Shown here in pieces: positions 1 through 64,000 of a stretch of 64,000 bases of DNA (within the stretch, counting starts at the first letter, position 1; each line of letters begins with the position of its first letter). Made by a program: the position numbers and the translations under genes. Origin of the DNA: Lentzea kentuckyensis (GTDB lineage Bacteria; Actinomycetota; Actinomycetes; Mycobacteriales; Pseudonocardiaceae); NCBI RefSeq assembly GCF_002150765.1, contig NZ_MUYM01000064.1:287-64286 (forward strand), in the 5' to 3' direction. Under the pieces are notes generated by a model that saw only the letters and a list, made by a program, of their open reading frames with translations, was not told where the DNA came from and did no database searches.

Positions 1-1
1 C

Positions 2-330
2 GGGATCACCCGGCGCACCGCGGCTCGGGCCGGGTCTTCCGGCACCGCGGGTTCCCTGGCCCGGCGTCTGGTCGGCCTGCCCGACGACGAGCGGATCCCG
101 GCGCTGGTCGAGCTGATCCGCGCGGAGGCGGCGGCGGTGCTCGGGCACGGCAGCCCGAGCGCGATCGACCAGGGCGTCGAGTTCCGGGGCCTGGGCTTCG
201 ACTCGCTCACCTCGATCGAACTGCGCAACCGGCTGGTCGCCGCCACCGGGCTGCGGTTGCCCGCCACCCTCGTGTTCGACTACCCCACACCGGACGCCCT
301 GGCGGAGTTCCTGGTGCGGGAGCTGACAGG
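2..330 (+). other. ACP ending a module that begins upstream of the window
   Basis: Acyl carrier protein domain with the phosphopantetheine attachment motif LGFDSL; the Ser codon is at 203-205. It is followed by the usual short linker and then the first KS. It shows that at least one more module, encoded on the same polypeptide, precedes the window. Confidence 0.93.
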
Positions 331-3300
331 CTCGGACGGCCCGATCGTCGCGCCGGCCGCACCTGTCGCCGCCACGACGGACGACCCGATCGCGATCGTC
401 GGCATGGCCTGCCGGTTCCCCGGTGGCGTCACGTCCGCGGACGAGCTGTGGGACCTGGTCGTCTCCGGCCGGGACGCGATCGCCGGCATCCCCGGTGATC
501 GTGGCTGGGATCTCGGCGCGGAGCGCGGTTCGACCGACTCCGGCGGGTTCCTGGAGGACGTGGCCGGGTTCGACGCGGGTTTCTTCGGGATCTCGCCACG
601 GGAAGCGCTGGCGATGGATCCGCAGCAGCGGCTGTTGCTGGAGACGTCCTGGGAGGCGATCGAGCACGCCGGAATCGACCCGCGATCGTTGCGGGGCAGC
701 CAGACGGGCGTGTTCGCCGGGGCGTCGGGCACCGACTACGCGAGCCTGCTGGGCGACGGGTCCGAGGGCCTGGTGCTGACCGGCAACACGACCAGCGTCA
801 TCTCCGGCCGGGTGTCCTACACCTTCGGCTTCGAGGGCCCCGCGGTCACGGTGGACACCGCGTGCTCGTCGGCCCTGGTGGCGTTGCACCTCGCCGTGCA
901 GGCGCTGCGCGGCGGCGAGTGCACCCTCGCGCTGGCCGGCGGTGTGTCGATCATGGCGGATTCCCTGGTGTTCACGGAGTTCTCCCGCCAGGGCGGACTC
1001 GCGGCGGACGGCCGGTGCAAGGCGTTCGCGGACGCGGCGGACGGCACCGGCTGGGGTGAAGGCGTCGGAGTGCTGGTGGTCGAGCGTCTGTCCGACGCTC
1101 AGCGCAACGGGCACCGTGTGCTGGCGGTGGTGCGCGGTTCGGCGGTGAACCAGGACGGTGCGTCGAACGGCCTCTCGGCGCCGAACGGCCCGTCGCAGCA
1201 GCGGGTCATCCGCAGGGCACTGGCAGTGGCGGGGCTGAACACGTCCGATGTGGACGTTGTCGAGGCGCACGGCACGGGTACCGCTCTGGGTGATCCGATC
1301 GAGGCGCAGGCGTTGCTGGCGACCTATGGTCAGGATCGGGATCGGCCGTTGTTGCTGGGGTCGGTGAAGTCGAACCTCGGCCACACGCAGGCCGCCGCCG
1401 GTGCGGCCGGTGTGATCAAGATGGTGCAGGCGTTGCGCCATGGTGTGGTGCCACAGACGTTGCACGTGGATGAGCCGTCGTCGCATGTGGACTGGTCGGC
1501 GGGCTCGGTGGAGCTGTTGTCCGAGGCGGTGTCCTGGCCGGAGGTGGATCGTCCGCGCCGCGCCGGTGTGTCGTCGTTCGGGATCAGTGGCACGAATGCG
1601 CACGTGGTCGTCGAACAGGCGCCGGTCGTGGAGGTGCCGGAGCCGGTGGAGGTGCCGGCGGTGCCGTGGGTGGTGTCGGCGAGGTCGGAGTCGGCGTTGG
1701 CGGCTCAGGTCTCACGGTTGCGTTCGGCCGACGCCCCGCGGGTCGACGTGGGCTGGACCTTGCTGGGGCGTTCGGTGTTCGAGCACCGGGCGGTGTTGCT
1801 CGCGACCGAGACCGACGTCGCTGAGGTGGCTCGCGGTACGGCCTCCGGCCAGCGTGTGGCGTTTGTGTTCTCTGGTCAGGGTTCGCAGCGGGTGGGGATG
1901 GGCCGTGGTCTGGCTGAGCGGTTCCCGGTGTTCGCTGAGGCGTTGGACGAGGTGCTGTCGCGGTTTGATCCGGTTCTGCGTGAGGTGATCTGGGGTGCGG
2001 ATCAGGATCGGTTGAACCGTACGGAGTTTGCTCAGCCGGGGTTGTTCGCGGTTGAGGTGGCGTTGTTCCGTTTGTTGGAGTCGTGGGGTGTGCGCCCTGA
2101 TTTTGTGGGTGGGCATTCGATTGGTGAGGTGGCTGCCGCGCATGTCGCGGGCGTGTTGTCTCTTGATGACGCTTGTGTGTTGGTTGGTGCGCGGGCGCGG
2201 TTGATGCAGGCACTGCCCGAGGGTGGGGCGATGGTGGCGGTTCAGGCCACCGAATCCGAGGTCGTGCCGCACCTGACCGACGGTGTTTCGATCGCTGCGG
2301 TGAACCGGCACGACTCGGTGGTGATCGCGGGTGAAGTGTCCGCTGTGGACGGCGTGTTGGCGGCGTTCGCGGACCGGAAGACCTCGCGGTTGCGGGTGTC
2401 GCATGCGTTCCATTCGCCGTTGATGGAGCCGATGCTGGCGGAGTTCGCCGAGGTAGTGGAGGGCTTGTCGTTCGGTGAGCCGCGCATTGCGGTGGTGTCG
2501 AACGTGACCGGTGCGCTGGTCACGGATGAGCTTGGCGTGCCGGAGTATTGGGTGCGGCATGTTCGGGAGACGGTGCGGTTCGCCGACGGTGTCCAGGCGC
2601 TGACCGACGCCGGTGTGACGATGTTCGTTGAGCTGGGCCCAGACGGTGTGTTGTCGGCGTTGATCGACGATGTGCCCGCGGTGCCGTTGCTGCGCAAGGA
2701 ACGCGACGAGGAAACCACGCTGCTGAACGCGCTCGGGCGTTTGTACGTCAACGGGGTTGATGTCGACTGGCGGGGAGTGGTTCCCGCCGGACGGCTGGCG
2801 GACCTGCCGACCTACGCCTTCGACCACCAGCGGTACTGGCCGGAGATCGGTCGGCCGAACGACGCCGGGTTCGTGGACGCGGATTTCTGGGCTGTGGTGG
2901 ACCGGGCCGATGTCGGAGCTCTCGCGTCCGATCTGGGGATCGACGACGACGCGGCCTCCGTGCTGGCGCCCGCACTGACGTCGTGGCGTGCGCGCCGGCA
3001 GCTGTCGTCCGTGGTGGATTCGTTGCGCTATCGGATTTCCTGGTCGCGGCTGGCTTCGGCGCCGGTGGCCGGTGGCGTGGGCCGATGGCTGGTCGTCGTG
3101 CCGGCGGGGGAGTCCGATCGTGAGCGGGTCGGCGTGGTGACCGCCGCGCTGGGCGCGGACACGGAGCTTCTCGAGGTCGCGGAAACGATCGACCGGGCCG
3201 CGCTGGCGGAGCTGCTCGTCGCGACGGGCCCGTTCTCGGGTGTGGTCTGCCTGGCGGGTTCCGTCGAACTGACGTTGGTGCTGACGCAGGCCATGGCCGA

Positions 3301-6300
3301 CACCGGCCAAACCGTGCCGTTGTGGTGCGTGACCCAGGGCGCGGTCTCCGTGGGCGACGACGATCCGGTGACCAGTCCGGAGCAGTCGTCGATCTGGGGC
3401 TTCGGCCGGGCCGCGGCGCTGGAGCACCCGCGGTGGTGGGGCGGACTGGTCGACCTGCCGGCCGTGGTCGACGAGGGCGTCGCCACCCGTCTGCGCGGTG
3501 TGCTGACCTCGTCCGGTACTGAGGACCAGATCGCCGTACGGCCGGCTGGAGTGTTCGGCCGGCGGCTGGTGAAGGCGCGGAGCTCGGCGCGGGCCGGCGG
3601 CACCTGGAGCCCGGCGGGCACCGTGCTGATCACCGGTGGGACCGGTGGGCTGGGCAGCGTCGTGGCGCGCTGGCTGGCGCACAACGGTGCTGAGCATCTG
3701 GTGCTGATGTCGCGGCGCGGCATCGACACGCCAGGCACCGTGGAACTGCGGAACGAACTGACGGCACTGGGTTCCCAGGTGAGTGTCGTCGCCGGTGACG
3801 CCGCCGACCGGGACGCGGTCGACGCCGTGCTCGCCGGGATTCCGGCGGAACTGCCGTTGACGGCGGTGTTCCACGCCGCTGGTGTGGTGGACGACCAGGA
3901 GCTGTCGGGACTGACCCGTCAGCAGCTGACCGCGGTGCTGCGGTCGAAGGTCACCTCGGCCCGGCACCTCCACGAGGCGACCCGAGAGCACGGGCTGACG
4001 GCGTTCGTGCTGTTCTCCTCGATCGCCGGTGTGTGGGGCAGCGGCGGTCAGGCGGCCTACTCGGCCGCGAACGCCTACCTGGACGGACTGGCCGGACTCA
4101 GGCGGGCGGAAGGCCTGCCGGCCACCTCGGTGGCGTGGGGCGCGTGGGCCGAAGCGGGAATGGCGGCGGATCCCGGCGCCGACGCTCGGCTCCGGCGACA
4201 GGGAATCCGGCCGATGCACCCGGCCACTGCCATCGCGGCGTTGCGCAGCGCGTTGGATCACGACGAGACGGCCGTGGTCGTGGCGGACATCGACTGGTCG
4301 AAGTTCGCCACGCTGTTCACCTCGGGGCGTGGCAGCGCGCTGCTGACCGGGCTGCCGGAGGTCGCCGAGATCCTCGGTGCCGCAGATGGCGGGGATGGCG
4401 CGGAGCCGTTGTTCCGGCGGCGTCTCGAGGGCCTGGACGAGGCCGGGCGCCGGCGTGCGGCGCTGGACGTCGTGCGGACGCAGGCGGCCGCTGTGCTCGG
4501 GCACGACGGTCCTGGCGCGGTCGCCGTGGACAGGGCGTTCCGCGACCTCGGCTACGACTCCCTGATGGCGGTGGAACTCCGGGCCCGGCTTGCCACCGCG
4601 ACCGGACTCACGCTGCCGTCGACGGTGGCGTTCGACCATCCGACGCCGGAGATCCTCGCTGATCATCTACTGGCGGAGCTGTTCGGGGCGCGGGCCGACG
4701 TGCCGGTGCGGACGACCGCAGTCGGCGGACCGGCCGAGGATCCCGTGGTGATCGTCGGCATGTCCTGCCGCTTCCCCGGTGGGGTCGCATCGGCGGACGA
4801 CCTGTGGGAGCTGGTGGTCGCGGGACGTGACGCGATCGCGGAGTTCCCCGCCGACCGAGGCTGGGATCCCGAACTGACGGGTTCCGGCGGGTTCCTGGAG
4901 GACGTGGCCGGGTTCGACGCGGGCTTCTTCGGCATCTCGCCGCGCGAGGCGCTGGCGATGGATCCGCAGCAGCGGTTGTTGCTGGAGGTGTCCTGGGAGG
5001 CGGTCGAGCGGGCCGGGATCGACCCGCGATCGTTGCGGGGCAGCCAGACCGGCGTGTTCGTCGGAGCTGGCAGCGTCAACTACTCCGAGCTGCTGACGGA
5101 GGAGTCCGAGGGCCTTGTGCTCACGGGCAGCGTCACCAGTGCCATCTCCGGCAGGGTCGCGTACACGCTGGGGCTGGAAGGCCCGGCGATGACCGTGGAC
5201 ACGGCGTGCTCGTCGTCTCTGGTCGCTCTCCACGTCGCCATTCAGGCTCTGCACCAGGGAGATTGTTCGCTCGCGCTGGTCGGCGGCGTGAACGTGATTC
5301 CTGATCCGTTCATCTTCGAGGAGTTCGCCCGCCAGGGCGGGTTGTCGTCGGACGGGCGGTGCAAGGCGTTCGCCGACACCGCCGATGGCACCGGCTGGTC
5401 AGAAGGCGCCGGCGTCCTGGTGGTGGAGCGACGCTCCGAGGCCGAACGCAACGGGCATCGCGTCCTCGCCGTGATCCGGGCGAGCGCGACGAACCAGGAC
5501 GGCGCGTCGAACGGCATGACCGCGCCGAACGGTCCGTCGCAACGCCGCGTGATCCGCCGCGCGCTGTCGATCGCGGGACTGTCCCCGTCCGAGGTGGACG
5601 TGGTGGAGGCGCACGGAACCGGGACGACGCTGGGTGATCCGATCGAGGCGCAGGCGCTGCTCGCGACCTACGGTCAGGATCGGGACCAGCCGTTGTTGCT
5701 GGGGTCGGTGAAGTCGAACCTCGGCCACCCCGCGGCAGCCGCGGGCGTCGCCGGCGTGATCAAGATGGTGCAGGCGTTGCGTCATGGTGTGGCGCCGAAG
5801 AGCCTGCACCTCGACGCTCCTTCGGCGCAGGTCGACTGGTCGGCGGGCGCGGTGGAGCTGCTGGCGGAGAACACCGCGTGGCCGGAGGTGGGTCGCCCGC
5901 GTCGTGCCGGTGTGTCCTCGTTCGGGATCAGCGGAACGAACGCGCACGTGATCCTGGAACAGGCCGAGCCGGTGTACGAACCGGTGTCGGTGGAGGTGCC
6001 GGTCGTGCCGTGGGTGGTGTCCGCGAAGTCGGAGCCGGCGCTGGCGGCTCAGGTCGAGCGCTTCGAGTCCGTTGAGGACTCTCGGGTCGACGTCGGTTGG
6101 TCTTTGTGTGCAAGGAGTGTGTTCGAGCACCGGGCGGTGTTGCTGGCGACTGACGCCGGCGTCGCCGAGGTGGCTCGTGGTGTGTCTTCTGATCAGCGTG
6201 TGGCGTTTGTGTTTTCTGGTCAGGGTTCGCAGCGGGTGGGGATGGGCCGTGGTCTGGCTGAACGGTTCCCGGTGTTCGCTGCCGCGTTGGATGAGGTTCT

Positions 6301-9300
6301 TGGACATTTCGACCCTGCCGTGCGTGAGGCGATGTGGGGTGCAGATCAGGAACGTCTGAACCGCACGGAGTTTGCTCAGCCGACGTTGTTCGCGGTTGAG
6401 GTGGCGTTGTTCCGGCTGCTGGAGTCGTGGGGAGTTCGCCCGGAGTTCGTGGGCGGGCATTCGATCGGCGAAGTGGCCGCCGCTCACGTCGCGGGCGTGT
6501 TGTCGCTGGCCGACGCGTGTGCGTTGGTTGACGCGCGTGCTCAACTGATGCAGGCGTTGCCCGAGGGTGGGGCGATGGTGGCGGTGCAGGCCACCGAGGC
6601 TGAGGTCGCGCCGCACCTGACCGACGGTGTGTCGATTGCGGCGGTGAACAAGGCTGACTCCGTGGTGATCGCGGGTGAAGTGTCCGCTGTGGACGGTGTA
6701 CTGGCCGCGTTCGCCGATCGCAAGACCTCGCGGTTGCGGGTGTCGCACGCGTTCCACTCGCCGTTGATGGAGCCGATGCTGGAGGACTTCGCCGAGGTTG
6801 TCCGAGGCTTGTCGTTCGGCGAGCCCCGCATCGCGGTGGTGTCGAACGTGACCGGTGCACTGGTGACGGATGAGCTTGGTGCGCCTGAGTATTGGGTGCG
6901 GCATGTGCGGGAGACCGTGCGGTTCGCCGACGGCGTCCAGACGCTGACCGATGCCGGTGCGACGATGGTCGTGGAGCTGGGGCCGGATGGTGTGTTGTCG
7001 GCGTTGATCGACGATGTGCCGTCGGTGCCGTTGCTGCGCAAGGAACGTGACGAGGAAATCACGCTGCTGACCGCGCTCGGCCGGTTGTACGTCAACGGTG
7101 TGGACGTGGACTGGCGGGAAGTCGTTCCCGCAGGACGGTTGGTGGACCTGCCGACCTACGCCTTCGACCATCAGCGGTACTGGCCGGCCGCGATCGTGTC
7201 GCGGGCGGGAGATGTGGCCGCCGCAGGGCTTGGCGCCCCCGCGCACCCGTTGCTGGGCGCGGCGGTGCCGGTGGCGGGCTCGGACGAGGTACTGCTCACC
7301 GGCAGGCTGTCGTTGTCGACCCACCCGTGGCTCGCCGGGCATCGCGTCGGCGGCGTGGTGCTCTTTCCCGGCACCGGCTTCCTCGAACTGGCTGTTCGTG
7401 CCGGGGACGAGGTCGGGTGCGGCCGGGTCGAGGAGCTTCTGCTCACCGCGCCGCTCGTGTTGCCGGAACGGGAAGCGGTGCAGCTCCAGGTCCGCATCGA
7501 CGCGCCGGACGACAAGGGGCGTCGCGGACTGCTGGTGCACTCGCGGCCGGTCGACGGCGGCGAGCGGCAGTGGACCCTGCACGCCAGCGGAACTCTGGCG
7601 GAAGGCAGCTCCACGCCACAGGTCGGTGAGTGGCTGCCGCAGGGCGCCGAGCCGATCGACCTCGGGGAGTTCTACCCGGCGTTCGTCGAAGCAGGGTTCG
7701 TCTACAGCGGTGCGTTCCAGGGCGTGAAGTCGGCCTGGCGACTGGGCGGCGAGATCTACGCCGAGGTCGAACTGCCCGCGGACCTGCCCGGCGCCGGTGC
7801 GTTCGGGATTCACCCGGCGCTGCTCGACTCGGCGCTGCAGGCGTCGTCATTGACCGACGGTGCCGCGGGTCTGCCGTTCTCGTGGCAGGGCGTGACTCTG
7901 CACGCGTCCGGCGCGTCGGTGCTGCGGGTACGGCTCACCGCGACCGGTCCGGACTCGATCGCACTGGTGGCCACGGACCCCGAAGGCCAGCCGGTCGTGT
8001 CGGTGGATTCCCTGGTGTTCCGTGCGATGTCCGCCGAGCCGGCACGGACCCGGCTGGACTCGCTGCTCCGGCTCAGGTGGACGACGTGGACGGGCGACGT
8101 GCTTTCCTCGCCGGACTGCCGGATCGTCGACTCCCTGGCCGAACTGGACGTGGTCGCGGAATTCGTGCTCGTCCCGGTCTCCGGCGGCACCGGACCGGAG
8201 GCGGTTCGGGCGTTGACCGCGCGCGTTCTCGGGCTGCTGCAGGAGTTCCTGGCCGACGAGCGGTACGACCGGTCGAAGCTGGTCCTGGTGACCAGCGGTG
8301 CGGTCGCGACGGACGGCGACGAGTCCGTTGTGGACCTGGCGGCGGCCGCGGTCTGGGGACTGGTGCGTTCGGCACAGTCGGAGAACCCGGGTCGGCTGCT
8401 CCTGGTCGACTCCGACGAGGTGGAGGCCGCGGTCGGCGTGGCCGGGCTGCTGGAAGCCGGTGAGACTCAGGTTGCCGTGCGCGGTGGTGTGATCCGGGTG
8501 CCGAGGCTCGCCCAGACGGAGACGTTGGTACCGCCGGTGGGTGTGCCGTGGCGACTGGACAGCACGCGCAAGGGAAGTCTGGAGGCGTTGGCTCTTCTGC
8601 CCTGCCCGCAGGTGCTGGAGCCGTTGACCGGCCGTCAGATCCGCGTTCGCGTGTCGGCCGCCGGGGTGAACTTCCGCGACGTGCTGAACGCGTTGGGCAT
8701 GTACCCCGGTGAGGCTGGTCTGCTCGGCGGTGAGGCCGCCGGCGTGGTGGCCGAGGTCGGCCCGGACGTGACCGGCGTGCGGCCGGGTGATCGGGTCATG
8801 GGGATGCTCTTCGGCAGCTACGGCCCCGTGGCGGTCGTCGACGAGCGTCTGGTGATCCGTGTCCCGGACGGCTGGTCCGACGAGACCGCCTCGTCCGTTC
8901 CGGTGGTGTTCCTCACGGCGTTCCACGGTCTCCTCGACCTGGCTCGGCTCGAAGCGGGAGAACGCGTGCTGATCCACGCCGGTGCCGGCGGCGTCGGCAT
9001 GGCGGCGGTCCAGCTCGCCCGGCACGTCGGCGCCGAGGTGTACGCGACCGCGAGCGAGGGCAAGTGGGACGTGCTGCGCGCGATGGGCATCCCCGACGAC
9101 CGGATCTCCTCGTCCAGGACGCTCGACTTCGAAACGAAGTTCCCCCGCGTCGACGTCGTGCTCAACGCGTTGGCCGGCGAGGCACTGGACGCGTCGTTGC
9201 GACTGCTCGGTCCTGGCGGCCGGTTCGTCGAGATGGGCAAGACCGACGTCAGGGACGCCAGCGAACTGTCCGATGTGGACTATCACACCTTCGACGTCGG

Positions 9301-12300
9301 AATCGTGGCCCCGGAACGGATCCAGGAGATGCTCGTCGAGCTGGTGGGCCTGTTCGAGCGTGGCGTGCTGGCGCCGCTGCCGGTGATCACGTGGGACGTC
9401 CGCCGGGCACCGGAGGCGTTCCGGTTCATGAGCCAGGCCAAGCACGTCGGCAAGATCGTGCTCACGGTGCCGAAGGCGTGGGACCGCGACGGCACGGTGC
9501 TGATCACGGGTGGCACCGGCGCACTGGGCAGGGAACTGGCCAGGCACCTGGTGGTCCAGCACGGGACCCGGCACCTGCTGCTGACGAGCCGCGGCGGGCA
9601 GATGCCACCCGAGCTCGTCGAGGAGTTGACCGGGCTCGGTGCGACGGTCGACGTGGTCGCCTGCGACGCGGCGGACCGGGACGCTCTCGCCGAGCTGCTG
9701 GCAGGTGTCCCCGCCGAGCGTCCGCTGACCGCGGTGGTGCACGCCGCCGGTGTTCTCGACGACGGTGTGATCGGATCACTCACGCCGCAGCGGCTGGACA
9801 CCGCGATGAGGCCCAAGGTCGATGCCGCGTGGAACCTGCACGAGCTGACGCGGGACATGGACCTGGCGGCGTTCGTGCTGTTCTCGTCGATCTCGGGAGT
9901 TCTGGGCAACCCCGGTCAGGCCGGCTACGCCGCGGCGAACGTCTTCCTCGACTCACTCGCGGAGCACCGCAGGAACCTCGGGCTCCCGGCGATCTCGCTG
10001 GCCTGGCCGCTGTGGGAGAGCACCGGGGGCATGGCCGGGTCGCTGACCGACGCCGAGATCAGGCGGATGACCAGGGAAGGATTCCCGCCACTCGCGGTCG
10101 AGCAGGGCCTGGAGCTGTTCGACTCCGCTGTCGGCACCGACGAGAGCCTGGTCGTGCCGTTGATCCCCAACTACTCCGCCCTGCGTTCCCGCGACGACGT
10201 TCCACCGCTCCTGCGAGGGCTCGTCAGGACGACCGGCCGCCGCACGGCGGCCTCGGCCGACGCCACCGCGCCAGGCCTCGCCGACCGGCTGGCGGGGCTG
10301 CCGGAAGCCGAGCGCGAGGAACTGCTCCTCGACCTGATCCGCAACCAGGCCGCGCTGGTGCTCGGCCACGACAGCGGGACCGGCGTCGAGGCCGGCCGGG
10401 AGTTCCGCGCTCTCGGCTTCGACTCGCTGACCGCGGTCGAGCTGCGCAACCGGCTCGCGGACGCGACCGGGCTGCGACTGCCGGCCACCCTGGTCTTCGA
10501 CTACCCGAACCCCTTGGTGCTCACGAAGTTCCTGCGGGACGAGCTGCTGGGATCGGACGCTCCCGCACCGAACCCCGTGCTGCCGCGGGTGCAGACGCAG
10601 GACGACCCGATCGTGGTCGTGGGCATGGCCTGCCGGTATCCCGGCGGCGTCGCCTCGCCCGACGACCTGTGGCGGCTCGTCACGGCGGGCGAGGACGCGA
10701 TCACCGGCTTCCCGGCCGATCGTGGCTGGGACCTCGACGGGCTCTACCACCCGGACCCGGACCACCACGGCACCGCGTACACGCGCGCCGGTGGCTTTCT
10801 GCACGACGCCGGAGACTTCGACGCCGGCTTCTTCGGGATCTCGCCACGTGAGGCGCTGGCGATGGACTCGCAGCAGCGGTTGCTGCTGGAGACCTCGTGG
10901 GAGGCGATCGAGCGGGCCGGGATCGACCCGCAGTCGTTGCGCGGCAGCCAGACCGGTGTGTTCGCCGGAGTCATCTTCAACGACTACGGCACGCTGCTGG
11001 AGTCGGCGGAGTACGAGGGAATGCGGGGCACGGGCACCTCACCGAGCGTGGCCTCCGGCCGGGTGGCGTACTCGCTGGGGCTGGAGGGCCCGGCTGTGAC
11101 CGTGGACACCGCGTGCTCCTCCTCCCTGGTGGCCATGCACTGGGCGGTGCAGGCACTGCGTGCGGGCGAGTGTTCGCTGGCGCTGGCGGGCGGTGTGACC
11201 GTCATGTCCACGCCCGAGATGTTCATCGAGTTCTCGCGCCAGCGGGGATTGTCGAAGGACGGGCGGATCAGGGCGTACGCGGACGGCGCGGACGGCACCG
11301 CCTGGGGTGAGGGCGTCGGGATGCTGGTGCTGGAGCGCCTGTCGGACGCGCAGCGCAACGGTCACCCGGTGCTGGCCGTGGTCCGCGGCTCCGCGGTGAA
11401 CCAGGACGGTGCGTCCAACGGGCTCACCGCGCCGAACGGTCCTTCACAGCAACGGGTGATCCGCCAGGCGCTGGCCAGTTCCGGGCTCGGCACCTCCGAG
11501 GTGGACGTCGTGGAGGGACACGGCACCGGCACGACGCTGGGTGACCCGATCGAGGCGCAGGCCCTGGTCGCCACCTACGGGCAGGACCGGGACCAGCCGC
11601 TGTTGCTGGGTTCGTTGAAGTCGAACATCGGCCACACCCAGGGTGCCGCGGGCGTCGGCGGTGTCATCAAGATGATCCTGGCGCTGCGCCACGGCGTGGC
11701 ACCGAGGTCGCTGCACACCGAGACCCCGTCGTCGCGAGTGGACTGGACCGCGGGTGCGGTGCGGCTGCTGACCGAGAACACGCCTTGGCCGGAACTGGAT
11801 CGGCCGCGCAGGGCCGCGGTGTCGTCGTTCGGCATGAGCGGCACCAACGCCCACGTGATCCTGGAACAGGCAGGGCCGGCGGACGAACCGGCCTCGGCCG
11901 AGCCGCCGGTCGTCCCCTGGGTGATGTCGGCCAAGTCCGGTGAGGCGTTGACGGCGCTGGCGGAGGGCCTGCGGCAGGTCGAGCACTCACGGACCGACGT
12001 GGGCGCGGCACTTCTGCGCCGCTCCGTGTTCGAGCATCGCGCGGTCGCGCTGGCGACGGCGGACGGTGTCACCGAGGTGGCGCGTGGTGTCGCCACCGGC
12101 AATGGCCGCCCGGTGTTCGTCTTCCCTGGACAGGGCGCCCAGTGGCGGGGCATGGGGCGGGGGCTGCTGGAGAACTCGCCGGTGTTCCGCGACAGCATCG
12201 AGGCCTGTGAACGGGCGTTGGCGCCTTGGGTCGACTGGTCGCTGACCGAGGTACTGCGCGAGGGCGGGGAACTGGACCGCGTCGACGTGGTTCAGCCGGT

Positions 12301-15300
12301 GTCCTGGGCGGTCATGGTGTCGCTCGCGGCATGGTGGCGTTCGCACGGAGTCGTGCCCGCCGCTGTGGTGGGGCATTCCCAGGGTGAGATCGCCGCGGCC
12401 TGTGTGGCAGGGGTGTTGTCGCTGGAGGACGCCGCTCGCGTCGTGGCGGTGCGCAGCCGGCTGATCGGCCGGGTGTTGTCCGGCAAGGGCGGGATGATGT
12501 CGGTCTCGGCCGGACCGGACGCCGTGACCGAGCACCTCGGCCGGTTGTCGATCGCCGCCGTGAACGGTCCGGCGAGCGTCGTGGTTTCCGGCGGTGTGGA
12601 CGATCTCGACGAGTTCGGTGCGGCCTGTGCGCGTGCCGGTCTGCGGACGAAGCGGATCCCGGTGGACTACGCGTCGCACTCGGCCCACGTGGAACTGCTG
12701 GAGGCCGAACTCGGCGAGGCGCTGGGCGGGCTCACGCCGCTCGACGGTGAGATTCCGTGGTTGTCGACCGTCACCGGCGAGTGGATCGGAAAGTCCTCTG
12801 TGGACGGTTCTTACTGGTACGACAACCTGCGCAACCAGGTTCGGCTGCACGCCGCGATCGAGACGCTGGCCGAGCGAGGTCACGAGGTCTTCGTCGAGTG
12901 CAGCCCGCATCCGGTGCTGACCGCGGCCGTTCAGGACGCCGTCGACGCCGCGGTGGTGGGGACGCTGCGACGGGACGACGACTCGCACGAGCGGGTGCTG
13001 ACCTCCCTGGCCGAGGCGTTCGTCCGGGGCGTCGACGTCGACTGGCGGCAGGTCGTGCCCGCGGGGCGCTGGGCCGAGCTGCCGGTGTACCCGTTCCAGC
13101 ACGAACGGTACTGGCCGCGGGCGACGGGCTTCGCCGGAGACGTCGCGGCCATGGGGCTCGGCTCGGCGGCGCACCCGCTGCTGGGCGCGGCCGTGCCGCT
13201 CGCGGGCTCGGGCGAGGTGGTGCTGACCGGGCGGCTGTCGCTCTCGACCCAGCCGTGGCTGGGTGATCACCGGATCGGTGGCCAGGCGTTGTTCCCCGGC
13301 ACCGGGTTCCTCGAACTCGCGATCCGGGCGGGGGACGAGGTCGGCTGTGGCCAGGTCGAGGAGCTGACCCTGGCGGCACCGCTCGTGCTGCCCGAGACCG
13401 GAGCTGTGCAGTTGCAGGTGTGGGTCGGCGCGCCGGACGACTCCGGTCGCCGCGAACTGCGGATGCACTCGCGCACCGCGGACGGCGCCGATCGCGAGTG
13501 GACCCAGCACGCCACCGGGATGCTGGCCGAGGAGGTGCTCGGTGAGTCGGACGGCACGCTGGCCTGGCCGCCCGCCGGAGCGGAGCCCGTGGATCTCGGC
13601 GAGTGCCGTGCCGCCTTCGCGGAGGTGGGCTTCGCCTACGGTGACGCGTTCCAGGGCCTGAAGGCCGCCTGGCTGCGTGGTGACGAGGTCTTCGCCGAGG
13701 TCGAGCTGCCGGAACACGTGCGCGACGGTGCGGCGTTCTGCCTCCACCCCGCGCTGCTCGACGCGGCGCTGCACGCGACGTCGTACCTCGACATCGGCGA
13801 CGACCAGGGCATGTTGCCCTTCTCCTGGCAGGGCGTCTCGCTGCACGCGTCCGGTGCCTCGCTGATGCGGGTGCGGTTGGCGAAGACCGGCCACGAGTCG
13901 GTCTCGCTCGTCGCCGTGGACCCGGAGGGCAGGCCGGTCGTATCGGCCGGTTCCCTGAGTTTCCGGACCGGTCAGCAGCAGGCGGTGCCGGTCGTGCGGC
14001 CGGAGTCGCTGCTGCACGTCCGATGGGTGGCGGTGGACGCCGTGCCTGCGCCGCCCGACGCCACGTTCGGCCTGGTGGGGTGTCAGTTCGAGCTGGACCT
14101 GACGACCGTGGTGGGCTCGCTGCCCGAGCTCGCTTCCGCGCCGCCGGACTACGTGCTGGTCCCGGTGTCCGGCGGCACGGACCCCCGGTCGGTCACGGCC
14201 GAGGTGCTGGCCCTGCTGCAGGACTTCCTGGCCGACGACCGCTTCGCGGCTTCCCGTCTGGTGTTCGTGACGCGCGGCGCGGTGGCGGTCGGCGCTGACG
14301 ACGCCGTGGCGGATCTGGCGGCGTCGGCGGTGTGGGGACTGGTCCGGTCCGCGCAGTCGGAGAACCCGGACCGCGTCCTGTTGGTGGACACCGACGAACC
14401 GGCGGAGGTCTCCCGGGTCGTCGGTCTGGCCGCGGCGGGGGAGACACAGCTCGCGCTGCGTGGCGGAACGGTCCACGTGGCCCGGCTGCGCGCCGTGGAT
14501 TCGTTGGTGCCGCCGGTGAACGTCCCGTGGCGGTTGGACACCGCGAGCAAGGGCAGCCTCGAAGCGCTGGCGTTGGTGCCCTGCCCGGAGGTGCTGGAGC
14601 CGCTGGGCGGCCGGGACGTCCGCGTCCGGGTCACGGCTGCCGGGGTGAACTTCCGCGACGTGCTCAACGCGCTCGGGATGTATCCGGGCGACGGGGTGCT
14701 GCTGGGTTCCGAGGCGGTGGGCGTCGTCACCGAGACCGGTCCTGACGTGACCGCGGTGCGGCCGGGTGACCGCGTCATGGGGATGTTCACCGGAACCTTC
14801 GGGCCCGTCGCCGTGGTGGACGAACGCTACGTCGTGCCGGTGCCGGAGGGCTGGACCGACGAGATCGCGGCAGCGGTTCCCACCGTGTTCACGACCGCTT
14901 ACCACGGTCTCGTCGACCTGGCCGGGCTGAAGGCAGGCGAACGAGTCCTCGTGCACGCCGGCGCCGGTGGTGTGGGCATGGCGGCCATCCAGCTGGCGCG
15001 GTACCTCGGGGCGGAGGTGTTCGCGACGGCGAGCGAGAGCAAGTGGGAGGTGCTGCGTTCCCTCGGGCTCGCGGAGGACCACATCGCCTCGTCCAGGACC
15101 ACCGAGTTCGAGCAGCTGTTCCCCCGCGTCGACGTGGTGCTGAACTCGCTCGCGGGCGAGTTCGTGGACGCCTCGCTGAGGAAGCTCTGCGAGGGCGGCC
15201 GGTTCGTCGAGATGGGCAAGACCGACCTCAGGCGGTCCGCGGACCTGGCCGGGGTGCAGTACCACCCGTTCGACGTGAGTCAGGTCCACCCGGACCGGAT

Positions 15301-16774
15301 GCGGCGAATGCTGCTCGACCTGGCGGACCTGTTCGAGCAGGGCGCGTTGCAGCCGTTGCCGGTGCGGACCTGGGATGTGCGGCGGGCCAGGGAGGCCTTC
15401 CGGTTCATGAGCCTGGCCAGGCACGTCGGCAAGATCGTCCTCACGATGCCGCGCGAGTGGGATCCCGACGGAACGGTGTTGATCACTGGTGGCACCGGTG
15501 GCCTCGGCAGCGAGCTGGCCAGGCATCTGGTGGCCGAGCGGGGCATGCGGCACCTGCTGCTGGTCAGCCGCACCGGCGAGACCGAACCGGGTTTCCTCGA
15601 CGAGCTCGCCGGACTCGGTGCGGTGGTCACGGTCGCCAACTGCGACGTCGCGGACCGCGGTGCGCTGACCGAGCTGCTCGGGACCGTTCCCGCCGAGCAT
15701 CCGCTGACCGCGGTGGTGCACGCGGCCGGTGTCCTCGACGACGGTGTCGTCAGCGCGCTGACGCCGCAGCGGCTGGACGCGGTCATGCGGCCGAAGGTGG
15801 ACGCGGCCCTGCACCTGCACGACCTGACCAGGGAGCTGGACCTCGCCGGGTTCGTGCTGTTCTCCAGCCTGGCGGGCGTCGTCGGCAACGCCGGGCAGGC
15901 GAACTACGCCGCGGCCAACGCGTTCCTCGACACGCTCGCGGAGTACCGCCGCGGCGAGGGGTTGCCCGCGATCTCGCTCGCCTGGCCGTTGTGGGAACGA
16001 GCCACCGCGATGACGGGTGCGCTCGCCGGCACGGACGTGCAACGGATGAAGAACGACGGGCTGCCGCCGATCAGCACCGAACTGGGGCTGGCGCTCTTCG
16101 ACGCCGCGACGGGGTCGGACGAGGCCGCGGTGGCGCTGACCGGCACCAGCGACTGGAGGGTGTCGGGCGAGGTGCCCGCGCTCCTGCGGGGGTTGGTGAA
16201 GGTGGGCCGCCGGACCGCGGCGGCGGGCGGCTCTGGCCAGGCGGGGCTCGGTCAGCGGCTGCTGCTGGTGAAGACCGCCGAGCGCGTTCCGTTCGTCGTC
16301 GACTTCGTCCGCTCGGAGGTCGCCTCGGTGCTCGGGCACGACGGCAAGGGGCTGATCCAGCCCGAACGGGAGTTCCGTCAGCTCGGGCTCGACTCGCTGA
16401 CGGCCGTGGAGCTGCGCAACCGGCTGAACGCGGCGACGGGACTGAGGCTGCCCGCGACCCTGGCGTTCGACTACCCCACCCCGCGGATCCTCGCCGGCCA
16501 CCTGGTCAGTGCCCTGGGCGTGGGCGACGTGCCGGACGAGGGCTCTTCCGCCCTGGCCGAGCTCGATCGCCTGGACGCGCTGCTCACGGCGAGCGAACCC
16601 GACGAGGACACGAAGGCAGGGCTCACGACCCGGTTGCGCAGGCTGCTGGAGAAGTGGGGCCAGCCGGCGAGTGCGGCCGGTGCGGACGCGGTGGCCCAGC
16701 AGATCGAGTCGGCCAGCGCGGACGAGGTGCTGGCGTTCATCGACCAGGAGTTCGGCCAGACCGGCGCCAACTGA
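2..16774 (+). CDS. Modular type I PKS, three complete modules plus upstream ACP (5' end cut)
   Basis: Large polyketide synthase subunit; the reading frame is open from base 2, so the true start lies upstream (the GTG at 137 sits inside an ACP and is not a start). Domain order is ACP; KS-AT-KR-ACP; KS-AT-DH-ER-KR-ACP; KS-AT-DH-ER-KR-ACP; C-terminal docking segment (about 16540-16771). KS domains have DTACSS and HGTGT motifs; AT1 and AT2 have GHSIG/HAFH (malonyl-type) and AT3 has GHSQG/YASH (methylmalonyl-type). Both DH domains keep HxxxGxxxxP and the second-motif Asp, and both ER domains keep the NADPH loop GAGGVGMA. The protein would add one hydroxylated and two fully reduced units to a chain delivered from upstream. 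It lies 30 bp before the next PKS gene, so the two are probably cotranscribed. It is cytosolic and phosphopantetheine-dependent. Domain identities are secure; the product is unknown. Confidence 0.97.
380..4690 (+). other. Module A: KS-AT(malonyl)-KR-ACP
   Basis: KS about 380-1620 (active Cys 863-865), AT about 1855-2730 (active Ser 2117-2119, HAFH 2402-2413, so malonyl-type), KR about 3010-4175, ACP about 4470-4685. Between AT and KR lies a helical [10 protein letters not shown] segment resembling the dimerisation element of KR-only modules. The KR carries the W of A-type reductases (GVWGSGGQ) but also a VDD in the loop where B-type enzymes have LDD. The stereochemical call (probably A-type) is therefore less certain than for the other KRs. 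Expected outcome: one beta-hydroxy two-carbon unit. Confidence 0.9.
1855..2800 (+). repeat. Malonyl-AT cassette, copy in module A
   Basis: One copy of a roughly 0.9-kb near-identical DNA segment that covers the AT domain and post-AT linker. Aligned without gaps to the module I copy (39390 onward), bases 1921-2035 show no mismatch, and 1861-1920 show two. Related, slightly more divergent copies lie in modules B (about 6195-7125), E (about 23035-23960), F, I and J (about 44260-45200). Confidence 0.85.
4736..10545 (+). other. Module B: KS-AT(malonyl)-DH-ER-KR-ACP, fully reducing
   Basis: KS about 4736-5965, AT about 6195-7060 (HAFH 6746-6757), DH about 7230-8015 (catalytic His 7340-7342 in [10 protein letters not shown], partner Asp in LLDSALQ), ER about 8560-9470, KR about 9490-10020 with an LDD loop (B-type), ACP about 10330-10540. 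All catalytic signatures are present, so the expected outcome is a saturated CH2-CH2 unit from malonyl-CoA. Confidence 0.92.
10600..16515 (+). other. Module C: KS-AT(methylmalonyl)-DH-ER-KR-ACP, fully reducing
   Basis: KS about 10600-11870, AT about 12110-12940 with GHSQG and YASH (12668-12679), DH about 13170-13975 (His 13268-13270), ER about 14550-15455, KR about 15470-16000 (LDD, B-type), ACP about 16300-16510. The KS has EGHGTGT instead of EAHGTGT, leaving the His intact. Expected outcome: a saturated unit bearing a methyl branch whose configuration is set by the ER. Confidence 0.92.
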
Positions 16775-16804
16775 TCCGGTTCGTCTCGAGAGGAGGGATT
16801 CCGC

Positions 16805-19800
16805 ATGCCGGACGAAGAGAAGCTCGTCGCGTACCTGAAGCGAGTCACCGCGGACCTGCACCAGACGCGTCAGCGGCTGGCTGAGGTGGAGTCCGGCAGG
16901 CAGGAGCCGATCGCCGTCGTCGGTATGGCCTGCCGCTATCCGGGTGGGGTCCGCTCCACCGAGGACCTGTGGGACCTCGTGAGGTCGGGAGGAGACGCCG
17001 TCACCGGCTTTCCCGCCGACCGCGGCTGGGAGCCGGGGCTGACCGGATCCGGCGGGTTCCTGGCCGACGTGGCCGGGTTCGACGCGGGGTTCTTCGGGGT
17101 TTCACCGCGCGAGGCGCTGGCGATGGATCCGCAGCAGCGGTTGTCGCTGGAAGTGTCGTGGGAGGCGATCGAGCACGCGGGCATCGACCCGCGGTCGTTG
17201 CGGGGCAGCCGCACCGGTGTGTTCGTGGGAGCGACGGGCGGCAGCGGCTACTCCGGTCTGTTGTCGGAGGCGTCCGACGGTCTCGTGCTGACCGGGAGCG
17301 CGTCCAGCGTGATCTCGGGCCGTGTCTCCTACACCCTGGGACTTGAGGGGCCCGCGGTCACGGTGGACACGGCGTGCTCGGCCTCACTGGTGGCGATTCA
17401 CCTTGCCGCACAGGCGCTGCGGGCCGACGAATGCTCGCTCGCCCTCGCCGGTGGCGTCACCGTGCTCGCCGATCCGTTCATCTTCACCGAGTTCTCCCGG
17501 CAGGGCGGGTTGTCGCCGGACGGGCGGTGCAAGGCGTTCGCGGACGCGGCGGACGGCACCGGAATGGCCGAGGGCGTCGGCCTGATTCTGCTGGAGCGAC
17601 TGTCGGACGCGGAACGCCGTGGCCGTCGCATCCTGGCGGTGATCCGTGGTTCCGCGGTGAACCAGGACGGTGCGTCGAACGGGCTCTCGGCACCGAACGG
17701 CCCGTCGCAGCAGCGGGTCATCCGCAAGGCACTGGCGGTTTCGGGTCTGATCGAGTCCGATGTGGACGCGGTGGAGGCGCACGGCACGGGAACGACGCTG
17801 GGTGATCCGATCGAGGCGCAGGCGTTGCTGGCGACCTACGGTCAGGATCGGGACCGGCCGTTGTGGCTCGGGTCGGTGAAGTCGAACATCGGGCACACGC
17901 AGGCCGCCGCGGGTGTGGCGGGCGTGATCAAGATGGTGCAGGCACTGCGGCACGGCCTGCTGCCGAGGACGCTGCACGTCGACGAGCCATCGTCGCATGT
18001 GGACTGGAGCGAGGGCTCGGTCCGGTTGCTGACGGAGAACACGGCGTGGGAACCCTCCGGCCGGCCGCGCCGGGCCGGGGTGTCGTCGTTCGGCATCAGC
18101 GGGACCAACGCACACGTGATCGTCGAGGAGGCTCCAGCACGGGCCGACCAGGACCCCGTCGAGGTGCCGGTGGTGCCCTGGGTCGTGTCGGCGCGAACAG
18201 AGGCGGCACTGGCCGCCCAGCTGGACGTCGTGCGCTCGGCCGCCGCGTCGCCCGCCGAGGTGGGCCGGTCGTTGCTCGGCCGGTCGGCGTTCGAGCACCG
18301 CGCGGTGCTGCTCGTCGCCGGGGACGAGGTGACGGAGGCCGCTCGCGGGGTGGTCGTGGACGGCGGTCTGGTCCTGGTGTTCCCGGGACAGGGAGCGCAG
18401 TGGGCCGGGATGGGCCGCGGCCTGCTGGAGACCTCTGAGGTGTTCCGCGAGCGCGTCGAGGAGTGCGCGGCGGCGTTGCGGCCGTTCGTGGACTGGTCCC
18501 TGGTCGACGTGCTGCGTGAGGGGCGGAACCTGGACCGGGTCGACGTGGTCCAGCCGGTCTCGTGGGCCGTGATGGTGTCGCTGGCGGCGTTGTGGCGGTC
18601 CTACGGCGTGGTGCCCGCGGCGGTCGTGGGCCACTCGCAGGGTGAGATCGCGGCCGCGTGCGTCGCGGGGGTCCTTTCGCTGGAGGACGCCGCCCGGATC
18701 GTCGCCACGCGCAGCCAGTTGATCGCGCGGGTGTTGTCCGGCAAGGGCGGGATGGCTTCGGTGTCGGCAGGACTGGAGGCCGTGCTGGCGCGTGCTGAGG
18801 GCGTGTCGATCGCGGCGGTCAACGGCCCGGCGAACGTCGTGGTGTCGGGTGCGGTGGACGAGTTCGTGGCCGCCTGTGAGCGTGACGGCGTTCGGGTGAA
18901 ACGGATTCCGGTGGACTACGCCTCCCATTCGCCCGAGGTCGAGCTGCTGGAGGACGAGCTGCGCGAGGCGCTGGCCGGGGTCAAGGCACGCGAAGGAGAC
19001 GTGCCGTGGCTGTCCACGGTGACCGGTGACTGGGTGGATCCTCTCTCGCTGGACGGTGGCTACTGGTACGAGAACCTTCGCAACACGGTCCGGTTGCACG
19101 ACGCGATCCGGCTGTTGGCCGAACAGGGCCATGGTGTGTTCGTCGAGTGCAGCCCGCATCCGGTGCTGACGATGGGTATCCAGGACACGGTCGAGGCCTG
19201 TGGCGTTCAGGCGGCCGTCCTGGGGACGCTGCGCCGGGACGACGACAGCGAGACGCGAGTGCTGACGTCGTTGGCCGAGGCGTTCGTGCGGGGTGTGGAA
19301 GTCGACTGGGGCCAGGTGATTCCCGCCGGGCCCTCGGCCGAACTGCCGACCTACCCGTTCCAGCACGAGAGGTTCTGGCCGTCGCGCACGCCCGCGGTCG
19401 CCCTGGACACGGTGGAGGGCGAGTTCTGGGCCGCGGTGGAACGGGCGGACGTGGCGTCGCTGGCCGGTGAGCTGGACGTCGACGAGGACGTGCTGGCGGA
19501 GGTGGTGCCCAGGCTGGCGTCGTGGCGGCAGCGCAGGAACACGTCGTCCACCGTCGACTCGTGGCGTTACCGGGTGACGTGGACGCAGCTGCCCAGCGCC
19601 AGGCTCGCCGCGCCCCGGGGGAACTGGCTTGTCGTCGTTCCGCAGGACGACCCCTGGGCGGACTCGGTGGTCGTGTCGTTGCGCGACTTGATGTCGGTGG
19701 AGGTCGTCGGCCAGACGCAGATCGCCGCCCGGCTGGTGTCCGAGCCACCGGCGGGTGTGCTGTCGCTGTCGGCAACGGCTGAGTCCACAGTGGACCTGGT

Positions 19801-21432
19801 TCAGGCGCTGTCGAACACCGGTGTCGAGGTGCCGTTGTGGTGCCTGACCCGCGGTGCGGTGTCCGTCGGTGGCGGTGACCGCGTGACGAGCCCGGACCAG
19901 GCAGCGGTCTGGGGTCTCGGCAGGGTGGCGGCGCTGGAGTACCCGCGGTGGTGGGGCGGGTTGATCGACCTGCCGGTCGAGCTGGACGCGGACGCCGCGG
20001 GTGCGGTCGCGGGCGTGCTGGCCGCGGGTGATGGCGAGGACCAGGTCGCGGTGCGAGCGTCCCGTGTGTACGGACGTCGTCTCGTGCACGCGCCTGTGCC
20101 TGCTGGCGGCGGACAGTCCTGGCAGCCGCGTGGCACGGTGCTGGTCACCGGCGGCACCGGCGGTGTCGGAGCGGAGGTGGCGCGCTGGCTGGCCGGTCAG
20201 GGTGCCGAGCACCTCGTGCTGCTGTCGAGGCGTGGCCAGGACGCTCCTGGAGCGGGAGAGCTGGCCGAGGAACTGGGCGCCATGGGCGTGGAGGTCTCCG
20301 TGGTGGCCTGCGATGCGGGCGACCGGGCGCAGCTCGCCGAGGTGCTGGCCGGGATTCCGCACGACCGACCGCTGAAGGCGGTGTTCCACGCGGCGGGCAT
20401 CGTGGAGTACCGCGACCTGGCCACGTTGACCGTGCCGGAGATGCAGCCGGAGTTGCGGGCCAAGATGGTGGCCGCCGCACACCTGCACGAGCTGACTCGC
20501 GACCTGGAGCTCGACGCGTTCGTGTTGTTCGCGTCCGGAGCGGGAGTCTGGGGTGGCGCGGGCCAGGGTGTCTACGCCGCCGCGAACGCCTATCTGGACG
20601 GGCTCGCGGAGCATCGCCGTGCGGAAGGGCTGGCCGCGACCTCGGTTTCCTGGGGAGCGTGGGCGGAGGTGGGACTCGCCGCCGATGCCGAGCAACTCTG
20701 GCGGCGTGGTGTCCGGCCGATGAGTCCCGGCACGGCTCTGGCCGCTCTGCGCGTGGCGCTGGAGCTGGACGAGACCGCGGTCACCGTGTCCAACATGGAC
20801 TGGGAGCGCTTCGCCCCGGCGTTCACCGCGAGCAGGCCGAGCCCTCTGCTCGCGGCGATTCCCGAGGTCGTCGCCGCACTGTCCATCTCGGACGCCGCAC
20901 AGGCCGGTGCGCAGGCCGGTTCGGCGTTGCGGCGGCGACTCGAGACCGCGGCGGAGGAAGAACGCCACGCCGTCCTGGTGGAGCTGACCCGTACCCACGC
21001 GGCCAGCGTGATCGGCCACCGGTCGGCTGACGAGGTCCCACCGGACAAGGCCTTCCGCCAACTGGGCTTCGACTCCCTGACCGCTGTCGAGCTGCGCAAC
21101 CGGCTGGTCGCCGCCACCGGACTGGCCCTGCCCTCGACGCTCGTCTTCGACTACCCGACGCCGCTGGCTCTCGCCCGGCACCTGCGTTCGGCACTGCTCC
21201 CGGACCAGCCGGTCGAGGGAAGCCAGGACGCCGAGGAGACCCGGATTCGCAAGGTGCTCGCGGGCATCCCGATCGAGCGCTACCGGGAGGCCGGGCTGCT
21301 GGACATGATCATGCAACTCGCGTCCGGTGACACCGCCGTGTCCCGGCCGGCGCAGCAGGACGCGGAGTCATTGGACGACCTGGACGCCGCGAGCCTGCTG
21401 AGGCTGGCCGCCGGGACCATCACGAGCGAAGG

Positions 21433-21436
<4 letters not shown>
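16805..21436 (+). CDS. Modular type I PKS, one module (KS-AT-KR-ACP)
   Basis: Single-module PKS of 1543 aa. It has an N-terminal coiled-coil docking segment (residues 1-33), KS about 16903-18130 (DTACSA, HGTGT), AT about 18370-19200 with GHSQG and YASH (18917-18928, methylmalonyl-type), KR about 19550-20700, ACP about 20970-21190, and a long C-terminal docking tail ending in an [15 protein letters not shown] helix. The KR has no LDD and has W in GVWGGAGQ, so it is A-type; catalytic Ser, Tyr and Asn are present, although the usual FSS is [14 protein letters not shown] dimerisation-like element precedes the KR. The ATG start is fixed by AGGAGG at 16791-16796, 8 nt upstream. The stop overlaps the next start (ATGA). 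Expected outcome: a 2-methyl-3-hydroxy unit. Confidence 0.97.
16903..21200 (+). other. Module D: KS-AT(methylmalonyl)-KR(A-type)-ACP
   Basis: The second and last methylmalonyl-specific module in the window. No DH or ER is present, so a CH(CH3)-CHOH unit is expected. The KR lacks the B-type LDD loop (it reads GIVEYRDL there) and has the A-type Trp. Confidence 0.9.
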
Positions 21437-32835
<11,399 letters not shown>

Positions 32836-32862
32836 GTTCGATCCACCCTGGAGGAACCACCC

Positions 32863-35800
32863 ATGGCGAGCACCGAGGACAAGCTCCGCGACTACCTCAA
32901 GCTGGTCACCACCGATCTCCAGCAGACTCGCAGGCGGCTGCAGGCGATCCAGGACTCGGACACCGAGCCGATCGCCATCGTCGGCATGGCCTGCCGGTTT
33001 CCGGGTGGTGCCGACTCACCGGAGAAGCTGTGGTCCCTGCTGGCCGGTGGGCAGGACGCGATGTCGGAGTTCCCCCGCGACCGCGGCTGGGACGTCGAGG
33101 GGCTCTACAGCCCGGATCCGGACGACCGCGGCAGGACCTACTGCACCCGCGGCGGGTTCGTGCACGGCGTGACCGAGTTCGACGCGGAGTTCTTCGGGAT
33201 CTCGCCGCGTGAGGCGCTGGCGATGGACCCGCAGCAGCGGCTGCTGCTGGAGGTCGTGTGGGAGGCGATCGAACGCGGTGGCATCGACCCGGTCACGTTG
33301 CGCGGAAGCCTGACGGGGACGTTCATCGGTTCCTACGGCACCGGTTACGCGTCGGGCGCGGACGTGCCGGAGTCGGCCGAAGGCCATCTGATGACGGGTA
33401 TCTCGACCAGTGTGACGTCCGGCCGGGTCGCCTACCTGTTCGGGCTGGAAGGCCCGGCGATCACCGTGGACACCGCGTGTTCGTCCTCCCTGGTGGCCCT
33501 GCACTGGGCGGCCCACGCGCTGCGCAAGGGCGAGTGCACCCTCGCGCTCGCGGGCGGCGTCACCGTCATGCCCACGCCGGACCTGTTCGTGGAGTTCTCC
33601 CGCCAGCGCGGTCTCGCCGCGGACGCGCGGTGCAAGGCGTTCGCCGACGACGCGGACGGTACGGCCTGGGGTGAAGGCGCCGGAGTGCTGGTGCTGGAAC
33701 GACTTTCCGACGCCCAGCGCAACGGCCACCCGGTGCTCGCCGTGATCCGCGGCTCCGCGATCAACCAGGACGGCGCGAGCAGCGGTCTCACCGCACCGAA
33801 CGGGCCGGCCCAGCAGCGCGTGATCCGGGCGGCGCTGGCGCAGGCCGGATTGTCGGCGTCCGATGTGGACGCGGTGGAGGCGCACGGCACGGGTACCCCG
33901 CTCGGTGATCCGATCGAGGCGCAGGCGTTGCTCGCCACCTACGGCCAGGACCGGCCCCGGCCGTTGTTGCTGGGATCGGTGAAGTCGAACATCGGGCACA
34001 CCCAGGCCGCCGCGGGCGTGGCGGGCGTGATCAAGATGGTGCTGGCGATGCGGCACGGCGTCGTGCCGCAGACCCTGCACGTCGGCCAGCCATCGTCCCA
34101 TGTGGACTGGGACGCTGGAGCGGTCGAACTCGCGCGCGAGAGCACCGAATGGCCGCAGGCCGATCGGCCGCGCCGGGCGGCGGTCTCCGCGTTCGGCATC
34201 AGCGGAACCAACGCGCACGTGATCCTCGAACAACACCAGCCGGTGGAGGACCCCGAGCCTTTCGCGGGCGCGATGGTGCCGTGGGTGGTGACGGCGAGGA
34301 CCCCGGTCGCGTTGACCGAGCTGCTCGACGGTGTGCGGTCGGCGGACGGATCGAAGACCGATGTGGGCTGGACTCTGGCTGGTCGTTCGGCGTTCGAGCA
34401 TCGCGTCGTCCTGCTGGCCTCGGACGAGGGCGTGGTGGAGATCGCCAGGGGATCCGCGGGCGGCGGGGCTCTGGGCTTCGTCTTCTCCGGTCAGGGTTCG
34501 CAGCGACTGGGCATGGGACGTGAGCTGTACGGCCGGTACCCGGTGTTCGCGGCGGCGATCGACGAAGTGCTGAGGCACTTCGGTTCCGACGTGCGCGACG
34601 CGATGTGGGGCGAGGACCAGGAACGGCTCAACCGCACGGAGTTCACCCAGCCGGCGTTGTTCGCGTTCGAGGTGGCGTTGTTCCGGCTCGTGGAATCCTG
34701 GGGAGTGGTGCCGGACTTCGTCGGCGGGCACTCGATCGGCGAGGTCGCTGCCGCTCACGTCGCCGGTGTGTTGTCCCTGTCCGACGCCTGCACTCTTGTC
34801 GAGGCGCGGGCACGGCTGATGCAGGCGTTGCCCTCCGGGGGCGCGATGGTGGCGGTGCAGGCCACCGAGAACGAGGTCGCCGCCCACCTGACCGAGGGTG
34901 TGTCGATCGCCGCCGTGAATCGTGCCGACTCGGTGGTGATCGCGGGTGAAGTGTCCGCTGTGGACGGTGTGCTGGCGGCGTTCGTCGACCGGAAGACCTC
35001 GCGGTTGCGGGTGTCGCACGCCTTCCACTCGCCGTTGATGGACCCGATGCTGGCGGACTTCGCCGACGTCGTCCGGGGCCTGTCGTTCGCGCGCCCGCGA
35101 CTGAGGTTCGTGTCGAACCTGACCGGCGGCCTCGTCACCGACGAGGTGTGCGAGCCGGAGTACTGGGTGCGGCACGTCCGGGAGACCGTCAGGTTCGCCG
35201 ACGGAGTCCGCACCCTGACGGAGAACGGTGTGGCGGCCGTCCTCGAACTGGGGCCGGACGGTGTGCTGTCCGCACTCGCGGACGACCTCCCCATGGTGCC
35301 CTCACTGCGCAAGGACAGCGGTGAGGAGACCTCGCTGCTGACCGCACTGGCCCGGCTGTTCGTGCACGGTGCGGCGGTGGACTGGCGCCGGGTGATCCCG
35401 GCCGGTCGGCTGGTCGACCTGCCGACGTACGCCTTTCAGCGGGAGCGGTTCTGGCTCGGCCGTTCGGCGACCGCGACGGCAGATCTGACGTCGGCCGGGT
35501 TGAGCTCGACGGCACACCCCCTGCTCGCGGCGACGACGATCGTGGCCGGTTCGGACGAGGTCGTGCTGTCCGGGCGGTTGTCCCTGGCGACCCACGCCTG
35601 GCTCGCCGATCACGAGATCATGGGACGCGTGCTGTTCCCCGGCACGGCGTTCGTCGAACTGGCGGTACGGGCGGGCGACGAGGTCGGGTGCACCGCGATC
35701 GAGGATCTGACGGTGGCCGTCCCGCTGGTGCTGCCGGAGTCCGGTGCGGTCCAGCTCCAGGTCTGGGTCGGGGCCGCCGACGAGGCCGGACGGCGCGAGG

Positions 35801-38800
35801 TGCGCGTGCATTCGAGGGCCGCCGAGGACGCGGAGCAGGAGTGGACCCGGCACGCCACGGGAACGCTCGGCGCTGAACTTCCGCCGGCGCTCGCCGACTT
35901 CGGCGCCTGGCCGCCCGCCGGGGCGGAGCCGGTGGACCTCGATGGCCTCTACGACGGAATGGTCGACGCCGGCTTCGCGTACGGGCCGGCGTTTCGCGGC
36001 CTGCGTGCGGTGTGGCGTGGCGGCGACGAGGTGTTCGCCGAGGTCGCCCTCGACGACGACGTCTCCGGCGCGGACACGTTCGGGGTGCACCCGGCGCTGC
36101 TGGACGCCGTCCTGCACGCGAGCGTGTTCCTCGACGGAATCGGCGGGGGTCTGCCGTTCTCCTGGGAGGGCGTGTCGTTGCGGGCCGCGGGTGCTCGCGC
36201 GGTGAGGGTCCGGATGTCGCGGACGGGCGAGAACGCGGTGTCACTGGTGCTCGCCGACGAGTCGGGTTCGCTTGTGGCGTCGGCCGAGTCGCTGGTGCTG
36301 CGTTCGGTGACGCCTGAGCAGTTCGCCGGGGTGGCGGACAGCATGTTCCGGGTGGACCGGGTGCCCGTCACGTCGCGTTCGGTGGAGACTCCGGTCGTCG
36401 TGACCGGTATGGACGTCTCCGCGCTCGACCACGAGCACGCGGGTCCTGTCCTGGTCGTCGTGGACGACGATCAGGAGGACGTGGTCGGCGCCGCACACGA
36501 GAGCGCGCGTCGTGTGCTGGAACTGATCCGGCACTGGCTCGCGCGGGACGACGTCGCCGGGGCGCGACTGGTCTTCGTGACTCGCGCCGGCCTGGGGGCG
36601 GCCACGGCACGGGGGCTGGTCCGGTCGGCGATGTCGGAGCATCCAGGGCGGTTCGGCCTGGTCGAACTGGCGGAAGGTGAGTCGCTGCCGACGGCGCTGG
36701 ATCCGGACGAACCCGAGGTGCTGATCTCCGGCGGCCGGCTGTTCGCGCCGCGACTCGTCCGCGTCCCGGTCACTCGGACCGAGGCCGGCTGGGACCCGGA
36801 CGGTGCGGTGCTGATCACCGGAGGAACCGGCGGCCTGGGCGGCCTGCTCGCCCGGCATCTGGTGACCAGGCACGGAGTTCGTCGCCTGGTGCTGACCAGC
36901 CGAGGCGGACAGGCGCCCGAACTGGCCGCCGAGTTGACCGCACTCGGGGCAGAGGTCGTGGTGCGCGCGTGTGACGTGTCGGATCGCGCCGCGCTGGCGA
37001 GCCTGCTGGCCGAGCACCCGTGCGCCGCCGTGATCCACACGGCGGGTGTGCTGGACGACGGCCTGGTGGAGTCGTTGACGCCGGACCGGCTGGCCGCGGT
37101 GTTGCGGCCCAAGGTGGACGGCGCGTGGCACCTGCACGAGCTCACCGCGTGGCTGGGTGTGCGGAAGTTCGTGACGTTCTCCTCGGTCGCCGGTGTGTTC
37201 GGTGCGGCCGGGCAGGGGAACTACGCGGCGGCCAACGTGTTCCTGGACGAGCTGGCGCGGTACCGGCGTGAGCTGGGATTGCCGTCGGTGTCGCTGGCGT
37301 GGGGTTCGTGGGCGCAGTCCACTGGTATGACGGCGACACTGTCCGAAGCGGACATGGAACGCATGGCACGGTCGGGAATGCCGCCGCTGTCGGTCGAACA
37401 GGGCCTGGCCCTGTTCGACGCGGCCATGGCGGCGGACGAGCCCGCGCTCGTTCCCGTGCGGCTGGAGCTGTCCGCGCTGCGTGGGCTCGGCGACGTGCCG
37501 CCCTTGCTGCGGGGGATGATCCGGCTGCCGGTCAGGCGATCGGCGGTGGTGTCCTCGGGATTCGCCGGAAGGCTGGCGGGCCTGGACGCCGCCGGGCAGC
37601 AGAACCTCCTGCTGGAGCTGGTGCGCGGGCAGGTCGCGCAGGCCCTGGGCCATTCCGAGGCCGGCAGGGTCGACCCGGAGCGAGAGTTCCGTGCGCTGGG
37701 ATTCGACTCGCTGACGTCGGTGGAGCTGCGCAACCGGCTGGCCGCGGAAACCGGCGTCAGGTTGCCCGCGACCCTGGTGTTCGACTACCCGACACCTGCC
37801 GCGCTGGCGGTCTTCCTCCGCGAGGAGCTGACCGGAGCGCAGGACGACCTCGCGCCGTCCATCGTCCCGACTCTGTCCACTTCGGACGATCCAGTCGTCG
37901 TGGTCGGGATGTCCTGTCGCTATCCCGGTGGCATCTCCTCGCCGGAGGACCTGTGGCGCGTGGTCCTGGACGAGCGGGACGTGATCTCCGACTTCCCGGC
38001 CGACCGCGGCTGGGACCTCGAGAGCGTCTACCACCCGGATCCCGACCGGGCGGGAACCACCCACGTTCGGCAGGGCGGGTTCCTGCACGACGCGGGGTTG
38101 TTCGATCCCGGCTTTTTCGGGATGTCGCCGCGGGAAGCGCTGGCGACGGACTCGCAGCAGCGGTTGTTGCTGGAGGTGTCGTGGGAGGCGGTCGAGCGGG
38201 CGGGCATCGACCCGCAGTCGTTGCGGGGCAGTCAGACCGGCGTGTTCGCGGGTGTGATGTACAACGACTACAGCGCTTTGCTGGGCGGAGACGAGTTCGA
38301 GGGGCTCCGAGGTACCGGTAGCTCGCCGAGCGTGGTGTCCGGCCGCGTGTCCTATGCGCTGGGCCTCGAAGGACCGGCGGTGACGGTGGACACGGCGTGT
38401 TCGTCCTCGCTGGTGACCGTTCACCTTGCCGCTCAGGCGCTGCGCGCGGGGGAGTGCTCGCTGGCGCTGGCCGGTGGTGTGACGGTGATGTCGACACCTG
38501 AGGTCTTCGTGGAGTTCTCGCGTCAGCGCGGGCTGGCGCCGGACGGCCGCTGCAAGTCGTTCGCGGACGCGGCCGACGGTGTGGCCTGGTCCGAGGGCGT
38601 CGGCGTGCTGGTGCTGGAGCGGTTGTCCGATGCTCGGCGCAACGGGCACCGGGTGCTGGCGGTGGTGCGGGGTTCGGCGGTGAACCAGGACGGTGCCTCG
38701 AATGGGTTGACGGCGCCGAACGGTCCGTCGCAGCGGCGGGTGATTCGGCAGGCGCTGGCGAGTGCGGGGCTGTCCCCGGCCGACGTCGATGTGGTGGAGG

Positions 38801-41800
38801 CCCACGGTACGGGAACCACTCTGGGCGATCCGATCGAGGCGCAGGCGTTGCTCGCGACGTATGGTCAGGATCGGGATCGGCCGTTGTTGCTGGGGTCGGT
38901 GAAGTCGAACCTCGGTCACACGCAGGCCGCCGCCGGTGTCGCGGGGATCATCAAGATGGTGCAGGCGTTCCACCACGGTGTCGTGCCCAGGACGATGCAC
39001 GTGGACGAGCCGTCGTCGCATGTGGACTGGTCGGCTGGCGCGGTGGAGCTGTTGTCGCAGGCGGTTTCCTGGCCGGAGGTGGACCGTCCGCGCCGGGCGG
39101 GTGTTTCCTCGTTCGGGATCAGCGGGACGAACGCGCACGTGATCCTGGAGCAGGCCGAACCGGTGGACGTGCCGGTGTCGGTGGTCGTGCCGGTGGTGCC
39201 GTGGGTGGTGTCGGCGAAGTCGGCGTCGGCGCTGGCGTCCCAAATCGAGCTTGTTCGCTCCGTTGAGGACTCGCGGGTCGACGTGGGCTGGTCGTTGCTG
39301 GGGCGTTCGGTGTTCGAGCATCGGGCGGTGTTGCTGGCGACTGACGCCGGTGTCGCTGAGGTGGCTCGCGGTGTGGCGGCCGGCCAGCGTGTGGCGTTTG
39401 TGTTCTCTGGTCAGGGTTCGCAGCGGGTGGGAATGGGCCGTGGTCTGGCCGAGCGGTTCCCGGTGTTCGCTGAGGCGTTGGACGAGGTGCTGTCGCGGTT
39501 TGATCCGGTTCTGCGTGAGGTGATCTGGGGTGCGGATCAGGATCGGTTGAACCGTACGGAGTTTGCTCAGCCTGCGTTGTTCGCGGTTGAGGTGGCGTTG
39601 TTCCGTTTGCTGGAGTCGTGGGGTGTTCGCCCGGAGTTTGTGGGTGGGCATTCGATCGGTGAGGTGGCCGCCGCGCATGTCGCGGGCGTGTTGTCTCTCG
39701 ATGACGCCTGCACGCTGGTCGGTGCGCGGGCGCGGTTGATGCAGGCGTTGCCCGAGGGTGGGGCGATGGTGGCGGTTCAAGCCACCGAAGTCGAGGTCGC
39801 GTCGCACTTGACCGAGGGTGTGTCGATCGCGGCGGTGAACCGTGCCGGTTCGGTGGTGATCGCGGGCGAAGTGTCTGCTGTGGATGGTGTGCTGGCTTCG
39901 TTCGCTGATCGTAAGTCGTCGCGGTTGCGGGTGTCGCATGCGTTCCATTCGCCGTTGATGGAGCCGATGCTGGCGGAGTTCGCCGAGGTCGTCGGTGGCT
40001 TGTCGTTCGGGGAGCCCCGCATCGCGGTGGTGTCGAACGTTACTGGCGCGTTGGTGACCGATGAGCTTGCTGCGCCTGAGTATTGGGTGCGGCATGTTCG
40101 GGAGACGGTGCGGTTCGCCGACGGCGTCCAGGCCTTGACCGATGCCGGTGTGACGATGTTCGTGGAGCTGGGCCCAGACGGTGTGTTGTCGGCGTTGATC
40201 GACGATGTGCCTGCCGTGCCGTTGCTGCGCAAGGAACGCGACGAGGAAACCACGCTGCTCACCGCGCTCGGCCGGTTGCACGTCGAAGGTGTCGACGTCG
40301 ACTGGCGGGGAGTGGTTCCCGCAGGACGGCTGGTCGACCTGCCGACCTACGCCTTCGACCACGAACGGTACTGGCCGACGGGATCGGCGTACTTCAGCGA
40401 CGTGTCGGCGGCTGGGCTCGGTCGTACGAATCACCCGTTGCTCGCTGCTTCCGTGTCGATGGCGGGTTCGGATGAGGTGGTGCTGACGGGCAGGTTGTCG
40501 CTGTCGGCGCAGCCGTGGCTGGCTGATCACGTGGTGGGGGAGCAGGTGTTGTTCCCCGGTGCTGGTTTCCTGGAGCTCGCGGTGCGGGCGGGCGACGAGG
40601 TGGCGTTCGGTCAGGTGCGGGAACTGACGCTGTCGGCGCCGCTGGTGCTGCCGGACAGTGGCGGTGTTCAGGTCCAGGTTCACGTCGGCGGCCGTGAGGA
40701 GGCGGGCGTCCGTCCGGTGACGATCCATTCACGGCCGGACGGCTCGGATTTGCCGTGGGTCGAGCACGCGGCGGGTGTTCTCACCGACGAAGCCACCGTT
40801 GCGGTTGGCGATGTCGCCGAGTGGCCGCCGGCCGGAGCCGAGGATGTTGATCTGGAAGGGTTCTACGAGAACCTGGACGAGGCTGGGCTTCGTTACGGGC
40901 CGGCGTTTCGGGGCCTGCGTTCGGTGTGGGCGCGCAATGGTGAGGTTTTCGCCGAGGTGGTCCTGCCCGGTGAGCCTGGGGAGTTCGGGATTCACCCGGC
41001 GTTGCTGGACGCGGTGTTGCACGCGGGTGGGTTCCTCGAAGGACTCGGCGGTGGCCTGCCGTTCTCCTGGGAGGCGGTGTCGCTGCACGCCACAGGTGCT
41101 CGTGCGGTGCGGGTTCGGCTGTCGGGCCTGCCCAACGGCGGCTTTTCCCTGGCGATCGTCGATGAGTCGGGCGAGCCGGTGATGACGGTCGGGTCGCTGG
41201 TGTTGCGTCCGGTGCCGGACGGCCGGTCCTTGCCAGGGCAGGACGGCTTGTTCCGGATCGACTGGGCCCCGCTGGGCCTTCCGGCCGCGGTGTCCCCGGA
41301 CGACGTCGTCCTGGTGCCCGTGGAGGGTGACGACGAAGACGTTGCCGGTGCCGCGCATCGGCTGGCGGCGCGGGTGTTGGAGCAGGTTCAGCTGGGGTTG
41401 ACCACACAGGCCTCTCGGGTGGTGTTCGTGACGAGGGGTGGTGTGTCGGTCGCGGCGGTCCGTGGTCTGGTGCGGTCGGCGGTGTCGGAGCATCCTGGCC
41501 GTTTCGGGCTGGTGCACGTGGAGTCGGGTGAGGCCGACGAGGCTTTGCTGCTGGCAGCCGCGGGCTCGGGAGAGTCCGAGGTGGTGGTGCGGGACGGGGA
41601 GTTGTTCGCTGCTCGGCTGGCGCGGATCGCGCCGGTGGCGGACGACGACCTGGGTTGGGATCCCGACGGCACTGTGCTGATCACTGGTGGTTCCGGTGGT
41701 CTTGGACGGGAGTTGGCCCGGCACCTGGTGGTGCGGCACGGGATGCGGCATCTGGTGTTGGTGAGCCGCAGCGGAGTGGCCGACGCGGTGTTCGTGGCGG

Positions 41801-44800
41801 AGTTGGCCGCGCATGGTGCCGAGGTCTCGGTCGTGGCGGGCGATGTGGCCGATCGCGGTGAGGTCGCGGCGTTGCTCGCCGGCGTGTCGGCGGATCATCC
41901 GTTGACGGCGGTGGTGCATGCGGCCGGAGTGCTGGACGACGGCGTGCTGGAGGCGTTGACACCGGATCGGCTGGCTGGGGTGTTGCGGCCCAAGGTGGAT
42001 GGCGCGTGGCACCTGCATGAGCTCACCGCGGATCTTGGTCTGCGGGGGTTCGTGACGTTCTCGTCGGTGGCGGGTGTGTTCGGTGCGGCCGGGCAGGGGA
42101 ACTACGCGGCCGCGAACGTGTTCGTGGATGAGCTGGCGCGGTACCGGTGTGAGCTGGGGTTGCCCGCGGTGTCGCTGGCGTGGGGCCCGTGGGCCACGGG
42201 TATGGCCGCTGCCGTGGACCTCGAATGGATGTCGCGGTCGGGCATGCCACCGTTGTCGGTGGAGCAGGGGCTGGCGTTGTTCGACGCGGCTCTGGTCGCC
42301 GACGAGCCGGTGGTCGTGCCGGTGTTGCTGGACTTGCCGCGGTTGCGGGAGTTCGGTGAAGTTCCGGAGGTCCTGCGCGGACTGGTCCGAGGCCCGGTCC
42401 GGCGGTCCGCCGCGGGTGCGACGGGTGGTTTGGCGCAGCGGCTGCGCGGACTGCCGGCGGACGAGCGGCGGGCGGCCGTGCGCGAGGTCGTACTCACCGA
42501 GGTGGCTGCCGTCCTGAGCCATCCCGACACCTCGACGGTGGACCTGAGCAAGGACTTCCGCGCGCTGGGGTTCGACTCGTTGACGGCGGTCGAGCTGCGC
42601 AACCGGCTGGCGGCGGTGACGGGGGTACGGCTGCCCGCGACGCTGGTGTTCGACTACCCGACCGTCGACACGCTGGCCGTCTTCCTGCTCGCCGAACTGA
42701 CCGGCGGAGAGGACGCCGTGGCGACACTGCCGCCTGTCGTGGCGGTGACCGATGATCCGATCGTGATCGTGGGGATGGCGTGCCGGTATCCGGGTGGGGT
42801 GTCGTCGCCGGAGGATCTGTGGCAGCTGGTGGTCGAGGGCAGGGACGCGGTGTCGGGGTTCCCGGTGAATCGCGGCTGGGACTTGGAGAGTTTGTTCGAT
42901 CCGGATCCGGATCACGCGGGGACGTCGTACACGCGGTCAGGCGGCTTCCTGCACGACGCTGGACTGTTCGACCCGGAGTTCTTCGGGATGTCGCCGCGGG
43001 AAGCGTTGGCGACGGACTCGCAGCAGCGGTTGCTGCTGGAGACGTCCTGGGAGGCCGTCGAACGAGCGGGCATCGACCCGCAGTCGTTGCGGGGCAGCCA
43101 GACCGGCGTTTTCGCGGGTGTGATGTACACCGACTATGTGATGGTGCTGTCCGGTGGTGATTTCGAGGGGCATCAGGGGAGTGGGACGGCTCCGAGCATC
43201 GCGTCGGGCCGGGTGGCGTATTCGCTGGGGCTTGAAGGTCCGGCGGTGTCGGTGGACACGGCGTGTTCGTCGTCGTTGGTGGCGTTGCATTGGGCGATGC
43301 AGGCGTTGCGGGCGGGGGAGTGCTCGTTGGCGTTGGCCGGTGGTGTGACGGTGATGTCGACGCCGGGTTCGTTCGTGGAGTTCTCGCGTCAGCGTGGGTT
43401 GTCTCCTGACGGCCGGTGCAAGGCGTTCTCGGACCGTGCGGACGGTGTGGGCTGGTCCGAGGGTGTGGGCATGCTGGTGCTGGAGCGCTTGTCGGACGCG
43501 AAGCGCAACGGGCACCGAGTGCTGGCGGTGGTGCGTGGTTCGGCGGTGAACCAGGACGGTGCGTCGAATGGGTTGACGGCGCCGAATGGTCCGTCGCAGC
43601 AGCGGGTGATCCGTCAGGCGCTGGCCAGTGCGGGGTTGTCCACGTCCGAGGTGGACGTGGTGGAGGCGCACGGAACCGGCACGACCCTGGGTGACCCGAT
43701 CGAGGCACAGGCGCTGCTCGCGACCTACGGTCAGGACCGGGATCGGCCGTTGTTGCTGGGCTCGGTGAAGTCGAACCTCGGCCACACCCAGGCCGCCGCA
43801 GGCGTCGCGGGGATCATCAAGATGGTGCAGGCGTTGCGCCACGGTGTGGTGCCGAAGACGCTGCACGTCGACGAGCCTTCGTCGCATGTGGACTGGTCGG
43901 CTGGCTCGGTCGAGCTGTTGTCCGACACGGTGTCCTGGCCGGAGGCGGACCGTCCGCGGCGGGCCGGTGTCTCGTCGTTCGGGATCAGCGGCACGAACGC
44001 GCACGTGATCCTGGAGCAGGCCGAGCCGGTGGACGAGCCGGAGCCGGTGGACGTGCCGGTGGTGCCGTGGGTGGTTTCGGCGAAGTCGGAGTCCGCGCTG
44101 GCGTCCCAGGTCGACCGTGCTCGGTCCATTGAGGACTCCAGGGTCGATGTCGGCTGGAGTCTGCTGGGTCGTTCGGCTTTCGGACATCGGGCGGTGTTGC
44201 TGGCGTCCGATGACGGCGTCGTCGAGGTGGCTCGTGGTGTGGCCGCAGGTCAGCGTGTGGCGTTCCTGTTCTCGGGACAGGGTTCGCAGCGCCTGGGGAT
44301 GGGCCGGGGGCTGTACGAGCGGTTCCCGGCGTTCGCGGCCGCGCTGGACGAGGTTCTTGGTCATTTCGACCCGGCTTTGCGTGATGTCGTCTGGGGCGCG
44401 GACGCGGAGCTGTTGAATCGGACGGAGTTTGCTCAGCCCGCGTTGTTCGCGGTTGAGGTGGCGTTGTTCCGGCTGCTGGAGTCGTGGGGTGTTCGCCCTG
44501 GTTTCGTGGGTGGGCACTCGATCGGCGAAGTGGCCGCCGCGCACGTCGCGGGCGTGTTGTCGCTGGCCGACGCCTGCACCTTGGTTGGCGCGCGGGCGCG
44601 GTTGATGCAGGCATTGCCCGAGGGTGGGGCGATGGTCGCGGTGCAGGCTGCCGAAGCCGAGATCATGCCGCACCTGACCGACGGCGTGTCCATCGCGGCG
44701 GTGAACCGGGCTGACTCGGTGGTGATCGCGGGCGAAGTGTCCGCTGTGGACGGTGTGCTGGCGGCGTTCGCTGACCGGAAGACCTCGCGGTTGCGGGTGT

Positions 44801-47800
44801 CGCACGCGTTCCACTCGCCGTTGATGGAGCCGATGCTCGCGGAGTTCGCGGCGGTGGTGGAGGGCTTGTCGTTCGGAGAGCCCCGCATCGCGGTGGTGTC
44901 GAACGTGACCGGTGCGCTGGTGACCCATGAGCTGGGCAAGCCGGAGTACTGGGTGCGGCACGTGCGGGAGACCGTGCGGTTCGCCGACGGCGTCCAGGCG
45001 CTGACCGAGGCCGGCGCGACGGCGTTCGTGGAGCTGGGGCCGGACGGTGTGCTGTCGGCTCTGGTGGACGAGAGCCTGGCGGTGCCGTTGCTGCGCAAGG
45101 ACCGTGACGAGGAAACCACGCTGCTCACCGCACTCGGCCGGTTGCACGTCAACGGGATCGACGTCGACTGGCGGCGGGTCGTTCCCGCTGGCCGGCTGGT
45201 CGATCTGCCGACCTACGCCTTCGACCACGAGCAGTTCTGGCCGGTGGGTTCGGTTGTCGGAACCGACGCGTCGGGGCTGGGCCTGGATTCGCTGCGGCAT
45301 CCACTGCTGGGCGCGGCGGTGCCGGTCGCGGGCTCGGACGAGGTGGTGCTGACCGGACGGCTGTCGCTGTCGACCCATCCCTGGCTGGCCGATCACGTCA
45401 TCTTCGGTCAGGTCCTGGTGCCGGGTGCGGCGATCGCCGAACTCGCCGTTCGCGCGGGCGACGAGGTCGGCTGCGGCCGCATCGGGGAGCTGACGATCGC
45501 CGCGCCCCTGGTGTTGCCGGAACAGGGTGCCGTGCAGGTTCAGCTGTGGGTGGGTGCGCCGGATGACGGCGGAACCCGTGAACTGCGACTGCATTCACGC
45601 CCTGCCGGCACGACCGGTGAGTGGGTTCAGCACGCGACCGGCCTGCTCACCAGCGACACCGGGGGTGCGGACTCTCGACTGGACGGACCGTGGCCGCCCG
45701 CGGGGCTCGAACCGGTCGACGTGGCCGGGTGTTACGACGCCTTCGCCGACGCCGGCTTCGCCTACGGTCCGGCTTTCCAGGGACTGCGTGCGGCCTGGCG
45801 TGGTGAGAACGGTGACCTGTTCGCGGAAGTCGCCTTGCCTGACGCGCTGCGCGACGGTGCCGAGGCGTTCGGCATCCACCCCGTGCTGCTCGACGCGGCG
45901 TTGCACGCGCTCGTGCTGGACGGAGGCGAAGAAGGCCAGGGCGGGCTGCCCTTCTCCTGGGAGGGCGTGTCGTTGTACGCCGCCGGCGCCTCGGTGCTGC
46001 GGGTGAGGCTGTCGAAGACCGAGTCGGGCGCCGTGTCGCTGGTCATGGTCAACGAGTCAGGCGCACTCGTGCTCGCCGTCGACTCGCTCGTGCTGCGCGC
46101 GGTGGACGCGAAACAGCTCGGTGCGAACAACGACGCGTTGTTCCGGACCGGGTGGGTGCCGGTGTCCTCGACCAGCCCGGCCGAGCCGGTCGCGGTGATC
46201 GGCTCGGTGGCCCTGGGACTCGACGTGCCGGTGCACGACTCTCTGGACACGGTGCCGGACGGCCTGGTCGTGGTCGCCGTGGAGGGTGACGCCGAGGATG
46301 TGGTGGGCACAGCGCACTCGCGTGCGTCGGAAGTGCTGGCCATGGTTCAACAGTGGTCGGGTCAGGAGCGCTCCGCCGGCTCACGGCTGGTGTTCGTGAC
46401 GAGCGGCGGCGTGTCCGTGGCGACCGTGCGCGGTCTGGTGCGCACCGCGATTTCGGAGCATCCCGATGCGTTCGGGTTGGTGGACCTGGATTCCACGGGC
46501 ACCGATCCCGCCCTCCTGCTGGAGGCCCTCGGCACGGACGAGCCCGAGTTGGTGGTGCGCGACGGCCGGGTCCTGGCGCCCCGGCTGACGCGAATGCCCG
46601 TCACCCCGGACTTGCCGCCGTCCGGATGGGATCCGGACGGGACGGTGCTCATCACCGGCGGCATGGGCGGTCTGGGCGCCGTGTTCGCGAGGCATCTGGT
46701 GGTCGAACACGGGGTGAGGCACCTCGTCCTGGCCGGACGGCGGGTGCCGGACACCGCGGATGAGCTGATCGAGTCACTGACGGAGCTCGGCGCCGCGGTG
46801 CGCGCGGTGCCCTGTGACGTCTCCGACCGGGACGCGCTGGCGAGGTTGCTGGCGGAGATCCCCGCCGCCCACCCGCTGACCGCGATCGTGCACACCGCGG
46901 GTGTGCTGGACGACGGCGTCATCGGCTCCCTGACCCCGGAGCGGTTGCGGAACGTCCTGCGGCCCAAGGTGGACGGCGGGTGGCACCTCCACGAACTGAC
47001 CGCGGGGCTTGATCTCCGTGCCTTCGTGGTGTTCTCGTCGGTGGCGGGCGTGTTCGGCGCGGCCGGACAGGGCAACTACGCCGCCGCCAACGCGTTCGCC
47101 GACGAGCTGGCCCGGCACCGCCAGGATCTCGGCCTGCCGGCGACCTCGCTGGCCTGGGGTCCCTGGACGCCGGAGGTGGGCATGACGACCGCGCTCTCCG
47201 ACGAGGACCGGAGCCGCATGACGCGGTCGGGAACGGGCCTGCTCTCCGTGGCACAGGGACTCGCCCTGTTCGACGCGGCCATGGCGGCGAACGAGCCGGT
47301 GGCCGTTCCGGTGCTGCTGGATTTGCCGGCCCTGCGCGCGACGGGTGAGCTTCCGGCTCTCCTGCACGGATTGGTCCGCACGTCGGTGCGACGGCCTGTG
47401 ATCAGTTTCGCCGGACTGGCGGACCGGCTGCAGGGCCTGACGGGTGAGGCACGACGAGAGGTCCTCCTGGATCTCGTCAGCGCGCAGGTCGCGTTCGTGC
47501 TCGGACACGCCGGTGGGACGACGGTCGATCCCGACCGGCAGTTCCAGGACATGGGGTTCGACTCGATGACCTCGGTCGAGCTCCGCAACCGGCTGGGCGG
47601 GGAGACCGGCCTGCGCCTGCCCGCCACGTTGCTGTTCGACTACCCGACGCCCGCCGATCTCGTCGAGCACCTCGCCGGCCGGTTCGGGTCCACCTCGGCC
47701 GACGAACCGGAGTCCGTCCTGGCGGCGGTCGAGGCCTTGGAACGGTTGCTGTTCGCGCAGGCTCTCGACCTGAAGGTGCACAGCCAGGTGGCCGGCCGCC

Positions 47801-47919
47801 TCGACGTTCTGCGGGCGAGGCTGGCCAGCCCGGCCGGAGGGCCGGCGGCAGAGGTCGATCTCGACTCGGCGACCGACGACGAAATGTTCGCGCTGCTGGA
47901 CGAACTCGCGGAGCCCTGA
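32863..47919 (+). CDS. Modular type I PKS, three KS-AT-DH-KR-ACP modules (triene-forming)
   Basis: A 5018-aa PKS: N-terminal docking segment ([21 protein letters not shown]), three successive KS-AT-DH-KR-ACP modules, and a C-terminal docking segment ending [14 protein letters not shown]. All ATs have GHSIG/HAFH (malonyl-type), all KRs have LDD (B-type), and each DH has a catalytic His and a downstream Asp. The three modules together should install three conjugated double bonds. There is no thioesterase: the docking tail implies hand-over to a further PKS protein encoded elsewhere. The ATG start is fixed by GGAGG at 32850-32854, 8 nt upstream, and the gene lies 27 bp after the preceding PKS. 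The second DH has a substitution in its signature (see findings). Confidence 0.97.
32968..37825 (+). other. Module H: KS-AT(malonyl)-DH-KR-ACP
   Basis: KS about 32968-34230, AT about 34470-35310 (HAFH 35017-35028), DH about 35510-36310 (His 35611-35613 in [17 protein letters not shown]), KR about 36340-37310 (LDD), ACP about 37610-37820. Expected outcome: a CH=CH unit, probably E from a B-type KR/DH pair. Confidence 0.91.
37887..42695 (+). other. Module I: KS-AT(malonyl)-DH-KR-ACP, DH signature altered
   Basis: KS about 37887-39150, AT about 39390-40230 (HAFH 39937-39948), DH about 40430-41210 (His 40528-40530), KR about 41240-42200 (LDD), ACP about 42480-42690. The DH signature reads [10 protein letters not shown]: the conserved Gly at position 5 of HxxxGxxxxP is Glu (codon 40540-40542). 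LLDAVLH with the partner Asp is intact. Expected outcome: CH=CH if the DH is active, otherwise a hydroxyl. Confidence 0.9.
39390..40360 (+). repeat. Malonyl-AT cassette, copy in module I
   Basis: Near-identical to both the module A copy in its first third and the module F copy in its last third. This is the pattern expected if pieces of AT coding have been exchanged between modules by recombination. Confidence 0.85.
42755..47685 (+). other. Module J: KS-AT(malonyl)-DH-KR-ACP
   Basis: KS about 42755-44010, AT about 44260-45090 (HAFH 44803-44814), DH about 45296-46100 (His 45394-45396 in [17 protein letters not shown]), KR about 46135-47165 (LDD), ACP about 47465-47680 (GFDSM). Expected outcome: CH=CH. 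This is the last PKS module in this operon within the window. Confidence 0.91.
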
Positions 47920-47962
47920 TTCCGCGAATGCGGTGAGCGATAAAAATTTCGGCCAGGCACAG

Positions 47963-48006
47963 CATCGCCCGGATGGCGCCGATCAGTCGGCGTCCTCCGG
48001 GCGATG
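47963..48006. terminator. Hairpin after the last PKS gene
   Basis: An inverted repeat starts 44 bp after the PKS stop. An 11-bp perfect outer stem (CATCGCCCGGA paired with TCCGGGCGATG) continues into an imperfect 9-bp inner stem around a TCAG loop. It is likely the rho-independent-type end of the PKS operon, although no clear T-run follows. Confidence 0.65.
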
Positions 48007-48050
48007 AGTGTTTCTTCTGGAAATACCTGCCCCCCATTGGCGAGACAGCA

Positions 48051-48109
48051 AGAAGGGGCCTCTGGTCCGTGTGAACAACGAACTGGTTCACGCGGCAGAG
48101 GCCCCTTCT
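48051..48109. terminator. Long 59-nt hairpin between convergent genes
   Basis: A perfect 14-bp outer stem (AGAAGGGGCCTCTG at 48051-48064 paired with 48096-48109) encloses a second stem (CGTGTGAAC with GTTCACGCG, one mismatch) and a small loop. It lies between the end of the PKS operon and the end of the convergent DUF5988-like gene. Read on the minus strand it is followed by TTGCTGTCTC. It is probably a bidirectional terminator; a structured small RNA is possible but unsupported. The rest of the 47920-48189 gap shows nothing else recognisable. Confidence 0.6.
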
Positions 48110-48189
48110 CGGGGCAAGTCGGTGTCGCCGTGGGTCAGAGCAGCGGAGGTGGAAGGGGCAACGGGCGAGTTCCGGCCCTGGTCGGGGGG

Positions 48190-48396
48190 CTACTCGGCGA
48201 TCTTGGTGCGGCCGATCCAGTCGAACCTGTGCACCTGCTCGCCGTCCAGCTCCATGGTCGCGCCCGAATAGGCGAAATGCTCGCGGCCGTTGCCGTGCAC
48301 CATCTTGACGTTGGCGGACAGGTCATCGACCTCGCACACTCGCACATTCGCCGAGAGCTGAGGGCCACCGTGAAGGACAACGCGATGCTGCGTCAT
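48190..48396 (-). CDS. Small DUF5988-like protein (68 aa)
   Basis: A 68-aa protein starting MTQHRVVLHGGPQL and ending HRFDWIGRTKIAE. The pattern LxGGPxL, then VDDLSxxVKxxxGNGxEHF, then a F/W-x-W-x-GRTxIAE ending, resembles DUF5988 proteins, short proteins of unknown function seen beside actinomycete polyketide clusters (family assigned from memory). The start is the internal ATG at 48394-48396, which has GGAAGG upstream; a longer open frame to 48465 lacks such a site. There is no signal peptide or membrane segment. It is transcribed towards the PKS genes. Confidence 0.72.
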   Translation of the reverse strand: MTQHRVVLHGGPQLSANVRVCEVDDLSANVKMVHGNGREHFAYSGATMELDGEQVHRFDWIGRTKIAE

Positions 48397-48435
48397 GGCT
48401 GCACTTCCTTCCGAGCTATGTCCTGTATCACTTTT

Positions 48436-48465
48436 ACGATGCAGGTCAGCCCGGTTGAGCGTCAA
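48436..48465 (-). promoter_or_regulatory. Candidate promoter for the DUF5988-like gene
   Basis: On the minus strand TTGACG (48460-48465) is separated by 18 nt from CATCGT (48436-48441), about 40 nt before the start codon. The -35 match is good and the -10 is weak. It lies in the 135-bp gap after the ABC exporter gene. Confidence 0.3.
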
Positions 48466-48531
48466 TGGAACTCCGCCGCAATTGGGAAGTTGCCTAGAAA
48501 TGGGGCGGAAGAGTGCCTTCCTGAAGATTGT

Positions 48532-50421
48532 TCAGATTGAGGAGTACAGCCGGGCGTAGAAGCCGTTGGCCGCCATCAGTTCGTCGTGCGTCCCGCGTTC
48601 CACGACGGCTCCCTGATCCATCACCACGATGAGGTCGGCGCCCCGGATCGTGGACAGCCGGTGCGCGATGACGAAGCTCGTCCGGCCCGCCCGCAGCGAC
48701 GTCATGGCTTGCTGGATCAGGACTTCCGTGCGGGTGTCGACCGACGACGTGGCCTCGTCCAGCAGCAGGATCGCCGGCTGGGCGAGGAACGCGCGGGCCA
48801 GCGTGATCAGCTGCCGTTCGCCCGCGGACAGGCCGCCGTGCTCCTCGTCGAGCACGGTGTCGTAGCCGTCGGGCAGCGAGCGCACGAACCGGTCGACGCA
48901 CATCGCCTGCGCCGCCTCGACGATCTCCTCGCGGGTCGCGCCGGGCCGTCCGTAGGCGATGTTGTCGGCGATCGTGCCCTCGAACAGCCAGGTGTCCTGC
49001 GAAACCAGCCCGATGGCGGATCTGAGGTCCTCGCGGGTCATCGACGTGATGTCCGTGCCGTCCAACAGGATCCGGCCGCCGTCGAGCTCGTGGAACCGCA
49101 GCAGCAGGTTGCCCAGCGTCGTCTTGCCGGCACCGGTCGGTCCGACGATCGCGACGAGCTGACCGGGTTTCGCGGTGAGCGACAGGTCGTCGATCAACGG
49201 CTTCTCCGGCAGGTACCGGAAGGAGACGCGCGAGAACTCGACGTGGCCGCGCACCGGGGAGACCTTCGCCGGTGTAGCGGGCGGGGCCGACTGCTCCGGC
49301 TCGTCCAGCAGCTCGAACACCCGCTCGGCGGACGCGATGCCGGACTGCAGCTGGCCGGAGAAGTTCGCGACGTCGATGATCGGCTGGGAGAACATGTCCG
49401 AGTACTGGATGAAGGCCTGCACGTCACCGATCGACACCGAACCGGAAGCCACGCGCAGCGCACCGACGACGGCGACGAGCACGTAGTTGAGGTCGGTGAC
49501 GAACCGGATGGCGGGCCCGATCAGGCCGGAGATCGCCTGCGCGGCCGACGACGACCGGTACATGGCCTCGTTGCGCTCGGCGAACTCCCGCGCGGCCTCC
49601 TCCTGGCGGCCGAACGCGGTGATCAGCGCGTGCCCGCTGTACATCTCCTCGACGTGCGCGTTCAACGCGCCGGTCGACTGCCATTGCCGCGCGAACTTCG
49701 GCGCGGCCCGTTTGGCGATCCATGCGGCGAGCACCAGCGCGGCGGGCACGCAGATCAGCACCAGCAGGGCGAGTTCGACCGAGATCACCAGCATGATCAC
49801 CAGCACCCCGAACACGCTGACGACTGCGGTGGACATCTGGCCGATCGAGAGCTGCAGGGTTCGTTGCAGGTTGTCGACGTCGTTGGTGACACGGGACAAC
49901 ACCTCGCCGCGCGGGTTGCGGTCGAAGTAGGACAACGGAATCCGGGTCAGCTTCGCGTCGATCTCCTCGCGCAGCTTGTACATCGCGTGCTGCACCACGC
50001 TCGTGACGATCCGCCCCTGCACGAGCAGGCTGAGTGAGCCGAGGAGGTAGAGACCGAGGACGAGCACCAGCAACTGGCCCAGCGCGGGGAAGTCGACGCC
50101 TTGGCCGGGGACGATGTGGACGGTGCTGACAACGTTGGCGAGGGTGTCCTTGCCCTGTTCGCGCAGCTGGGCCAGGACCTCCTCCTGGCTCGCTCCCGCG
50201 GGCAGGCCGCGGCTGACCAGACCGGCGACGATGAGATCGGTGGCGCGGCCGAGGAGAATCGGGCCCAGCACGTTGAGCCCGATCGTCGCGACCGCGAGCG
50301 ATCCGATGACGACGAGCTTCCTCCGGTAGGGCAACAACAACCCGAACAGTCGTTTGGTGGCACCGGGCTTTCCGGGCTCTTCGACGGCCACGGTGACTTC
50401 GGGATCGGCGTGCAGCGTCAT
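48532..50421 (-). CDS. ABC exporter subunit with consensus ATP site (TM-NBD half transporter)
   Basis: A 629-aa half transporter: N-terminal membrane domain with about six hydrophobic segments, then a nucleotide-binding domain. Walker A GPTGAGKTT is at residues 427-435, the signature is the non-standard LSAGERQ, Walker B LLLDEATSS has the catalytic Glu, and the switch His is present (IAHRLST). The start ATG overlaps the stop of the upstream exporter gene (ATGA), so the pair is translationally coupled and very likely forms a heterodimer. Position next to a polyketide cluster suggests export of the product, possibly giving self-resistance. The in-frame open region upstream of 50421 belongs to the other gene's antisense space and is not coding. 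Confidence 0.93.
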   Translation of the reverse strand: MTLHADPEVTVAVEEPGKPGATKRLFGLLLPYRRKLVVIGSLAVATIGLNVLGPILLGRATDLIVAGLVSRGLPAGASQEEVLAQLREQGKDTLANVVSTVHIVPGQGVDFPALGQLLVLVLGLYLLGSLSLLVQGRIVTSVVQHAMYKLREEIDAKLTRIPLSYFDRNPRGEVLSRVTNDVDNLQRTLQLSIGQMSTAVVSVFGVLVIMLVISVELALLVLICVPAALVLAAWIAKRAAPKFARQWQSTGALNAHVEEMYSGHALITAFGRQEEAAREFAERNEAMYRSSSAAQAISGLIGPAIRFVTDLNYVLVAVVGALRVASGSVSIGDVQAFIQYSDMFSQPIIDVANFSGQLQSGIASAERVFELLDEPEQSAPPATPAKVSPVRGHVEFSRVSFRYLPEKPLIDDLSLTAKPGQLVAIVGPTGAGKTTLGNLLLRFHELDGGRILLDGTDITSMTREDLRSAIGLVSQDTWLFEGTIADNIAYGRPGATREEIVEAAQAMCVDRFVRSLPDGYDTVLDEEHGGLSAGERQLITLARAFLAQPAILLLDEATSSVDTRTEVLIQQAMTSLRAGRTSFVIAHRLSTIRGADLIVVMDQGAVVERGTHDELMAANGFYARLYSSI

Positions 50422-52145
50422 CGGGCGGTCCCTTGCACAGGTTGGGAGAGAGCGATTCCGCGGTAGGTCTCGTTGGTGGCGATCAGCTCGGCATGCGTGC
50501 CGGAGCCGGTGACCCGGCCGCCCTCCAGCACCACGACCCGCGACGCGGCCTCCGCGGTGCTGATCCGCTGGGTCGCCACCAGGACTGTGGCGTTGTGCAG
50601 TTCGCGGGCCAGCGCGCCGCGCAGGCGTGCCTCGGTGGCCGCGTCGAGCGCGGAGAAGCAGTCGTCGAGCAGGTAGATCTCGGGTCCGCGCACCAGCGTC
50701 CGCGCGATCGCGAGTCGTTGCCGCTGCCCTCCCGAGACGTTCGAGCCGCCCTGCGTGATCGGCCCGTCGAGCCCGAGCGGCCGTACGAACTCGGCGGCCT
50801 GCGCGATCTCCAGCGCGTGCCACAGCTCGTCGTCGGTCGCGTCCGCCTTGCCGTACCGGAGGTTCGACGCGATCGTGCCGCTGAACAGGTGTGCCTTCTG
50901 CGGCACGTACCCGACGACCTCGTGCAGCACCACCGGGTCCAGCTCGCGGATGTCGACCCCGTTGATCCTCACCTGGCCTCCGGTCACGTCGTGGAGCCGT
51001 GCGGCCAGGGACAGCAGCGTCGACTTGCCGCTGCCGGTGCTGCCGAGAATCGCGACGACATCGCCCGGCCGGGCCAGCACGGAGACGTCGCGCAGCACCG
51101 GGTTCTCGGCTCCGGGATAGCCGAACGTGGCGTCGCGCAGCTCCAGGTGGCCTCGCTCGGGCATCCGCGTGACGGGGTTCTTCGGTGTGGTGATGCTGGA
51201 TTCCGTCCGCAGCACCTCGTCCACGCGTGCCGCCGAGACCGTGGCGCGCGGGGCGTCGGTGAACACGAGCATCGCCATGATCACCGCGAAGATGATCAGC
51301 ATCACGTACGACAGCAGCGCCAGGAGCGAGCCGAGTTGCATGGAGCCCGCGTCGATGCGCCGGCCGGAGAACCAGACGATCGCCACGACCAGCACGTTCA
51401 TCACGGCCATGAGCACCACGGGGATCGTCGCCATGATCCGCCCGACCCGCAGACTGGTGCCGAGGAGGTCGCGGTTGGTCGCGTCGAACCGGCCGCGCTC
51501 GTGCGGGTCGCGGACGAACGCCCGGATCACCCGGACCCCGGTGATCCGCTCGCGCAGCAGATGGTTGACGCGGTCCAGTTGGCTCTGCATGGCAGCGTAG
51601 AACGGGGAAAGGCGGTGCAGCATCAGGATCAGGCCGATGATCACCACGATGACGAGCGCGACGACGATCGTGGACACCGGCACGTCCTGGACGAGCGCCA
51701 GCGCGATACCGCCGGCGCACATGATGATCGCGGACACGGCCACGTCGGCGGTGGTCAGGACGACGTTCTGGACCTGCTGGACGTCGTTGACGGTTCTGGT
51801 GATCAGCGACGGCGCGCCGAGCCGGTCGACCTCACGCGCCGAGAGGCTCATGACCCTTCCGAACACCTTGGCCCGCAGATCCCGGCCGAGGCCAGCCGAC
51901 ATCCGCGCGCTCAACAGCATCGCGCCGCTCACCGTCAGCAGCTGCACCGCCGCGACGCCGAGCATGATGAACCCGGTGCGCCAGATGTAACCCGCGTCGC
52001 CGCGCAGGACCCCGTTGTCGATGATCTGCGCGTTGAGCGTGGGCAGCAGCAGGGTCGCGGTCGTCTGGACCAGCTGCAGCACCACCAGGAGCAGCGCCGT
52101 CCCCCGGTACGGCCGGAGGTGGTGGTTCAGAAATCCAATGAGCAC
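50418..52145 (-). CDS. ABC exporter subunit with degenerate ATP site (TM-NBD half transporter)
   Basis: About 575 aa, six hydrophobic segments then an NBD. Walker A GSTGSGKST is at residues 368-376 and the signature VSGGQRQ is canonical. Walker B ends LLDDCFSALD, with Asp in place of the catalytic Glu, and the switch position reads VATQRIST, with Gln in place of His. This is the degenerate-site partner typical of heterodimeric multidrug exporters; the other subunit supplies the altered LSAGE signature. The GTG at 52145 (VLIGFLNHHLRPYR) was chosen because it gives normal family length; no strong Shine-Dalgarno precedes it, so the start is uncertain. The open frame runs on to 52325 but overlaps the divergent intergenic region. 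Confidence 0.9.
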   Translation of the reverse strand: MLIGFLNHHLRPYRGTALLLVVLQLVQTTATLLLPTLNAQIIDNGVLRGDAGYIWRTGFIMLGVAAVQLLTVSGAMLLSARMSAGLGRDLRAKVFGRVMSLSAREVDRLGAPSLITRTVNDVQQVQNVVLTTADVAVSAIIMCAGGIALALVQDVPVSTIVVALVIVVIIGLILMLHRLSPFYAAMQSQLDRVNHLLRERITGVRVIRAFVRDPHERGRFDATNRDLLGTSLRVGRIMATIPVVLMAVMNVLVVAIVWFSGRRIDAGSMQLGSLLALLSYVMLIIFAVIMAMLVFTDAPRATVSAARVDEVLRTESSITTPKNPVTRMPERGHLELRDATFGYPGAENPVLRDVSVLARPGDVVAILGSTGSGKSTLLSLAARLHDVTGGQVRINGVDIRELDPVVLHEVVGYVPQKAHLFSGTIASNLRYGKADATDDELWHALEIAQAAEFVRPLGLDGPITQGGSNVSGGQRQRLAIARTLVRGPEIYLLDDCFSALDAATEARLRGALARELHNATVLVATQRISTAEAASRVVVLEGGRVTGSGTHAELIATNETYRGIALSQPVQGTAR

Positions 52146-52385
52146 GCCGGCCAGCAGAGCACAGCGGAAGTTCGGGTTTTTACTAGACTTGTGTGCCTCT
52201 TCTCGCGGAGTTTTCCTAACGGTGGCCGTCCTATCATGTGTCTCATGGATGACAGCTACCGCGCCGTGCTGGTCGAGGTTCGCAAGGCCAGGTGATCTGC
52301 GAGCTGCCCGGCACAGTGCTTTCACCGTGCTGGGACTCGATCATTCGTAGTGTGTTTTCGGGTGGAGGGCGAAAGAGGAAGCCGG

Positions 52386-52868
52386 ATGGTCGAACAGCTG
52401 TCTCCCGGCAAGCACATCGCGATCCTGGACCACCCGGCGAACGGGAGACCACTTCCCACCCTGGCGGTCGTCGAGGAGTTCGCCCGGCTCGGCTTCCGCG
52501 TCACTTACGTCACCACTGCCGAGATCGCGTCGAGGTTCGTTCTGCTCGGGACGACCGCGGATGCCTGGACCGTCGTCGGCATTCTGGACGAGGGTGCGGA
52601 GCCGGTCGCGACCATGCGCGGCTACTTCTCCGAGGATCGGCCGGATCTGGTCGTCTATCGGACCAACGCCCAGAAGACCGCGGCCGGAGTGCTGGAGACC
52701 TGGCGGGTTCCGGCAGTGCGGATGATCGCCGGACCGGGCGGGACGGAGGCCGCGGCCTTCAGCGGCCTGTTCGACGTCCGCGTCCGCGACTTCCTGGCTC
52801 GGCACGGTCTTTCGCTGGTGCCGCACGACAGCAGCCTGGACTCGTACGTTCAGGAATCCGGCAGGTAG
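52386..52868 (+). CDS. Stand-alone N-terminal half of a macrolide-type glycosyltransferase
   Basis: A 160-aa protein whose sequence (HIAILDHPANGRPLPTLAVV, then VEEFARLGFRVTYVTT) matches the acceptor-binding N-domain of GT1 macrolide glycosyltransferases such as OleD. Family members are about 400 aa; here the protein ends where the interdomain linker should begin, and no C-terminal (sugar-nucleotide) half follows in any frame before the next gene. The histidine that acts as base in the family (AHGHVNP) is Asn here (ANGRPLP). GAGGAAG precedes the ATG at a normal distance, so it appears translated. It is divergent from the ABC exporter. It may be a relic, or a protein that binds the polyketide without glycosylating it. 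The 240-bp gap at 52146-52385 presumably holds divergent promoters; none could be assigned with confidence. Confidence 0.75.
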   Translation: MVEQLSPGKHIAILDHPANGRPLPTLAVVEEFARLGFRVTYVTTAEIASRFVLLGTTADAWTVVGILDEGAEPVATMRGYFSEDRPDLVVYRTNAQKTAAGVLETWRVPAVRMIAGPGGTEAAAFSGLFDVRVRDFLARHGLSLVPHDSSLDSYVQESGR

Positions 52869-52936
52869 GGACCTCCGGGGTCAGGCCGGTCGGCAGATCG
52901 TCGCCGCCGGCCAGAGCCCGGCCGAACCAGCGCCGA

Positions 52937-53389
52937 TCAGACACCCTGCTGGGTGGCGAGCACCCGCCGGGCGGTCGCCACCACCGCGTGGACCGAGGGG
53001 AGCACGAGCTTCGGTCCTGGTTCGCGGATCCATCGCGAGTTCGTGCCGGGGGCCGGAACCGCGGTGTGGGTACCGGTGTGCCGGACGCCGGGCAGGTCGG
53101 CCACCAGGCCGGTGATCACGCCTGGTGGCGCCGTCGGGATGAGGAAGGTCCAGTCGGTGTCGTCGGGATTCGCGATGACGGGGCCGGCGAGCATGGCGAT
53201 GCCCAGCTGGGCCTGGACCCTGGTGGCCAGGGGAGCGGGCATGGTGATCGCGTCGAGGGTTCCGCCCAGCGCGATGGTGACCTGCCGCTCGGTGATCGAG
53301 ATGTTCACCGGCCAGCCGAACCGTTCCTCGTAGTACGTGCGGGCGGCCGTGAGGTCCACAAGCCATTGGGCTAATTCGGATGTCGTCAT
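52937..53389 (-). CDS. Hypothetical protein, 150 aa
   Basis: Not firmly recognised. It starts MTTSELAQWLVDLTAARTYY and continues with EERFGWPVNI, DAITMPAPLA, IAMLAGPVIANPDDTDWTFL and VVATARRVLA. There is no signal peptide or membrane span. The middle (a TMPA segment, then AGPVI-P-D-WTFL) recalls short actinobacterial proteins sometimes labelled as primase/polymerase N-domain-like; that is a weak impression only, and a VOC fold suggested by the ARTYYEERFGW stretch is not borne out further along. AGGTG lies shortly before the ATG. It is convergent with the half-glycosyltransferase gene and divergent from the conservon. Confidence 0.7.
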   Translation of the reverse strand: MTTSELAQWLVDLTAARTYYEERFGWPVNISITERQVTIALGGTLDAITMPAPLATRVQAQLGIAMLAGPVIANPDDTDWTFLIPTAPPGVITGLVADLPGVRHTGTHTAVPAPGTNSRWIREPGPKLVLPSVHAVVATARRVLATQQGV

Positions 53390-53803
53390 TTTTCACACCT
53401 GCCGGGTCGCAGCGATGTCACCTGTAGGTATAAGCGACGGCGCCCGGTGATGGCGAAACTGGCCGGTAAAGAATTTCGCACCGGTCCGGCCGTGCTTCGG
53501 TGAAGAGTCGCGGAGGGCGGGAAACGCGGGCGATCGGGCCGTCGTGACCTGCGTTTTACATCCTTCACATGCTGTTAACTCCCGCTGTTGTCACCGACAG
53601 TGGTGGCGCGATCGCCGTCACCTGCGACTACGTCAGCCAGGCGGCTTCCGCGATCGCGCGGGGTGACAGAAGGCGCTGTTGCTCGCCCGTTCGTCGTATT
53701 GACACTGTTTTGGGCCTCCTGCGACGTTATCGGCTGCCTGGGCGGGATCAATGGTCGGGGATCTTTTGTGAGGCGACTGTCGATTCCACAATCGGAGGAC
53801 GCT
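53390..53803. other. 414-bp divergent intergenic region
   Basis: Separates the 150-aa hypothetical gene from the conservon. A TTATAC hexamer on the minus strand about 40 bp before the hypothetical gene could be a -10 element. A forward promoter candidate at 53699-53728 is listed separately. The conservon frame is open back to 53588, but no ribosome site supports starts before 53768. No RNA gene or repeat was recognised. Confidence 0.5.
53699..53728 (+). promoter_or_regulatory. Candidate promoter for the conservon operon
   Basis: A perfect TTGACA (53699-53704) is followed 18 nt later by GACGTT (53723-53728), leaving a leader of about 70 nt to the cvnA start. The -10 is only loosely like actinomycete vegetative promoters. 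Confidence 0.35.
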
Positions 53804-56083
53804 GTGAGCAGACGTCGTGAGTCAGCGTCCGAGATCGGCGCACGCGTCGAATCGACTCGGCTCATCGAACGGTTGATCGCGCCGCGCACCATCCGCCATC
53901 GGCTCACCCAGATCCTTCTGGTGTCGTTGGCGCTCGTGCTGGCCCTGCTCGGCGTGACCATCGCCGGGCAGTTCGCCGACCACTCCGCCGCCAACGGCAC
54001 GCAGAAGGCGGTGTCACTCGCGCTGACCGTGCAGGACGCGGCACATGAACTGCAACGCGAGCGCGGGCTCACCAACGGCATGCTCGGCGGCGAGAACCGC
54101 TACGCCGCGACGATGGGCCCGCAGCGGCTGGCCACGGACAAAGCGTTGGAAACGTTGACCAATGCCGTCGCGGACGACAGCACGCCCGGCGCGCCGACGG
54201 TGCGCGCCGCGCTCGACCGGCTCGGCGCGTTGATCACGACCAGGCAGAACGTGGACGCGAGCCGTGCCGACCGAGCCGCCACGTTCCAGTGGTACACCAG
54301 CGGAATCGCCGCGCTGAACGAAGCCGAACCAGGTCTGGACCAGGCGTACGACCCGGACCTCCGGCGCGGTCTGCGGGCGCTCGGCGCACTCGGAGCTGCC
54401 AAGGAAGCCACCGCGCAGGAACGCGGATTCCTCAACGGTGTCTTCGCCGCGGGCCGGTTCGGCGCGGGCGAGTACGTCCGCTTCACCGAGATCCGCGCGG
54501 CCAGGCAGGTCGGGCTAGCGGCGTTCCGGCACGACGCCACCGCGACCAGACGGGCCCAGCTGGACGACGGCCTGAAGACCGAGGCCGCGACGAGGGCCGC
54601 CGACTCCGAAACGCTGGCGGTCGCCTCCGCGCAGGGCCCGATCGCCGAGCGCGTCGACCCGGTCGAGTGGTGGGAGCAGATGACGTCGGTCGTCGACCAG
54701 ATGAGGGACGTCCAACGCGCTGCGGGCGAGGATCTCCGGCAGCGGGCGGTGGAACTGCGCGACGACGCGACCGTCGCGTTGATCGTGTCCCTGGTCCTGG
54801 CCGTTCTCGCGGTCGGTCTCGAGGTGGCGTTGGTGGTCCGCTGTCTGCGGTCGATCGTCCGGCCGCTGGCCACGCTCGCCACGGAAGCGCACGACATCGC
54901 CGCCCGGCGCCTGCCGAACTCGGTGGCCGCATGGCAGTCGCCGGATGCGAACGCGCCCGCTCCGCCGGAGCCGGTGCGCACACCGGCTCGCGCGGGCGAG
55001 GAGATCGCGTCGGTCGCGCGTGCGTTGGACCGGGTCCAGAGCACGGCGTTCGAGCTGGCCAGCGAGCAGGCTCTGGTGCGCCGCAACACCACCGAGTCGC
55101 TGGCCAACCTGGGCAGGCGCAACCAGAACCTGGTGCGCCGCCAGCTCGGCTTCATCAGCGAGTTCGAACGCGACGAGCTCGACCCCGCGGCGCTCGCGAA
55201 GCTCTTCGAACTGGACCACCTCGCCACCCGCATGCGCCGCAACGCCGAGAGCCTGCTCGTCCTCGTCGGCGAGCAGAGCCCGCGACGCTGGACCGAACCA
55301 CTCGCCATCACCGACGTCATCCGCGCCGGTCTGTCCGAAGTGGAGGATTACCGGCGGGTCGCGCTGCGCCGCGTCGAGAACGTGCTCGTGACCGGTGCGG
55401 TCGTCAGCGAGCTGGCACACCTGCTGGCCGAGCTGATCGAGAACGCCCTCGCCTTCTCCCCTCCGGACGTCGACGTGGAGATCCACGGCGGGAGCGTCGG
55501 CACCAGGTACATGCTCGCCGTGGTCGACCACGGCGTGGGCATGTCGGCGGAGCAACTGGCCAGGGCCAACGCCAGGCTGCGCGGCGAGGAGGACTTCATC
55601 GTCGCGCCGACCCGGTTCCTCGGCCACTACGTGGTGGGCAGGCTGGCCGAACGGCTGGGCGTCGAGGTCGAGTTGATCGCGGCACCGGTCAGCGGAATCG
55701 TCGCCCGCGTCCTGCTCCCGGCGGAGATCCTCGCGGACGCGGCGGCCGTCGCACCCGCCGTCGCACCGCCGGAGACACCGGCCGCTCGCACCGGGGAGAT
55801 CAGGTGGCCGGTGGCCGAAGCGGACGTCCCCGTGACGAACGGAACCGCGACCGCGGTGCTGCGCCGGCCACACCGTGTCGAGGCACCCGAACCCAGCCAG
55901 ACCACCCGCAACGGCCTGGTGAAACGCAATCCCGGGAACCGGACCGGCGTGGTCAGGCCGAGCCCGCCGCGTCCGGCCCCCACCGCGGTGGCCGGCCGGT
56001 CGCCGGAAGAGGTCCGCGCGATGCTGACCCGGTTCCGCTCGGCGCATCAGCGTGGCGCCGACGAGAAGGAGGAGTCCCTGTGA
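53804..56083 (+). CDS. cvnA: Conservon sensor histidine-kinase-like protein CvnA
   Basis: A 759-aa membrane sensor. A transmembrane segment (about residues 35-56) is followed by an extracellular region with the NIT-type pattern HELQRERGLTNGML, a second transmembrane segment (about 322-345), a HAMP-like stretch, and a C-terminal HATPase domain (ELIENALAFSPP, then DHGVGMS). The C-tail is Pro/Arg-rich and probably disordered. The GTG at 53804 was chosen because GGAGG (53794-53798) sits 5 nt upstream; GTG 53768 is an in-frame alternative. CvnA proteins are thought to work with the three proteins that follow as a membrane-associated GTPase signalling complex. Its ligand is unknown. Confidence 0.92.
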   Translation: MSRRRESASEIGARVESTRLIERLIAPRTIRHRLTQILLVSLALVLALLGVTIAGQFADHSAANGTQKAVSLALTVQDAAHELQRERGLTNGMLGGENRYAATMGPQRLATDKALETLTNAVADDSTPGAPTVRAALDRLGALITTRQNVDASRADRAATFQWYTSGIAALNEAEPGLDQAYDPDLRRGLRALGALGAAKEATAQERGFLNGVFAAGRFGAGEYVRFTEIRAARQVGLAAFRHDATATRRAQLDDGLKTEAATRAADSETLAVASAQGPIAERVDPVEWWEQMTSVVDQMRDVQRAAGEDLRQRAVELRDDATVALIVSLVLAVLAVGLEVALVVRCLRSIVRPLATLATEAHDIAARRLPNSVAAWQSPDANAPAPPEPVRTPARAGEEIASVARALDRVQSTAFELASEQALVRRNTTESLANLGRRNQNLVRRQLGFISEFERDELDPAALAKLFELDHLATRMRRNAESLLVLVGEQSPRRWTEPLAITDVIRAGLSEVEDYRRVALRRVENVLVTGAVVSELAHLLAELIENALAFSPPDVDVEIHGGSVGTRYMLAVVDHGVGMSAEQLARANARLRGEEDFIVAPTRFLGHYVVGRLAERLGVEVELIAAPVSGIVARVLLPAEILADAAAVAPAVAPPETPAARTGEIRWPVAEADVPVTNGTATAVLRRPHRVEAPEPSQTTRNGLVKRNPGNRTGVVRPSPPRPAPTAVAGRSPEEVRAMLTRFRSAHQRGADEKEESL

Positions 56084-56508
56084 CGGTCGACGTTCGGCAG
56101 AAGGATCCGCAGGCGTTCAACTGGATGATGGCGAACTTCGTGCGGAGCACCGACGGGGTGCGCGACGCCGTCGCGGTGTCCTCCGACGGGCTGCTGATCG
56201 CCATGTCCGAGGGGCTGAACCGGGAGGCGGCCGACCGGCTGGCCGCGATCGTCGCCGGGCTGGCCGGCCTGTCACGCAGCGCCGCGCGCAGCTACGACTT
56301 CGACGGCCTGAAGCTCATCATGATCGAGATGCGGAAGGGCTTCCTGCTGGTGTCGGCGATCGCGGACGGCAGCTGCGTCGGCGTGATCGCGGACGACTCC
56401 TGCGACGTCGGCCTGGTCGGCTACGAGATCGCGGTGCTCGCCGACCGGGCCGGCATGCTGCTCAACCCGGCGCTGATCGCGGAACTGAGAGAAACCCTGC
56501 GGCGATGA
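56080..56508 (+). CDS. cvnB: Roadblock/LC7-domain protein CvnB
   Basis: A 142-aa single-domain roadblock/LC7 protein (QAFNWMMANFVRSTDGVRDA, then VSSDGLLIAMSEG), of the family that acts as activator or scaffold for the partner small GTPase. Its GTG start overlaps the cvnA stop (GTGA) and its stop overlaps the next start (ATGA). GGAGG lies just upstream. Confidence 0.94.
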   Translation: MTVDVRQKDPQAFNWMMANFVRSTDGVRDAVAVSSDGLLIAMSEGLNREAADRLAAIVAGLAGLSRSAARSYDFDGLKLIMIEMRKGFLLVSAIADGSCVGVIADDSCDVGLVGYEIAVLADRAGMLLNPALIAELRETLRR

Positions 56509-56921
56509 ACATCGAGGACCCGCACCGCCTGCCATCGCCCTGGTTCGAGCCCGCGACCGACTCACCGCCCGACCCGCGCGGGACCGTGGAGTCCGAAGTG
56601 GACGAACTGGTCGTGCGGCCGTTCGTCGTCACCGGCGGCCGGACCCGGCCGCTGTGTGCGGACCTGCGGCTCGAGACGCTGGTACAGGCACCACCGGCCG
56701 CCTTGTCCGCGCCATTGTGGTTCGAGGAACACGCGATCGTCCGGCTCTGCCAGCGGCCGCGATCGACCGCGGAGATCGCGTCGGCGCTGGGGGTGCCGAT
56801 CGGGGTCGCCCGAGTGGTCATCGGTGACCTCGCCGCGGCCAGGCACGTGTCGATCACTGAGTCCGGCGAGCTGCCGCTCGCCACCATCGAAAGGATGCGC
56901 GACCTTGTCCGGGCGCTCTGA
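56505..56921 (+). CDS. cvnC: DUF742 protein CvnC
   Basis: A 138-aa DUF742 protein. VVRPFVVTGGRTRP in the first half and a winged-helix-like C-half (PRSTAEIASALGVPIGVARV, then VIGDLAA) are the hallmarks of CvnC. It is presumed to be an adaptor in the conservon complex. Its 3' end overlaps the 5' end of the GTPase gene. Confidence 0.93.
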   Translation: MNIEDPHRLPSPWFEPATDSPPDPRGTVESEVDELVVRPFVVTGGRTRPLCADLRLETLVQAPPAALSAPLWFEEHAIVRLCQRPRSTAEIASALGVPIGVARVVIGDLAAARHVSITESGELPLATIERMRDLVRAL

Positions 56922-57489
56922 CACCTACCGAGGGCCGTCCTCGACGAAGATCGTCATCTCCGGCGGGTTCGGGGTGGGCAAAACCACCTTCATCGGCGCG
57001 ATCTCCGAGATCGAGCCGCTGGTCACCGAGGCGGCGATGACCGAGGTCTCGGTCGGTGTCGACGACTCCGGCGCGTTGCCGGACAAGCACACCACCACGG
57101 TCGCGCTCGACTTCGGCCGGATCACGCTGGACGAGTCGTTGATCCTCTACCTGTTCGGCACACCGGGCCAGGATCGCTTCGTGTTCCTGTGGGACGACCT
57201 GGTCGACGGCGCTCTGGGGGCGGTCGTGCTGGTGGACACCAGACGCGTCGAGGACTGCTACCCGGTGCTGGACTACTTCGAGCGGGCCGGCACGCCGTTC
57301 ATCGTCGCGGTCAACCAGTTCGACGACGCGCAGGTGTTCGACCTCGACGAGGTGCGCGAGGCACTGGGAGTGGAGCAGCGCATTCCACTCGTCGCCTGCG
57401 ACGCGCGCGACCGCGCGTCGGTCAAGCAAGCCCTCGTCGCCGTGATCGAGCAGGTGCTGCTGCAACGGTTGAGCGGCGTGACGGCCTGA
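56905..57489 (+). CDS. cvnD: Small GTPase CvnD
   Basis: A 194-aa Ras-like GTPase of the conservon type. The P-loop GGFGVGKTTF is close to the N-terminus, the switch II region reads FGTPGQDRF and the base-specificity motif reads VNQFD. A TTG at 56905 is the only start in this frame that leaves a normal short N-tail before the P-loop; AAAGGA at 56889-56894 is placed for it. It overlaps cvnC by 17 bp, so translation is coupled. A strong hairpin follows 18 bp after the stop. Confidence 0.92.
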   Translation: MSGRSDTYRGPSSTKIVISGGFGVGKTTFIGAISEIEPLVTEAAMTEVSVGVDDSGALPDKHTTTVALDFGRITLDESLILYLFGTPGQDRFVFLWDDLVDGALGAVVLVDTRRVEDCYPVLDYFERAGTPFIVAVNQFDDAQVFDLDEVREALGVEQRIPLVACDARDRASVKQALVAVIEQVLLQRLSGVTA

Positions 57490-57507
57490 GGCCCACGTCC
57501 GGGGGAG

Positions 57508-57542
57508 CCCTCCCGAGGCCCGGATCGCGGGCCTCGGGAGGG
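57508..57542. terminator. Bidirectional terminator hairpin between cvnD and SulP genes
   Basis: A perfect 14-bp inverted repeat, CCCTCCCGAGGCCC (57508-57521) and GGGCCTCGGGAGGG (57529-57542), with a 7-nt loop. It lies 18 bp after cvnD and 10 bp after the convergent SulP gene, so it can serve both operons. Confidence 0.85.
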
Positions 57543-57552
57543 CGGGCGCACG

Positions 57553-59040
57553 TCAGTCCGCGTTGACGACGTGCACGTCCAGGCCGGCGTCGCGGTGACG
57601 AGCGGCCCAGGTCTCGATGGCCTGCCCGCACGCCTGGTCGAGGTGGCGCAGCCCGGTCAGGTCGAGCCGTACGTGCTTGGTGAGCGGCAGCCCTTCCAGC
57701 ACCGCGAGCAACCGCGGCAACCGCAGGAACGTCGCGTTGCCGCGCAGCACGACGACCTCGTCGTCGTCGCCCAGCGGAGTCACGGTCACCGAGAGGTGCG
57801 AGACGTCCCACGCGGTCTTGATCACGGCGGCGGCCAGTCCGGCGAGTGTGCCGGTGAGCAGGTCGGTGCTCACGATGAGACCGGCGGTGAGGACGAGGAT
57901 CGCGCCCTCGGCACGATCGGTGCGCAGCATGCCGGCCACTCCCTTGAGGCCGAGCAACTTCCACCCCGAGTGGACCAGCAGGGCGGCGAGCACCGCGCTC
58001 GGGATGAGCCCGAGCAACCCCGGCAGCGCGACCACGAACAGCAGCAGCCACACGCCGTGCAGCACGCGAGACGCGCGAGTCTGCGCGCCCGCCTGCACGT
58101 TGGCCGCGCTGCGGACGATCACGGCGGTCATCGGCAGCGCGCCGAGCAGACCGCACACCGTGTTGCCCGCGCCCTGTGCGATGAGCTCGGTGTTGTACTG
58201 GGTGCGCGGACCGTTGTGCATCCGGTCGACGGCCGCGGCGCTGAAGAGGCTTTCCGCCGACGACACCAGGGCGAACACCACGGCCGCGCCGAGCACGCCC
58301 GCGTTGACGAGCGAGAAGTCGGGCAGGTGCAGTTCGTCCTGCAGGTTGCCGACCTCGATGCGGTGCAGGTCGAAGCCCGGCAGCGCGGACACCGCGGTGG
58401 CCACGACCACGCCGACGAGCACGCCCGGCAGGAGACGCAACTTCGGCGGAGTGCGCTGCCACAGCACCGTGACGACGATGGTGAGCAGGCCGACGCCCAG
58501 CGCCGCCAGACCGGCGGACGTGGTGAACGCGCGCAGGACCAGTTCCGGTAAGCCGGAGACCTTGGCCCACGTGCCGCTCGGCTGCGTGCTGCCCAGGAAC
58601 GGGTAGAGCTGGCCGAGGATCAGCACGAGGCCGATGCCCGCCAGCATGCCCTGCACCACCGCGGGGGAGATGGCGCGGAACCACGTGCCGCAGCGCAGCA
58701 CGCCGAGCAGGAGCTGCAACAGTCCCGCGCCGAGGACGATGACGCCGAGAGCCCCGATGCCGTGCTGTGCGACGGTGTCCGCCACGAGCACGGTGAGCCC
58801 GGCCGCCGGGCCGCTGACCTGCATGGTGCTGCCCGGCAGCAGTCCGACGACGATGCCGCCGACGATGCCGGTCACGATGCCGAGCTCGGCCGGGACACCG
58901 GACGCCACCGCGACGCCCACGCACAGCGGCAGCGCCACGAGGAAGACGACGAGCGAGGCGCCGACGTCCTTGCCGAACGTCTGCCGCCAGGCCGGCCGGG
59001 AAACGGGTCGGTGGTCAGGGTGTTTGGTCAAGGTGGTCAT
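57553..59040 (-). CDS. SulP-family anion (probable bicarbonate/sulfate) transporter with STAS domain
   Basis: About 495 aa with 10 or more hydrophobic segments. Signatures are FLVALPLCVGVAVASGVP, GLLPGSTMQVSGPAAGLTV and FSAAAVDRMHNG, followed by a short C-terminal STAS domain (residues about 415-495). Its pairing with a beta-carbonic anhydrase is a known SulP arrangement and suggests bicarbonate uptake. The ATG at 59040 has GAGG 6 nt upstream; a GTG at 59052 overlapping the carbonic anhydrase stop (GTGA) is an equally coupled alternative. The two genes form one operon. Confidence 0.92.
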   Translation of the reverse strand: MTTLTKHPDHRPVSRPAWRQTFGKDVGASLVVFLVALPLCVGVAVASGVPAELGIVTGIVGGIVVGLLPGSTMQVSGPAAGLTVLVADTVAQHGIGALGVIVLGAGLLQLLLGVLRCGTWFRAISPAVVQGMLAGIGLVLILGQLYPFLGSTQPSGTWAKVSGLPELVLRAFTTSAGLAALGVGLLTIVVTVLWQRTPPKLRLLPGVLVGVVVATAVSALPGFDLHRIEVGNLQDELHLPDFSLVNAGVLGAAVVFALVSSAESLFSAAAVDRMHNGPRTQYNTELIAQGAGNTVCGLLGALPMTAVIVRSAANVQAGAQTRASRVLHGVWLLLFVVALPGLLGLIPSAVLAALLVHSGWKLLGLKGVAGMLRTDRAEGAILVLTAGLIVSTDLLTGTLAGLAAAVIKTAWDVSHLSVTVTPLGDDDEVVVLRGNATFLRLPRLLAVLEGLPLTKHVRLDLTGLRHLDQACGQAIETWAARHRDAGLDVHVVNAD

Positions 59041-59048
59041 CTCCGACC

Positions 59049-59627
59049 TCACAGGGGCTGGAAGGCCGCGGCCACCGACGTCATGACCTCACCGGTCTCG
59101 ATGTCGTAGAACCAGCCGTGCACGCGGAGATCACCGGACAGCACGCGCTCCTGCACGAACGGGTAGTTCTCCAGCGTCCGCAGCTGTTCCAGCACGTGCT
59201 GCTTGCCCTCGTCGCGCAACGCCGGGTCCACCGCGGTCGCACCGCGCTTCGCGTTGCGGGACAGCCAGCTCCGCATCGTGGGCAGGTGCTCGATGTCCGT
59301 GCCGTGCAACGCACTCACGGCACCGCAGTGTGAGTGACCGCACACGATCACTTCGGACACACCCAGCTGCACGACGGCGAACTCGATCGTCGCCATCTCG
59401 CTGGACGGAGTCTCCAGCCGGTACTCGGGAATGACGTTGCCCGCGGTGCGGAGCTCGAACAGGGTGCCAGGCTCCGCGCCGGTGATGGCCGACGTCACGA
59501 TGCGGGAGTCCGCGCAGGTGACGAAGAGGGCTGTGGGCTGCTGACCGGTCGCGAGCCGCTGTCCCACCGATTTCGGGCGGACGACGGAGTGTTCGCGGGC
59601 GCGCTCGATCAAGCGACGGAAGTCCAT
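59049..59627 (-). CDS. Beta-class carbonic anhydrase
   Basis: A 192-aa zinc enzyme interconverting CO2 and bicarbonate. The zinc ligands are the Cys of TCADSR and the His and Cys of GHSHCGAV; the Asp-Arg dyad of CADSR is present. ELRTAGN and FAVVQLGV are typical of the family. The ATG has GAGGA just upstream. It is first in a two-gene operon with the SulP transporter, whose substrate it probably makes or consumes. Confidence 0.96.
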   Translation of the reverse strand: MDFRRLIERAREHSVVRPKSVGQRLATGQQPTALFVTCADSRIVTSAITGAEPGTLFELRTAGNVIPEYRLETPSSEMATIEFAVVQLGVSEVIVCGHSHCGAVSALHGTDIEHLPTMRSWLSRNAKRGATAVDPALRDEGKQHVLEQLRTLENYPFVQERVLSGDLRVHGWFYDIETGEVMTSVAAAFQPL

Positions 59628-59681
59628 GAGTTCCTCACTGTGCGATGTCTTCTGGTGTTCGGTTGTTCGGCGTCGTGCCGA

Positions 59682-60044
59682 TCAGTTCCGAAACACCTGC
59701 AGCACAGCGGGTCTTGTCAGTTCGAGGAGGTGCTCGACTCTTCCGGCGTCGTCGGGCGCGGCCGGCCGGCTGGAGCGATCGGGTGCCGGCAGGTGCGTCC
59801 ACGACCGGGCGGGCCGTTGCTCCGCGGCACGCCGCGCCGGCACGAGCCGCAGCGAATCCTTGTTCTTCTCTCCGGACTTGCGCGGCAGGTCGTCCTTCTT
59901 GGGCTCCTGCTTGACCGGTTCCTGGCCGCCGCCCTTGGAAGAGCTCTTGTGCGGCGTGGTCAGGCAGTCGACGACGGAATGGCCGGCCGGAGTGAGCACC
60001 CCGACGAGAGCCATCACGACCGCGACGACGACCAGCCTCACCAT
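59682..60044 (-). CDS. Small putative secreted protein, 120 aa
   Basis: Not recognised. The N-terminus is a convincing signal peptide or anchor (MVRLVVVAVVMALVGVLTP, then AGHS), followed by a Lys/Pro-rich hydrophilic stretch (KSSSKGGGQEPVKQEPKKDD) and an Arg-rich tail. It contains one Cys, in VVDCLTTPHK. AAGGGGAG lies directly before the ATG. It is divergent from the methyltransferase gene and shares its upstream region, including a Fur-like palindrome. Coding status rests on signal-peptide logic and the ribosome site only. Confidence 0.5.
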   Translation of the reverse strand: MVRLVVVAVVMALVGVLTPAGHSVVDCLTTPHKSSSKGGGQEPVKQEPKKDDLPRKSGEKNKDSLRLVPARRAAEQRPARSWTHLPAPDRSSRPAAPDDAGRVEHLLELTRPAVLQVFRN

Positions 60045-60160
60045 CTCCCCTTCTACGACTACTGGTGATCGTACCGTCGCTGACTGCTACGGAAAGGATC
60101 CAGACGGGTTGTTCCGCGTTTTTCGGAACTGGGGCGTCCGGCCCCGCCCGCTCTCCGCAA

Positions 60161-60175
60161 CGATAATCATTATCG
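60161..60175. promoter_or_regulatory. Fur-family (Zur/Fur)-like operator upstream of the methyltransferase
   Basis: CGATAATCATTATCG is a perfect 7-1-7 palindrome, closely matching the TGATAAT-N-ATTATCA unit recognised by Fur-family metalloregulators. It is markedly AT-rich against its surroundings and lies 35 bp before the methyltransferase start, where it could block a promoter. It is 117 bp from the divergent small secreted gene. The match was judged by eye. Confidence 0.6.
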
Positions 60176-60210
60176 AACTACCATGCCCCTCGATGAGCTC
60201 GGGAGGCGTG

Positions 60211-61326
60211 ATGGAAGAACTTGTCCGGCTGGCCGCGGCGGCCGGTGAAGCGGCGGTGTCCGGGGCCGACCTGGCCCCGCTCGGCGACCTGGCCGATCTG
60301 CTCGACGAGGCCGCGTTGCTGGCGATCGCCTACACCGTCCGGCGGCACGGCCTCTTCGGGGATCGCCTGGCCGCGCATGATCTCGGCGAGATCGTCGCGG
60401 CGATGAAGGTGGCGCCACGGCATGTGCGGATCGTGCGGCGCTGGCTCGCGGCGCTGGAGCGCGAGGGCATGGTGACGCGTCAGGGCGGGGTGTGGCGGGA
60501 GCTGCGGCGCGTGGAGGCCGCGGAGGTCGAGGGTGCGCGGTCACGTCTCGACGCCGCCGCTCGCGGGTTCGCGCACGGGCCGGGGCTGACGCGGTTCTTC
60601 CAGCAGTCGGTGTCGTACCTGCCGGAACTGCTGCGGGACGAGATCTCGTTGCAGGCGTTGCTGTTCGCCGACGGCGACCTCGACGTGGCCGACGACGTGT
60701 ACCGCCGCAACCTGGCGAGCAGGTACACGAACAACGCGGCCGCCGCGGTGATGCGGGACTTCGCCGAGGGGCGGTCCACGCGGGTGCTGGAGATCGGCGC
60801 CGGCGTGGGTGGCACGACCGCGGAGGTGCTGCCGCGGCTCGACGGGCTGGACGTCGACTACCTGTTCACGGACGTGACGCGGTTCTTCCTGATGACGGCG
60901 AAGGAACGGTTCGCGTCCTGGTCGTGGGTGCGGTACGGCCTGTTCGACCTCAACGGCGACGCCGCGGCGGCGGGTTCGGTGGATCTCGTGCTGGCGGCGA
61001 ACGTGCTGCACAACGCGAAGCACGCGGGACGGGTGTTGCGGGCGATCCACTCGATGCTCGCGCCGGGCGGGCGGCTGGTGTTCATCGAGACCTGTCGTGA
61101 TCACTACCAGCTCATGACGTCGATGCAGTTCCTGATGTCGCCGCCGGCGAGTGAGCCCGATGCCGACTTCGCGGACTTCCGTGCGGGCACCGACCGGATC
61201 TTCCCGACGCGTGAGGAGTGGCTCGGTGAGCTCGCGGCGGCGGGTTTCCGGGACCTGGTGTGCCTGCCGGACGCCGACCATCCGCTGGCCAGGATCGGTC
61301 AGCACGTGTTTTCCGCAGAACGCTAA
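60211..61326 (+). CDS. Free-standing PKS/NRPS-type C-methyltransferase
   Basis: A 371-aa SAM-dependent methyltransferase. An N-terminal helical cap (residues about 1-95, RIVRRWLAALEREGMVTR) is followed by LPELLRDEISLQALLF and RYTNNAAAAVMRDF, then the SAM-binding motif VLEIGAGVGGT (192-202), YLFTDVTRFFL and ANVLHNAKH. This order is that of C-methyltransferase domains embedded in PKS and PKS-NRPS hybrids, here as a separate protein. ATG 60211 has GGGAGG 4 nt upstream; ATG 60193 is in frame but less favoured. The PKS gene starts 82 bp downstream, so a trans-acting role on its polyketide is likely. A classical O-methyltransferase is the alternative. Confidence 0.82.
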   Translation: MEELVRLAAAAGEAAVSGADLAPLGDLADLLDEAALLAIAYTVRRHGLFGDRLAAHDLGEIVAAMKVAPRHVRIVRRWLAALEREGMVTRQGGVWRELRRVEAAEVEGARSRLDAAARGFAHGPGLTRFFQQSVSYLPELLRDEISLQALLFADGDLDVADDVYRRNLASRYTNNAAAAVMRDFAEGRSTRVLEIGAGVGGTTAEVLPRLDGLDVDYLFTDVTRFFLMTAKERFASWSWVRYGLFDLNGDAAAAGSVDLVLAANVLHNAKHAGRVLRAIHSMLAPGGRLVFIETCRDHYQLMTSMQFLMSPPASEPDADFADFRAGTDRIFPTREEWLGELAAAGFRDLVCLPDADHPLARIGQHVFSAER

Positions 61327-61327
61327 T

Positions 61328-61342
61328 TGACAACGATTGTCG
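61328..61342. promoter_or_regulatory. Second Fur/Zur-like palindrome, upstream of the PKS gene
   Basis: TGACAACGATTGTCG contains a perfect 5-3-5 inverted repeat (GACAA-CGA-TTGTC, 61329-61341) of the same size and spacing class as the box at 60161. It starts two bases after the methyltransferase stop codon and lies 66 bp before the PKS start. It is weaker than the first site. Confidence 0.45.
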
Positions 61343-61408
61343 TTTCCGTAACGCTGACGTGGTCGTCACTCGTCCGGGTGACGGCTGTCGTCGTCTGGGA
61401 GTGCGTTC

Positions 61409-64000
61409 GTGAACGAGTCCGTCGCTGTCGTCGGGTTTTCGTGCCGTTTTCCCGGAGCCGGTGACGCGGACGAGTTCTGGCAGCTGCTCGCCGACGGCCG
61501 GGAGACGCTGACCCGGTTCACCGACGAGGAGCTGGCGCGGCGCGGTGTTCCGGCGGGGTTGCGCCGCAACCCCGCCTACGTGCCGGTCGGTGGCCTCATC
61601 GCCGACCAGGACCGGTTCGATCCGGCGCCGTTCGGGATCTCGCGGGTGGAGGCGGAACTGCTCGACCCGCAGCAGCGGGTCTTCCTGGAGTGCGCGTGGC
61701 ACGCGCTCGACCACGCCGGTCTCGGCTCGGGCGCGGGGGTCACCGGGGTGTTCGCGGGAGCCGGGCTCTCGGCGTACCTCCTGACGAACCTCGGGCACCG
61801 CTTCGACCCGCTCGGTGGTGCGGATCCGGCCGGCAACCTCGGGCTGCACACCGGGAACGTGGCCGACTACCTGCCGTTGCGCACCGCGCACCGCCTCGGC
61901 CTCGAAGGGCCCGCGGTGGCGGTGGGCGCCACCTGCGCGACCTCGTTGGTCGCCGTGCACGTCGCGGCACAGGCGTTGCTCGCGGGGGAGTGCGACACCG
62001 CGCTGGCGGGCGGGGTGTCGCTGCGCGTGCCGCAGGGGCTGGGCTACCTGCACGTACCGGACGGCCCGTTCTCCGCCGACGGCCGCACCCGCCCCTACTC
62101 GGCGCGGGCGGCCGGCACCGTCTTCACCCAGGGCGCCGGTGTCGTCGTGCTCCGGCGGCTGTCCGACGCGCTCGCCGACGGCGACCACGTGCACGCCGTG
62201 ATCCTGGGTTCCGCCGTCGGCAACGACGGCGCGGACCGAGTGGGCTTCACCGCGCCGTCCCCGGCGGGGCAGGCGCGCGTGATCGCCGAGTCGCTCGCGG
62301 TGGGCGACGTCGACCCGCGTTCGGTGTCCTATGTGGAGGGACACGGGACGGGGACGATCCTGGGCGACCCCATCGAGGTGCGGGCGTTGCGGCGCGTCTT
62401 CGGCGACTCCGAACGGCCGTGGTGCGGCCTCGGGTCGGTCAAGGGCAACATCGGGCACGCCGACTCGGCGGCGGGCATCGCCGGACTGCTCAAGGTGGTC
62501 CAGGCCCTGCGGCACCGGACGTTGCCGGCGTCGTTGCACGCACTGCCGGTGAACCCCGAGATCGGGCTGGAGGGATCGGCCTTCCGGCTGGTCGACAGCA
62601 CGGAGGCGTGGGAGAGCCGCGAACCGCGCCGCGCGGGAGTCAGCTCGTTCGGCATCGGTGGGGTGAACTGCCACGTCGTGCTGGAGGAAGCGCCCGTCGT
62701 GGCGGAGCCGGACCGCGACGAACGCGCCCAGGTGCTGGTGGTGTCCGCCGCGACCGCGGCAGCCTGTCGCGCCACGGCACGAGCACTCGCCGGCGCGTCG
62801 GCGTCGGCGCCCCTCGCCGACGTCGCACACACGCTGGCCGGTCGGCGACAGCTGGCCGCGAGGGCCGCCGTGGCGGTCGGCCGCGGTGACGACCCGGCGG
62901 AGGCACTGCGGCGGGCCGCGGTCGTGGAGGCCGCCGCGACGCCGCCACGCGTGGTGTTCGCGTTCCCCGGTGGCGGCGCCCAGTACGCCGGCATGGCCGC
63001 GGGCCCGTACCGCGACGAGCCGGTCTTCGCGTCCACAGTGGACGAGATCGCGGCGTACCTGCTGCCGTTGTCCGGTGCGGACGTGCGCGAGGTGCTGCTC
63101 GACCCGGCGTCCGCCGCCCGCGACCCGCGGACCGGGTTGCCCGCGTTGTTCACCGCTTCACTGGCCACCGCACGGCTGCTCGAGTCCTGGGGCGTGCGGC
63201 CGGACGTGGTGCTCGGGCACAGCGTCGGCGAGTACGCGGCCGCGGTCGTCGCCGGGGTGCTCTCGTGGCAGGACGCGGCCCTGCTGGTGGCCGAGCGATC
63301 GCGCCTGATGGGTGAGCTGCCGCAGGGCGCCATGCTGTCGGTGCCGCTCGGTGAGACGAAGGTGCGGGAGCTGCTCGTCGCGCATCCGGAACTCGATCTC
63401 GCCGCCGTCAACGCCTCCGACGCGTGTGCCGTGTCGGGGCCCGCCGATGCGATCGCCGCTCTGCGCGCCGCCCTCACCGTCGAGGCGCACGTCGTCGGCG
63501 TGGACGTGGCCGCGCACTCCCGCGTGGTGGAGCCCGCGATGCCCGCCCTGCGCGCGGTGGCCGGGCGCCTGACCGCACAACCGGCGGCGATTCCGCTGGT
63601 CACCACGCTCACCGGTGAGGTGGCCGGGACCGTGGACGCGGAGCACTGGGTACGGCACCTGCGGGGCACGGTCCGGTTCGCCGACGCGCTCGACACCGCG
63701 ATCGGCGCTGACGAGTCGGTGGTCGTTCAGGTCGGGCCCGGCGGCATGATCGCCTCGCTCGGAGCGCGCCGCGAGCAGGTTCGCGCGGCGGTGACGACCT
63801 TCCCGCGTGCCGGTGAGGACCTCGACGGCCGAGTGGCGCTGCTCGACGCGGCCGGAACCCTGTGGGCACAGGGCGTCGCGGTGGATCTGGCCGCGACCCG
63901 GCGAGGCCGCCGCACCCGCGTTCCGCTGCCCGGCTACGCGTTCCAGCGGGAACGGTTCTGGGTCGAACCTCCGCCCGCGCGCAGTGCCATGATCGGTCCG
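61409..64000 (+). CDS. Type I PKS, N-terminal KS-AT part (3' end cut)
   Basis: 864 codons to the window edge with no stop. The protein begins directly with a KS (MNESVAVVGFSCRFPG) and has no docking helix, so it may be the first enzyme of its line or recruit partners differently. KS about 61412-62690: the active-site Cys (61934-61936) sits in GATCATS instead of DTACSS; EGHGTGT and NIGHADSAAG are intact. AT about 62960-63800: FPGGGAQYAGM, GHSVGEY (Ser 63221-63223) and AAHS (His 63515-63517), a pattern of hybrid PKS-NRPS ATs; probably malonyl-CoA but not secure. A post-AT linker ends [10 protein letters not shown]. The GTG start is fixed by GGGAG at 61397-61401, 7 nt upstream. Sequence type differs clearly from the large PKS operon. 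Confidence 0.93.
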   Translation, partial: MNESVAVVGFSCRFPGAGDADEFWQLLADGRETLTRFTDEELARRGVPAGLRRNPAYVPVGGLIADQDRFDPAPFGISRVEAELLDPQQRVFLECAWHALDHAGLGSGAGVTGVFAGAGLSAYLLTNLGHRFDPLGGADPAGNLGLHTGNVADYLPLRTAHRLGLEGPAVAVGATCATSLVAVHVAAQALLAGECDTALAGGVSLRVPQGLGYLHVPDGPFSADGRTRPYSARAAGTVFTQGAGVVVLRRLSDALADGDHVHAVILGSAVGNDGADRVGFTAPSPAGQARVIAESLAVGDVDPRSVSYVEGHGTGTILGDPIEVRALRRVFGDSERPWCGLGSVKGNIGHADSAAGIAGLLKVVQALRHRTLPASLHALPVNPEIGLEGSAFRLVDSTEAWESREPRRAGVSSFGIGGVNCHVVLEEAPVVAEPDRDERAQVLVVSAATAAACRATARALAGASASAPLADVAHTLAGRRQLAARAAVAVGRGDDPAEALRRAAVVEAAATPPRVVFAFPGGGAQYAGMAAGPYRDEPVFASTVDEIAAYLLPLSGADVREVLLDPASAARDPRTGLPALFTASLATARLLESWGVRPDVVLGHSVGEYAAAVVAGVLSWQDAALLVAERSRLMGELPQGAMLSVPLGETKVRELLVAHPELDLAAVNASDACAVSGPADAIAALRAALTVEAHVVGVDVAAHSRVVEPAMPALRAVAGRLTAQPAAIPLVTTLTGEVAGTVDAEHWVRHLRGTVRFADALDTAIGADESVVVQVGPGGMIASLGARREQVRAAVTTFPRAGEDLDGRVALLDAAGTLWAQGVAVDLAATRRGRRTRVPLPGYAFQRERFWVEPPPARSAMIGP

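What the first reader, a model, noticed from the sequence alone, without database searches (positions are those of the whole stretch)
60161..61342. Two Fur-family palindromes bracket a methyltransferase/PKS pair: a possible metal-regulated metallophore locus
A perfect 7-1-7 palindrome (60161-60175) sits just before the C-methyltransferase and a related box (61328-61342) just before the PKS. In actinomycetes iron control usually uses DtxR/IdeR boxes of a different type, so a Fur-like palindrome points to Zur (zinc) or another Fur paralogue. With a PKS-type C-methyltransferase and a hybrid-type KS-AT this resembles the start of a yersiniabactin-like or zincophore pathway.
Basis: partly seen in the sequence, partly recalled or inferred. 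Interest (0 to 1): 0.75.

Follow-up and report, generated by a model that had tools for sequence, protein, structure and literature searches.

The report
Zinc-controlled metallophore gene cluster in Lentzea
The two palindromes are very probably switches for the zinc sensor Zur, and they control a gene cluster that probably makes and recovers a small zinc-scavenging molecule related to yersiniabactin but started and finished differently.

Summary
Confirmed. The palindrome at 60161-60175 is perfect (7-1-7), 35 nt before the methyltransferase ATG; the box at 61328-61342 overlaps a TTGACA before the PKS. A third box lies past the window's end (80157-80171, window numbering continued) in the divergent ABC/NRPS promoter. 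A matrix from 12 published Mycobacterium smegmatis Zur sites ranks exactly these three first in 136 kb. The one other exact genome match to a pattern modelled on them precedes a ribosome-hibernation GTPase and a ZigA-like zinc chaperone. Two Saccharothrix keep all three boxes; Lentzea alba and Amycolatopsis kentuckyensis show one each. zur is absent from the assembly, probably because a contig gap falls on it. Beyond the window lie Cys-heterocyclising NRPS and PKS-NRPS proteins, two MsbA-type ABC proteins, a NikABCDE-type importer, a CerJ/DpsC-type acyltransferase and a dithiol-oxidase-like flavoenzyme; no salicylate synthase or aryl ligase reached its cut-off in the genome. Best reading: a Zur-repressed zincophore pathway, a new variant of the coelibactin/yersiniabactin kind. 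Zur binding, the metal and the product are inferred, not shown.

The parts
60161..60175 (.). Zur-type box 1, CGATAATCATTATCG, before the methyltransferase gene
   Evidence: perfect 7-1-7 palindrome; 20.5 bits with the mycobacterial Zur matrix; 14 of 15 bases kept in two Saccharothrix while the 60 nt before it are 47-52% identical
60211..61326 (+). stand-alone PKS-type C-methyltransferase (371 aa)
   Evidence: Methyltransf_12 63.3 bits; best solved relative CurJ C-methyltransferase, E 1.1e-31
61327..61332 (+). TTGACA, possible -35 hexamer overlapped by box 2
   Evidence: one match to TTGACA-N17-TANNNT with one mismatch in L003 (28 of 200 shuffles also have a match, so weak); a general promoter scan found none
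61328..61342 (.). Zur-type box 2, TGACAACGATTGTCG, before the PKS gene
   Evidence: 18.9 bits; same place in two Saccharothrix as TGACAATGATTGTCG
61409..64000 (+). PKS-NRPS, KS-AT-KR-ACP-Cy-PCP-Cy*-PCP-TE; runs on to 69625 in continued numbering (2738 aa)
   Evidence: Pfam domains on the whole frame; Cy motifs

Best explanation
The palindromes are Zur operators. With zinc bound, Zur sits on three boxes of one cluster (before the C-methyltransferase, over the TTGACA before the PKS, and between the ABC-exporter and NRPS genes) and keeps it off. Zinc starvation releases it together with the MRF/ZigA-like GTPases and probably znuA. The NRPS (carrier-Cy-A-PCP-Cy-PCP, one cysteine-type A domain) and the PKS-NRPS (KS-AT-KR-ACP-Cy-PCP-Cy*-PCP-TE), with the stand-alone C-methyltransferase in trans, build a thiazoline-type metallophore whose starter is loaded by a CerJ/DpsC-type enzyme. 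The two MsbA-type ABC proteins would secrete it and the NikABCDE-type importer would bring the metal complex back. Shown: the boxes, matrix scores, conservation, gene content, domain order, cysteine-type pocket. Inferred: binding by Zur, zinc as the metal, product structure, direction and substrate of each transporter.
For: Top three matrix positions in 136 kb are the three cluster boxes. Exact matches to GAHAAYNRTTDTC in 10.2 Mb: 4 places, 3 in the cluster, 1 before an MRF GTPase (433 bits, cut-off 375) and a ZigA-like GTPase (500.5 bits, below its cut-off of 600). Own znuA has an 18.0-bit site just before its start. All three boxes kept in S. deserti and S. sp. ALI-22-I, one box in L. alba, one in A. 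kentuckyensis. Five looser relatives have a 16-21-bit box directly before the flavoenzyme gene; in two of them znuA- and COG0523-type genes adjoin the cluster. In ALI-22-I an L28-L33-S14-S18-ZigA-type-Fur island and an MRF gene lie about 2 kb before the methyltransferase. Domains.
Against: No binding, expression or chemistry data. zur is absent from this assembly. L. alba has no box before its methyltransferase or PKS, perhaps because NRPS, methyltransferase and PKS run in one row there. The genome pattern was modelled partly on the boxes themselves; only the matrix is independent, and its sites are predictions before Zur-regulated genes. 12 of 23 MRF loci of the genus lack a box in the stretch scanned. 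The binding-protein and permease hits to nickel models are below those models' cut-offs, so the metal could be another. The flavoenzyme gene of the window's own cluster has no box of its own.
Confidence: 0.8

Rival explanations
1. Zur control is real, but the metallophore serves another metal (nickel, cobalt, copper, iron) or several, zinc starvation being only the trigger.
For: The importer is nearest to nickel/peptide ABC models, all below cut-off; yersiniabactin binds copper as well as iron (abstract start of PMC8725597 in the listing).
Against: Boxes and neighbourhoods tie the clusters to zinc genes; the coelibactin cluster likewise has four putative metal transport proteins (figure legend passage of PMC3430247).
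Confidence: 0.12
2. Another Fur-family protein (FurA beside katG, the Nur-like one, or an unseen paralogue) reads the boxes, so the signal is peroxide, nickel or iron.
For: Two such proteins are in the assembly while zur is not; a Fur paralogue lies near the cluster in ALI-22-I and Fur-like hits lie in the G143 and G268 clusters.
Against: The boxes fit a Zur matrix; the 123-bit Fur protein is in 23 of 24 genus genomes and the gap falls on its place here. IdeR-type sites in the cluster reach only 12 of 19 to a recalled consensus.
Confidence: 0.05
3. Chance palindromes near unrelated biosynthesis genes.
For: 18 perfect 7-1-7 palindromes in the window.
Against: Matrix scores, places in three promoters, conservation in other genera.
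Confidence: 0.02

Closest known systems
Coelibactin cluster of Streptomyces coelicolor (SCO7676-7692)
   Same: Zur-controlled NRPS cluster with metal-transport genes and two ABC transporter genes (passages of PMC3430247, and PMC5472717).
   Different: No P450- or ferredoxin-type hit among the 11 proteins called between 60211 and 85517; a PKS-NRPS, a CerJ/DpsC-type enzyme and a dithiol-oxidase-like enzyme instead. Sequences were not compared directly; coelibactin's product is itself unknown.
Yersiniabactin synthetases HMWP2/HMWP1 (domain orders recalled)
   Same: Carrier-Cy-A-PCP-Cy-PCP NRPS; KS-AT-KR-ACP-Cy-PCP core; cysteine-type A pocket; solved Cy relatives include Irp2 and HMWP2.
   Different: C-methyltransferase is a separate protein; an extra, altered Cy*-PCP before the TE; no salicylate synthase or aryl ligase over cut-off; Zur-type boxes.
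HlmI/DepH/GliT dithiol oxidases (HlmI name of 4ntd recalled)
   Same: The flavoenzyme 75815-76744 matches 4ntd (listed as thioredoxin reductase), DepH and GliT among its best solved relatives and has CPFCHG.
   Different: Here inside a heterocyclising metallophore cluster.
[S,S]-EDDS of Amycolatopsis japonicum
   Same: Zur-run metallophore in the same family of bacteria (passage of PMC6103462).
   Different: Small aminopolycarboxylate, not an NRPS/PKS product (recalled).

Membership tests
Actinobacterial Zur operator | 7-1-7 palindrome fitting tGaNNatSatNNtCa (S. coelicolor, PMC5472717) | tested here: met
   By eye 9, 9 and 10 of the 11 defined bases for boxes 1-3 (motif); arm pairs 7, 5 and 5 of 7
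Actinobacterial Zur operator | High score with a matrix from another species' Zur sites | tested here: met
   Ranks 1-3 in 136 kb
Actinobacterial Zur operator | zur gene in the genome | tested here: inconclusive
   Not in the assembly; gap between contigs C261 and C220 falls on it; in 23 of 24 genus genomes searched, the missing one being this one
Actinobacterial Zur operator | Zinc-dependent binding by Zur | not testable with these tools
   needs protein and DNA
Yersiniabactin-type assembly line | HMWP2-like carrier-Cy-A(Cys)-PCP-Cy-PCP | tested here: met
Yersiniabactin-type assembly line | Salicylate synthase and salicyl-AMP ligase | tested here: not met
   TIGR03494 best 192.6 bits of 325.15 needed; TIGR02275 best 222.7 of 723.55; genome 92% complete
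Yersiniabactin-type assembly line | Thiazolinyl reductase in the cluster | tested here: not met
   no reductase-type Pfam hit among the 11 called proteins other than the KR domain and the flavoenzyme; no genome-wide search made
Coelibactin-type zincophore cluster | Orthologous synthetases | not tested
   no S. coelicolor record was compared
Coelibactin-type zincophore cluster | P450 tailoring gene | tested here: not met
   none among the 11 called proteins
HlmI/DepH/GliT dithiol oxidase | Closest solved relatives are dithiol oxidases, CxxC kept | tested here: met
   4ntd 7.2e-50, DepH 2.9e-46, GliT 1.2e-35; an 'oxidoreductase' (3fbs, 2.5e-48) and a putative thioredoxin reductase (4fk1, 3.9e-44) rank between; CPFCHG here and in G286, G256
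HlmI/DepH/GliT dithiol oxidase | Oxidises a product dithiol to a disulfide | not testable with these tools
   needs enzyme and substrate

The most novel reading that the evidence does not exclude
The cluster makes a redox-switched zincophore: an acyl-capped, non-salicylate oligothiazoline whose last cysteine is added by an altered Cy domain (S or N in place of the first D of DxxxxD in 9 of 9 homologues seen, against 18 of 18 other Cy domains that keep it) without ring closure. The free thiols bind zinc, and the dithiol-oxidase-like flavoenzyme closes them to a disulfide for storage or export. It would stand for a Zur-run family of clusters in Pseudonocardiaceae, since the flavoenzyme, the methyltransferase and the altered Cy domain recur together in looser relatives with boxes before the flavoenzyme gene.
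Probability: 0.25. Interest if true: 0.8.

Novelty: new variant of a known kind. Interest (0 to 1): 0.58.

Why it matters
The product of the coelibactin cluster has not been found (passage of PMC3430247), and a 2026 survey of peptide metallophores says regulatory elements will likely be needed to tell zincophores from siderophores (passage of PMC12971057). This cluster is such a case: three conserved Zur-type boxes, a zinc-gene neighbourhood in relatives, and an assembly line without salicylate genes nearby. It turns zinc-starvation culture plus metabolomics into a directed search for a new chelator type, and the flavoenzyme gives a testable idea of how.

Tried and rejected
A first genome-wide search with a loose 14-base pattern was badly designed and told nothing. 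IdeR/DmdR control: best 12 of 19 to a recalled consensus in 57500-88000. Of the 100 one-mismatch places I read the gene surroundings of seven: znuA (kept as a likely site) and L023-L028, which lie in or before genes with no zinc role evident by eye; L030-L032 were fetched but only scanned for boxes. The 206-aa protein at 69619-70239 has no Pfam or NCBIfam hit at E<=0.001 and a helical model (mean pLDDT 75.5) with no significant fold match in the PDB library (best E 0.25); left unexplained. A salicylate starter was considered and set aside. CerJ/DpsC-type relatives are common in the family sample (75 of 297 genomes at E<=1e-45), but only four genomes exceed 680 bits, the next scoring 301; in a 396-genome phylum sample (7 with a match) only the window's own exceeds 210 bits. 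Ten paper searches listed nothing that by title or abstract start describes this locus; the library lacks most subscription journals.

Full report
What was checked. The window is C223:287-64286 of a 10.2-Mb, 92%-complete genome. I read the contig on to window-numbering 136000; gene calls beyond the window come from a simple GC3 script, so starts are approximate.

More than chance? Perfect 7-1-7 palindromes are common (18 in the window), but only this one is AT-rich. To avoid circularity I built a matrix from 12 of the 23 M. smegmatis rows in Table 6 of PMC7174638 (section read): 11 rows before genes the text calls Zur-regulated, plus smtB. They are predicted sites. In 136 kb the top three positions are 80157 (23.5 bits), 60161 (20.5) and 61328 (18.9); the next is 14.9. 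The null has 0, 2 and 3 positions at those scores in 20 Mb. The boxes also fit the ChIP-derived 7-1-7 motif of S. coelicolor Zur (passages of PMC5472717) at 10, 9 and 9 of 11 defined bases, counted by eye.

Elsewhere in the genome. GAHAAYNRTTDTC, a pattern drawn partly from the boxes, has four exact places: three in this cluster, one at C241. With one mismatch there are 104 places against 46 for the reversed control. The C241 place stands before a GTPase over NCBIfam's cut-off for the hibernation-recruiting factor MRF and a ZigA-like GTPase below its cut-off. MRF is among the Zur- and zinc-dependent genes of M. smegmatis (passages). Of 23 MRF-type loci in 21 of 24 genus genomes, 9 (the window's genome included) keep the site at 20.8 bits in the same place, two have 16.3 and 12.5 bits, and 12 have nothing above 5.5 bits in the stretch scanned. 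The genome's one ZnuA-family gene has an 18.0-bit site ending 20 nt before its called start.

The regulator. PF01475 finds two Fur proteins here, beside ygfZ-like and katG-like frames read by eye. The other 23 of 24 genus genomes have a third, 123-bit one; only the window's genome lacks it. In L. alba, where I read the surroundings, it follows an ArsR/SmtB-like frame (by eye). L. alba's zur region aligns to C261 (94%) up to position 4254 and to C220 (96%) from 4888, each at the very contig end; zur lies at 4377-4730, in the gap. Its absence is most likely an assembly artefact.

Conservation. S. deserti and ALI-22-I carry all three boxes in the same promoters. Before the methyltransferase the box is 93% identical, the preceding 60 nt 47-52%, the stretch between box and ribosome site 71%. 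In L. alba NRPS, methyltransferase and PKS run in one row, with one box, in the ABC/NRPS promoter, and none before the methyltransferase or PKS. A. kentuckyensis has TGAAAATCATTATCA 35 nt before the first aligned methyltransferase codon; only part of its cluster was held. Looser relatives G262, G256, G268, G143 and G286 (methyltransferase about 47-53%, flavoenzyme about 54-56%) have boxes of 16-27 bits, and all five have one directly before the flavoenzyme gene (16.1-21.0 bits); a sixth, G275, was held over only 5.6 kb and shows none. In G256 and G262 ZnuA- and COG0523-type genes adjoin the cluster; in the held stretches of G268, G143 and G286 no such hits appeared. In ALI-22-I an island of L28, L33, S14, S18, a ZigA-type GTPase and a Fur paralogue diverges from an MRF gene about 2 kb before the methyltransferase. 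Its L28/MRF gap has only a 13.9-bit site, but a ZnuA-family binding protein about 14 kb away has two boxes of 20.8 and 22.2 bits.

The pathway (continued window numbering): methyltransferase 60211-61326; PKS-NRPS 61409-69625; unknown 69619-70239; SBP_bac_5 binding protein 70176-71735; permease about 71690-72646; fused permease and two ATPases ending 74739; KASIII-like 74736-75743; flavoenzyme 75815-76744 (-); two MsbA-type ABC proteins 76741-80162 (-); NRPS 80232-85517. The methyltransferase is nearest to PKS C-methyltransferases such as CurJ, and the PKS has no methyltransferase domain hit, which fits a trans role. The NRPS aligns with PchE from its first carrier, and its A-domain pocket stretches are like those of BmdB and PchE, which I recall as cysteine-specific. 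The KASIII-like protein is nearest to CerJ, DpsC (name recalled; listed as a daunorubicin synthase) and ChlB3; I infer that it loads the starter. No salicylate synthase or aryl-AMP ligase passes its cut-off. The flavoenzyme is nearest to dithiol-oxidase-type proteins; reduced holomycin and dithiol gliotoxin, whose disulfides such enzymes form, chelate zinc (passages of PMC10500201). The last Cy domain has S or N for the first D of DxxxxD in 9 of 9 homologues, while 18 of 18 other Cy domains in the same regions keep it.

How it probably works. Zinc-loaded Zur covers the three promoters. Box 2 overlaps a TTGACA, but the full promoter match is weak (28 of 200 shuffles have one) and a general scan found none. 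Zinc starvation opens the cluster; the product is built from a starter, several cysteines and a methylated malonate unit, exported by the ABC pair and retrieved by the NikABCDE-type importer. Binding, metal and structure are untested.

Novelty. Ten paper searches (listed in Tried and rejected) showed nothing on this locus. Zur-run metallophores such as coelibactin and [S,S]-EDDS are a known kind (passages of PMC6103462); the combination here is different enough to call a new variant.

Noticed in passing
L106:16732-20000 (Saccharothrix sp. ALI-22-I): Alternative ribosomal proteins L28, L33, S14, S18, a ZigA-type GTPase and a Fur paralogue in one row, diverging from an MRF gene, about 2 kb before the methyltransferase of the same metallophore cluster.
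   Followed up: partly
L074:12953-13327 and L071:14110-14259: Fur-family hits (40% and 48% to L. alba Zur) inside the looser relatives' clusters, near the flavoenzyme gene: perhaps cluster-own Zur paralogues.
   Followed up: no
window 57553-59627 (-): SulP-type transporter and beta-carbonic-anhydrase-like frames (read by eye) lie upstream of box 1 on the other strand; no link to the cluster shown.
   Followed up: no
L003:13619-14239 (69619-70239 in continued numbering): 206-aa protein kept in four genomes (61-76% identity) with no family or fold match.
   Followed up: partly
L063:10-24 (Saccharothrix deserti): A weaker Zur-like site (TGACAATGAATGTCA, 15.7 bits) before an MFS-like frame just upstream of the cluster.
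   Followed up: no
L107:4176-4301 (Lentzea alba): A stretch of about 60-125 bases beside zur has many similar copies in the window's genome, which may explain the assembly gap at zur.
   Followed up: no
G000:C185:37380-93441: Open frames of about 8000 residues with many adenylation-domain hits: a giant NRPS elsewhere in the genome.
   Followed up: no
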